A stretch of DNA of 38,932 nt from Acholeplasmataceae bacterium. Lineage in GTDB: Bacteria > Bacillota_I > Bacilli_A > Acholeplasmatales > Acholeplasmataceae. The translations under genes were made by a program, and so were the position numbers. Location: the NCBI GenBank assembly GCA_030603805.1, contig JAUVXD010000013.1:1-38932 (forward strand). Direction: 5' to 3'. This document shows positions 1 through 38,932 of this stretch, one piece after another (position 1 is the first letter of the stretch; every line of letters starts with the position of its first letter). The notes under the pieces were generated by a model. That model did no database searches. It was not told where the DNA came from and worked only from the letters and a program-made list of their open reading frames with translations.

Positions 1-2
1 AC

Positions 3-122
3 AAAAGTTTTATTTTTGAATCATTAATTTGCGCGATTTTTCATATGTTACTGCCCAAAGAGCAGCTTAGTTTGGCAAAAAAGATTAATGTAAGTTTAAA
101 CGCAAGTTACATTTTCAATTAA
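3..122 (+). CDS. Possible C-terminal end of a gene cut by the window edge
   Basis: A plus-strand frame is open from the window edge to a TAA at 120-122, giving about 39 residues that end in ...SLNASYIFN. It would converge on ndk. No start codon with a ribosome site is needed because the frame runs in from outside, but nothing in it is recognisable and an open frame of this length can occur by chance. The alternative is plain intergenic DNA. I cannot assign a function. Confidence 0.3.
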   Translation, partial: KSFIFESLICAIFHMLLPKEQLSLAKKINVSLNASYIFN

Positions 123-128
123 GGAAAA

Positions 129-144
129 CTGGTATTTCTACCAG
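129..144 (-). terminator. Terminator after ndk
   Basis: On the minus strand a 6-bp perfect stem (CTGGTA/TACCAG) with a GAAA loop follows the ndk stop directly and is followed by TTTTCCTT. The tetraloop and U-rich tail fit an intrinsic terminator for the thpR-ndk unit. Confidence 0.6.
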
Positions 145-145
145 C

Positions 146-598
146 TTAATGACCAAACCATAATTCAATTTCTTTTTGAGCATTTTCCAAAGAATCAGAA
201 GCATGAATTAGATTTCTTAACATTCTTTTTTCTGCCATCGATTTGGACATTGCATCAATGCCAAAGCGCCCACGAATACTCTTTGGATCTGCTTTAGCAG
301 GATCGGTTGCACCAATAAGCTTGCGTACATCTTCGATGACATGTTCACCTTCTTTAGAGATGACATATGCAAAGACTTTTTTTCCAAGAAATAAATCAAG
401 AATTGCCCCCTGAAAATAGTCAATGTTTAAAGCCTTAATTACATCTTCATAGTGTTTTAAGATGAGCTTTTCATCAACCAAAACTTCTTTGGACCTTTCT
501 ATGTGATAGCCTGCTTCTTTGAAAATATCTAAGATTGATTCGACGAGTCCTCGTTCGACTGCATCTGGTTTAATCATGATAAATGTTTGTTGTTTCAT
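146..598 (-). CDS. ndk: Nucleoside diphosphate kinase
   Basis: This enzyme moves the gamma-phosphate of ATP to nucleoside diphosphates through a phosphohistidine and balances cytosolic NTP pools. The 150-residue length is normal for the family. The N-terminal MIKPDAV segment carries the nucleotide-binding lysine (K10). The segment GATDPAKADPKSIRGRFG lies at about 96-113. The catalytic histidine is H132 in NLIHASDS; the residue after it is Ala where Gly is more common, a mild variation. The ATG overlaps the TGA of thpR (ATGA), so the two are translationally coupled. Family assignment is secure. Confidence 0.97.
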   Translation of the reverse strand: MKQQTFIMIKPDAVERGLVESILDIFKEAGYHIERSKEVLVDEKLILKHYEDVIKALNIDYFQGAILDLFLGKKVFAYVISKEGEHVIEDVRKLIGATDPAKADPKSIRGRFGIDAMSKSMAEKRMLRNLIHASDSLENAQKEIELWFGH

Positions 599-1164
599 TT
601 TTTTAGATCCTTTTCTTCAGTATAGGGTATTAAATCAAAATCGACTAAAGGTGTATAGGTAAGATTGCCATCCACTTGATGGCTTTTAAACAAGGTAATA
701 TAATTCACTTTAATTTCTTGATTATAACGATTGAAAACAACTACTTTATTTTCATGGTTATAGGATACTCCACGTGCAAGTGTAATGTGTGGATTAAATC
801 CTTTGACATCAAAGGGTAAATGAGCAGAGATCAAACTTTTTTTAAGATCCTCATGCATCTTTTTTAAATATGTAACCCCTTGTTCGATCCCCATCCAAAC
901 AATTTCTTCATCGCCTTTAACGAATGCGCCAATTGTACCTAATTTGATTGAAAAACTCTTGAAGGATGAAACAGTTTCATCGATTGCATCAATTAATTGG
1001 TCTATCCGAGTGCCATCAAGTTCTCCAATAAACAATAATGTCAAATGAAAGTTTCCTGGTCGAGTCATTTTAGATTTTATTGCGTTTTTTAAAACGTTGG
1101 TTTGAGTTTCTTTTAAATAAAACTGAACAGATTCTGTGAAAGGTATACCGATAAACAGTCTCAT
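595..1164 (-). CDS. thpR: RNA 2',3'-cyclic phosphodiesterase (2H family)
   Basis: A 2H phosphoesterase of the ThpR/LigT type, which opens 2',3'-cyclic phosphates on RNA ends and was historically called 2'-5' RNA ligase. At 189 residues it has the family's usual size. Both catalytic HxTx motifs are present: H40-L-T42 within NFHLTLLFIGE and H126-I-T128 within NPHITLARG. The start is preceded by GAGGTG at good spacing, and an extended -10 promoter lies just upstream. It is the first gene of a two-gene unit with ndk, overlapping it by ATGA. The biological substrate in bacteria is uncertain. Confidence 0.93.
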   Translation of the reverse strand: MRLFIGIPFTESVQFYLKETQTNVLKNAIKSKMTRPGNFHLTLLFIGELDGTRIDQLIDAIDETVSSFKSFSIKLGTIGAFVKGDEEIVWMGIEQGVTYLKKMHEDLKKSLISAHLPFDVKGFNPHITLARGVSYNHENKVVVFNRYNQEIKVNYITLFKSHQVDGNLTYTPLVDFDLIPYTEEKDLKK

Positions 1165-1187
1165 GACTCACCTCTAATTCACCATTT

Positions 1188-1193
1188 ATTATA
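1188..1193 (-). promoter_or_regulatory. Promoter of thpR-ndk (extended -10)
   Basis: The minus strand reads TGGTATAAT, a perfect -10 with the TG extension, about 25 bases before the thpR ATG. No good -35 is visible, as is usual for extended -10 promoters. Confidence 0.6.
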
Positions 1194-1209
1194 CCATAAA
1201 AGTCAAATT

Positions 1210-1240
1210 TTGTGATGCCGCATGCCCCATCTTGTATAAT
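1210..1240 (+). promoter_or_regulatory. Promoter of the DUF1294 gene
   Basis: TTGTGA (1210-1215) and TATAAT (1235-1240) with a long 19-base spacer. They lie 21 bases before the ATG and are divergent from the thpR promoter. Confidence 0.5.
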
Positions 1241-1261
1241 GGAATCAAATGAGGTGGCTCT

Positions 1262-1522
1262 ATGCTCTACTACGTTATAATCATGGTTACGATGTCTTTA
1301 ATCACTTATGTTCTTTATCGAAAAGATAAAGGTCAAGCTAAAAAAAACCTTTTGAGAATCAAAGAATCCACACTCCTTCTTTTTAGTCTATGTTTAGGTG
1401 CTTTAGGTGGACTTCTGGCAATGTATCAGTATCGACATAAAACCAAACATTGGTATTTTGTTGTATTCAATTGGCTGTTTTTCGCACTTCATCTTTATTT
1501 ACTCATCTTCTTATTTAATTAA
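1262..1522 (+). CDS. DUF1294 small membrane protein
   Basis: An 86-residue, strongly hydrophobic protein with about three membrane segments (roughly 2-18, 36-56, 64-85). The arrangement of a short basic loop (KDKGQAKKNLLRI), a Gly-rich middle (GALGGLLAM) and an H-K-T-K-H motif before the last helix is typical of DUF1294. Some larger relatives carry a cold-shock domain at the N-terminus, but this one does not. The ribosome site GAGGTG stands 6 bases before the ATG. It is apparently transcribed alone. The function of the family is unknown. Confidence 0.85.
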   Translation: MLYYVIIMVTMSLITYVLYRKDKGQAKKNLLRIKESTLLLFSLCLGALGGLLAMYQYRHKTKHWYFVVFNWLFFALHLYLLIFLFN

Positions 1523-1563
1523 CGATTTGATTATAAAGCCATCAAGTCCACATAATTTTTTTA

Positions 1564-1587
1564 CTTAAGGAAATCGGTTTCCTTAAG
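1564..1587. promoter_or_regulatory. Palindrome upstream of the GH81 gene
   Basis: A perfect inverted repeat with 10-base arms (CTTAAGGAAA, TCGG loop, TTTCCTTAAG). Its inner part, GGAAATCGGTTTCC, looks like a LacI-family operator with a central CG. It ends 13 bases before the -10 of the GH81 gene, overlapping the -35 position. It could also act as a weak terminator for the DUF1294 gene, but only CGTTTTC follows, so I favour an operator. Confidence 0.5.
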
Positions 1588-1600
1588 CGTTTTCATATGG

Positions 1601-1606
1601 TATACT
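1601..1606 (+). promoter_or_regulatory. -10 box of the GH81 gene
   Basis: TATACT stands 32 bases before the chosen ATG at 1639. The -35 position (TTTCCT, 1578-1583, 17-base spacer) is poor and lies inside the palindrome, as expected for a regulated promoter. Confidence 0.45.
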
Positions 1607-1638
1607 TAAAGTGTATTAAGAAATTCAAGGAGGCCTAC

Positions 1639-4377
1639 ATGTTAAGAAAAACTTTATTTGTTTTAATGTTTAGTTTTACCCTTTTACTTTATGCATGCAA
1701 AAGTGAAAATCCTGAACCCTCAACACCTTCCGAAGAGACAATCATAGAACTTCCAAAAGAGATTACTTCAATTACTGGACTAGACGATATAACACATACA
1801 CAATTTGAGCACTTTGACCCCTTAAAAGGTGTTGTTGTCCTCAATGAAAAAAATCAAAATATTGCACATTTATTTAAAGTTATAGGTACTGTTCATTACG
1901 GTATTGTTGGTTCTTATGAACTCTCATACGATTTAACCTATGGCAATGAAACGATTAGCGAATCAAGAACCATAACAATCGCAGCTGGAACCATTGTAAG
2001 AGAAGCTGTAACTAGAAACCAATTTTCCGGTACACAAGTGAACTTGCAAGCTGGATCCTATCGAATAGGTGCAGCTCAAAGTATTGCACATCCGGTTGCT
2101 CCTTTGTTTATTAATCCAGATTTGCTGCACAGCGCAGTACCCTCAAATGGCTGGTGGACATCACTTCTTGTTGCAAATTATGGTGGTGGTAATGGGATTT
2201 ATACAAACCCATTACGTTCAGCATTTTCGAATGCAGGTGCTGAAATCACTAATCCTGGTGCTGGTTTTGTTCAGTATTGGAACCCAGATGGGTTCAATAC
2301 CATGACAAACTTCTCGCTGGTTTTACCTGATTTATTTGTAAAAACATCCAATCTGCAAGCAGGATATCAAACTCATGTGGTTGGTTATTCTGATACAACC
2401 GTATCGGTTGCGATGCGTAATGTCTCAAATCCTAGAGATCAGATGGTTTTAACATACGCTCAAGGATCACCTTATATCTTTGCTGAAGTTGCAGAATCCA
2501 ATACACCATATTTTACCTTTGGCACCAACGGTGTCCAAGGATTTGAGTTCTTTACGGTTGATGGCACCAAACTCAATTTAGGTAGTCATACAGGTGAAGG
2601 TTTAGTCGTTCGTTTTATTCAAAAACATATTGGTTATCAAACCTCTAGACCAGCACAAGTAGGTCAACCTATTTTTGGTGATCGCTATTTCCTCATTAGC
2701 ACACCTGAAAATACGCAGTTTTCAATCACATCAAGTGGATTTTCAATGAATTTAGGTGATGAGAACTTCTTCTCGATTGCTGCAATCAATCTACTAGCAG
2801 ATGCTCAATTTTTCCATCAACATGCCTATATCAAAACACTTAAGGGTGATGTTTCATATCAGGTCAATCATCAAACCTCAATCGTTGAAACAACCTATAC
2901 GATTGCAACTCAAGATTTAAGGGGTACTCACGAACTCGAACCTGTTCAATATTTACTTCCTCATCACTATCAAAATAGCGATGTAACGCTCACTACTTTT
3001 GAATTTGAAACTGTCAGAAGTTTCTTAAAACTGATGATTGGTAGTACATTTACGACAGAGTTATCCTTCCATGGATTACTACCAGCAATGACAGCACCAA
3101 AAAATTCTGAGTTTAGTGAAGCTGCGATGGTGACATATCTAGAAGACTTAAATACAAGAACCTCACTTTCAGATACAACAAACTTCTTAAACGATGAAGG
3201 TCCTTATTGGAACAGTAAAGCTATTTATCCTTTAGCACAAGGCATTATCATTGCAGATCAAATTGGTGATGAAGCTTTAAAAGTTAGTTTTATTTCAAAA
3301 CTTAGATTTCTACTTGCAGATTGGTTTACTTATAGTTCCCAAACTGATAAGCGTTATCTATACTATAATCAACAATGGGGTAGTGTTTATTACTCTAATA
3401 ATGACTTTAATACGGCATCAGAACTTTCTGATCACGCATTTACTCATGGTTACTTAATTTATGCATCAAGTGTATTAGCGATGTATGATCAAACATTTGA
3501 AGAAAACTACGGGGACATGGTAGAACTTCTATTAAGAGATTATATGCATCCAGTCAAGGATGACTATCAATTTGCTTATTTAAGATCTTTTGATCCTTGG
3601 GCAGGTCATACGTGGGCTCATGGGTTTGGAACATTTGCAGAGGGCAATAACATTGAATCTTCAAGTGAAGCCATTCAGTCTTGGGTGGGTGGTTATTTAT
3701 GGGCACTTCAAACAGGTGATCTTGAACTCAGAGATGCTGCAATCTATGGTTTTGTGCATGAACTCTCATCAGCAAAAACCTATATGTTTGATTACTCAGA
3801 TACTGTATTTAAAGATAATTACAAACAATATGCGTCTGTCGCAGGGATGATATGGGGCGGTAAATACGATTATGCAACCTGGTTTGGTGCAAATCCAACC
3901 TTCATTTATGGCATCCAATGGCTTCCAAATGGTGAGTACATTTCAAATTATGCTTTAAATGATACCGAAAGAACGAAACTTGCAGCCATTTATGCAGATT
4001 ATTTAAAAGCTAAAAATCAAACGATTGATACATGGTTTGCCAATATGTGGAGCATACAAGCCTTACTTAATCCAGATATAGCGATTGCTCAATTTGATGC
4101 ACAAAAGATTTTAAATGATGATTATCCAAGTGATTTATCACAAACCTATTATCTACTTCATGGACTCAAAACATATGGACAACGAGATACTTCTTATGTC
4201 ATGCAGTTGCACCGCTATGCATCTTCATCCATTTATATCAATACTTCTGGCGAAATTCATGCGTTAATTTGGAACCCTTCTAGTTCATCTCAGACATTAG
4301 TTTTCCATGGTCCTAATGGTGCTAGAGTTACCAAGACTGTAGCTGCAAGAAGTCTGACTTCACATAAACTCAATTAA
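1639..4377 (+). CDS. GH81 endo-beta-1,3-glucanase lipoprotein
   Basis: A predicted cell-surface enzyme that cuts internal beta-1,3 bonds of laminarin- or curdlan-like glucans. I start at 1639 because AAGGAGG stands 5 bases before this ATG and it gives a clean lipoprotein signal (hydrophobic core, lipobox LLYAC, lipidated Cys20); the earlier ATG at 1597 has neither. The protein is 912 residues. An Ig-like region at about 35-125 comes first. The GH81 body then begins with a PLFINP...SNGWWTSLL segment. The acid motif is SDHAFTHGY (Asp598), and the E-x-x-x-E catalytic motif is GNNIESSSEA (Glu673/Glu677) after DPWAGHTWAHGFG. A beta-rich tail follows. It stands alone between terminators. Confidence 0.93.
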   Translation: MLRKTLFVLMFSFTLLLYACKSENPEPSTPSEETIIELPKEITSITGLDDITHTQFEHFDPLKGVVVLNEKNQNIAHLFKVIGTVHYGIVGSYELSYDLTYGNETISESRTITIAAGTIVREAVTRNQFSGTQVNLQAGSYRIGAAQSIAHPVAPLFINPDLLHSAVPSNGWWTSLLVANYGGGNGIYTNPLRSAFSNAGAEITNPGAGFVQYWNPDGFNTMTNFSLVLPDLFVKTSNLQAGYQTHVVGYSDTTVSVAMRNVSNPRDQMVLTYAQGSPYIFAEVAESNTPYFTFGTNGVQGFEFFTVDGTKLNLGSHTGEGLVVRFIQKHIGYQTSRPAQVGQPIFGDRYFLISTPENTQFSITSSGFSMNLGDENFFSIAAINLLADAQFFHQHAYIKTLKGDVSYQVNHQTSIVETTYTIATQDLRGTHELEPVQYLLPHHYQNSDVTLTTFEFETVRSFLKLMIGSTFTTELSFHGLLPAMTAPKNSEFSEAAMVTYLEDLNTRTSLSDTTNFLNDEGPYWNSKAIYPLAQGIIIADQIGDEALKVSFISKLRFLLADWFTYSSQTDKRYLYYNQQWGSVYYSNNDFNTASELSDHAFTHGYLIYASSVLAMYDQTFEENYGDMVELLLRDYMHPVKDDYQFAYLRSFDPWAGHTWAHGFGTFAEGNNIESSSEAIQSWVGGYLWALQTGDLELRDAAIYGFVHELSSAKTYMFDYSDTVFKDNYKQYASVAGMIWGGKYDYATWFGANPTFIYGIQWLPNGEYISNYALNDTERTKLAAIYADYLKAKNQTIDTWFANMWSIQALLNPDIAIAQFDAQKILNDDYPSDLSQTYYLLHGLKTYGQRDTSYVMQLHRYASSSIYINTSGEIHALIWNPSSSSQTLVFHGPNGARVTKTVAARSLTSHKLN

Positions 4378-4389
4378 TCTTCTAAAATA

Positions 4390-4424
4390 AAAACAGAACA
4401 ATTCAAATCGACTTGTTCTGTTTT
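4390..4424. terminator. Bidirectional terminator between the GH81 and transporter genes
   Basis: A 12-bp perfect stem (AAAACAGAACAA/TTGTTCTGTTTT) with U-rich flanks on both strands, placed between two convergent genes. Confidence 0.85.
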
Positions 4425-4446
4425 TTATGTTTGTTTTTACTTTTTT

Positions 4447-5748
4447 TTAGATTAATCCGACGATGAGTGCGACAACTGCAATCGCACCACCACTAATCAG
4501 TACATAACGCATATTGCCTTTAATGACATCAAAAATTGAAATCTTAAACCCTTCAGACAATGCTGCAACATTAATTTGTACTGGGCTAATTTGTGTACCT
4601 AAACCTACAGAGATTGCAATCAGGCCAAAGGCTAATGGTGACAATCCTGGAATCAGTGATAATGTTGGTAATATGAGCGTCAATACACCTGCTGCAAATG
4701 CACCTGAGGGTATAGCAATCACAAATGCAAATAGACATGCCACAAAGGTAACAATCCAACTCGGAGCACGTCCTACAAGCGCAGCAAGTTCATCGAAAGT
4801 CCCTAAGAAACCAATCATATTAATGAAACCTAAGAATATACCAACACCAAAGAGTGTTGTTAAAATGTATCTAGATCCATCAATTAAGTTTTCACTCACT
4901 TGATTAGGTTCAGTCTTGCAGAAAATGACACAAAGAATGGCTGCCACTAAAACATTGATGAAAGGTACTAAGAAGGGCACTGGAAGTAATTGGTTTATTT
5001 TTCCACCTAAAATCACAAGTACCAAGAATGTTAATGCAGGAATAACACGCAACCATAAGGATTTCGTATCCATACCTTCAAACTCGTTTGTTGCTTTTTC
5101 ACCTTGTCTAATCATATTGCCTTTTTTATATACACCCCAAAATGCTAAACCAGCTCCAAGAAGATAGACAATGATTGTAAAGGGTAACATCATATTCGCA
5201 AAATTACCTACTTCCATCCCAGCAGCTGTTGCAGTAAATGCTGTTTCAGTCGACGCAGGTGAGGTTGTAAAACCAACAGCTGTAACGATTGCCATTGCAG
5301 CAACAACTTCGGGTAAGAATCCAACAGCAGCTGCCATTAATGGTGCAATAACCATAGTATTACCAGCACCCATACCTGCCATATAGGTTGCTAGACCTTG
5401 AACTAAAACGATTGCAGCTGCCAAATAAGCGATTTTACCTTTAAGCACACGATTAAGTGCTTCAATTAATGCTTTTATACTACCTGAACGTGCTATCATA
5501 ACGGCTCCAGCTGCATAAATCACTGGTGCCAAATATAGAGAAAGCATATTTCTCACACCAACATTCACAACCAAGTTGTTAATGTCTAAAGGTTTAATTC
5601 CAGTTTCAAGTGTTCCTGTTGCTACTAAAATCCATGAAACAATTATCGCAAGAATACCACCAACCAAACCAGCAACGAGCATGTGTTTTTTTCTTATGAG
5701 TAGAAATAAAATCACTGCCAATGGGAGAATCATTAAAATTAGTTCCAT
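4447..5748 (-). CDS. Ion-transporter-superfamily permease, probable partner of the amidohydrolase
   Basis: A 433-residue integral membrane protein with about 11-12 helices. Two conserved Gly/Pro/Thr-rich halves recall the IT superfamily (CitMHS, DcuC and GntP relatives): GMGAGNTMVIAPLMAAA and TSPASTETAFTATAAG in the first half, IPSGAFAAGVLTLILP and GTQISPVQIN in the second. Members usually move organic anions in symport or antiport. It begins 23 bases after the stop of the ring-opening amidohydrolase on the same strand, with AAAGG before the ATG, so the two genes form an operon. I infer that it carries the amidohydrolase substrate or an acidic product; the exact substrate cannot be read from sequence. 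Confidence 0.75.
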   Translation of the reverse strand: MELILMILPLAVILFLLIRKKHMLVAGLVGGILAIIVSWILVATGTLETGIKPLDINNLVVNVGVRNMLSLYLAPVIYAAGAVMIARSGSIKALIEALNRVLKGKIAYLAAAIVLVQGLATYMAGMGAGNTMVIAPLMAAAVGFLPEVVAAMAIVTAVGFTTSPASTETAFTATAAGMEVGNFANMMLPFTIIVYLLGAGLAFWGVYKKGNMIRQGEKATNEFEGMDTKSLWLRVIPALTFLVLVILGGKINQLLPVPFLVPFINVLVAAILCVIFCKTEPNQVSENLIDGSRYILTTLFGVGIFLGFINMIGFLGTFDELAALVGRAPSWIVTFVACLFAFVIAIPSGAFAAGVLTLILPTLSLIPGLSPLAFGLIAISVGLGTQISPVQINVAALSEGFKISIFDVIKGNMRYVLISGGAIAVVALIVGLI

Positions 5749-5771
5749 TTGATATACCTTTCCCTTTTATA

Positions 5772-6875
5772 TTATTTTTTTATAATAACAGCAATCGGTC
5801 CGCCACCGTCTGGTCCTTGGTGCTCAGCACCTCCAGAAATATAGACCATCGGATCTTGGACAACTGCTGCAATAACTGCATTAACAACCGCTCTTGCTTG
5901 ACGCGTGTGGTTGATATCTGAATCTGTGAGCATGGTATGTCTTCTTCCACGAACCTCACCATATGAACTTGCTTCTGCTTTTGCAAGAACATTAACGATT
6001 TGCTTACACTGCTCATCTGTAGGTAGGCGGTCAATCTTCATACCAGCAGATTCTAAAGCTTCAATGACTGCTTTTAAATCGATAGCATCCTTCATAACAG
6101 AATGTCCAATCGATAAATTGGAAGCAGATTGGTAACTATTTCCCATCACAATAATTTCACAATTCATCAATTCGATTCCTGCTGAAGTGGATGCAACATT
6201 TGAATAAAGTGACCAATCTTTGCAGATAACATCTTGTGTGACGAGTTCTTTTTTGATTTCACCTAGAGCAACTGCAACTCCCAGTGCACTAGCACCGCGA
6301 GAAAATCCCATTGATTTATAGGTATCTTCAACCACTACTTTTTTTCCTCTAGCCTTTGCATCTTTAATACGTTCTGATGTCAATAAAGGACACTTTATTT
6401 GGACAAAGTGAACATCTTTCGGATCACTTAAACCAGCTTCTAACATGAGCTTTTTGACCACTCTTTCAACTTCAATCACCATATCCACAGTACCTATTTC
6501 TTCTGGTTTAAAATCTCTTGTAAATCCAGAAGCTGCTACAAGTCTCTTTTCTTTTGAAGCCTCCTGATTCACATCTTTTTTAACAAAAATGGTTGCATGT
6601 GGAGACATGACCCCTTCGGTTCCACCTGACATAACAAAAGCAACACGATGCATCACTTCTTCATCAGAAAGTTTCAAGTGCTTTGTTAAGGATGTCCTAT
6701 AGGCAAATGTAGCTAATGCGCGTGTGAAGTCATTCACACACCCATTGCCTTCTGTTTTACCTAAGACTGCGATTATTTCTTCGGGTTGAATGGTATGGCT
6801 TTGGATGAGTTTTTCAAACGATCTTAGATCATCTGGAGATGACATAGGGATGCGAAAAACTTCAATTTTCTGCAT
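5772..6875 (-). CDS. Ring-opening amidohydrolase (cyanuric acid hydrolase/barbiturase family)
   Basis: These enzymes hydrolyse a C-N bond of a small N-heterocycle: cyanurate to carboxybiuret (biuret plus CO2) or barbiturate to ureidomalonate. The start is the ATG at 6875; the GTG three codons earlier sits in the ribosome site AAGGAAGTG. At 367 residues it matches the family. All three repeats with their Lys/Ser pairs are visible: K40 (LGKTEGNG) with S83 (MSGGTEG), K161 (VQIKCPLL) with S229/S231 ([11 protein letters not shown]), and K299 (AKAEAS) with S347 ([14 protein letters not shown]). The choice between cyanurate and barbiturate is open. It is co-transcribed with the following permease. 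Confidence 0.93.
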
Positions 6876-6912
6876 ATGATTCACTTCCTTTTCTTTTTAT
6901 AAGATTATTCTA

Positions 6913-6926
6913 TCAAAGCGCTTTCA
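6913..6926. promoter_or_regulatory. Catabolite-response-element-like box
   Basis: Read on the minus strand, TGAAAGCGCTTTGA differs by one base from the ideal palindromic cre (TGAAAGCGCTTTCA). It lies 38 bases before the amidohydrolase ATG, where CcpA binding would block transcription. CcpA itself is not in the window. Confidence 0.55.
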
Positions 6927-7052
6927 TTTAGTATATGTAATTTTACACAAATAAAAAGCCTTCTGAATGTGAATAAGTGACAATTCACTGTTTTATCGGT
7001 ATTTATGTGTAAAAATTATGATTTTCTTAAGAGTCAATCCTTGATAAAAAAA

Positions 7053-7069
7053 GTAGGTCTTAGACCTAC
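7053..7069 (-). terminator. Terminator after the TerB-like gene
   Basis: The minus strand shows a 7-bp stem (GTAGGTC/GACCTAC), a 3-base loop and TTTTTTT, 12 bases after the stop. Confidence 0.85.
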
Positions 7070-7080
7070 AGAAGTTTCGC

Positions 7081-7842
7081 TTAATTAATCTCACTTTGTG
7101 AGCTTAATAGCCTGTAATACTCTTGATTATAGATGAGTCTTTCTTTCGCTAAAATAATGGTTGCGTTAAAATCGACTTGAAATTGAGATAATATGGGCAA
7201 AATCAAATCATATTCTTGAGATGTAATTTGATTATCCGCAATCATAATAGCTACGAGTTCTTCTAGAATTCTCTCGACTGAATCATGACTCATAGAATGT
7301 ACTGCCGATAGCAACAAATCAAACGGAATATCCATCGATTCAACCACATAGGATGGAATCCCCATCATATCAGATAAAACGACTAAAAGTTCAACTTTAC
7401 TCTTTTTAATATACCCCTCTGCAAGTGTCATATACTTAGCAAGTGCGACTAGAACCAATTGATCAAGTGCGGTCATATCATGTGTACCTTTAATACTTTC
7501 ATACATTTTTGGAAATGCTTTAATCTCGATATCATGCATATCTGCAAGCAGTTGCATATACTTCATTTCCTCAGGATCATAAATATGATTTAAGCTCATG
7601 ATCGAATAGCCAATTCTTAAGCATTCCAGTGATTTATCATGATCTAATGATGCCAAAATTTCATAAAGTTCTTGATCACTCATTTGATCATAACGACCTA
7701 TATCAATTCCCAAACTTAAAATTAGAAGTTGAATTAAGATGGCTTCACCAAAATCAAGTTTTTGATCTGCAACAGCAATCAACTTTAAAAAACTGATGCA
7801 TGCAATCTTTTCTTTTTCTGTGAATTTTTCCAAGAGTCTCAT
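7081..7842 (-). CDS. Protein with two TerB-like helical domains
   Basis: A 253-residue soluble protein that looks all-helical. Two similar halves (about 1-115 and 125-250) each hold an acidic motif of the TerB type: VADQKLDFGEA near 24-34 and IADNQITSQEYDL near 207-219, where the acidic residues could bind metal. TerB-like domains occur in tellurite-resistance proteins and in many envelope or stress proteins of unknown role. No signal peptide or membrane segment is seen. It follows the RluA-type gene by 36 bases with its own AGAGG site, so co-transcription is likely. The domain call is moderate and the function is unknown. Confidence 0.65.
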   Translation of the reverse strand: MRLLEKFTEKEKIACISFLKLIAVADQKLDFGEAILIQLLILSLGIDIGRYDQMSDQELYEILASLDHDKSLECLRIGYSIMSLNHIYDPEEMKYMQLLADMHDIEIKAFPKMYESIKGTHDMTALDQLVLVALAKYMTLAEGYIKKSKVELLVVLSDMMGIPSYVVESMDIPFDLLLSAVHSMSHDSVERILEELVAIMIADNQITSQEYDLILPILSQFQVDFNATIILAKERLIYNQEYYRLLSSQSEIN

Positions 7843-7878
7843 AATTTTTTCCTCTTTGTTTTATGAAATGATATAAAC

Positions 7879-8736
7879 TTAAAAGGTCTCAGGGCAATAA
7901 TAGGTCTCGGTTTTCATCGTTCTCGGATGAACAAATGATACTTTTTTAAAATGAAGCATGCAACGATCTGATGCTTGATTAGAGCCGTATAGTTTGTCTC
8001 CTAATAATGGATGCGAAATGCTTGCCATGTGGACTCTAATTTGATGTTTTCTTCCTCCAATAATTTCAGCTTCAACCTTGGATATTTTACCTTCGGTATG
8101 TATAACTTGATATTTTGTAATGGCATCTTTTCCTGTAGGTGAAATCACTTGTTTACTTGCATGTCGATCTTTACCTATTTTTTTATCGATAACGCCACTA
8201 CTTTCTTTAAATGGATGCATACAAAGACATACATAAGTCTTCTTGATGTCATGGCTTTCAAATAGACTAGATAAATATGAATGCGCAAGCCCGTGTTTTG
8301 AAAAGATCACCATACCGCTCGTTTCTAAATCGATTCTGTGCACAGGCAATACTGGAAAGGGGTATCCTTGTTTTTCATAATGGTATAAAACACGATTCGC
8401 AAGAGTATCCTCTGTATTCCCATCAGGGTGAACGAGTAAAAAAGGTGGTTTATTTAAGATTACTATATCTAAATCCTCATATAAGATATCAATTTTTCCT
8501 TTATGAGGTTTGATGGTAGTCGTGTAAATATCTTTGAAATCGATTGAGATTTGATCCGACTCTTTTAGCTGATAATCGAAACGTTCAAAATGACCGTTAA
8601 TGGTCAATTTTTTATCTACTTCGAGTTTATAAATATTACTTTTTGAGATGGCATAGAATTGTAGAAAATCTTTAATCGTTTTTCCTTCAAAATAAAGATG
8701 AACGCTCATATCCATGGTCTTTGACTGCACTGTCAT
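7879..8736 (-). CDS. RluA-family pseudouridine synthase
   Basis: Isomerises uridine to pseudouridine in rRNA or tRNA. An S4-like N-terminal region (about 10-70, with YKLEVDKKLTINGH) is followed by the catalytic domain. That domain contains YEDLDIVILNKPP, the HRIDLETSG motif with catalytic Asp136, and the late GGRKHQIRVHMA motif typical of RluA/RluD. I chose the ATG at 8736 because a TATAAT box lies where the longer reading (ATG at 8766) would begin; that longer start also has no ribosome site. The result is 285 residues. The target uridine cannot be told from sequence. It is first in a unit with the TerB-like gene. Confidence 0.9.
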   Translation of the reverse strand: MTVQSKTMDMSVHLYFEGKTIKDFLQFYAISKSNIYKLEVDKKLTINGHFERFDYQLKESDQISIDFKDIYTTTIKPHKGKIDILYEDLDIVILNKPPFLLVHPDGNTEDTLANRVLYHYEKQGYPFPVLPVHRIDLETSGMVIFSKHGLAHSYLSSLFESHDIKKTYVCLCMHPFKESSGVIDKKIGKDRHASKQVISPTGKDAITKYQVIHTEGKISKVEAEIIGGRKHQIRVHMASISHPLLGDKLYGSNQASDRCMLHFKKVSFVHPRTMKTETYYCPETF

Positions 8737-8757
8737 CACTTCTTTCTGTCTAACTCT

Positions 8758-8763
8758 ATTATA
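8758..8763 (-). promoter_or_regulatory. -10 box of the RluA-type gene
   Basis: A perfect TATAAT on the minus strand, 21 bases before the chosen ATG. It fixes that start by placing the longer start outside the transcript. The -35 is weak. Confidence 0.5.
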
Positions 8764-8810
8764 CATTATGGAGGATTAAGGAATAAATAATAGACCCAAG
8801 TAATATCAAA

Positions 8811-8830
8811 AAAGCCCAATGATGGGCTTT
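8811..8830 (-). terminator. Terminator after the RCC1-repeat gene
   Basis: An 8-bp stem AAAGCCCA/TGGGCTTT with a 4-base loop. On the minus strand it is followed by TTTGATATT. It sits 10 bases past the stop. Confidence 0.8.
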
Positions 8831-8840
8831 CTTTTGTTGT

Positions 8841-10112
8841 TTATTCTGGCAGAAGTATTTGATGAGGTAGATAAGTTAATTGACCAAGGACATGCCCAAG
8901 CTCACCTTTTTGATTGGATCCCCATCCAAAAAGTCTTTGATGTGTGGTTAATACAAGTGTGTGATTTTCAGATAAGAAAACATCTAAAACAGTTTCACCA
9001 TCTTGCCATGGGATATCCCATTGAAACGTATCATAAATCTTTGAATAGATTCCATTTTGAAGTGCTGTGGATTGATATTCATTCACATCTTCTTGATTGC
9101 CATTACCAAGATTTCCATCAGTGTTTTTTCCAAACGCGATAATATCTATACCATGTTTAACTAATACAATATGATAGTTTGATGAAAACAACGTTGTAAG
9201 TAAAGTTCCGTTATCAATCTCTACTTGATCAAAACCTAAGATCAAACCAGCATTCAAACCAAATGACTGAATCCATGTCAGTTGATAAACTTTACCATGG
9301 TTGGATAAAATAAAATCTCCAGCTCCTAATAATTTAGTGACATTACCGAGTTCCTCAATAGCTTCAAGTGTATAACTGATATCAAGAATTTCTGATGAAC
9401 GATCGCCTGTTTGAGTAATGGCATAAATGCCCCAAGCGTATAAATGATGATGAAGCGTAAGTGCTTGATTTGTCCCGATATATATGATCTTATCTTGTTC
9501 GTCTAAATTAAAGAAATTTGTGATTTCAACTGGTGATTTTACAAAAGGAATACCACCTCTAACCTCATCATAAAGTTGAGTCCCAATTTGATGAAATGTA
9601 TTTTCACCCCATGCAAAAACTCTACCAAATGATGTCAATAATACTGTATGATGATTTCCTGTTTGTATTTGAGAGATTTTCTCATTCTCACTTAAGTTAA
9701 ATGCTTCGGTAATATCAACTGGTGTTAAGATCATCTCATCATTTAAATTAGTTCCAGTTTGCCCAACAAGATTCCATCCCCATGCGAAAAGTCTATTTCC
9801 TGAAGTTAAAGCAAATGCATGAGCGTATCCAGATTTTACAGAAACAAAAATTTCATCATTTTCTAATGCAAAATATGGGTCAAGCAAAGTCGGTGTTAAT
9901 GTTGTATTAGAACTTACACCATTCGCTAAAACACCAAACATTTGTGTCCCCATTCCATAAAGTTGACCATGTTCGTTAATCACTAAAGAGTATCCTGGTC
10001 CTCCAGCAAGTCTGGATGTGATGAACTCAACTTGGTACATCTCATCTTTTTGACATGCGACCAAACTTAAAATAATACCTATAAATCCAAAAACTAACCA
10101 TAATTTTCTCAT
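8841..10112 (-). CDS. RCC1-repeat (beta-propeller) lipoprotein
   Basis: A 423-residue predicted surface lipoprotein: hydrophobic signal, lipobox SLVAC and lipidated Cys20. The rest is made of about seven RCC1-like blades of some 50-60 residues. Each has a core such as GRVFAWGENTFHQIG, NRLFAWGWNLVGQTG or QRLFGWGSNQKGELG, preceded by an alternating stretch such as HTVLLTS or HTLVLTT. RCC1 propellers are known as protein-binding scaffolds, and bacterial secreted versions are poorly understood. It is a single gene between a terminator and an AT-rich spacer. I infer an adhesion or binding role; no enzymatic residues are recognisable. Confidence 0.88.
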   Translation of the reverse strand: MRKLWLVFGFIGIILSLVACQKDEMYQVEFITSRLAGGPGYSLVINEHGQLYGMGTQMFGVLANGVSSNTTLTPTLLDPYFALENDEIFVSVKSGYAHAFALTSGNRLFAWGWNLVGQTGTNLNDEMILTPVDITEAFNLSENEKISQIQTGNHHTVLLTSFGRVFAWGENTFHQIGTQLYDEVRGGIPFVKSPVEITNFFNLDEQDKIIYIGTNQALTLHHHLYAWGIYAITQTGDRSSEILDISYTLEAIEELGNVTKLLGAGDFILSNHGKVYQLTWIQSFGLNAGLILGFDQVEIDNGTLLTTLFSSNYHIVLVKHGIDIIAFGKNTDGNLGNGNQEDVNEYQSTALQNGIYSKIYDTFQWDIPWQDGETVLDVFLSENHTLVLTTHQRLFGWGSNQKGELGHVLGQLTYLPHQILLPE

Positions 10113-10235
10113 AGGGTCCCCCTCCTTATACCCTTATCTTATCACAATTCAAAAAAAATATCAATATATAATCAATAATAATCCATAATAATCGTGTTTC
10201 TTTTTTAAATGGTTTCTTTTTTAATCCATATATCT

Positions 10236-10241
10236 TATAAT
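10236..10241 (+). promoter_or_regulatory. -10 box of the first EamA gene
   Basis: A perfect TATAAT, 27 bases before the ATG at 10269. With AGAGG just before that ATG, it decides the start over the longer frame beginning at 10209. Confidence 0.45.
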
Positions 10242-10268
10242 GATATGGGCATACCTATGAGAGGTCTT

Positions 10269-11177
10269 ATGAATAGAAATTTAGCACGTATTATACTAAC
10301 TACAGCAGGCATCATTTGGGGATTTGGATTTATTGTCAATAAATATATCCTTGATCACGGATGGAATTATGGGCAACTTCTTTTTGTCCGCTTTTTTGTT
10401 GCATCGATCGCTATATTTCTAATTTTTAACAAAAGAATTAGATCAACAGATAAAGAAACGATAAAAGCAGGTCTTTTTCTTGGTGTTTTCATGTTTTTAG
10501 GATACTTTTTCCAAACTTGGGGTCTTGCACATACAACAGCATCTAATAATGCGCTCATTACGGCTGCATATATTTTCTTAATGCCCATCATCATTTTCTT
10601 TGTTGAAAAAAGACGTGTCGGCAATCAAACTGTTTTTGCAGGTATCTTAGTGATGGTTGGCATAAGTCTTATTTCAGTCGATTTTAAGGAGTTAACTGTT
10701 GCTAGTGGTGATCTACTAACTTTTGTTGGAGCTTTCTTTTATGCATTTCATATCTATTTTTTAGGGAAAAAAGCGAAACAAAAAGATCCCTATGTGTTGA
10801 TGGCATTTCAACTATTAATCTTCACAGGATTTTCGACCTTAATGATGATTTTTGGTGGTGGTCTACCTAAACAAGTGTTTGCAACCCCTGAAAATACAAG
10901 AGTTTTACTTGTTGCAATCGCCATCGGTTTTGTTGGAAGTTTTATGGGATTTGTGTTCCAAAGTGTTGGTCAAAAGCATACCAATGAGGCTGAAGCTGCG
11001 ATATTAATTTCAACTGAAAGTTTATTTGGACCAGTTTTTGCAATCCTATTCTACAACGATCCTTTTAATCTTTTCATACTATCTGGTATCATCTTAGTCT
11101 TTGTGGGTATACTCTTGAGTGAAACCGATCTAAAAAAACTTAAAGATAGAAAACAGTTGAGAAAGATGGCACCTTAG
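10269..11177 (+). CDS. EamA/DMT-superfamily transporter
   Basis: About 302 residues with ten membrane helices arranged as two EamA repeats, as in RhaT/YdcZ-type drug/metabolite exporters. The first repeat opens with GIIWGFGFIVNKYILDHG and has the typical PxxLxxxR-like helix 2 (QLLFVRFFVASIAIF). The second includes LLTFVGAFFYAFHIYFLGKK and ends near SESLFGP-like TESLFGPVFAILFY. Members export amino acids, nucleobases or other metabolites; the substrate is unknown. The start is taken at 10269 from the AGAGG site and the upstream TATAAT. The basic tail (KKLKDRKQLRKMAP) is cytosolic. It stands alone and shares its terminator with its own stop codon. Confidence 0.88.
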   Translation: MNRNLARIILTTAGIIWGFGFIVNKYILDHGWNYGQLLFVRFFVASIAIFLIFNKRIRSTDKETIKAGLFLGVFMFLGYFFQTWGLAHTTASNNALITAAYIFLMPIIIFFVEKRRVGNQTVFAGILVMVGISLISVDFKELTVASGDLLTFVGAFFYAFHIYFLGKKAKQKDPYVLMAFQLLIFTGFSTLMMIFGGGLPKQVFATPENTRVLLVAIAIGFVGSFMGFVFQSVGQKHTNEAEAAILISTESLFGPVFAILFYNDPFNLFILSGIILVFVGILLSETDLKKLKDRKQLRKMAP

Positions 11178-11190
11178 TCATCTTTTTTTT
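11162..11190 (+). terminator. Terminator overlapping the end of the first EamA gene
   Basis: The stem AAAGATG/CATCTTT encloses the TAG stop in its loop and is followed by a run of T. Confidence 0.7.
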
Positions 11191-11244
11191 AATCTCGAAT
11201 GTTTTATGGTATTCTAATACATATTGGACAAAAGGAGCATTTAA

Positions 11245-11529
11245 ATGGGTAACCCAGGACCTTATATTGTTATTGGTGTTTTTCTAGTCATCACTTCTGC
11301 TATTTCTTATCTTATTTCAAGAAAAAGAGAAAAACTCGTGTTTCTTGTACCTGTCATATTTTTAATTCTTTCAGCATTGTTCTATGCTGCTGTATCCTTC
11401 CTAAGTTCTGGATGGGACGGTTTAATTTATGCAGTTTTGAGCGCGGGATCACTTGCAGTTGGTGTGCTTTCACTCATTTTTTCAGTTGTTCTATTCATTG
11501 TAAGAAGAAAAAACTCAAGAGTCATATAA
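11245..11529 (+). CDS. Small three-helix membrane protein (YesK-like), paralogue of the one at 13.5 kb
   Basis: 94 residues, three hydrophobic segments (about 7-24, 31-53, 60-86) with a basic end (RRKNSRVI). AAGGAG stands 7 bases before the ATG. The middle FLVPVIFLILSAL...LSSGWDGLIYAVLSAG aligns without gaps to FIVPGILGTLGVV...LSTDWGRLGFLLYGSI in the small membrane protein at 13451-13750, so the two are related. The pattern recalls YesK-like proteins of Bacillus, which have no known function. It is monocistronic with its own terminator. Confidence 0.7.
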   Translation: MGNPGPYIVIGVFLVITSAISYLISRKREKLVFLVPVIFLILSALFYAAVSFLSSGWDGLIYAVLSAGSLAVGVLSLIFSVVLFIVRRKNSRVI

Positions 11530-11563
11530 ATTTGAATTCATTTTCAATTGACATATTGATTTT

Positions 11564-11592
11564 AAACAGATCAAAAGTTATAAGATCTGTTT
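11564..11592 (+). terminator. Terminator after the 94-residue membrane protein gene
   Basis: A 9-bp stem AAACAGATC/GATCTGTTT with an 11-base loop, followed by further T residues. Confidence 0.85.
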
Positions 11593-11641
11593 TTTAATTT
11601 TTACTTTTTCACATAGTTTTCTATATATTTATCTTTAAAGT

Positions 11642-11655
11642 AATCGATTTCCTTA
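11642..11655 (+). promoter_or_regulatory. Possible glucan-gene operator before GH16
   Basis: AATCGATTTCCTTA matches AATCGGTTTCCTTA at 1572-1585 (upstream of GH81) in 13 of 14 bases. It ends 8 bases before the -10 TATAAT (11664-11669) of the GH16 gene, where a repressor would act. Confidence 0.45.
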
Positions 11656-11663
11656 TCGTATGC

Positions 11664-11669
11664 TATAAT
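11664..11669 (+). promoter_or_regulatory. -10 box of the GH16 gene
   Basis: A perfect TATAAT 34 bases before the ATG at 11704. The ATG at 11674 would lie at the transcription start, which supports the later start. Confidence 0.5.
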
Positions 11670-11703
11670 ATCCATGAAAACAACAAGAAGGAAAAGGACA
11701 CTG

Positions 11704-12426
11704 ATGAATACTTATAAACTTATATTTGAAGAAAACTTTGAAAAAAGAGGACGACCCAACCCAGAGCACTGGACACATGAAGTCGGGGAAAAATGGGCAA
11801 ACAACGAGTCGCAATGTTATATTGATGATCCAAAGAATAGTTTTATCCAAGATGGAAAACTCCATTTGGTTGCAACCTATCATCCAAATGAACATTGTAA
11901 ATACCGATCAGCAAGAATCAACACTTATGGGAAAAAACATTTCCAATATGGAAAGTTTGTTGTTCGTGCAAAACTACCAAAAGGTCGAGGTGCATGGCCT
12001 GCGATTTGGTTTTTAGGTAACACAGGTGTTGAGCGTGTCAGATGGCCAAAATGTGGTGAAATCGACTTAATGGAATTTGCAGGAAACAGACCCGATCAAG
12101 TGTCATGTGCCATCCATACAGAAAGCTATAATCATAAAATCAATACAGATATCGGTACTCGAATCAAATTACCACAGGCATCAGATACATTTCATGATTA
12201 CACACTTATTTGGACAAAATCATCACTTTCATTTATGGTTGATGAAAAAGAAATTCTTAAGATAGAAAAAAAGCCAACAGACACTGAAGCTGAATGGCCA
12301 TTTGATAAACCTTATTATATGATTTTAAATCTTGCTGTAGGTGGTTGGTATGGTGGTCCAATTCACGATACCGATTTACCTTTCCACTTCGAAATTGAAT
12401 CGATTAAGGTTTATGACATTGTTTAA
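11704..12426 (+). CDS. GH16 beta-1,3-glucanase (laminarinase type), no signal peptide
   Basis: Cleaves beta-1,3- or mixed-linked glucans with retention. The chosen start has AAGGA at proper spacing and gives 240 residues, the size of a bare GH16 domain. The catalytic signature GEIDLMEFAG places the nucleophile at Glu119 and the acid/base at Glu124. GAWPAIWFLG before it and the late PYYMILNLAVGGWYGG are also typical of GH16 laminarinases. No signal peptide is present, so the enzyme should stay in the cytosol or leave by an unusual route. It is monocistronic and shares an upstream motif with the GH81 gene, which suggests common control and stepwise glucan breakdown. Confidence 0.93.
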   Translation: MNTYKLIFEENFEKRGRPNPEHWTHEVGEKWANNESQCYIDDPKNSFIQDGKLHLVATYHPNEHCKYRSARINTYGKKHFQYGKFVVRAKLPKGRGAWPAIWFLGNTGVERVRWPKCGEIDLMEFAGNRPDQVSCAIHTESYNHKINTDIGTRIKLPQASDTFHDYTLIWTKSSLSFMVDEKEILKIEKKPTDTEAEWPFDKPYYMILNLAVGGWYGGPIHDTDLPFHFEIESIKVYDIV

Positions 12427-12432
12427 TGATTG

Positions 12433-12460
12433 AGGAGCAGTTGATACTGTCTCCTTTTTT
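12433..12460 (+). terminator. Terminator after GH16
   Basis: Stem AGGAG-CAG/CTG-CTCCT with one bulged T and a 6-base loop, then a run of T. Confidence 0.75.
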
Positions 12461-13408
12461 TTACTCTTGCAAAAGTTCTCTTACCTTTGTCAAACCTTCT
12501 TTAAGTGTATCGGGTAGCATAATTGGATCTTTGAGTTGTTGATAGTCATGAAAAGCATTTTTTAGTCCTATTAGCATCGGTGTTTCAACTTGACTATAGG
12601 TTTTAATTTTCGAGACATCAAGCACGTTATCATAATCAAAAAATGGAAAAAAGGAACGTATATCAATTTTCATCTTTTGATGATCAACAAAGATGACTTC
12701 TGCACGCATTTCCATCACTTTTTCAATTAGATGAATCCAATGATAAAATGAAACACCTTGAGAATCACCCACATTATAAATGCCTGATGGCATGATTCCT
12801 GTTAAAGCTTCAAGGATTTGGACTGCAAGATCCTTAACATAAACAAACTGAATGATATTGTTTGTTTTAGGTACATATATCGGCTGATGTTGTTCGATTA
12901 AATGAAAGATGAGTCTTTCTCTTAAGACATAATTATCCTCACCATAAACAATAGGTGGTCTCAAGATAATGAGTTGAGATTCATCTAAGTTTTGAGAAAG
13001 AAATCTTTCTGCTTCAATCTTATGGTGGGCATAACTCTTAAACGGAGATTCACCTCCTAAAGCATCTGTTTCTTTAAAGGGTATTTGAAGTTCTTTGATA
13101 TTATATACTGCGCTTGAACTAATAAAAATGAACTTTTCAACGCATGATAAATCCATGGACAAAAACAAGATTTCAAGCTGTCTTTGATTCGTTGCAGATA
13201 TATCAATCACATAGTCAAATCGGTGATTTATCAGGACAGATTTCATTTGATTAAGATCATTTCTATCTGCATATAACTCTTTAACTAAATCATCGCTTAA
13301 TGGCTTATTACCGCGATTAAGAACATAAGTATCAAAACGATTTTTCACCTGATTGACAACATGCTTTCCAATAAAATAACTACCACCCATTATCAATAAT
13401 TTCTTCAT
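12461..13408 (-). CDS. NAD-dependent epimerase/dehydratase-family protein
   Basis: A 315-residue extended short-chain dehydrogenase. The Rossmann start LIMGGSYFIGKHVV (residues 5-18) binds NAD(P). A Ser-containing FISSSAVY strand and YAHHK (Tyr/Lys pair near 126-130) form the active site. The C-terminal half resembles plant chloroplast RNA-binding-like and other atypical epimerases. Substrates of the wider family are mostly nucleotide sugars. The start has AAGGAG at good spacing. It lies downstream of a small membrane protein and a VOC protein on the same strand, with a hairpin in between. The substrate is unknown. Confidence 0.82.
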   Translation of the reverse strand: MKKLLIMGGSYFIGKHVVNQVKNRFDTYVLNRGNKPLSDDLVKELYADRNDLNQMKSVLINHRFDYVIDISATNQRQLEILFLSMDLSCVEKFIFISSSAVYNIKELQIPFKETDALGGESPFKSYAHHKIEAERFLSQNLDESQLIILRPPIVYGEDNYVLRERLIFHLIEQHQPIYVPKTNNIIQFVYVKDLAVQILEALTGIMPSGIYNVGDSQGVSFYHWIHLIEKVMEMRAEVIFVDHQKMKIDIRSFFPFFDYDNVLDVSKIKTYSQVETPMLIGLKNAFHDYQQLKDPIMLPDTLKEGLTKVRELLQE

Positions 13409-13433
13409 GTATTGCTCCTTATAATTGAAGTAA

Positions 13434-13456
13434 AAGTGATGGGTTAACCATCACTT
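13434..13456 (-). terminator. Hairpin between the small membrane protein gene and the epimerase gene
   Basis: A 9-bp perfect stem AAGTGATGG/CCATCACTT overlapping the stop of the upstream gene. On the minus strand TTACTTC follows, a weak tail, so partial readthrough into the epimerase gene is likely. Confidence 0.5.
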
Positions 13457-13750
13457 ATTCGTTATATTTCTTTTTTTAAACCATAGCCATAATGATACAA
13501 TGAGTGAACCCACAAAACCACCTAATGCAATCGAGCCGTAAAGGAGAAAACCTAGACGACCCCAATCAGTTGAAAGCAAGCCTAAAATCCATAATACAAC
13601 ACCAAGAGTTCCTAAGATTCCAGGAACAATAAAAACAAAATAGGGGTTGAATTTTCTTAATATTAAACTGATTGGCCAAGAGACTAATCCTGAAAAAACA
13701 ACAAGTAATATAATCGGTAAGACTTGTTCAGAAAAACTTAATAAAATCAC
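13451..13750 (-). CDS. Small three-helix membrane protein, paralogue of the one at 11.2 kb
   Basis: 99 residues with three hydrophobic helices and a basic tail (WFKKRNITNK). It starts with GTG, preceded by a strong AAGGAGG that lies in the end of the VOC gene 3 bases upstream, so translation is coupled. The LSTDWGRLGF loop and flanking helices match the 94-residue protein at 11245-11529. YesK-like family is my best guess; the function is unknown. Confidence 0.65.
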   Translation of the reverse strand: MILLSFSEQVLPIILLVVFSGLVSWPISLILRKFNPYFVFIVPGILGTLGVVLWILGLLSTDWGRLGFLLYGSIALGGFVGSLIVSLWLWFKKRNITNK

Positions 13751-13753
13751 TTA

Positions 13754-14131
13754 TTATACCTCCTTATTTTCAAATTCAGACATTAAAGATAATGTATTAC
13801 CTTCAGAGTCTTTAAAGAAGACCATCCAGGTTTCTTTTCCATGCATTTTTGCAATCAAATGGGGTTGATCTAAAAACATGACACCTTTTTGGTAAAGTGA
13901 TTCATAGGCTTGATGGATATCATCTACCTGATAATAGATAATCGATCCATAAAACTCTTGGTTCTCCTTTTCAGGAGGTGCAAGAAGCAATCTCACATCG
14001 CCGCATTCAAAAAATGTGAGTTGTCCTGCTTGAAATAAAAGTTTAAGTCCAAGTTTGTTTGAATAAAAGTCAATCGCACGATTGCTATCATGAACTGGGA
14101 TAGCAATTTGTCCAATTTGCTTAATTTTCAT
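13754..14131 (-). CDS. VOC-superfamily (glyoxalase/bleomycin-resistance fold) protein
   Basis: 125 residues forming two beta-alpha-beta-beta-beta modules. The first opens with IGQIAIPVHDSNRAIDFY and KLGLKLLFQAG. The second has IIYYQVDDIHQAYESL and ends with TWMVFFKDSEGNTLSLMSE. His/Glu positions typical of metal binding are present (H18 region, E near the end). Such proteins range from lyases and dioxygenases to antibiotic-binding proteins, so the substrate cannot be assigned. The ATG at 14131 has GAGGTG 6 bases upstream; the GTG three codons before lies inside that site. First gene of a unit with the 99-residue membrane protein. Confidence 0.85.
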   Translation of the reverse strand: MKIKQIGQIAIPVHDSNRAIDFYSNKLGLKLLFQAGQLTFFECGDVRLLLAPPEKENQEFYGSIIYYQVDDIHQAYESLYQKGVMFLDQPHLIAKMHGKETWMVFFKDSEGNTLSLMSEFENKEV

Positions 14132-14198
14132 GATTCTCACCTCTTGCCTTGAGTATACACCTTGAACTAGATTTATGCATTAAATATGATAACTAAAC

Positions 14199-14822
14199 TT
14201 ATTTCGTTCCAAAAAGACGATCTCCTGCATCGCCTAATCCAGGGATGATATAGGCATGATCATTTAAATGCTGATCTAGACTAATTAAATAGATCTCTAC
14301 ATCAGGATGCTTATCTAAAATACGATTCACACCCTCTTGAACACCAATCAAAGAGAGCACCTTAATTTCTTTAACCCCTTTTTCTTTTAAAAATTCAATG
14401 GTTTTCATGATACTACCACCAGTTGCTAATAAAGGATCTAAAATGTAGGTCATTGCATCTTTAATATTAGGTGGGAATTTCGCATAGTAGACTTGTGGAA
14501 CCAATGTTATTGGATCTCTATACATACCAACATGTGCAATTTTAAGGGAGGGTATCAGATTTTGAATGCCTTGTGTCATCCCTAATCCCGCCCTTAATAT
14601 GGGTATAATCACGATATCTTTAATCAGTTGATATCCAACTGTTTTTGCCATAGGAGTCTCAATTTCAATTTCTTTCAAACCTAAGTCTCGAGAGATTTCA
14701 TAAACCATCAGTGCAGAAAGTTCTTCTACAATTTCTCTAAACATCTTTGTACCACATGATTGATCTCTAATAATCGATAATTTATGCTTCATCAGTGGAT
14801 GATTAAAAACATGTAATCCCAT
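14199..14822 (-). CDS. upp: Uracil phosphoribosyltransferase
   Basis: Makes UMP from uracil and PRPP in the cytosolic pyrimidine salvage pathway. The 207-residue length is standard. The PRPP-binding loop is YILDPLLATGGS (about 126-137), and the uracil-binding end is YIIPGLGDAGDRLFGTK at the C-terminus. CAAGGAGG stands before the ATG. It follows the carbamate kinase gene on the same strand after a U-tailed hairpin. It may therefore be expressed partly by readthrough from the heterocycle operon or from a promoter I cannot see. Its position may be chance, since upp is a common housekeeping gene. Confidence 0.97.
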   Translation of the reverse strand: MGLHVFNHPLMKHKLSIIRDQSCGTKMFREIVEELSALMVYEISRDLGLKEIEIETPMAKTVGYQLIKDIVIIPILRAGLGMTQGIQNLIPSLKIAHVGMYRDPITLVPQVYYAKFPPNIKDAMTYILDPLLATGGSIMKTIEFLKEKGVKEIKVLSLIGVQEGVNRILDKHPDVEIYLISLDQHLNDHAYIIPGLGDAGDRLFGTK

Positions 14823-14837
14823 AGATTCCTCCTTGAA

Positions 14838-14860
14838 AAAAGGCGATTTTCTCGCCTTTT
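14838..14860 (-). terminator. Terminator at the end of the carbamate kinase operon
   Basis: A 9-bp stem AAAAGGCGA/TCGCCTTTT, which overlaps the stop of the carbamate kinase gene. The minus strand continues with TTCAAGG. It separates the operon from upp and could act as an attenuator. Confidence 0.75.
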
Positions 14861-15788
14861 ATGATTGATAAATAATCGTCCCTGCCTTACCTTTAACAGC
14901 AAGTGCAGCTTCTTCTAGACTTGCAATAATCGCTTGTCCATTTTTATTGGATTCAACAAACTGGACAGCTGCAACAATTTTAGGTTCCATACTTCCTTTA
15001 CCGAACTCTGAAGTTTCAATATAGTGTTTTGCTTCTTTAACAGAAAGTTTAGAAAATTCAAGTTCATTAGGTTTTCTAAAGTTCACAGAAACACGTTTAA
15101 CAGCCGTTAAAATGATAAACACATCGGCTAAAATGAGTTCAGCAAGTTTCGCACTTGAAAAATCTTTATCAATAACTGCTGCAACACCTTTTAATGTGTC
15201 TCCTAAGACGACTGGGATGCCACCACCACCTGATGCAACAACCACAGTATCCTTTTCAAGTAAATGTTTAATCACATTTTTTTCAATAATATCGACTGGT
15301 AGTGGACTTGGTACAACAAAACGATATCCTCTACCAGAATCTTCTACCATAGGTAATCCAGTTTCTTTAACGAGTTTTTCTGATTCTTCTTTAGTATGGA
15401 ATCTACCAATTGGTTTTGTTGGATTTTTAAATGCAGGATCTTTAGGATCAACCACAGTTTGAGTCACAATGGTTGCCACATCCTTTTTAATATGTCTTTC
15501 TTTAAGCGCATTAAAAATCGCATTTTGCAAATGATATCCAATATAACCTTGACTCATCGCGCCACATTCAGGAAGCGGCATCTCTGGTATCGTTAATTTG
15601 ACTTGATGTGCCGTTTCAAATGCACTTTGAATCATACCCACTTGTGGACCATTGCCATGAACAACAACAACATGATGTCCTTGCTCAACAAGGTCTGCTA
15701 CACTATGTGCTGCATGTTTTACCAATTCTAATTGCTCACTTGGATTGTCACCCAAAGCATTACCGCCGAGTGCAACTAAGATTTTCAT
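14859..15788 (-). CDS. arcC: Carbamate kinase
   Basis: Converts carbamoyl phosphate plus ADP to ATP and carbamate, which decays to NH3 and CO2: a substrate-level energy step. The 309-residue length and motifs are typical: VALGGNALG (residues 4-12), VVHGNGPQVG, PECGAMSQGYIGY, VVASGGGGIPV and DKDFSSAKLA. Its ATG overlaps the TGA of the DUF1116 gene (ATGA). No arginine deiminase or ornithine carbamoyltransferase is near. Carbamoyl phosphate therefore most likely comes from the FdrA/DUF1116/DUF2877 complex encoded just upstream, as in E. coli, where the equivalent kinase is called AllK. Confidence 0.97.
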   Translation of the reverse strand: MKILVALGGNALGDNPSEQLELVKHAAHSVADLVEQGHHVVVVHGNGPQVGMIQSAFETAHQVKLTIPEMPLPECGAMSQGYIGYHLQNAIFNALKERHIKKDVATIVTQTVVDPKDPAFKNPTKPIGRFHTKEESEKLVKETGLPMVEDSGRGYRFVVPSPLPVDIIEKNVIKHLLEKDTVVVASGGGGIPVVLGDTLKGVAAVIDKDFSSAKLAELILADVFIILTAVKRVSVNFRKPNELEFSKLSVKEAKHYIETSEFGKGSMEPKIVAAVQFVESNKNGQAIIASLEEAALAVKGKAGTIIYQS

Positions 15789-17206
15789 CGTTTCTCCTCC
15801 TTAATGTGTTTAACAAAATCCTCCAATGCTTTTTCAAAGCAAGCCATAGGTGGGTGAACAAGACCAGCGCCGACTTGACCAACACCTGCTTCTTTATGTG
15901 CCATACCTGTGTTAATGATAGGCAAAATACCTGTTTCAATCACTTTTAACATGTCAATCCCACATGCTGTTGGCATAAAATCTAGAGGTGGTAATGTGAA
16001 AACTTGATGTCTATCTTGTGCAATTTCATGCATGGATTTTGAATAATCAAATGCTTGTTTAACAACACCACCTACAAACTGAACAATCGCTGGTGCGCCA
16101 CCCATTGCAAATCCTCCAATACCAAAGGTTTCAGTAATGGCACTATCTCCAATATCTGGTGCTGCATCATCTTCACTAAATCCTGGAAACATCAATCCTT
16201 TGACATAATTGGCAGGTGCTTGATACCAATCATTTGAGTGTGAAAATTGTATACCAAAATCGACACCATTACGACTCATCGCTGTAAGTACAGTTGAATA
16301 GGGTATATTTCTTGCTGAATCTAATGCGAGTTTGCAATATGGCATGGATAAATTTAAAAAGTAATGTTCATTTTTTCTAATAAAATCAAGTGTTTCAGCT
16401 TTTTCTTGTTCACTAAATGTCGTTTGAATAATGTATCCTGCAATTTCTCTTAAGAAAAGTGCAGATGATGCCTTATTCCGATTATGACATTCATCACCCA
16501 TATGAAGCGCTTGAGTAATCAAACTCTTCACATCGATACCGCCTGACAAGATTAATGCTTCATTCATCACAGGTGCAAACGTCTTTTCAATCCATTTCAA
16601 GCGATTGATGACTTCTTGAGAATTTGCCCCATATCTTAAAACTTTGCCCAATCCTTCATTAATGGTGCAGTAACTATAATTTCGATCCACAATATTATAG
16701 AGCACATGCACAGGCATTGATGGTGAAATAATGCCTGCCATTGGTCCAACAGCGTCATGATGATGCGCACTATCAAAAATAATGGCACCAGATTCAGCAA
16801 GTTTAATCGCTTCTTTTTCTGTTTTAGCTAGACCTTCATAAATGAGTGCACCAATAATGGCACCCTTCATCGGACCAGCCATGTGTTTAAAAGCTATCGG
16901 AGGACCAGCATGTAAAATGGTATGTTTGGTCATATTGGGAATGACATCAAATGCTTTTTTAACAGCAATCAGTCTACCTTCTGCTTTTTTAATCTTTTCA
17001 ACAGCTTTTCGATTTCCTTCATCGATTAAAGCTTGATAAGGCTTTATTGCACTGAGCAATGATAAAAGCTTCGTATTGCCTGATGCTGGAGGATTCCATT
17101 CTAAATGTGTATAAGTCACATGTTGTTTTTCAAAATCTTTCTTAAAACTTGGTGATCCTACATTAACGACCTTAATGGGCGAGTTAAATAAATCTTGGAT
17201 GCTCAT
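15785..17206 (-). CDS. allG: DUF1116 protein, AllG-like subunit of a transcarbamylase
   Basis: A 473-residue protein of the YlbE/DUF1116 family. In E. coli this family member (AllG) is one of three proteins needed for oxamate transcarbamylase. Family segments seen are HAGPPIAFKHMAGPMKGA (about 94-111), DSAHHHDAVGPMAG (about 144-157), GDECHNRNKASSALF (about 232-246), and DFGIQFS followed by KGLMFPGFSEDDAAPDIGDS. Conserved His, Asp and Glu residues suggest a catalytic or metal role, though the mechanism is not established. Its ATG overlaps the fdrA TGA by ATGA. I am sure of the family; the actual substrate here may differ from oxalurate. Confidence 0.92.
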   Translation of the reverse strand: MSIQDLFNSPIKVVNVGSPSFKKDFEKQHVTYTHLEWNPPASGNTKLLSLLSAIKPYQALIDEGNRKAVEKIKKAEGRLIAVKKAFDVIPNMTKHTILHAGPPIAFKHMAGPMKGAIIGALIYEGLAKTEKEAIKLAESGAIIFDSAHHHDAVGPMAGIISPSMPVHVLYNIVDRNYSYCTINEGLGKVLRYGANSQEVINRLKWIEKTFAPVMNEALILSGGIDVKSLITQALHMGDECHNRNKASSALFLREIAGYIIQTTFSEQEKAETLDFIRKNEHYFLNLSMPYCKLALDSARNIPYSTVLTAMSRNGVDFGIQFSHSNDWYQAPANYVKGLMFPGFSEDDAAPDIGDSAITETFGIGGFAMGGAPAIVQFVGGVVKQAFDYSKSMHEIAQDRHQVFTLPPLDFMPTACGIDMLKVIETGILPIINTGMAHKEAGVGQVGAGLVHPPMACFEKALEDFVKHIKEEKR

Positions 17207-18738
17207 GATTTCACCCCTTCAACGAGTTTTGCAGCAATAAGTGCTGCGTGTGCATTTGTTTTTGCAACAAGGATTCCTAAACTTTTGAGTCTTTCTTCTG
17301 AAGATGCTAAGTTTTGTGCGTCTTTATCAGTACCACAGACATAAGCCACAATACTTAAATGTCGTTGTTCTTTTTTTGCAATGTCTTGAGCTTCTTTTAG
17401 TGCCTCAAGTGTGACACCGATAGGATCTTCATGTGAGCCTAATCCAAGCTCAAAATCAAGTAAGAGAACAGCAGTTTCAGGTAGTTTAGCCTCATGTAAA
17501 ATGCGTTCTAACCTGATGGTAGGTTCAATCATTGGATGTGGTTTCCCTAAAGTAAAAATATCATCACCTAAATCCACTAAATTATGACCTGAACTCACCA
17601 AAGGATTCTTCATTTTTTCAACTTCTTTTTTTGCAACATTTGAAGTTAAATCTTTAACATGAGGTCTTAAGATAGAAAGTGCTTCAGCAGTCAGTGTGCC
17701 ACCACAAAATAAGCCTTTTATTTTGGATTGTGTTGGCTTAAACAGTGCTTTTTCTTTTTGAATCACATGAAGTAGTTCATCATCAATTTGAGTTAAATCA
17801 GGCGTTTTTAATCCTGTAAGTTCGAGTGCTTTAATGGCTGCATCCGTCAAATTGGATACAACATGAACGTTTTTGATGTCAACTTCGTGTTTGGAATCGA
17901 GTAAACACACAACCACTGGTTTCGTGATGTGCTTTAATCTTGAAATGATTTTTTCTAAAACTGTTGGATGTGGTGGTTTACTAATTAAGACAATGACTTT
18001 GGTATCTAAGTCTTGATCAAGTGCATCAATACCTTTGAGCATCATCATGCCTCCAACTGCTTCTGATAAGTCTCTACCACCGACACCAATCGCATGTGTA
18101 ATGCCACCTTTAAACCGGTCAATGATGACTGTTACCTCTTGTAGTCCAGTACCACTTGCAGCAACTAAACCAATGGATCCTCGGCTCACTTGATTAGTGA
18201 AACATAATCCTATGCCACCAATAATTGCAGTTCCACAGTCAGGTCCCATGACTAAAAGATCTTTTTCAACTGCAATCTTTTTTAACTGGATTTCATCTTC
18301 AACACTGACATTATCACTAAAAAGCATGACATGAAGTCCATGTTCTAAAGCTTTGTAAGCTTCATGTGCCGCATAAATACCAGGAACACTGATGACTGCG
18401 ATATTCGGTGCAATTGCATCAAAAGCCTGATGAATGCTACGATAAACTGAAGTACCTTCATCACTTTTTTTAGTTTTCGCTGATAGACGTTCAATAACCA
18501 AATTCGACCAATCCTTGATCTCCTGATCAAATTCAGCAGCAAGAATCAAATCATTAGGTTCAGCTGAATCTATATCAATGTGATATAAGCCTACAGATTT
18601 AATCATTTCTTTATTCATGTCAGTACCCATCAACATGACCAAATCTTTAAAACCTAATTCTTTTTTTAAACTGACACTCGTACTCATAAGTGTTACAGAA
18701 TCAAAATAACTGTTTTTTAATACTTTATAGTCTTTCAT
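17203..18738 (-). CDS. fdrA: FdrA (AllF-like), acyl-CoA-synthetase-fold subunit of a transcarbamylase
   Basis: 511 residues from the ATG at 18738, which has AGAGGTG 8 bases upstream; a frame opening 9 codons earlier has no better site. FdrA has the fold of succinyl-CoA synthetase alpha subunits, with repeated CoA-binding-like domains. It shows VMGPDCGTA (163-171), VAASGTGLQEV (192-202), GVGGRDLSEAVGG (218-230) and a later LFCGGTLTAEAL. In E. coli the homologue is AllF, required with AllG and AllH for phosphorolysis of oxalurate to oxamate and carbamoyl phosphate. Here it lies between the DUF2877 and DUF1116 genes with a 13-base gap upstream and ATGA overlap downstream. Involvement with a different ureido substrate is inferred from context. 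Confidence 0.95.
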   Translation of the reverse strand: MKDYKVLKNSYFDSVTLMSTSVSLKKELGFKDLVMLMGTDMNKEMIKSVGLYHIDIDSAEPNDLILAAEFDQEIKDWSNLVIERLSAKTKKSDEGTSVYRSIHQAFDAIAPNIAVISVPGIYAAHEAYKALEHGLHVMLFSDNVSVEDEIQLKKIAVEKDLLVMGPDCGTAIIGGIGLCFTNQVSRGSIGLVAASGTGLQEVTVIIDRFKGGITHAIGVGGRDLSEAVGGMMMLKGIDALDQDLDTKVIVLISKPPHPTVLEKIISRLKHITKPVVVCLLDSKHEVDIKNVHVVSNLTDAAIKALELTGLKTPDLTQIDDELLHVIQKEKALFKPTQSKIKGLFCGGTLTAEALSILRPHVKDLTSNVAKKEVEKMKNPLVSSGHNLVDLGDDIFTLGKPHPMIEPTIRLERILHEAKLPETAVLLLDFELGLGSHEDPIGVTLEALKEAQDIAKKEQRHLSIVAYVCGTDKDAQNLASSEERLKSLGILVAKTNAHAALIAAKLVEGVKS

Positions 18739-18751
18739 CAATGAGTCACCT

Positions 18752-19546
18752 CTACATACATCCACAAATAAAACCAGTTAAGATACCAGCACCGCTGGTT
18801 GAACCGAGTTTTAAAATGGATCTTGCGCCTTCTATGTTGTTATGGATAAATAAATCTTCAATCATTTGAATAAAAATCTCCGGGTATAATCTTAAAAATG
18901 TATCTTCTAAATTTTGAGCACTTAACTTACTTGTTTTCTTCTGAGCCTCACTCACTAATGACTCAATCCATGGTAAAGTTTTACCCACAGTATTTAGTCC
19001 TAAAATGAACCCTGTGAGGATATCATCACCTAGTGGCGTGAGCCCCATTCCTAAGCCTAAAATAGATAATGCTGATGGTAATCCTGGTGCTGCTAAGAAA
19101 ACACCGATTTGATCAAACTGAAACTTTAACCATGGATTATCTTGTTGGTATCGATAGAAGTTTTCAGTGTGATGGTTTTCAACATATGCCTTCAATTCCT
19201 TAAATGTATGATAAGATGCTGAATTCATGCGATATGTCATCACATAAGGATCATATTTTTTAATCTTTGATTCATCAATCTTCATGTCGAATAGAGGATG
19301 TGAAATCACACCCTCATGTCGATAAATGAATATATCCCCAACTTTAAAATCTATTGTGTTAAAGGATATCTGATCTTCAATAACAATATGGTGTTTCCCA
19401 TGACCCACATGATGACCAATGGTAATTATTTTTTTGTTCACCATGATGTGCATGGTACGCGCATAAATCCCATAAATGATAGCACCATGGTTTTTGATTT
19501 CATCTAGAACAGAAGCATCTATTGATAAAACATTAGTGGTTTTCAC
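18752..19546 (-). CDS. allH: DUF2877 protein, AllH-like subunit of a transcarbamylase
   Basis: 264 residues of the YlbF/DUF2877 family. The hallmark segments are GLGMGLTPLGDDILTGFILG (about 165-184) and the C-terminal LGSTSGAGILTGF. In E. coli this protein (AllH) is the third part of oxamate transcarbamylase. The start is GTG with only a weak AGAAAG site, but it overlaps the end of the upstream permease gene by 14 bases, so translational coupling is likely. No ATG exists near that would keep the N-terminal region. No membrane segments. Confidence 0.9.
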   Translation of the reverse strand: MKTTNVLSIDASVLDEIKNHGAIIYGIYARTMHIMVNKKIITIGHHVGHGKHHIVIEDQISFNTIDFKVGDIFIYRHEGVISHPLFDMKIDESKIKKYDPYVMTYRMNSASYHTFKELKAYVENHHTENFYRYQQDNPWLKFQFDQIGVFLAAPGLPSALSILGLGMGLTPLGDDILTGFILGLNTVGKTLPWIESLVSEAQKKTSKLSAQNLEDTFLRLYPEIFIQMIEDLFIHNNIEGARSILKLGSTSGAGILTGFICGCM

Positions 19547-21059
19547 TTTCTACATTTTCATGCTTTCTATAGAAGTTCATGATGACAAGCACCAATGCAA
19601 CTGCAACATAGCCTAATGCGACTTGCCATCCTGTTGCAAAACCTATTTGTGGTGCATGTAAGAAACCAAAGAAAGCAAGCACCGCTGTAATGAGCGCATA
19701 AACAGCAGAAACTAAATATTTCTTATCAATAATGAAAATGACGATTGTTGCTAACATCATACCTACTAAAATATCTCCTGCAGCTAGTCTTTCCCAACCT
19801 AAAAGTGGAATACCTGTATTTGCTAACGCTTGATAATCTAGCGTACCTCCTGATGCAGCAATGGCATTTTTAATGTTTAATGTCACAAAACCTGCAATTA
19901 AAGGAATAAAAGATAGTGCAACTGCTGGCATATGTTTCTTTTCAGTTGTTGCAAATGCTTGTGTGGTAATGACCATACCGATATACATCAAAATGGGTAA
20001 TAATGCAACTAGTGGAATAATGGTTAATATGAAGTTCATAAAGCCAAGGAATGCTAATAATAATATGGCAACACCAGTGACCCATGAATATCCAATTCTT
20101 GCGCCAGTAGACTTCCATCCTGGATGTCCAATGTAAATAATCGTTGGAAATGGTGAGCCAAGGAAAGAACCTAAAATGGTCAGACCTGCTGGAACCATCA
20201 TCGCTTTAGGCACATTATAAGATTCACCCGATGCTTCTGCGGATTCCAAATTATCTAAGCTTTCCATGAAATCGTAGATTGCAAGTGGAATTGCTGCTGG
20301 TAAGAAAGGTGCAATTTGTGCAAACCCACGACCAAATAAGTTGATAGCAAGATTTGGTAAACTTAAACCTACATTGCTTAAAGATGTCCCTACTGCTTGT
20401 GGATCCATATAACCTGTAACCCAAGCTAAAATGGTACCAATCATAATCGCAAATGCACCAGCTGGAATATTAAAAGGCATTTTTTTAAGTGCAAACCATC
20501 CCACAAAGATAATCGCTAATGAAGTTAATCCAATATAAGGTGTTGTAAAGACTTGACCTGCTGGATTCATCGCAATATATGTAATTGCAAGACCTGCAAG
20601 TGCACCTAACATCGCTGCTCTTGGAATATATTTTTTAATATAAATCCCGACGAATGCACCTGTAGCCATAATAATACCTTGAATAAAATTCCAAACAACG
20701 CCTGCAGCCCATGCTACAGTCCAGTCACCGGTTGCTGCAAAGACAACAGCAATAACACCGAATGCTACAACAAAGTAGTGAGGAACTGATAAACCATAAG
20801 GCATTGCAGTTACATCACTTTTCTTAGAACGTATTGAAAGTTGTTTCGCTTGTAGAGCTAATATAATACCACCAAAACCAACAGCAATCGCCGTACCTGG
20901 GACGATGCTTCCAAACACGATGTTGTTGGGCATTCCAATGACTAAAAGTAAGCCAGTTGCTGCTAAAAAGTTCGTTAAAACGTTAGAAAATAAACCAAAA
21001 AATCCATTTAAATCGCCTTTGACCCACCAAGGTGTGCCGCCTACTAATTTTTTAAACAT
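19533..21059 (-). CDS. NCS2/AzgA-like heterocycle permease, copy 2
   Basis: A 508-residue membrane protein with about 12-14 helices, of the xanthine/uracil permease superfamily. It begins with WWVKGDLNGFFGLFSNVLTN, then has SDVTAMPYGLSVPHYF, KKYIPRAAMLGALAG, FMESLDNLESAEASGESY and FPTIIYIGHPGWK. The MESLDNLESAEA segment corresponds to the substrate-binding helix region with conserved acidic residues in this superfamily. It is clearly a paralogue of the permease at 21723-23246. A GGGAG site precedes the ATG. The operon context suggests uptake of cyanurate, barbiturate, biuret or another planar ureide-like compound rather than common purines. That is inference. Confidence 0.87.
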   Translation of the reverse strand: MFKKLVGGTPWWVKGDLNGFFGLFSNVLTNFLAATGLLLVIGMPNNIVFGSIVPGTAIAVGFGGIILALQAKQLSIRSKKSDVTAMPYGLSVPHYFVVAFGVIAVVFAATGDWTVAWAAGVVWNFIQGIIMATGAFVGIYIKKYIPRAAMLGALAGLAITYIAMNPAGQVFTTPYIGLTSLAIIFVGWFALKKMPFNIPAGAFAIMIGTILAWVTGYMDPQAVGTSLSNVGLSLPNLAINLFGRGFAQIAPFLPAAIPLAIYDFMESLDNLESAEASGESYNVPKAMMVPAGLTILGSFLGSPFPTIIYIGHPGWKSTGARIGYSWVTGVAILLLAFLGFMNFILTIIPLVALLPILMYIGMVITTQAFATTEKKHMPAVALSFIPLIAGFVTLNIKNAIAASGGTLDYQALANTGIPLLGWERLAAGDILVGMMLATIVIFIIDKKYLVSAVYALITAVLAFFGFLHAPQIGFATGWQVALGYVAVALVLVIMNFYRKHENVESENH

Positions 21060-21079
21060 ACCGATTTTTCTCCCTTAAT

Positions 21080-21742
21080 TTATTTTTTTAAACCTAATAA
21101 CAATTTTTCACTTGTTGTCGTCCAGCCAAATATACCACCTTGTTGATTAATCATGCGAATTGCAGCTTCCTGATCTCTAGGGTCAAATGCTGCTGTACCA
21201 TCTTCAATCATGAGACATTCATATCCTCTATCGTTTGCTTCACGAATGGTCGTATGGACACATACATGTGTCGTGACCCCGCAAAAAATTAGTGATTCAA
21301 TACCTTGATTCTGTAAAATGAGATGTAAATCTGTTTGATAAAATGCACCTTTGCCAGGTTTATCTAAAACGACTTCATTTGGCAATGGTTTAAGTTCATC
21401 GACAATATCATGCCCATATTCTCCACGAATCAAAATTTTACCCATAGGACCATCTTCACCAATGGCAGATGAACGTCTTTTTTTCGCCTTTGGAACATCA
21501 CTTAAGTCCGGACGATGACCTTCTCTGGTATGGATGATAAACATCTTTTTCTCTCGTGCTGCGTCGAGCACTTTTCTCACTGTTGGAATAATCGATTTGG
21601 TTGGTGTAATATCATTTCCTAAAGCTTCTCCAAATCCTCCAGCCTCACAAAAATCACGTTGCATGTCAATGATGATTAGTGCTGTTTTCTTAAGATCAAA
21701 ATCAAAAGTAAACGGTTTTGCTTCAACTTGATAAAGTCTCAT
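21080..21742 (-). CDS. Isochorismatase-fold amidase, biuret-hydrolase-like
   Basis: A 220-residue cysteine hydrolase. The triad is readable: Asp26 (IIIDMQRDF), Lys128 (LDKPGKGAF) and Cys161 (GVTTHVCVHTT). The segments HTREGHRPDLSDVPKAKKRR, GPMGKILIRGEYGHDI and REANDRGYECL are the pattern I know from biuret hydrolases, which turn biuret into allophanate and NH3, and from their closest relatives. Other members act on ureidoacrylate or N-carbamoylsarcosine, so the substrate is not certain. The start has AAAGGAG 8 bases upstream and overlaps the previous permease gene by 20 bases. It sits between two permeases and upstream of the FdrA set, so its product probably feeds phosphorolysis. Confidence 0.88.
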   Translation of the reverse strand: MRLYQVEAKPFTFDFDLKKTALIIIDMQRDFCEAGGFGEALGNDITPTKSIIPTVRKVLDAAREKKMFIIHTREGHRPDLSDVPKAKKRRSSAIGEDGPMGKILIRGEYGHDIVDELKPLPNEVVLDKPGKGAFYQTDLHLILQNQGIESLIFCGVTTHVCVHTTIREANDRGYECLMIEDGTAAFDPRDQEAAIRMINQQGGIFGWTTTSEKLLLGLKK

Positions 21743-23246
21743 CTTTTATTTCTCCTTTAGAGCGATAGTATAGAAAATAACCCATAAATATGATTGCAAT
21801 CAAAACATAGCCAATCGTCATGCCTAAGTTTTGATTAATTCCCACTTGTCCTGCATGAATGATTCCAAAAAAGGTTAAAACTGCTGCAATACCTGATGTA
21901 ATCGTTGCATGAACAAACTTATGATCAATTATATAGACCGCAATCGAACCTAAAATCATCCCTACAATGATACTGCCTGCACCTAAACTCATCATGCCCA
22001 AATAATTAAGTCCAGAGATTTCTAGTAAGTTAAATCCAACAGTTCCTGCATTTGTACCAGCAGCACCTAACGCAATATCAACCGCATTTTTTGTCCAATC
22101 AGCAAGCCAAGGGATAATCGCAAGCACAACTGCTGGTGCATATTTGTGTGAAACTGAGGTAAATGCTTGTGTTGTAATGACAATACCGATATATAAAAGA
22201 ATCGGAAGAATGGCAACCACTGGAATTACATTGAGTAAAACAGAAATCATACCCACTAAAGTTAGAATAAAGAGCACGAGTCCACCGACAAAAGAATATC
22301 CGATTCTAGCTCCAGCTTCTTTCCAACCTGGATGTCCAATAAAGATTGCGGTTGGAAATGGATTACCAAATAGTGAGCCAACAATGGTTGTGACTCCATC
22401 AGCGACCATGGCTTCTTTTGTCGAGTAGTGATCCCCAGCAACGGCTGCGGATTCACAGTTATCTATGGTTTCAAAAAAGTTGTAAATCCCTAATGGAATT
22501 GCACTGAACAAGAATGGTAGGGCACTTTGAAACCCATCAAAATATCTAGTAACACTTGGAACAGGTACTCCTAATTGAACATTTCTAATGCTATCGAGTA
22601 GTGCTGTACCACTCATAAGTCCACTGCTCCACCCAATAATAACCCCAACAATAATTGCAACCAGCCCTGTTGGAATATTGAAAGGCATTTTTACTTTTCC
22701 AACCCAACCAAGTAAAACAATGGCTAATGCAACTAAGCCTATATAAGGCACTGCAAATGAATTAAATGCTGGATTTAAAGCAATATAGGTAATGGAAACC
22801 CCTGCGAGTGAACCAAGCATTGCAGCTCTTGGTAAAATTTTTCTAACTTTCGCTCCAATAAAGCTTCCAATAAGTTCAATAATACCCTCAAGAAGTGACC
22901 ATACTAATCCAGCAGACCATGCGAGATAAGCATTTCCTGTTGCCCAGTAAACTGGACCAATAATTAAAAACACAATTAAGAACATGTGAGGTACTGAAGT
23001 ACCTGCAGGTAATGCAGTCACATCAGATCTTGATTCTTTTCTCGCAAGTTTTACTGCCATAAAACTATAATAAATCGATGAGATGAAAATAGATAATCCA
23101 ACTGCAGGTAGTATTCTACCGTAGACAATATTTCCAGGTAAACCAACAACAACAGATAAAAGACTGGCCATCACTAAGACATTGGTTAAGTTATTGGTGA
23201 AAAGTCCAAAGAACCCATTCCAGTCACTTTTTACGAAATATTTCAT
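21723..23246 (-). CDS. NCS2/AzgA-like heterocycle permease, copy 1
   Basis: First gene of the operon. The ATG at 23246 has a strong GGAGGTG 7 bases upstream, giving 507 residues; the frame opening at 23273 lies over the -10 box and cannot be the start. About 12-14 helices. Motifs match copy 2: DWNGFFGLFTNNLTN, SDVTALPAGTSVPHMF, RKILPRAAMLGSLAG, FFETIDNCESAAVAGDHY and FPTAIFIGHPGWKEAGARIG. At the key helix this copy has ETIDNCESA where copy 2 has ESLDNLESA, so the substrates may differ. Its divergent neighbour is the PucR-type regulator, which probably controls it. Confidence 0.87.
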   Translation of the reverse strand: MKYFVKSDWNGFFGLFTNNLTNVLVMASLLSVVVGLPGNIVYGRILPAVGLSIFISSIYYSFMAVKLARKESRSDVTALPAGTSVPHMFLIVFLIIGPVYWATGNAYLAWSAGLVWSLLEGIIELIGSFIGAKVRKILPRAAMLGSLAGVSITYIALNPAFNSFAVPYIGLVALAIVLLGWVGKVKMPFNIPTGLVAIIVGVIIGWSSGLMSGTALLDSIRNVQLGVPVPSVTRYFDGFQSALPFLFSAIPLGIYNFFETIDNCESAAVAGDHYSTKEAMVADGVTTIVGSLFGNPFPTAIFIGHPGWKEAGARIGYSFVGGLVLFILTLVGMISVLLNVIPVVAILPILLYIGIVITTQAFTSVSHKYAPAVVLAIIPWLADWTKNAVDIALGAAGTNAGTVGFNLLEISGLNYLGMMSLGAGSIIVGMILGSIAVYIIDHKFVHATITSGIAAVLTFFGIIHAGQVGINQNLGMTIGYVLIAIIFMGYFLYYRSKGEIKDETLSS

Positions 23247-23271
23247 CAATGCACACCTCCCTATGCTTCTC

Positions 23272-23277
23272 ATTATA
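23272..23277 (-). promoter_or_regulatory. -10 box of the heterocycle operon
   Basis: A perfect TATAAT on the minus strand, 25 bases before the first permease ATG, with a T-rich, weak -35 region. This suggests that an activator is needed, which fits PucR-type control. Confidence 0.5.
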
Positions 23278-23316
23278 CAAAAACAAAAATAAAAAGTATT
23301 TATAATTACTTGCCAA

Positions 23317-23330
23317 TAAAAACGCTTTTA
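23317..23330. promoter_or_regulatory. cre-like palindrome between the operon and the PucR-type regulator
   Basis: TAAAAACGCTTTTA is a perfect palindrome differing from the ideal cre at two symmetrical positions. It abuts the -35 of the regulator and lies about 40 bases upstream of the operon -10. It could bind CcpA or be part of the PucR-type operator. Confidence 0.4.
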
Positions 23331-23332
23331 TC

Positions 23333-23360
23333 TTGTAATTTTTTATAAAGATGCTACAAT
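23333..23360 (+). promoter_or_regulatory. Promoter of the PucR-family gene
   Basis: TTGTAA (23333-23338), a 16-base spacer and TACAAT (23355-23360). The predicted start of transcription falls at the ribosome site, 10 or so bases before the ATG, so the leader is very short. Confidence 0.5.
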
Positions 23361-23377
23361 ATCATCGAGGTGAATCT

Positions 23378-24937
23378 ATGAAAACAACGATTAAAGATTT
23401 ACTTGAACGTGCAATATTTGAGTCCTATGAAATCTTAAGTTCTGCCAATCATTTAGAAAGAAGTTTTGAAAGCATCTCCATCTTGGAAACACCAGACTTT
23501 GAAAATTACATCATAGAAAAAAGTTTGATACTTACAACGTTTTATCCTGTTAAGCAGGACGTTGAAACATTTAAGAAACTTCTTTTTGCTTTAAACAAAA
23601 AAGATACAGCTGGCATTTTTGTCAAAATGAAACGATATATTGATGTCATTCCTGAAGAGATTTTAAAACTAAGCGATCAACTCAATATTCCCATCATTGC
23701 ACTTAATTATGATGCCAATCTTTCTTTGCTTTTTAACAATATACTTAGTGAACTACAGTCCCAAGATTATTCAAATTTTGCATTTGATGCCAATTATTCT
23801 TTGTTCTTAAAACAAGTCTATGAAAATCCTTCAACTAAGACACTCATGCAAATCGTTGAGAAAATTCCTGATCTTGAGTTACTCATTCAAAATTTAGACA
23901 ACAAAACTACGTATGCTTCCCACGATCATTTACTTACCTATTTGAATCAATCTAAGAGTACAAAAAACTTATTTCAACGAATTGGTGATACTCTCTACTA
24001 TTCCGAAGATGTTATCTATGATGAAAAACCAATCTATCATTTTGTGTTCATGGCCAAAAATGACCGAAGACATATCCTTCATAATTACATCGAAATATTC
24101 AAACTCATGATCATTGTTATCCATCAAAAAAAGATTGAAAACACATTAAAACAAAATCAATTCCTTTTAAATTTCATCTCTAATGTTTCATCAAATTATA
24201 CAAACACTCAATTGATTGAAGCCAGCAAGAGATATAATTGGAATGTTATATTTCCAGTCACCTTAGTCTTGTTTTCAATCAAAGAAAATCATAAAAGTGT
24301 ATTAAACCCAAATATGATTGAATACATGCGTACTGTAATGATTAATAAATTTCATCTCAACTCAGACGAACTGAGATATACCATTATTACAGATCAGCTT
24401 CTTTTTATCGTTAATACGCTTAACACACTCAAAATAGATGAAATCATTCAAAATGTCTATCAAACGTTAAAACATAAATATCGAGATATCAGTTTTAAAA
24501 TTACATATTCCAACTTAATTGAAGAAGCTTCTGAAATAGCAAAAAAGTACTTCCAGTTATCGGAAGCACTAGTTCATGTTGAAACGAAAAATCTATCTGT
24601 TGATATTTTTAGAGAAGATCACATAAAAGTACTAAATTTACTTAAAAACATCGATTATATTCATTTGAAAGAATATGTATTTAGTTTGTTAAAACCTTTA
24701 ATTGATTATGAAAAATCAAATAATACACCTTTAATTGACACCTTACATCAGTTCATCGAGTGCAGGTTTAATATTAGATCTACTGCTGAAAAACTCTTTA
24801 TTCACTACAACTCTGTACGGTATAGACTTGATGTCATCGAGTCTTTAGGCTATCATATCACAACAGGCTCTGATGGTTTTTTTGATCTCTATTTTGGACT
24901 CTATCTTTATAGAAACTTTGAACCATCAACTCATTAG
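23378..24937 (+). CDS. PucR-family transcriptional regulator
   Basis: 519 residues from the ATG at 23378 (GAGGTG 5 bases upstream). The N-terminal half (about 1-125) is the PucR-type ligand domain, with SLILTTFYP and the IPIIALNYDANLSLLF strand-helix. A GGDEF-like relic region lies in the middle. The C-terminal helix-turn-helix (about 455-519) reads LIDTLHQFIECRFNIRSTAE, then LFIHYNSVRYRLDVIESLG, as in PucR/CdaR proteins. PucR activates purine breakdown genes in Bacillus. Divergence from the permease-amidase-FdrA operon makes it the likely activator responding to the heterocycle or an intermediate. Confidence 0.92.
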   Translation: MKTTIKDLLERAIFESYEILSSANHLERSFESISILETPDFENYIIEKSLILTTFYPVKQDVETFKKLLFALNKKDTAGIFVKMKRYIDVIPEEILKLSDQLNIPIIALNYDANLSLLFNNILSELQSQDYSNFAFDANYSLFLKQVYENPSTKTLMQIVEKIPDLELLIQNLDNKTTYASHDHLLTYLNQSKSTKNLFQRIGDTLYYSEDVIYDEKPIYHFVFMAKNDRRHILHNYIEIFKLMIIVIHQKKIENTLKQNQFLLNFISNVSSNYTNTQLIEASKRYNWNVIFPVTLVLFSIKENHKSVLNPNMIEYMRTVMINKFHLNSDELRYTIITDQLLFIVNTLNTLKIDEIIQNVYQTLKHKYRDISFKITYSNLIEEASEIAKKYFQLSEALVHVETKNLSVDIFREDHIKVLNLLKNIDYIHLKEYVFSLLKPLIDYEKSNNTPLIDTLHQFIECRFNIRSTAEKLFIHYNSVRYRLDVIESLGYHITTGSDGFFDLYFGLYLYRNFEPSTH

Positions 24938-26175
24938 ACAGACTCCAGTCTGTCTTTTTTGATGGATTCAGCGATATGACTTGCTGCTAGTCTACCCGTA
25001 GATAAAGCAATCGTCATATTAAACCCGCCTATAGGACCTTGTAAATCCGTAACTTCACCTGCAAAATATAGTGCAGGTATTTTTTTTACAGACATCGATT
25101 TTGGATCAAGTGTTGAAACATCCACGCCACCTGCATTCACAAATGCTCTTTCAATCGATTCCACACGATCGATTTTGACAGTAAATGCAGTGAGTGCTGA
25201 AATGATGAGTTGCAAATCTTTTTTTGAAATTTCATTGATACGCTTATTACTGCCCAAAATTGATTGTACGATACCTTGGGCTACTTTATGAGGCGTTAAG
25301 GTTTCAATGACCTGTAAAATGAATGATTTTTCTAAGCCTTTTTGAATCATAAAGGATCGAAGTTCTTCTTCGGATTGATGAATCAATGGAAAGGCAATTT
25401 GGTTTTTACCTTTTAAGAGTGCATGATAAATATCTTCTGAAGCATGTAAGATGACAGGTCCAGATAAGCCAAAGTGGGTAAAGAGTAAATCACCATGATG
25501 GGTAATGGGTGTGCCTAAAATTTTAACTGTTGTTTTTTCGATAGCAATTCCTTGCCAAAATCTAAAATGATCCTTAATTTGATCAGAATATACATAGGTT
25601 TCTGCTGGTGTAAATGGAATGGTATTTACCCCAAGAAATTGCGCAAATCTAATGCCATCACCACTACTTCCGACACTAGGATATGCCTTAGAACCTGTAG
25701 TAATAAGGAGTTTTTTACATTGATAATGTCCTTGGTTTGTTTCTAGTTCAAAGATTTCGTTTTCATAAGTCACTGACTTTAGTGACGTTGTCAGTACAAT
25801 ACGATTGGAATCAATGCCTTTTAGAAGCGCATCAACGACACTTTGGCTTTGATGCGTTTCAGGAAAATACTTAAAATTATTTTCAAGCAAGAGGTTAAGT
25901 CCTTTTTCTTTAAAAAAGTCAACAACATCACGTGTACCAAACTGATTGAGGGCATGGTATAAAAACCGCTTATGCTTCATATTGAGCGATTGAATAAATT
26001 GATCAACGGATAAATTATTGGTGACATTACATCTTTTTCCACCTGTAAGTAAGATTTTCTTCCCTACACGTTCATTCTTTTCTAACAAAAGATAGTTAAT
26101 CTTTTGAGATTGCAGCATGTTTGAAGCCATTAATCCTGCTGGACCACCACCAACAACAATTGCATCATAGATCAT
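24934..26175 (-). CDS. HI0933-family (YhiN) FAD-dependent oxidoreductase
   Basis: 413 residues. The N-terminal FAD-binding motif VVGGGPAGLMASNMLQ (residues 7-22) is followed by GGKRCNVTNN (about 47-56), a hallmark of the HI0933 family. The C-terminus has YFAGEVTDLQGPIGGFNMTI-like flavin contacts. The biochemical role of the family is still unclear; it is widespread as a single-copy gene. Its last bases overlap the stop of the PucR-type gene in a convergent arrangement. Family assignment is firm. Confidence 0.92.
   Translation of the reverse strand: MIYDAIVVGGGPAGLMASNMLQSQKINYLLLEKNERVGKKILLTGGKRCNVTNNLSVDQFIQSLNMKHKRFLYHALNQFGTRDVVDFFKEKGLNLLLENNFKYFPETHQSQSVVDALLKGIDSNRIVLTTSLKSVTYENEIFELETNQGHYQCKKLLITTGSKAYPSVGSSGDGIRFAQFLGVNTIPFTPAETYVYSDQIKDHFRFWQGIAIEKTTVKILGTPITHHGDLLFTHFGLSGPVILHASEDIYHALLKGKNQIAFPLIHQSEEELRSFMIQKGLEKSFILQVIETLTPHKVAQGIVQSILGSNKRINEISKKDLQLIISALTAFTVKIDRVESIERAFVNAGGVDVSTLDPKSMSVKKIPALYFAGEVTDLQGPIGGFNMTIALSTGRLAASHIAESIKKDRLESV
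24936..24960 (+). terminator. Terminator after the PucR-type gene
   Basis: An 8-bp stem AGACAGAC/GTCTGTCT with a 4-base loop, then TTTTT. It lies inside the coding end of the convergent HI0933 gene, so only the plus-strand gene uses it. Confidence 0.8.
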
Positions 26176-26261
26176 AAACTCATAACTCCAATTCTTTTTG
26201 ACTTAATTCTATTATATGTCATTTATGCTATACTAAAAGAAAATAATGACAGGAGAATCCT

Positions 26262-27695
26262 ATGAATTCTAATCAAAATGTCCTGCATATTGGCAAAAAA
26301 ACATTCTTAAATGTTGTTTATATTTTGTTAGGGTTAATGCTTGGTGCTGGAATTTTGACGTTGTTTATTCCAGCAGGTGCATACTCAAGAATGCCAGACG
26401 GTACAGTCATCAATGGTACATTTACCTATCTTAATGATGTCAATTATCCGATATGGCGCTGGTTTACTGCACCTTTTGAAGTCTTTTTAACTTCAGATGG
26501 TATCAGTGTCATTGTGATAGGACTCTTTTTACTTATTTTAGGGGGTACATTTACTCTCATGGATAAAACCGGTGGCATTCAAGTGCTGATCAAGCGTTTG
26601 ATTCATCGTTTTAAAAATCAAAAATATATACTTTTACGTTTAGTTATCTTAATTTTTATGCTATTCGGTGCTTTTTTTGGAATCTTTGAGGAATCGCTTG
26701 CACTACTTCCAATCTTGATTTTACTTTCTTTATCGATGGGTTGGGATACAATGACTGGTTTAGGGATGTGTTTACTTGCGGCTGGTTTTGGATTTGCAAC
26801 TGCGATTACAAATCCTTTTTCAATAGGTATTGCATCGAGTCTTGCTGACACAAAACTCTTAAGTGGCATCTTGTATCGACTGTTTATTTTTGCCATCATG
26901 TATGGTTTGCTTCAGTTTTTCTTAGTTCGATATGCTAAAAAAATAGAGCTTAACCCAAAGAGCTCAATGACTTATGAATCTGATCAACTTAAAGTTAAAG
27001 ATTTCGATTTAAATCAGGCATTACCTTATGACAATGAAAGCATCATATTTAAAGCTTATGTCACTTTATTTATTGTGCTTATGGCTGGAATCATTGGTGC
27101 AGGATTGTTAGAATTATTTTTTGATATTGCCATTCCTGCTATTCCTTTGATGGCGCTCATCTTTTTAATTGGAGGACTAAGTTGTGGGTTTATTGTGACT
27201 AAAAACTTAAAGTTTACATTTAAGAAATTTTCGAGTGGTATGCTCAGTGTCGCACCTGCATTTATCCTCATTTTACTTGCTGTTTCTGTAAAGCACATCA
27301 TCACTGAATCCATGGTCATGGATACCCTCTTATACCATTTATCAAGTCGTCTGATTGATACTTCACCAGTCGTTGCGATTATCTTTATTTATGGTCTTGT
27401 TCTATTGATTCAATTTTTTATTGGTTCTGCTTCTGCTAAAGCATTCTTAATCATTCCACTTCTTGTTCAGCTTGTCACACTGGTTGGATTGAGTAAGGAA
27501 TCTGCCATCTTAGCGTTTGTGTTTGCTGATGGGTATACCAATGTGATTTTTCCAACCAACGGGGTACTCTTGATTGGTCTAAGTATGGCTCAAGTAGGCT
27601 ATTCTAAGTGGTTTAAGTTTACTTATAAGCTACAGATTGTTACTTTTGTACTTACGATCATTTTCTTAATTATTGCAATCTATATAGGCTATTAA
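26262..27695 (+). CDS. YfcC/ArcD-like carrier, probably for amino acids or peptides
   Basis: A 477-residue membrane protein with about 12 helices. The N-terminal LFIPAGAYSRMPDG, the GGTFTLMDKTGG segment, the FFGIFEESLALLPIL helix and the C-terminal GSASAKAFLIIPLL and FADGYTNVIFPTNGVLL are characteristic of the YfcC family (C4-dicarboxylate/basic amino acid carrier group). Relatives include arginine:ornithine antiporters, and many neighbour peptidases. AGGAG stands 6 bases before the ATG. It is followed convergently by an Asp/Glu racemase, which may or may not be linked. The substrate is unknown. Confidence 0.85.
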   Translation: MNSNQNVLHIGKKTFLNVVYILLGLMLGAGILTLFIPAGAYSRMPDGTVINGTFTYLNDVNYPIWRWFTAPFEVFLTSDGISVIVIGLFLLILGGTFTLMDKTGGIQVLIKRLIHRFKNQKYILLRLVILIFMLFGAFFGIFEESLALLPILILLSLSMGWDTMTGLGMCLLAAGFGFATAITNPFSIGIASSLADTKLLSGILYRLFIFAIMYGLLQFFLVRYAKKIELNPKSSMTYESDQLKVKDFDLNQALPYDNESIIFKAYVTLFIVLMAGIIGAGLLELFFDIAIPAIPLMALIFLIGGLSCGFIVTKNLKFTFKKFSSGMLSVAPAFILILLAVSVKHIITESMVMDTLLYHLSSRLIDTSPVVAIIFIYGLVLLIQFFIGSASAKAFLIIPLLVQLVTLVGLSKESAILAFVFADGYTNVIFPTNGVLLIGLSMAQVGYSKWFKFTYKLQIVTFVLTIIFLIIAIYIGY

Positions 27696-27701
27696 AAAAT
27701 G

Positions 27702-27737
27702 AAATGCGTATCCAAAATGGCATACGCATTTTTTTAT
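27702..27737. terminator. Bidirectional terminator between the carrier and racemase genes
   Basis: Arms AAATGCGTATCC (27702-27713) and GGCATACGCATTT (27719-27731) with one bulge, followed by T on the plus strand and on the minus strand. Confidence 0.85.
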
Positions 27738-28429
27738 GGTTTTAAAAGTTCTTGAACGATCTTTTCAACATGGATTTCAAGTGTATTGAATAAGGGTAAC
27801 TCTAAATCTTGTTGATGAATAAGTAATGGAATTTCTGTACATCCAAGAATGACACCATCCATTTTTTCTTCTTCAAATATATGATTGATGATATCCAAAA
27901 ATTTGTTTTTACTTTCCTCTTTAAATAGTCCTCTAATCAGTTCTTGATAAATGGTTCGATGAATGAATGCTTGATCTCTTGGGCTTGGAGTGATCATGTC
28001 AATCTTCTTTTGTTTAAAGATATCTGAATACATCGTGCTACCCATGGTATAAATTGTACCTAAGAGTAGTACTTTTTTTAAACCTTTTTCTGATACTTTT
28101 TGAGCGGTTGCTTCTGCAATATGGATTAAAGGCAATCCCACACGCTTTTCAACATCTTTGGCTACAAGATGAACTGTATTCGCACAAAGTGCTATTTGGT
28201 CTGCACCAGCATGTTTAAGTTTATTACCTTCTTGAGAAAGTCTATCTTCGATTTGCTTCCAGTCATTTAATTTCAACAATTGCTCAAGTTCTGCATAATC
28301 AAAGGAATAAAGAAGGATTTTTGCAGAGTGTGATCCACCCAATCTTTTTTGAATATCCTGGTTAATTAAACGATAATACTCTAAAGTCGATTCATAACTC
28401 ATGCCACCTAGCAATCCGATTGTCTTCAT
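27734..28429 (-). CDS. Aspartate/glutamate racemase-family protein
   Basis: 231 residues. The two-cysteine active site of the PLP-independent racemases is clear: Cys82 in LCANTVH and Cys197 in LGCTEIPLL. The N-terminus IGLLGGMSYEST is typical of the YgeA/RacX branch, which includes broad-specificity amino acid racemases. It probably supplies a D-amino acid such as D-aspartate or D-glutamate. A palindrome and a TATACT box lie upstream. It is convergent with the YfcC-type carrier. The exact amino acid is unknown. Confidence 0.9.
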   Translation of the reverse strand: MKTIGLLGGMSYESTLEYYRLINQDIQKRLGGSHSAKILLYSFDYAELEQLLKLNDWKQIEDRLSQEGNKLKHAGADQIALCANTVHLVAKDVEKRVGLPLIHIAEATAQKVSEKGLKKVLLLGTIYTMGSTMYSDIFKQKKIDMITPSPRDQAFIHRTIYQELIRGLFKEESKNKFLDIINHIFEEEKMDGVILGCTEIPLLIHQQDLELPLFNTLEIHVEKIVQELLKP

Positions 28430-28466
28430 TAAATCATCCCTTCCTTAACTTAAGTATAACACGAAC

Positions 28467-28482
28467 CAAATCTTTAGATTTG
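28467..28482. promoter_or_regulatory. Palindrome upstream of the racemase gene
   Basis: A perfect inverted repeat CAAATC-TTTA-GATTTG just upstream of the minus-strand -10 TATACT (complement of 28453-28458). It covers the -35 region and may be an operator. The binding protein is unknown. Confidence 0.35.
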
Positions 28483-28532
28483 CCAAATTCCAAGATTTCT
28501 TGTCGTATTTTCTCCACATTTAAGCAACTCTT

Positions 28533-28561
28533 TTGATTAGCTGACCTAAAATCGCTATAGT
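28533..28561 (+). promoter_or_regulatory. Promoter of trhO
   Basis: TTGATT (28533-28538), an exact 17-base spacer and TATAGT (28556-28561), 33 bases before the ATG. Confidence 0.6.
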
Positions 28562-28594
28562 ATTACTAGAAAGCTATTAAAGGAGTTTAACAAC

Positions 28595-29503
28595 ATGCAA
28601 GCATATCGTGTCCTACTCTACTATCATTATGTCCATATCGAAGATCCAGAAACTGAGCGTTTGAATCATCTAGAGTTTTGTAAATCATTAGGCCTTTTAG
28701 GAAGAGTTTTTATCTCATCTGAAGGAATCAACGGTACAGTTTCAGGAACTATTGAACAAACCAATCACTATATGAATTACTTAGAATCTTCTCCTTTGTT
28801 TAAGGGTATTGTTTTTAAAATAGATGAATCTGATCATCATGTCTTTAAAAAAATGCATGTTCGCGTCAAAAATGAACTTGTAAACTTTAGACTTGAAGAT
28901 GACATTAATCCACTTGAACTCACTGGAAGATACGTAGAACCCGAAGAGTTTTTTCTAGCACTTCATGATCCAAATACGGTTGTTATCGATGCTAGAAATA
29001 CCTATGAGTATGACTTAGGTCATTTTAGAGGGGCCATTAAGCCAGAAATTCAATACTTTAGAGAATTACCTGATTGGATTAGAGAACATAAACATTTGCT
29101 TGAAGGTAAAAAGATTTTGACCTATTGCACCGGTGGTGTTCGTTGTGAAAAATTTTCGGGCTGGCTTAAAAGAGAAGGCTTTAATGATGTGGGTCAACTC
29201 CATGGCGGTATTGTCACTTATGGTAAAGACCCAATCGCTCAAGGACAACTTTGGGATGGTCATTGCTATGTCTTTGATCAAAGAATTAGTGTACCCATCA
29301 ATCGTTTAGAACATGTGATTGTAGGAAAAGATTATTTTACGGGTGAACCCTGTGAACGCTATATTAATTGTGCCAATCCTGAATGTAATAAACAAATTTT
29401 ATGTTCAGAAGAAAACGAACAAAAGTATTTAGGCTCATGCAGTGATGCATGTCGAACACATCCAAGAAATCGTTTCATTTTAAAAAATAAAAATCAAAAC
29501 TAG
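28595..29503 (+). CDS. trhO: tRNA uridine-34 hydroxylase (TrhO, rhodanese family)
   Basis: 302 residues. TrhO helps form 5-hydroxyuridine at the tRNA wobble position, a step toward 5-methoxy- or carboxymethoxyuridine, using molecular oxygen. An N-terminal acylphosphatase-like domain (about 1-100, with EGINGTVSG) is followed by a rhodanese domain with catalytic Cys178 in [15 protein letters not shown] Cys-rich end ([22 protein letters not shown]) looks zinc-binding. AAAGGAG precedes the ATG. Use of O2 is noteworthy if the host is an anaerobe; a prephenate-dependent alternative route (TrhP) is known in other bacteria. Confidence 0.95.
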
Positions 29504-29569
29504 TCATAAGCATTCAGCTCTTTTCATGTTAAACTATGAACATGATTTATGAAACAAGAGGACTAAAAG

Positions 29570-30784
29570 ATGACATTATTATATCGCTTAATTCAATGGG
29601 TATTAAAGATTGCCTCTAAGTTTTTGCCATGGCGTGAACCTAAATGCCTTGAGGGAGAACATAGTCTTGTTTTACTCAGAGAACACTTAGAAAACATGTC
29701 TTATCAAAACTATATGATTGTCACAGATCAAGGCATGGTTAAATCTGGACTACTCAAGCATTTAAAAGAATCGTTGCACAGTCCAAAATATCAACTGCAT
29801 GTCAATGATGAGACCATACCCAATCCAACCATTCAAAACATAGATGATGCTTATCAAATTTACTTAAATAATCATTGTGAAGCCATCATAGGCTTTGGTG
29901 GGGGTTCTGCAATGGATGCAGCAAAAGGATTAGCTATTCGAGTAAGATATCCAAAGAAACCCATTAAAAAATTTAAAGGTATCTTGAAGATACATAAGAA
30001 ACTCCCTTATCTAGTGATGATACCAACAACTGCTGGTACAGGTAGTGAAACAACACTTGCTGCAGTCATATCAGATCCTAAGACTCATGAAAAGTATGCC
30101 ATTATGGATATGCATTTAATGCCAAAGATCGCTGTATTAGATCCTTACTTGCTACAAAATCTTCCAAGTTTTTTCACAGCAACCACTGGTATGGATGCAC
30201 TAACTCATGCCATTGAAGCTTATCTAAGTCTTGGAGCTACCAAAAAAACGAGACTTAAGAGTATCTCTGCGATTCAAGTCATTTTCGAAACACTTGAAGC
30301 TTCCTATCATCATCCAAAGGACTTAAGTCTTCGATTAAAAATGTTAAAAGCTTCCTATGATGCAGGTTATGCATTTACGAGAGCTTATGTAGGTAACATT
30401 CACGCGATTGCACATACCTTTGGTGGCTTTTATCAGATTCCACATGGTTATGCAAATGCAATCATCATGCCCTATGTCTTATCATATTCACTGCCAAAAA
30501 TCGAAAAAAAACTTGCCATGATTGCGGATTTAACACATCTTTGTGAAAACTCAGATACAATCACTGACAAAGCTAAGAAAGTTATTTCAAAAATAGAATC
30601 TATGAATCAAGCCATGTCCATCCCAAATCAAATTGAAATCGAACATGATCTACATCTTGAAGAAATGATTCACCGTGCTTTAATAGAAGCAAACCCACTC
30701 TATCCAGTCCCACATATTTATTCTAAAAAAGACTTTAAAACGATTTATAATCAAGTCATTGCAATTCAATCAAAGTCATCATAA
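29570..30784 (+). CDS. Iron-containing alcohol dehydrogenase
   Basis: 404 residues of the group III NAD(P)-dependent alcohol dehydrogenases, which reduce aldehydes in fermentation. The nucleotide-binding motif FGGGSAMDAAKG is at about 109-120 and TTAGTGSETT at 153-162. Metal ligands are Asp209 and His213 (MDALTHAIEAY), His278 (GNIHAIAH) and His292 (IPHG), with the 14-residue gap between the last two as in FucO. An N-terminal extension of about 25 residues (LLYRLIQWVLKIASKFLP) is amphipathic and unusual. It may associate with the membrane. Substrate unknown; a butanol/ethanol-type role is probable. Confidence 0.92.
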   Translation: MTLLYRLIQWVLKIASKFLPWREPKCLEGEHSLVLLREHLENMSYQNYMIVTDQGMVKSGLLKHLKESLHSPKYQLHVNDETIPNPTIQNIDDAYQIYLNNHCEAIIGFGGGSAMDAAKGLAIRVRYPKKPIKKFKGILKIHKKLPYLVMIPTTAGTGSETTLAAVISDPKTHEKYAIMDMHLMPKIAVLDPYLLQNLPSFFTATTGMDALTHAIEAYLSLGATKKTRLKSISAIQVIFETLEASYHHPKDLSLRLKMLKASYDAGYAFTRAYVGNIHAIAHTFGGFYQIPHGYANAIIMPYVLSYSLPKIEKKLAMIADLTHLCENSDTITDKAKKVISKIESMNQAMSIPNQIEIEHDLHLEEMIHRALIEANPLYPVPHIYSKKDFKTIYNQVIAIQSKSS

Positions 30785-30787
30785 TCA

Positions 30788-30823
30788 AAAGGGTCTGAGG
30801 CATAGTGCTTCAGACCCTTTTTT
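30788..30823. terminator. Bidirectional terminator after the alcohol dehydrogenase gene
   Basis: A 12-bp stem GGGTCTGAGGCA/TGCTTCAGACCC (one G-T pair) with T-rich flanks on both strands, between convergent genes. Confidence 0.88.
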
Positions 30824-30826
30824 GGA

Positions 30827-31336
30827 TTAGAAATCGTCATCTTTTTTCTCGTGTTCAATGATAATGTTTTTAAACTTTGCTTTAATCGACTCAGCACCAA
30901 AGTTAACAAAAGCATTTTTCTGAGGGAAAAACAGTGTATTAATGATTGGTATTAAAAGGAAAATAATCCATGTAGGATGCCATTCATTTGTTATAAATCC
31001 AATCGTTAAAAATGCTGCGGTAACAAACACTCCGACAAGTTTTCTTGCATCAATTCTTTTTTCTACAATCAAATTAACCAGTGGAATCAATAAAAAGACA
31101 ACCCAACCTGGATGCCATAACTCAAAACCAAATCCGAGCCATAAAAAGGCAACAACGCATAAAAGAGGCATACTTTCAGATAATCTTTTTAATGGATTAC
31201 CCGTGAGTAATATCCAAGATATAGGAATGAGTAAAAAAAACGTCCATCCCAGACTCCAATTATTTAAATAAAGTCCCGACGCTAGAAATAGTAAAACACT
31301 GATTAAAGGTACCGCTGATAAAATTCTTTTTTTCAT
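30827..31336 (-). CDS. Membrane protein made of three W-P-W-F-L-L-I-P repeats
   Basis: 169 residues with about six hydrophobic segments. Three internal copies of one unit occur: NNWSLGWTFFLLIPI, ELWHPGWVVFLLIPL and NEWHPTWIIFLLIPI, spaced about 45 residues apart, each followed by a short basic loop. The charged tail (EHEKKDDDF) is cytosolic. Similar W-H-P-x-W repeats are seen in small membrane proteins of Bacillota, often fused to or next to helix-turn-helix or signalling proteins, but no function is established. No signal peptide beyond the first helix. It is monocistronic. Confidence 0.7.
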   Translation of the reverse strand: MKKRILSAVPLISVLLFLASGLYLNNWSLGWTFFLLIPISWILLTGNPLKRLSESMPLLCVVAFLWLGFGFELWHPGWVVFLLIPLVNLIVEKRIDARKLVGVFVTAAFLTIGFITNEWHPTWIIFLLIPIINTLFFPQKNAFVNFGAESIKAKFKNIIIEHEKKDDDF

Positions 31337-31451
31337 CTTGATTCACATCCTTTTATTTTTCATTCATATTATATAATTTTTGTTGCATGAATGGTACTAT
31401 TTTCTATAAAATACTTTAAACTATGAGTAAGATACATGAGGAGGTTTTTTT

Positions 31452-32198
31452 ATGAAAGCAATCTTTACTGGACTCAACGGTACTGTTGCTCCAGCTGTCG
31501 CAAACTACTTCAAAAAACAAGGTTACCAAATTATCCCCTATGATCGAACGGTGATTCCAGTGGATCAAGCATTAGAAATCATGAATTTCATCAAACTCCA
31601 CCAACCCAATGTGATCTTACACTTTGCAATGGGCTCTCCTGAGTGGGCACGTATACTTGCTGATATCTCACTTCATGAAAACATAAAGTTCGTTTATATC
31701 AGTACAGTCAGTGTTTATGGACCTGAGACAGAAGGCCCCATTACCATTGACATCAAACCTAATGCATCTGATCAATACGGTCAATATAAAATCATATCTG
31801 AGCAAGCTGTAATGAAAGCTAATCCAAATGCTTATATCCTTAGAATTGGATGGCAAATTGGAACTTCGCCAGGTTCTAATAATATGATTGACTATCTCGA
31901 TAAGCAAATCACTCAATACGGATTGATCCAGGCATCCAAAAACTGGTATCCCTCATGTTCATTTCTTGAAGATACTGCTGAATCCATTTATGATACCATC
32001 CATCGACTAAATCCTGATATCTATCTTTTAAACTCCAATGATCGATATCATTTCTATGATATTGTAAGGATACTTTCAACGATCCATCCCTCATTTAAAG
32101 TTGTCGAACAAAATGAATTTATTCAAAACAATCAAATGATTGATGAACGTGTTAAAATTAGAAAACTTTCCGAAAGATTTTCTTCAATCAAGCTTTGA
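31452..32198 (+). CDS. RmlD-like NAD(P)-dependent sugar-nucleotide reductase/epimerase-family protein
   Basis: 248 residues of the extended short-chain dehydrogenase family. The Rossmann start is FTGLNGTVAPAVANYF (residues 5-20). The active site has the STVSVYG segment and YGQYK (Tyr/Lys pair near 117-121). Overall length and IYLLNSNDRYHFYDIVR near the end suit the RmlD/dTDP-4-dehydrorhamnose reductase branch, but no other rhamnose gene is near, so I do not claim that activity. GAGGAGG stands 8-10 bases before the ATG. It is a single gene. Confidence 0.8.
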   Translation: MKAIFTGLNGTVAPAVANYFKKQGYQIIPYDRTVIPVDQALEIMNFIKLHQPNVILHFAMGSPEWARILADISLHENIKFVYISTVSVYGPETEGPITIDIKPNASDQYGQYKIISEQAVMKANPNAYILRIGWQIGTSPGSNNMIDYLDKQITQYGLIQASKNWYPSCSFLEDTAESIYDTIHRLNPDIYLLNSNDRYHFYDIVRILSTIHPSFKVVEQNEFIQNNQMIDERVKIRKLSERFSSIKL

Positions 32199-32213
32199 TT
32201 TCATCTGGCTTCA

Positions 32214-32242
32214 TTGCAAAAAATAACGATTTGCTATATAAT
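32214..32242 (+). promoter_or_regulatory. Promoter of the 221-residue membrane protein gene
   Basis: TTGCAA (32214-32219), an exact 17-base spacer and TATAAT (32237-32242), followed by AAGGAGG before the ATG. Confidence 0.65.
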
Positions 32243-32273
32243 TTGATTAGAGTCTTATCAAGGAGGATTCACT

Positions 32274-32939
32274 ATGAGTAAAATGAAATATGGCTATGGA
32301 TGGGTACTTAAATTCATCTTGGCAGCAATCTTAATTGGCATTGGGATCTACATGATCTTTGCAGATGAAGTTGTTTATTTAATTACAGGTGTTGGTATTG
32401 TCATCTTTTCAATCTTCAGGGTTGTTCCTCTCTTGAAGTCGCTTAATAAAGAGGTTTTGCGCACAATCAATTTGATTGAAATTATCTTTGATACACTCAT
32501 TGGTGGCGTGATGATTTATATTGCCATCACAAGAGATCTTGCAAATGAACAAGTTTGGAGTTTTGTCTATCGTTATGCACTTGCATTCTTCTTCTATGCA
32601 CGTGGTTTAGTTTATTTCAATTCAGTTGTCTTCTTTGGCGAAAAAACCGAAGTTCCAAAATTTTGGATTCATATCTTTTCATTAACTTTAGGTACAGTGA
32701 TTGCTGTTTTACAAGGTTTTGATTATGGCACAGTTGGATTATTCATTCTCTTCGTATCTTTAATTGGTGCTGCATATCTTGGTTATGATGGATTTGGTGG
32801 CTATAAGAAATATAGAGAATATGCGAAAGAATTAAATCAAGGCAAAGAAGCTCAAAAAACTAAAGATGCTGAAGTTGAAAAAGAAGCTCCAAAACCACTA
32901 AAAGATGAAGTCGAAAAGGATCGTCCATACGTTAATTAA
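32274..32939 (+). CDS. Six-helix membrane protein with charged tail (HdeD/DUF308-like)
   Basis: 221 residues. Six hydrophobic segments in three pairs fill about residues 8-180. A Lys/Glu-rich cytosolic tail follows (about 185-221, for example KEAQKTKDAEVEKEAPK). The three-pair architecture resembles HdeD/DUF308 proteins, which are linked to acid or other stress, but motif support is weak. A strong promoter and AAGGAGG site suggest good expression. It has its own terminator. No partner genes are evident. Confidence 0.55.
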   Translation: MSKMKYGYGWVLKFILAAILIGIGIYMIFADEVVYLITGVGIVIFSIFRVVPLLKSLNKEVLRTINLIEIIFDTLIGGVMIYIAITRDLANEQVWSFVYRYALAFFFYARGLVYFNSVVFFGEKTEVPKFWIHIFSLTLGTVIAVLQGFDYGTVGLFILFVSLIGAAYLGYDGFGGYKKYREYAKELNQGKEAQKTKDAEVEKEAPKPLKDEVEKDRPYVN

Positions 32940-32945
32940 ACGATG

Positions 32946-32970
32946 AAAGGCTGCCGAAACAGCCTTTTTT
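32946..32970 (+). terminator. Terminator after the 221-residue membrane protein gene
   Basis: An 8-bp stem AAAGGCTG/CAGCCTTT with a 6-base loop, followed by T residues. Confidence 0.85.
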
Positions 32971-33971
32971 TATGCCTTTTGCTTTATACCTTTAAGTGTT
33001 TTATACCATGTGGTTGATAGTTCAATAGCCAGTAATACACAGATGATTACACTCATTATTGTCACACCTTTTGAAAATCCAGAAAGTACTTGATCTAAAG
33101 TAAAGTCAGTATATGATGCAATACTTTCAAAAACAGCAGGTAAAATAAGTCTAGAATTGTTAATAAAGATCAGTGCGAGAGATGTGGATAGTAGTTCGAA
33201 TGCTGTATGTAGAATCGCAATGTTTAATTTCCATTCACCTACATATAGTTTTAAGATATAAACCATGACACCAAAAACTGCTGATATGATGAAATAAGGC
33301 ACGAACTGTTTAGCCACACTTTGATTAAAGATTTCTGTGACATAAAAGCCTTGATCATTTGAAATCACGATGTATTCTAAGTAATTCATTAATACTGCAA
33401 TAAAGAGTGCAGAAAAAGTTACTGTCAAAATTAATCCAACAATCGTCTCACCTTTAGAGATCTTAGTTCCAGTTGGCTTTGGAATTTCAGGAAGATCTTT
33501 CATTTTCCATTCATCTTTACAGTTAGCAGTCATACTGTAATCCACAATCCAAAAAATTAAGGTAACCCAAGCAAATGCTGTAAATAAACCACTAATCACT
33601 TTGGATAAGACTTTAAAGAAGACTTCAAAGATTTGTAAAAATATATTCGTAGCTTCAAGATTGATAACCGCTTCAATTGAACCTGTCACTGCCATAACTG
33701 CAATAACGATAATAAAGACGATTTTTAAGACGTTTATATAGTCATTGAAGTATAAAGGAGAAATAACATAGTTTTTCTTTTCTTGATAATTAAATGCGAG
33801 CTTTCTTGGGCTACCCAAGTTCATTAAAACTTTTTCAATATCCGCTTCTGATGGATGTTCAGGTAGCATGTCATAGATGTTTGCTTTAAGTTCTTCTTTG
33901 ACTTCTTCCCGATTTTTTTCTGGAAGTCTTTTTGTTACTGCGTAAATATAGCGTTCAATATAATCTTTCAT
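32970..33971 (-). CDS. HAAS-domain membrane protein, partner of PadR
   Basis: 333 residues. The first 75 form the HAAS helical domain (MKDYIERYIYAVTKRLPEKN, then EEVKEELKANIYDML and LMNLGSPRKLAFNY), which is known from PadR-linked membrane proteins and DUF1700-like sensors. About six membrane helices follow. The ribosome site GGAGG lies in the last codons of the PadR gene, 3 bases upstream, so the pair is translationally coupled. HAAS/PadR pairs are thought to control envelope or stress responses; the signal is unknown. Confidence 0.85.
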   Translation of the reverse strand: MKDYIERYIYAVTKRLPEKNREEVKEELKANIYDMLPEHPSEADIEKVLMNLGSPRKLAFNYQEKKNYVISPLYFNDYINVLKIVFIIVIAVMAVTGSIEAVINLEATNIFLQIFEVFFKVLSKVISGLFTAFAWVTLIFWIVDYSMTANCKDEWKMKDLPEIPKPTGTKISKGETIVGLILTVTFSALFIAVLMNYLEYIVISNDQGFYVTEIFNQSVAKQFVPYFIISAVFGVMVYILKLYVGEWKLNIAILHTAFELLSTSLALIFINNSRLILPAVFESIASYTDFTLDQVLSGFSKGVTIMSVIICVLLAIELSTTWYKTLKGIKQKA

Positions 33972-33974
33972 ATT

Positions 33975-34307
33975 TTAGTCCTCCTTAATAATTAATGCCA
34001 TTTCTTGGATGAGTTTATGCCATTCTTTAATCACTGCTTGATAAATCTCACGACCAGACTTGCTTAAACTATAATACTTTCTTGGTCTTGCTTCAGTTGT
34101 ATCCCACTCGCTTTGGAGTAATCCTTGTGATTCTAATCTTCGAAGTAGGGGATAGAGTGTTCCAGCTTCCATTTGTATACCTTTGTCTTCAAGAGATTGA
34201 AGTAAAGAGTATCCATATTGATTTCGACTGAGTTGACTGAGTACAGCGATGATTTGAGTCCCACGTCTCAGTTCGACAATCAAGTTGTCTAATATACTTT
34301 GATCCAT
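33975..34307 (-). CDS. PadR-family transcriptional regulator
   Basis: 110 residues. The winged-helix motif is well kept: IIAVLSQLSRNQYGYSLLQS, then EAGTLYPLLRRLESQGLL and the wing RKYYSLSKSGREIYQ. It is a dimeric repressor of the PadR-s1 type. It precedes the HAAS membrane protein in a two-gene operon. A strong promoter carries a perfect palindrome in its spacer, so the operon is probably self-regulated. Start supported by GAGGTG 7 bases before the ATG. Confidence 0.95.
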   Translation of the reverse strand: MDQSILDNLIVELRRGTQIIAVLSQLSRNQYGYSLLQSLEDKGIQMEAGTLYPLLRRLESQGLLQSEWDTTEARPRKYYSLSKSGREIYQAVIKEWHKLIQEMALIIKED

Positions 34308-34328
34308 TGTTAGTCACCTCATGCTTTG

Positions 34329-34358
34329 ATTATACTGTATGTCATACACTATTGTCAA
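34329..34358 (-). promoter_or_regulatory. PadR-HAAS promoter with palindromic operator
   Basis: On the minus strand: TTGACA (complement of 34353-34358), an 18-base spacer and TATAAT (complement of 34329-34334), both perfect. The spacer holds the palindrome TGTATG-A-CATACA (34336-34348), a typical PadR-type operator position. Confidence 0.75.
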
Positions 34359-34499
34359 TACAATAATATTAATTTTTTTATTTTATTGTTTGAATAGATA
34401 CTTAAAAAATAAAAAATGTATTCGATTGTGACATTCATTTTTTAATAAAAATGCTATTCTATTTATGGTGTCCATTAAATATTCATTCTTGGTGAACTT

Positions 34500-35417
34500 A
34501 TGACAAAAAAAGTGCATTTGGCAGGCATTGCCATGGCAACCATTTTCGGTTTTTCGTTTATGTTTTCAAAAATGGCGTTACTTTATATCAGTCCGATTGG
34601 TTTGATTGCTTATCGTTTTTTAGTTGCATTGATTGTCTTTGAGATTTTAAGACTTTCTAAGGTAATTAAAATTCGCTTTCAAAGATCCCAATTTAAATAC
34701 TTATTTTGGGTTGCCATTTTTCAACCCATTCTTTATTTTCTTTTTGAGACTTATGGTCTTGAGCGTACGACATCAGGTGAAGCTGGGATGATGATTGCAT
34801 TAATTCCAATTTTTGTCACATTACTCTCCACTGTTATTCTTAAGGAAAAACCAAGACCCATCCAATTTTTATTTATTATATTAAGCGTATCAGGCGTTCT
34901 ACTCATCCAAATATTAAAAGCTGAAGGTGGCCTTGAAGTTGAGGTTTTAGGATTTCTTCTCCTTTTAGGTGCTGTTTTATCTGCAGCTCTCTTTAATATT
35001 GCATCAAGAACTGCATCAAGAACTGTGAAGCCTTATGAACTCACCTATTTTATGATGCTATTTGGTGCTATCGTTTTTAATATCATGTACTTCATTGATT
35101 TAATCATCAAAGGTAAAGTCTTGTCCTATATCACCAACCTCTTTTATATTGAATTACTCATCCCTATATTTTATTTAGGCATTATTGCATCTATTGGTGG
35201 ATTCTTTTTGGTGAACTTTGCCTTAAGTAAAGCCCCGGCTCATATTACAAGCATTTATGCGAACCTTTCAACCATTGTTGCGATCATTGCAGGCGCAATT
35301 TTACTCTCTGAACCCCTTTATAGTTATCATCTGATCGGGGGGTTGATGATTGTTACTGGTGTTTATGGGACGGTAGCTTTTAGAAAATATAAGAAGCATC
35401 GCGTCGTAACAGAATAG
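34500..35417 (+). CDS. EamA/DMT-superfamily transporter, second copy
   Basis: 305 residues, ten helices in two EamA repeats. The first begins ATIFGFSFMFSKMALLYISP and has YGLERTTSGEAGMMIALIPI, the usual helix 3-4 signature. The second ends ANLSTIVAIIAGAILLSEPL. The basic tail (FRKYKKHRVV) is cytosolic. It is only distantly similar to the EamA protein at 10.3 kb, so the two probably export different metabolites. A GGTG site precedes the ATG. No neighbour hints at the substrate. Confidence 0.88.
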   Translation: MTKKVHLAGIAMATIFGFSFMFSKMALLYISPIGLIAYRFLVALIVFEILRLSKVIKIRFQRSQFKYLFWVAIFQPILYFLFETYGLERTTSGEAGMMIALIPIFVTLLSTVILKEKPRPIQFLFIILSVSGVLLIQILKAEGGLEVEVLGFLLLLGAVLSAALFNIASRTASRTVKPYELTYFMMLFGAIVFNIMYFIDLIIKGKVLSYITNLFYIELLIPIFYLGIIASIGGFFLVNFALSKAPAHITSIYANLSTIVAIIAGAILLSEPLYSYHLIGGLMIVTGVYGTVAFRKYKKHRVVTE

Positions 35418-35573
35418 TTTTTATGCATTAAATTATTACTTTTTATTTCAAAATGATTACTTTTTTCTTAACTATAACCTCATGACACAAAGATGACATA
35501 ATTGAATACTATAATGAAGGCACAAAGCAAATATGACATCATCACTTTATATAAACCTTCTGGAGGCCGTTTC

Positions 35574-37262
35574 ATGCGTCGTTTTCATAAAAAACTCATG
35601 ATTCCAATCACTGGTATTTTATTGTTCGTCTTTTTTTTGATGCTTGTTTCTCGTCGTGATGTTCTTTTTATCGATGTTGAAGATGGTCTACTTGATCTTT
35701 CAGATGTTCAGGAAAACAAGACATTATCCTTAGGTGGCACCTGGATTTATTATGAACATCAACTCTATGGCGATTTACTTTTGGATGGTGAAATCAAAAC
35801 AGTACCTCACCTATTTGAACCCCATGTTCATTATGCGACCTATGTTGCAGTCTTAACTGGCTTAAAGCCGATGATGCTTTATGATATTGCACTCAAAGAT
35901 GCTGGAACTGCATATAGGTTATATGTCAACGATCAGTTGATATTATCTAATGGTGTTGTGTCGAATCAAATAGAGAGTTTTGTGCCTTACTCAAGATTTG
36001 AACATGCAACTTTTTTCGCAGATGAAAACGGACAAGCTGAAATTATCATATCTATTGCAAGTTATGGTGTCTCTCGATCAGGTTTTTGGGAAAAAATTGA
36101 AATATCTCCAAGCGGAATTGCTTCAACTCTTTATCATAATCAATTGCTTGTCACAACATTAATGTCTGGATGGTTTATCGCACTCGCCGTTTTTTTCACA
36201 TCACTGCATATTTTATCTAGAAAAGAACAACGTGGTTTACTACTAGGACTCTTTGCATTATTAATAGCGCTTAGAATTCTCATTACAAATCAAAGAATTT
36301 TACTTTATATGCTTCCCTATCTACCTTGGTCTTTAGTGATTAAACTTGACTATGGTATGGGTATGATTCTTTTTCCAATCTTTGGACTCCTATTGACACG
36401 TATGGATTTTGTGAAGCGAAACGTCATCGTCGATCGGCTTTTATTTTCATCTGTGGTTGTCCTTCTTTCTTTATCTGTTCTCTTATCCGCCCAGCAGTAC
36501 TTTATCGTATTTGAGATATTTAAGTATGCTTTATTAATTACATCGCCCTATTTTATCTATATGATGCTCATGGGTATATCAAAAAAAATACGAGGTGCAA
36601 AATCATTTTTTATTACATCTCTCTTTTTACTTGTAGCAACCATCCTTGAAATGTTTTTTAACCACAATCAAACACTCATGCTTTATGCAGCCTTCATACT
36701 CGTCAACTTAATTTCCATCATTTTTGCTGAAGATTTCATTATCTCTAAAGCTCTCAATCAAAGATTAGAAGATACACTCATGATTGATCCATTAACCAAT
36801 GTTTATAACAGACTCTTCTTAAATCAACTCATTGAGACCAATTGTAAAAACACAATGCTTAAAGAAGATACGTTGGTTTTGTTCATTGATTTCAACACAT
36901 TTAAACAGACCAATGATCTTCATGGACATGTCATTGGCGATCAAATTTTAATTGAGATTGCTCAACGAATGAAAGAGTTCTTTGAACACAAAGCTTTTAT
37001 CACCCGATATGGTGGTGATGAATTCGTGATTTTATACCCAATTAAAGCTAACCAAGATGTTGAAAGACTCGTGGAAGCCCTAAAGTCCTACATCGCACAG
37101 CCTATCGAAATTCAAAACCAACGCTTCATACAAACTGTATCGATTGGATATTCACTGTTTAATCCTTCAATGGATCATTTAGAAGAAACCATACGCATGA
37201 GTGATTCTGATATGTATTTAAGAAAAACAGATTTTCAAACAGAAGCTCTATTCAAAAAATAA
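35574..37262 (+). CDS. Membrane-bound GGDEF diguanylate cyclase with extracellular sensor
   Basis: 563 residues or nearly so, from the ATG at 35574, which has TGGAGG upstream; the frame opening at 35502 has none. One N-terminal membrane helix (about 9-28) is followed by an extracellular beta-rich domain (about 30-200) resembling 7TMR-DISM-type ligand domains. Seven helices follow (about 210-400), then a GGDEF domain with DPLTNVYNR and RYGGDEF (478-484). The residues where an RxxD inhibitory site would be (EHKA) do not match, so product inhibition is probably absent. It should make cyclic di-GMP in response to an outside signal. No EAL or PilZ protein is in the window. Confidence 0.9.
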   Translation: MRRFHKKLMIPITGILLFVFFLMLVSRRDVLFIDVEDGLLDLSDVQENKTLSLGGTWIYYEHQLYGDLLLDGEIKTVPHLFEPHVHYATYVAVLTGLKPMMLYDIALKDAGTAYRLYVNDQLILSNGVVSNQIESFVPYSRFEHATFFADENGQAEIIISIASYGVSRSGFWEKIEISPSGIASTLYHNQLLVTTLMSGWFIALAVFFTSLHILSRKEQRGLLLGLFALLIALRILITNQRILLYMLPYLPWSLVIKLDYGMGMILFPIFGLLLTRMDFVKRNVIVDRLLFSSVVVLLSLSVLLSAQQYFIVFEIFKYALLITSPYFIYMMLMGISKKIRGAKSFFITSLFLLVATILEMFFNHNQTLMLYAAFILVNLISIIFAEDFIISKALNQRLEDTLMIDPLTNVYNRLFLNQLIETNCKNTMLKEDTLVLFIDFNTFKQTNDLHGHVIGDQILIEIAQRMKEFFEHKAFITRYGGDEFVILYPIKANQDVERLVEALKSYIAQPIEIQNQRFIQTVSIGYSLFNPSMDHLEETIRMSDSDMYLRKTDFQTEALFKK

Positions 37263-37283
37263 AATCTCAAACCAAAACAAAGT

Positions 37284-37315
37284 GTATCTAGTCCTCCTAG
37301 ATACTTCTTTTTTTC
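37284..37315 (+). terminator. Terminator after the GGDEF gene
   Basis: An 8-bp stem GTATCTAG/CTAGATAC with a 5-base loop and TTCTTTTTTTC. Confidence 0.85.
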
Positions 37316-37344
37316 AACTGTTCGTGATTTTAGTGAATTTCGTG

Positions 37345-37350
37345 TATAAT
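37345..37350 (+). promoter_or_regulatory. -10 box of the cyclophilin-rluF unit
   Basis: TATAAT 29 bases before the ATG at 37379, with a TG-like extension (GTGTATAAT). The -35 is weak. Confidence 0.5.
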
Positions 37351-37378
37351 TAATGTCGAACAGAAAGGAAATGTCGAT

Positions 37379-37909
37379 ATGAACTATTCAAACTATTTAG
37401 ACCCAAACAATCCCTTAGTTACACTTAAAGTTAAAGATTTAGGCACCATCATACTCGAACTTTTTTATGATGTTGCACCCAACACCGTGTGCAATTTTAT
37501 TCATCTCATTCAACAAAACTATTATCAAGGACTCATTTTCCATCGGATTATCCCGGGTTTTATGATTCAAGGCGGATGGGGTAAAGAAACAGGATGCCCA
37601 ATCAAAGGTGATTTCAAATCCAATGGTTTTGATAATCCTTTAAAGCATGATCGTGGGGTGATTTCCATGGCACGAACCAATGATCCCAATTCTGCAACTT
37701 CACAGTTTTTCATCATGCATCAAGCAGCACCACATTTAGATGGGGCTTATGCAGCATTTGGTGCTGTCGTTTCAGGTATTGAGGTCGTTGATCAGATTGC
37801 TGTCTCGCCTAGAGATTTTAGAGATAAGCCTCAAAAAGATATCGTGATTGAATCGATGACCATTGATTTAAAAGGCAAAACATATCCTCAACCGATATGC
37901 TTTAGATAA
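37379..37909 (+). CDS. Cyclophilin-type peptidyl-prolyl isomerase
   Basis: Catalyses cis-trans turns at proline during protein folding in the cytosol. 176 residues with the family signatures FHRIIPGFMIQGG (Arg near 61), SATSQFFIMH and LDGAYAAFGAVVSGIEVVD. No signal peptide, so cytosolic. It is followed after 3 bases by the RluF-type gene, an operon pairing without an obvious functional link. Confidence 0.95.
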   Translation: MNYSNYLDPNNPLVTLKVKDLGTIILELFYDVAPNTVCNFIHLIQQNYYQGLIFHRIIPGFMIQGGWGKETGCPIKGDFKSNGFDNPLKHDRGVISMARTNDPNSATSQFFIMHQAAPHLDGAYAAFGAVVSGIEVVDQIAVSPRDFRDKPQKDIVIESMTIDLKGKTYPQPICFR

Positions 37910-37912
37910 TCC

Positions 37913-38611
37913 ATGCCTACACGTATCAATAAATATTTAAGTGAAGTTGGTTTTTGTTCAAGAAGGGAAGCAGACCGTCTCATTGAACGCGGACAAGTTC
38001 GCATTAATGACCGTCTAGCCGTCATCGGCGATCAAGTCGATGTTGATGATAAGGTTTCAGTTAATGGTAAAAACTTAACCCCCGACCAGCCTTTTGTCTA
38101 TATTGCTTTAAACAAGCCCGTTGGCATCACTTCAACTACAGATCCTAAAATTAAATCCAATATTGTCGACTTCATGAAGTATCCGAAGCGTATTTTCCAT
38201 GTGGGCAGGTTAGATAAAGATAGCGAGGGTCTCATTTTAATGACCAATGACGGTGATATCGTCAATGAAATCCTACGCGCTGAAAATGCCCATGAGAAAG
38301 AGTACATGGTTACTGTCGATCGCATTCTTTCTGCTGACTTCAAAGACAAAATGGAAAGTGGTGTTCCAATACTTGGGACAATCACTAAACCTTGCAAAAT
38401 TGAAATTGTTGGACCTAAAACGTTTAAAATCATTTTAATTGAAGGGCTTAATCGTCAAATTAGACGCATGTGTGAATTTTTCGGATATCGTGTCATCTAT
38501 TTAAAAAGAATTCGAATCATGAATATTAAACTTGATGTTCCCGTAGGGAAATATCGATACTTAACTGAAACAGAAACCAAAAAACTATTTGAACTCATTG
38601 AGAAAAAATGA
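37913..38611 (+). CDS. rluF: RsuA/RluF-family 23S rRNA pseudouridine synthase
   Basis: 232 residues. An S4 RNA-binding domain (residues 1-60, with INKYLSEVGFCSRREADRLI) precedes the catalytic domain. In that domain GRLDKDSEGLILMTNDG carries catalytic Asp101, and GLNRQIRRMCEFFGY contacts RNA. The segments TTDPKIKSNIVDFM and NEILRAENAHEKEYMVTV match RluF better than RluB or RsuA, so U2604 of 23S rRNA is the probable target; that choice is moderately sure. Start is 3 bases after the cyclophilin stop with a weak ribosome site, so translation is probably coupled. Confidence 0.92.
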   Translation: MPTRINKYLSEVGFCSRREADRLIERGQVRINDRLAVIGDQVDVDDKVSVNGKNLTPDQPFVYIALNKPVGITSTTDPKIKSNIVDFMKYPKRIFHVGRLDKDSEGLILMTNDGDIVNEILRAENAHEKEYMVTVDRILSADFKDKMESGVPILGTITKPCKIEIVGPKTFKIILIEGLNRQIRRMCEFFGYRVIYLKRIRIMNIKLDVPVGKYRYLTETETKKLFELIEKK

Positions 38612-38640
38612 CGCACTCCAATCTGGACTTGCGTCTTTTT
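38610..38640 (+). terminator. Terminator after rluF
   Basis: Outer stem GACGCA/TGCGTC and inner TCCA/TGGA, followed by TTTTT. Confidence 0.8.
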
Positions 38641-38689
38641 TAATCCTTTATTTTACATGATTAAACGCGATAGTGCAACGCATTTTTTT

Positions 38690-38746
38690 TGAAAATGCTT
38701 ACTTTTAGAATGTATGTAAATGTAAATTTTGCTGAGAGCATTTTCA
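38690..38746. repeat. Long-loop inverted repeat
   Basis: TGAAAATGCT (38690-38699) and its exact complement AGCATTTTCA (38737-38746), separated by 37 bases. A transcript would form a 10-bp stem. Could be part of a small RNA, a protein-binding site or a mobile-element relic. Confidence 0.45.
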
Positions 38747-38750
38747 TGTA

Positions 38751-38773
38751 AAAAAGACGAAACGCCCTCTTTT
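38751..38773 (-). terminator. Possible terminator for a minus-strand gene at the window end
   Basis: On the minus strand AAGAGGGCG and CGTCTTTTT pair along 9 positions with several G-U pairs around a TTT loop, then T. Weak, but correctly placed for the gene ending at 38849. Confidence 0.35.
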
Positions 38774-38848
38774 CTTTTTGTTTTTTATTGATATAATGAT
38801 GACACAAGGTAGTGTCAAAAGTTTAATGGAAGATATGAATGAACATGA

Positions 38849-38932
38849 TTAAGCGACATATCGAACTCGTTCAAATAGAGTTGTTGTATAATCCATGATT
38901 TTGAGCCACTGATTAGGCATAAGATCATCAGA
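38849..38932 (-). CDS. Possible C-terminal end of a gene cut by the window edge
   Basis: A minus-strand frame enters from the window edge and runs 27 codons to TAA, ending with NQWLKIMDYTTTLFERVRYVA. The W...I......F..R spacing is faintly like the end of Mutator/IS256-type transposases, and the GTGTCAAAAGTTTAATGG sequence just beyond could be an element end. This is weak, and any gene could end here. Confidence 0.35.
   Translation of the reverse strand, partial: SDDLMPNQWLKIMDYTTTLFERVRYVA

Follow-up and report, generated by a model that had tools for sequence, protein, structure and literature searches.

The DNA analysed here (the window) is a contig of 38,932 nucleotides from a member of the Acholeplasmataceae, a wall-less bacterium. 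On its minus strand it carries a gene predicted to encode a cyanuric acid hydrolase (CAH), an adjoining transporter gene, named permX, and an operon with genes for homologues of AllF, AllG and AllH and a carbamate kinase. Many herbicides and pool chemicals have cyanuric acid as their core. The features are listed below by their positions in the window; G003 and G033 are two related genomes, the former from the same genus and the latter from another genus.

4447 to 5748, minus strand: permX, membrane transporter with an MleN/INDY/TRAP-like fold, placed in the ion-transporter superfamily; 23 bp separate it from the CAH gene, which is upstream
5772 to 6875, minus strand: predicted cyanuric acid hydrolase (AtzD/TrzD family), 367 aa (PF09663, 537 bits; NF052395, 551 bits; 67% to Moorella 6bum)
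6911 to 6927, minus strand: conserved upstream element ATGAAAGCGCTTTGATA before the CAH gene, of which ATGAAARCGCTTTGATA is common to the CAH upstream regions of G003 and G033
14199 to 14822, minus strand: upp, uracil phosphoribosyltransferase, final gene of the operon (TIGR01091, 260 bits)
14859 to 15788, minus strand: arcC-type carbamate kinase (TIGR00746, 364 bits, above cut-off)
15785 to 17206, minus strand: AllG homologue (DUF1116), carbamoyltransferase subunit, the only AllG of the genome (PF06545, 303 bits)
17203 to 18765, minus strand: AllF homologue (FdrA), carbamoyltransferase subunit with CoA_binding and Ligase_CoA domains (NF004760, 481 bits)
18752 to 19546, minus strand: AllH homologue (DUF2877), third subunit (PF11392, 58 bits)
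19533 to 21059, minus strand: nucleobase (NCS2/AzgA-like) permease a, 61% to a Peptoclostridium protein annotated as xanthine permease in a syntenic operon
21080 to 21742, minus strand: TrtA-like cysteine hydrolase (triuret/biuret-hydrolase family), best PDB match TrtA 6xix
21723 to 23273, minus strand: nucleobase (NCS2/AzgA-like) permease b, 58% to the second permease of that Peptoclostridium operon
23351 to 24937, plus strand: PucR-family regulator, divergent from the operon; in G003 and G033 the homologous regulator (42-43% identical) points away from CAH in the same manner

The CAH reading frame is intact, from an ATG at 6875 to a stop codon ending at 5772, with AAGGAAG just upstream of the ATG and a second in-frame start candidate, a GTG, at 6884. 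A first-pass annotation of the window had read the product as a ring-opening amidohydrolase with three intact Lys/Ser pairs, and both points were confirmed. The full-length Toblerone-fold profile (PF09663/TIGR02714) covers the protein with 528-537 bits, a profile search found it to be the sole PF09663 protein of the 2.06 Mb genome (E 1.5e-161), and its closest solved structure is the Moorella thermoacetica CAH (6bum, E 6e-152, 67% identity). The pairs K40/S83, K161/S231 and K299/S347 have the same numbering as the dyads of the Moorella enzyme (PMC6557486), and in the alignment all three triads are complete (K40/S83/R52, K161/S231/R193 and K299/S347/R325) and E235 is present, the roles of the residues being taken from PMC4051656 and PMC6557486. 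The dN/dS values of ~0.12-0.14 against the G003 and G033 orthologues indicate that the gene is under purifying selection. Judged from its sequence, the protein is almost certainly active as a cyanuric acid hydrolase. Upstream of the gene, ATGAAARCGCTTTGATA is kept in the window, G003 and G033, while the rest of these regions aligns poorly. The element resembles a cre box (catabolite repression) with one mismatch; such matches were not clearly commoner than in shuffles, and conservation alone is therefore claimed for it.

The first-pass annotation had named cyanurate or barbiturate as the ring to be opened; the former is retained and the latter given up. At position 193 the window CAH has an Arg, whereas the barbiturase 5hwe and its clade have an Asn in the alignment. 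In the phylogeny, which had been proposed as a check, the protein falls in a four-row clade with Tenericutes and Amphibacillus sequences (support 99/98), and its nearest characterised row is the Moorella CAH, the deep forks being weakly supported. Because of Arg193 and this place among the CAHs, cyanurate and not barbiturate is the likely substrate. Barbiturase identity, for which a residue other than Arg (Asn in 5hwe) was looked for at this position, was rejected on the Arg found there and on the tree. The call does not rely on NF052395, the 'cyanuric acid amidohydrolase' equivalog model, since this model scores both activities: it also passes a barbiturase-clade protein of Embleya (L055:28544-29635) with 486 bits, the cut-off being 360. 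It may thus misname barbiturases, and Embleya was struck off the CAH-AllFGH lineages for this reason. A barbiturase acting in a pyrimidine pathway, in which AllFGH would split ureidomalonate into carbamoyl phosphate and malonamate, would suit the nearby upp and NCS2-like permeases, the acyl-urea structure that ureidomalonate shares with oxalurate, and the arcC gene adjoining the barbiturase-clade gene of Embleya. It is nevertheless extremely improbable in view of Arg193, the tree place with the Moorella CAH, the inhibition of the latter enzyme by barbiturate (PMC6557486) and the lack of AllF or AllG near the Asn-type loci described below.

As had been noted in the first-pass annotation, the CAH gene shares its strand with the FdrA operon but lies outside it and has its own permease; 7.3 kb separate it from upp and 8.0 kb from arcC, and the genes in between are unrelated. 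No Pfam match was obtained for permX, and its AlphaFold model (mean pLDDT 68, moderate) had MleN as top Foldseek match (E 1e-6) and is also like INDY. Homologues adjoin CAH in G003 (76%), Amphibacillus (53%), enterobacterial plasmids (38%), Aminobacter pSR8 (38%) and an alphaproteobacterial metagenome-assembled genome (34%). The transporter probably carries an anion, cyanurate or its product, the model naming the superfamily and not the substrate. Within the operon, permease a had no Pfam match either, AllH is fast-diverging (22-54% identity among the homologues compared), and most relatives likewise have upp as the final gene. Unlike in Enterococcus and E. coli, no allantoin genes (allB/C/D/E) were seen in the operon of the window or next to it. 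Urease was found in none of six genomes tested. The single amidase of the window genome was rejected as AtzF (135 bits versus an allophanate hydrolase cut-off of 511), and no amidase there scores as AtzE/AtzF. G003 has no Pfam amidase, hence no AtzE/AtzF, and no urease.

The cysteine hydrolase of the operon had been called biuret-hydrolase-like, a description that fails for the window protein and fits the relatives. TrtA has the catalytic residues D24, K129 and C162 and the specificity residues F35, N41, A134, E160, Y187 and I205 (PMC7948467). The window protein keeps the catalytic Asp-Lys-Cys triad and the substrate Lys and Gln of TrtA and BiuH (PMC7948467, PMC5806882), and at the six specificity positions it has F N A H F I, matching TrtA at 4/6 and differing at H160 and F187. 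Where BiuH has Y/Y/D/T (TrtA positions 35, 41, 160 and 187), it has F, N, H and F, and the BiuH model NF050097 gave 285 bits, below its cut-off of 370; no second BiuH was found in the window genome. The F N A H F I pattern is also present in relatives from the window's genus and in Peptoclostridium (L054:4184-4858), whereas the E. coli ColV-plasmid protein has the full TrtA signature, F N A E Y I, and the G003 and G033 cluster proteins have Y Y A D T V, as in Rhodococcus BiuH. By these residues the window and Peptoclostridium proteins, with His for E160 and Phe for Y187, are predicted to be a third, TrtA-like class of the TrtA/BiuH family.

The co-occurrence of CAH with the operon in relatives, another proposed check, was borne out. 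In a set of 61 genomes, made up of 60 relatives and that of the window, CAH was present in 3 and AllG in 11; all three CAH genomes have AllG, on the same contig and within ~10 kb of CAH. The probability that three genomes drawn at random would all belong to the 11 with AllG is C(11,3)/C(61,3) = 0.005, relatedness being ignored. In G003 and G033 the genes form one contiguous unidirectional cluster, CAH-permX-NCS2-BiuH-AllH-AllF-AllG-arcC, with PucR divergent; arcC is followed by upp in G003 and by NCS2b, a TrtA-like gene and upp in G033. The CAH-permX pair is common to the window, G003 and G033. This contiguity and the recurrence in other phyla and on plasmids sustain the earlier suggestion that CAH is linked to the FdrA (AllFGH)/carbamate kinase operon, and a pathway link of CAH to AllFGH/ArcC is highly probable. 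Eight same-genus relatives have the operon in a TrtA-like or bare form without CAH, so that the operon must have another main substrate there; as the window CAH is also 7-8 kb outside the operon, the window AllFGH need not be tuned to the cyanurate product. The 7.3 kb of unrelated genes and the presence of CAH in 2/20 sampled members of the window's genus would agree with a recent, stand-alone nitrogen-scavenging gene that has no metabolic tie to the operon. Such an origin is decidedly improbable, however, given that the same genes are contiguous in G003 and G033, that the upstream element is conserved, that the only AllG of the genome is on the same contig, and that the window genome lacks a urease and any amidase that scores as AtzE/AtzF, with which the breakdown of biuret could be completed.

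Beyond the relatives, Amphibacillus cookii has the order AllH-AllF-AllG-arcC-CAH-permX-NCS2, the alphaproteobacterial genome has AllG and AllF divergent from permX-CAH, and Rokubacteria have AllF-AllG-CAH or ABC transporter-AllG-amidohydrolase-CAH-NCS2-AllH. Among loci sampled from Methylomirabilota and Alphaproteobacteria, those with AllF or AllG nearby numbered 6/34 of the Arg type, 0/18 of the Asn type (barbiturase-like) and 1/2 of the Lys type, all lower bounds because of contig ends and simple ORF calling; the Lys-type locus concerned also has a TrtA-like gene. The proportion among the Arg-type loci indicates that CAH works with other partners too. In the distant Bacillus subgroup, AllFG is absent from the neighbourhood.

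In a plasmid collection, CAH ~62% identical to that of the window was found in Citrobacter, Klebsiella, Enterobacter, Leclercia, Raoultella, Serratia and Aeromonas. Five such plasmid regions were examined and have the order (permX-)CAH-NCS2-AllH-AllF-AllG-arcC or a TrzD version; neither BiuH nor TrtA was found within the enterobacterial and Aeromonas clusters of the former order. On pSR8, a plasmid of an atrazine-degrading Aminobacter, the order is permX-AllF-AllG-CAH-arcC-amidohydrolase-ABC-AllH, and throughout the aligned sequence the CAH matches TrzD (5t13) with 100% identity, so TrzD itself sits in an AllFGH-arcC cassette. A Klebsiella plasmid also has a CAH identical to TrzD between AllG and arcC, as on pSR8, with atzF upstream of the cassette. 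No copy of the plasmid cassette was found in E. coli complete genomes, and no match in phages. The cyanurate cassette is carried by an IncX5 plasmid with blaKPC-2 (L042:1-17700) and by other clinical Enterobacterales plasmids. E. coli IncF/ColV-type plasmids (L062:3816-11994), including many avian E. coli plasmids, have TrtA-AllH-AllF-AllG-arcC-cytosine permease-LysR. On atrazine plasmids, atzC is directly behind arcC and a broken AllG (DUF1116) fragment (Arthrobacter D5-1, L058:6001-8697; Pseudomonas EGD-AKN5, L059:6001-8488), as if it had been excised from a cassette of the pSR8 kind, with AllFG-arcC-amidohydrolase.

In both the AllG and the AllF trees, the CAH-linked type of the enterobacterial plasmids and the TrtA-linked type of the ColV plasmids are sisters (100/100; AllG 78% and AllF 65% identical). 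The AllFG of Amphibacillus (CAH-linked) lie next to those of Peptoclostridium (TrtA-like-linked), and the Tenericutes types are intermingled, with weak deep forks. Both CAH and TrtA release 1-carboxybiuret (PMC7948467, PMC6219798). This shared product, together with the sister AllFG, suggests that AllFGH phosphorolyses carboxybiuret (or biuret); the simplest shared substrate would be carboxybiuret or its decarboxylation product, biuret. Both compounds bear the same carbamoyl-NH-CO- group as oxalurate. For E. coli AllFGH, cleavage of oxalurate into carbamoyl phosphate and oxamate is reported (PMC11326118). The E. coli AllFGH and AllK/YbcF (PMC11326118, PMC9843812) resemble the present system in their three homologous subunits, the kinase and the presumed phosphorolytic chemistry. 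In contrast, AllF and AllG are 38% and 45% identical, the oxalurate AllG of E. coli and Enterococcus forms its own branch with the window AllG outside (deep forks weak), and the genes linked here are CAH or TrtA, without allantoin genes.

Comammox contigs carry trtA-biuH-atzF with allFGHK and without the carboxybiuret decarboxylase gene trtB (PMC12625717), an arrangement that fits AllFGH in the trtB slot and that the authors read as oxalurate degradation. The biuH-trtA-allFGHK clusters of comammox bacteria and AOA also have ureide hydrolases co-located with allFGHK, but they lack CAH, are found in aerobes and were interpreted as separate triuret/biuret and oxalurate routes (PMC12625717). Read in this manner, the window would hold two adjacent, separate nitrogen pathways, with CAH and its permease scavenging nitrogen and the operon degrading oxalurate of the allantoin route like E. 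coli AllFGHK. Besides the comammox/AOA precedent, the oxamate carbamoyltransferase activity reported for the E. coli enzyme (PMC11326118) speaks for this, and the PucR regulator, the NCS2-like permeases and upp fit nucleobase catabolism. It is quite improbable all the same, as the window operon and its neighbours have no allantoin genes, the oxalurate AllG is on a separate branch, and several lineages have CAH placed within the AllFG-arcC series of genes.

What follows ring opening, including the AllFGH substrate, transport, the ATP gain and the growth benefit, we infer as follows. Cyanurate and related ureides would be imported by permX and the nucleobase permeases, and CAH would open cyanurate to 1-carboxybiuret, which would lose CO2 to give biuret. 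AllF-AllG-AllH would act as a reverse carbamoyltransferase, converting carboxybiuret and Pi to carbamoyl phosphate and allophanate or, alternatively, biuret and Pi to carbamoyl phosphate and urea; the allophanate from the carboxybiuret split is what the atzF beside the TrzD cassette would take. Enzymes of the carbamate kinase class make ATP from carbamoyl phosphate, and the kinase would here use carbamoyl phosphate and ADP to form ATP, leaving NH3 and CO2. The TrtA-like hydrolase would provide a second entry, by which triuret-like compounds would be converted to carboxybiuret (or a similar acyl-urea). As G003 has neither amidase nor urease, AllFGH-ArcC is its only visible exit. We consider this explanation as a whole, from the CAH product through AllFGH phosphorolysis to ATP by ArcC, to be probable.

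A variant would make allophanate the AllFGH substrate: the CAH product would decarboxylate spontaneously to biuret, BiuH would convert biuret to allophanate, and phosphorolysis of the latter would give carbamoyl phosphate and carbamate, and then ATP. This would account for the BiuH with a biuret-type signature directly before AllHFG in G003 and G033, and for G003 being left with AllFGH as the sole candidate for the last step. However, no BiuH is near the CAH and AllFG genes in the clusters of the plasmids, Amphibacillus and Rokubacteria, the atzF next to the TrzD cassette would be redundant, and allophanate resembles oxalurate less than carboxybiuret or biuret do. The variant thus appears rather unlikely, and action of AllFGH on carboxybiuret or biuret rather than on allophanate is somewhat favoured.

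The window CAH is 67%, 59% and 54% identical to Moorella thermoacetica CAH, TrzD (NRRL B-12227) and AtzD (Pseudomonas ADP), respectively, with all Ser-Lys-Arg residues kept. The partners of AtzD are AtzEG, AtzH and AtzF, whereas the downstream genes here are AllFGH and carbamate kinase. The scheme resembles the arginine deiminase pathway in its succession of deimination or ring opening, reversed carbamoyltransferase and carbamate kinase with formation of ATP, but the transcarbamylase family is unrelated and the substrate here would be a triazine or ureide. To our knowledge, the only assayed members of the cassette are CAH/TrzD homologues and the distant E. coli AllFGH. The component families are already known; in the open-access literature, to which the search was confined, no paper joining CAH to FdrA/AllFGH was found, and the combination of CAH, AllFGH and carbamate kinase is apparently undescribed there. 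The cyanuric acid breakdown routes described in the literature cited are hydrolytic and serve nitrogen use, and the joint occurrence of CAH and ATP-yielding genes suggests an undescribed fermentation of cyanuric acid. We tentatively propose, at slightly less than even probability, that some AllFGH complexes constitute a subfamily of their own, with carboxybiuret/biuret carbamoyltransferase activity, which, with CAH or TrtA and carbamate kinase, forms a widespread, mobile, energy-conserving (fermentative) pathway for cyanuric acid and triuret, the original home of TrzD. If true, energy would be saved as carbamoyl phosphate, giving a genetic basis for anaerobic cyanurate use, and much of the FdrA/DUF1116/DUF2877 family would gain an assigned function. 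The proposal would further be relevant to how genes for the degradation of s-triazine herbicides arose, with TrzD and probably atzC stemming from such cassettes, and, through the transmissible Enterobacterales plasmids, to the handling of cyanuric acid in gut and wastewater.

Other neighbours of the ring-opening genes were observed in Rokubacteria and Embleya. Many Rokubacteria CAH genes (L148-L170) adjoin a xanthine-dehydrogenase-like molybdenum hydroxylase, sometimes with AllF/AllG, and this enzyme could supply the CAH substrate by oxidation of a ring compound. In Embleya (L055:28535-30674), the barbiturase-clade gene (Asn193) is next to an arcC-like carbamate kinase gene with AllFGH ~17 kb off, which is possibly a parallel barbiturate route.

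Follow-up and report, generated by a model that had tools for sequence, protein, structure and literature searches.

Which compound feeds an AllF-AllG-AllH carbamoyltransferase in a genome without a recognisable allantoin pathway? The question is raised by a seven-gene operon in an Acholeplasmataceae bacterium, found in the 38,932-nucleotide stretch of contig JAUVXD010000013.1 that was analysed (the window). In transcription order the operon encodes a permease, an isochorismatase-fold hydrolase (IHL), a second permease, AllH, AllF/FdrA, AllG and carbamate kinase. The junctions between these genes are -20, +20, -14, -14, -4 and -4 bp. An initial annotation had described the same seven genes, and their positions and families are confirmed by Pfam and NCBIfam models. 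It had also described ATGA overlaps; overlaps do exist, but the 4-bp ATGA type occurs only at the last two junctions. The features of the operon and its flanks are as follows.

23351-24937, plus strand: PucR-family regulator, divergent, at the head of the operon (PF07905 9.2e-21, PF13556 8.6e-13)
21723-23273, minus strand: permease 1, without a Pfam match, 58% identical to permease 1 of Peptoclostridium acidaminophilum
21080-21742, minus strand: IHL, isochorismatase-fold cysteine hydrolase (Isochorismatase Pfam 2e-49), in its own clade, with the residues FNHFI
19533-21059, minus strand: permease 2, without a Pfam match, a paralogue of permease 1 (45% identity)
18752-19546, minus strand: AllH (DUF2877; PF11392 1.6e-15)
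17203-18765, minus strand: AllF/FdrA (NF004760 481 bits, above the cut-off; Ligase_CoA and CoA_binding domains; homologue of PDB 3dmy)
15785-17206, minus strand: AllG (DUF1116; PF06545 1.5e-90)
14859-15788, minus strand: carbamate kinase (TIGR00746 363.9 bits, cut-off 358)
14823-14858, minus strand: terminator-like hairpin GGCGA-GAAAA-TCGCC-TTTTTT, then RBS-like AAGGAGG, in the interval between the kinase gene and upp, as read from the sequence
14199-14822, minus strand: upp-type gene downstream of the operon, identified by sequence reading

The three subunits of oxamate carbamoyltransferase, AllF, AllG and AllH, are all recognised by family models. AllG is found in 14 of 150 relatives, and the order of the genes is kept in most of these and is identical in the amino-acid fermenter P. 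acidaminophilum DSM 3953, which rules out a chance arrangement. The upp-type gene adjoins the operon in most relatives and is probably outside the pathway. Permease 2 has a predicted fold of the UraA/SLC26 type; the model is moderate (pLDDT 71) and tells nothing beyond the fold.

The window also contains a cyanuric acid hydrolase, AtzD, located 8 kb downstream of the operon on the same strand and followed after 23 bp by a permease.

5772-6884, minus strand: AtzD, cyanuric acid hydrolase (NF052395 551 bits, cut-off 360)
4447-5748, minus strand: DcuC-like permease

AtzD is the only PF09663 protein of the genome, and it keeps the three Ser-Lys dyads and three Arg residues. At the diagnostic position it has Arg, while barbiturase has Gln, and assignment as a barbiturase is rejected on this ground. 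The same residue disfavours ureidomalonate, one of the substrates first suggested for the operon. Neither AtzD nor the divergent PucR-family regulator was part of the initial annotation. Upstream of AtzD, the window shares with three relatives a cre-like element, GAAAGCGCTTT, which was spotted by eye only.

The gene content and linkage suggest that the operon probably breaks down cyanuric acid and triuret-like polyureas by phosphorolysis, with carboxybiuret as intermediate and a yield of ATP. A role in cyanurate and triuret catabolism is well supported. All of the reactions, above all the substrates of AllFGH and the IHL, are ones that we infer. AtzD would open cyanuric acid to 1-carboxybiuret, and the IHL would deaminate triuret or a close analogue to the same compound. 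AllF-AllG-AllH would then shift the terminal carbamoyl group of carboxybiuret onto phosphate, releasing carbamoyl phosphate and allophanate, and carbamate kinase would convert carbamoyl phosphate and ADP to ATP, ammonia and CO2. Allophanate would become urea by decay in these genomes and would be hydrolysed in genomes with AtzF. Although unrelated, the enzymes TrtA and AtzD both yield carboxybiuret (PMC7948467). E. coli AllFGH cleaves oxalurate (PMC11326118), which carboxybiuret resembles except that an NH separates the carboxylate from the carbonyl. The initial annotation had proposed one ATP per ring, an idea that is strengthened by AtzD, which it had not mentioned.

The genes present, their linkage, the residues of the enzymes and the alternatives that are missing can be read from the sequence itself. 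In three relatives (L019, L021 and L023) AtzD and the DcuC-like permease are inside the AllFGH-kinase operon, and homologues of this permease adjoin AtzD in AtzD-type operons. All four AtzD genomes among the 150 relatives of the window also have AllG (p 4.9e-5, shared ancestry ignored). In a wider survey, in which genome contigs were scanned with an AllG alignment, AtzD was found within the operon in Amphibacillus, [Clostridium] ultunense, Sporosalibacterium, Tissierella, Paenibacillus, Rubneribacter and a Lachnospiraceae MAG, a range that spans several unrelated Bacillota and one Actinomycetota. No kinase was recognised near the Rubneribacter operon. In the phylum of Sporosalibacterium (398 genomes), AtzD occurs in 13 genomes and AllG in 60, with 11 carrying both (Fisher p 2.4e-8, shared ancestry ignored). 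As for the AtzD genomes without AllG, one (G377) has the classical set of AtzD, BiuH-type IHL and AtzF instead, and in the other AtzD is no more than a fragment. Related operons are present in many anaerobes. The 8 kb between AtzD and the operon in the window counts against the proposed route.

In several of these genomes the AtzD product has no other recognised fate. No BiuH/TrtA-type protein was found in Amphibacillus, C. ultunense, Sporosalibacterium, Tissierella, Rubneribacter or the Lachnospiraceae MAG (best scores 26-73 bits). The allophanate-hydrolase model has zero matches in Sporosalibacterium, and in C. ultunense and Tissierella it is matched weakly, by general amidases. On these results, AllFGH is the sole recognised fate there of carboxybiuret, or of the biuret formed from it. 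The Lachnospiraceae operon has an allophanate-hydrolase amidase in addition to AtzD, AllFGH and the kinase, and this suits allophanate as the product of AllFGH and not its substrate. Operons of E. coli, Kosakonia and Rhodospirillales have an added stand-alone C-terminal domain of allophanate hydrolase.

The IHL is similar to biuret hydrolase, as first proposed, but at three discriminating positions it is like TrtA and not BiuH. At positions 35, 41, 160, 187 and 205 (TrtA numbering), TrtA has F, N, E, Y and I, BiuH has Y, Y, D, T and V, and the window IHL has F, N, H, F and I. It thus matches TrtA at three of the five (F, N and I), with His for E160 and Phe for Y187. The catalytic residues D24, K129 and C162 and the binding residues E72, K132 and Q202 are kept, and BiuH shares all of them. 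The best NCBIfam model is BiuH (NF050097), with 285 bits against a cut-off of 370, and in a tree the window IHL falls into a separate clade next to TrtA and BiuH. Classification as BiuH is rejected on the score below the cut-off, the residues and the position outside the BiuH clade. Whole-sequence identity is useless as a guide to specificity, since the protein is 53% identical to TrtA and equally so to each of the two BiuHs. Given the separate clade, the His at position 160 and the equal distance from TrtA and BiuH, the substrate of the window IHL is a guess from residues. The same features make it at most a candidate TrtA, which counts against the proposed route.

In other operons AtzD is missing and the sole hydrolase is an IHL, and these sole IHLs have the TrtA-like pattern F, N, H or E, F or Y, and I, with one truncated exception. 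BiuH-type IHLs are found alongside AtzD in L019, L023 and L213 and alongside a TrtA-type IHL in two Nitrospira loci (L116 and L120). Another Nitrospira locus (L109), which ends at a contig edge, has BiuH-type residues. The remaining BiuH-type IHLs accompany the classical pathway, in the same operon or the same genome, and no further contexts were found.

The substrate of AllFGH would be carboxybiuret, biuret or allophanate. Carboxybiuret, which had been listed among compounds to assay, is now favoured, because the IHL is TrtA-like and several AtzD-type genomes lack a biuret hydrolase to make allophanate. For the same reasons allophanate and biuret, put forward in the initial annotation, are not the best candidates.

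A rather unlikely alternative is that carboxybiuret decarboxylates spontaneously and AllFGH phosphorolyses the resulting biuret to carbamoyl phosphate and urea. Carboxybiuret turns into biuret unaided (half-life about 20 min; PMC7948467), which makes biuret a possible true substrate. The scheme accounts equally well for the AtzD-only operons and for the TrtA-type ones that lack BiuH, and the urea that would be its end product accords with the absence of urease from eight of nine genomes tested; the ninth, C. ultunense, has one weak partial match. Urea would therefore be lost by the other eight. Biuret has no carboxylate, however, unlike oxalurate, the known substrate of AllFGH.

The scheme closest to the initial annotation, in which the IHL would act as a biuret hydrolase and AllFGH would split allophanate with phosphate into carbamoyl phosphate and carbamate, is quite unlikely. 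BiuH is the best NCBIfam model of the IHL at 285 bits, and neither AtzF nor AtzE is recognised in the genome of the window, whose one amidase-signature protein falls below the cut-off of both models, with 135 bits against 511 for allophanate hydrolase and 118 against 426 for AtzE. The three AtzD operons with a BiuH-type IHL, an enzyme that would make allophanate, also favour this scheme and count against carboxybiuret as substrate. On the other side are the sub-cut-off score, TrtA-like residues and tree position of the IHL, the several AtzD-AllFGH genomes without a recognisable biuret hydrolase, and the operons with AtzF or its amidase domain beside AllFGH.

Use of imported oxalurate as in E. 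coli, with the IHL and AtzD in a separate pathway, is highly unlikely. E. coli AllFGH does act on oxalurate (PMC11326118), and a 2025 study of nitrifiers interprets co-located biuH and allFGHK in this way (PMC12625717). This reading is contradicted by the repeated linkage in single operons and co-occurrence with AtzD and TrtA-type IHLs. It is also contradicted by the absence of AllD and by the E. coli AllG, which is on a long branch outside the clade of the window. Allantoin genes were sought in the whole genome (99.9% complete) as members of the AllD and amidohydrolase families. No AllD-family protein (PF02615) was found, and the three amidohydrolase-family proteins (NagA, HutI and a third that matches no NCBIfam model) include no allantoinase. 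On the evidence of these two families an allantoin pathway elsewhere in the genome is rejected, and the early observation that allantoinase and ureidoglycolate dehydrogenase are absent holds for the genome as a whole. The least likely explanation is pyrimidine or barbiturate catabolism by a barbiturase and a RutB-like ureidoacrylate hydrolase, which draws on the upp-type gene after the operon in most relatives, the predicted UraA-like permease fold and a Rut-like interpretation of the E. coli version (PMC12928451), but is opposed by the diagnostic Arg of AtzD and its match to the cyanuric acid hydrolase equivalog, by a RutB score of 120 for the IHL against a cut-off of 378, and by the terminator-like hairpin between upp and the kinase gene.

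The classical cyanuric acid pathway is AtzD-BiuH-AtzF, and another is atzDGEHF of pADP-1. The window shares the ring-opening enzyme AtzD with these pathways, which are hydrolytic and give no ATP, while here AllFGH and the kinase replace BiuH or AtzE and AtzF. To our knowledge, the known pathways for cyanuric acid, biuret and triuret are all hydrolytic, and nitrogen is their only yield; cyanuric acid and triuret are regarded as nitrogen sources or pollutants and nothing more. The IHL of the triuret pathway TrtA-BiuH-AtzF (PMC7948467) and that of the window are members of one family, and the window IHL has several TrtA-type residues; the differences are that BiuH and AtzF are not recognised in the genome of the window, whose IHL has His rather than Glu at position 160 and forms its own clade. 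E. coli AllFGH and AllK (PMC11326118) are the same three subunits and carbamate kinase in one operon, with identities to the window of 45% for AllG and 37% for AllF. The window differs in lacking allantoin genes and in having AtzD and the IHL as partners. In addition, a segment that E. coli has at the C-terminus of AllF is found N-terminally in the AllG of the window, where residues 10-55 match it with a score of 83 (shuffled maximum 37). E. coli YahDEFG-I-J is also an AllFGH-kinase set without allantoin genes, but YahD and YahJ take the place of AtzD or an IHL, and its AllG is in a separate clade.

Linkage of an IHL to allFGHK has already been published under another reading. The 2025 paper describes biuH/trtA adjoining allFGHK in comammox and AOA, interpreted as separate triuret and oxalurate routes (PMC12625717), and a 2026 paper interprets the operon of the E. 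coli GR 29 region as Rut-like pyrimidine use (PMC12928451). In their available parts, these papers propose neither the AtzD linkage nor carboxybiuret phosphorolysis. A search of the open-licence literature, which may miss prior art, found no report of an AtzD-AllFGH link or of carboxybiuret phosphorolysis. The E. coli version has an IHL with the exact TrtA residues, AllH, FdrA, AllG and the kinase, together with the stand-alone allophanate hydrolase domain and a cytosine-permease-like transporter. Of 5426 complete E. coli genomes 1543 (28%) carry it, mostly on the chromosome, and it is intact in the laboratory strain BL21(DE3) (NC_012971, 3909249-3916462), which renders the proposal testable.

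The phylogeny of AllG suggests a shared activity. AtzD-linked and IHL-linked sequences interleave in the 29-row clade that holds the window (support 96), and also in a separate 5-row clade (support 100). Since AtzD and TrtA are unrelated, form the same product and have interleaved AllGs, the simplest reading is that a single AllFGH activity serves both front ends. Most of the AllG loci found are in other contexts, chiefly with molybdenum-hydroxylase subunits and a PF04199 cyclase, which counts against the carboxybiuret route. Because of these contexts, AllFGH homologues probably use several substrates, including other acylureas. A broader reading appears evenly balanced between true and false. 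It holds that AllFGH of this clade would be 1-carboxybiuret:phosphate carbamoyltransferases, that cyanuric acid and triuret would be fermented for ATP, and that AllFGH would be a general acylurea phosphorylase. The ATP would come from substrate-level phosphorylation, the organisms would include many anaerobes and a large fraction of E. coli strains, and AllFGH would work with various ring-opening enzymes.

An AllFGH-kinase module without allantoin genes does stand beside a biuret- or triuret-hydrolase-like enzyme, as first described, and the suggested formation of ATP without oxygen is plausible. If the carboxybiuret route is correct, cyanuric acid, biuret and triuret would also yield ATP without oxygen, and anaerobic use of cyanurate would have a genetic basis. 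The three-subunit carbamoyltransferase would gain a defined use beyond oxalurate, and a function would be assigned to an operon that more than a quarter of complete E. coli genomes carry, among them that of BL21.

Operons or clusters for AllFGH, the three-subunit carbamoyltransferase, include the following:

L259:24250-31463 (NC_012971 3909249-3916462), intact AllFGH operon of the E. coli laboratory strain BL21(DE3), flanked by metE and ysgA
L034:4781-12008, yahDEFG-I-J of E. coli
L032:24462-30887, second AllFGH-kinase cluster, on a plasmid

The BL21(DE3) operon encodes a triuret hydrolase (TrtA)-type hydrolase, AllH, FdrA, AllG, carbamate kinase, a stand-alone allophanate hydrolase C-terminal domain, and a permease. 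The yahDEFG-I-J and plasmid clusters lack allantoin genes, and their AllGs form a separate clade of their own.

In one genome (G060) the whole operon is present in two copies, L028 and L029, which are separated by approximately 99 kb and have equal identities to the window genes. Upstream of the cyanuric acid hydrolase gene (AtzD), a cre-like element, GAAAGCGCTTT, was found by eye in the window (6885-7080) and in three relatives with AtzD inside the operon (L019, L021, and L023). Divergent AtzD paralogues that have lost two of the three Ser-Lys dyads are found in L211 and L212, where they adjoin tandem AllG copies; L211 additionally has AllB-like and AllC-like genes. The atzC gene of the atrazine plasmid pADP-1 adjoins a carbamate kinase gene (L035:11489-12448), near which no AllFGH genes are annotated.

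Molybdenum-hydroxylase subunits and a PF04199 cyclase adjoin AllFGH in about 48 of the 150 AllG loci (for example L223, L240, and L241), and some of these loci also have a carbamate kinase. This context represents another, putative use of the AllFGH complex.
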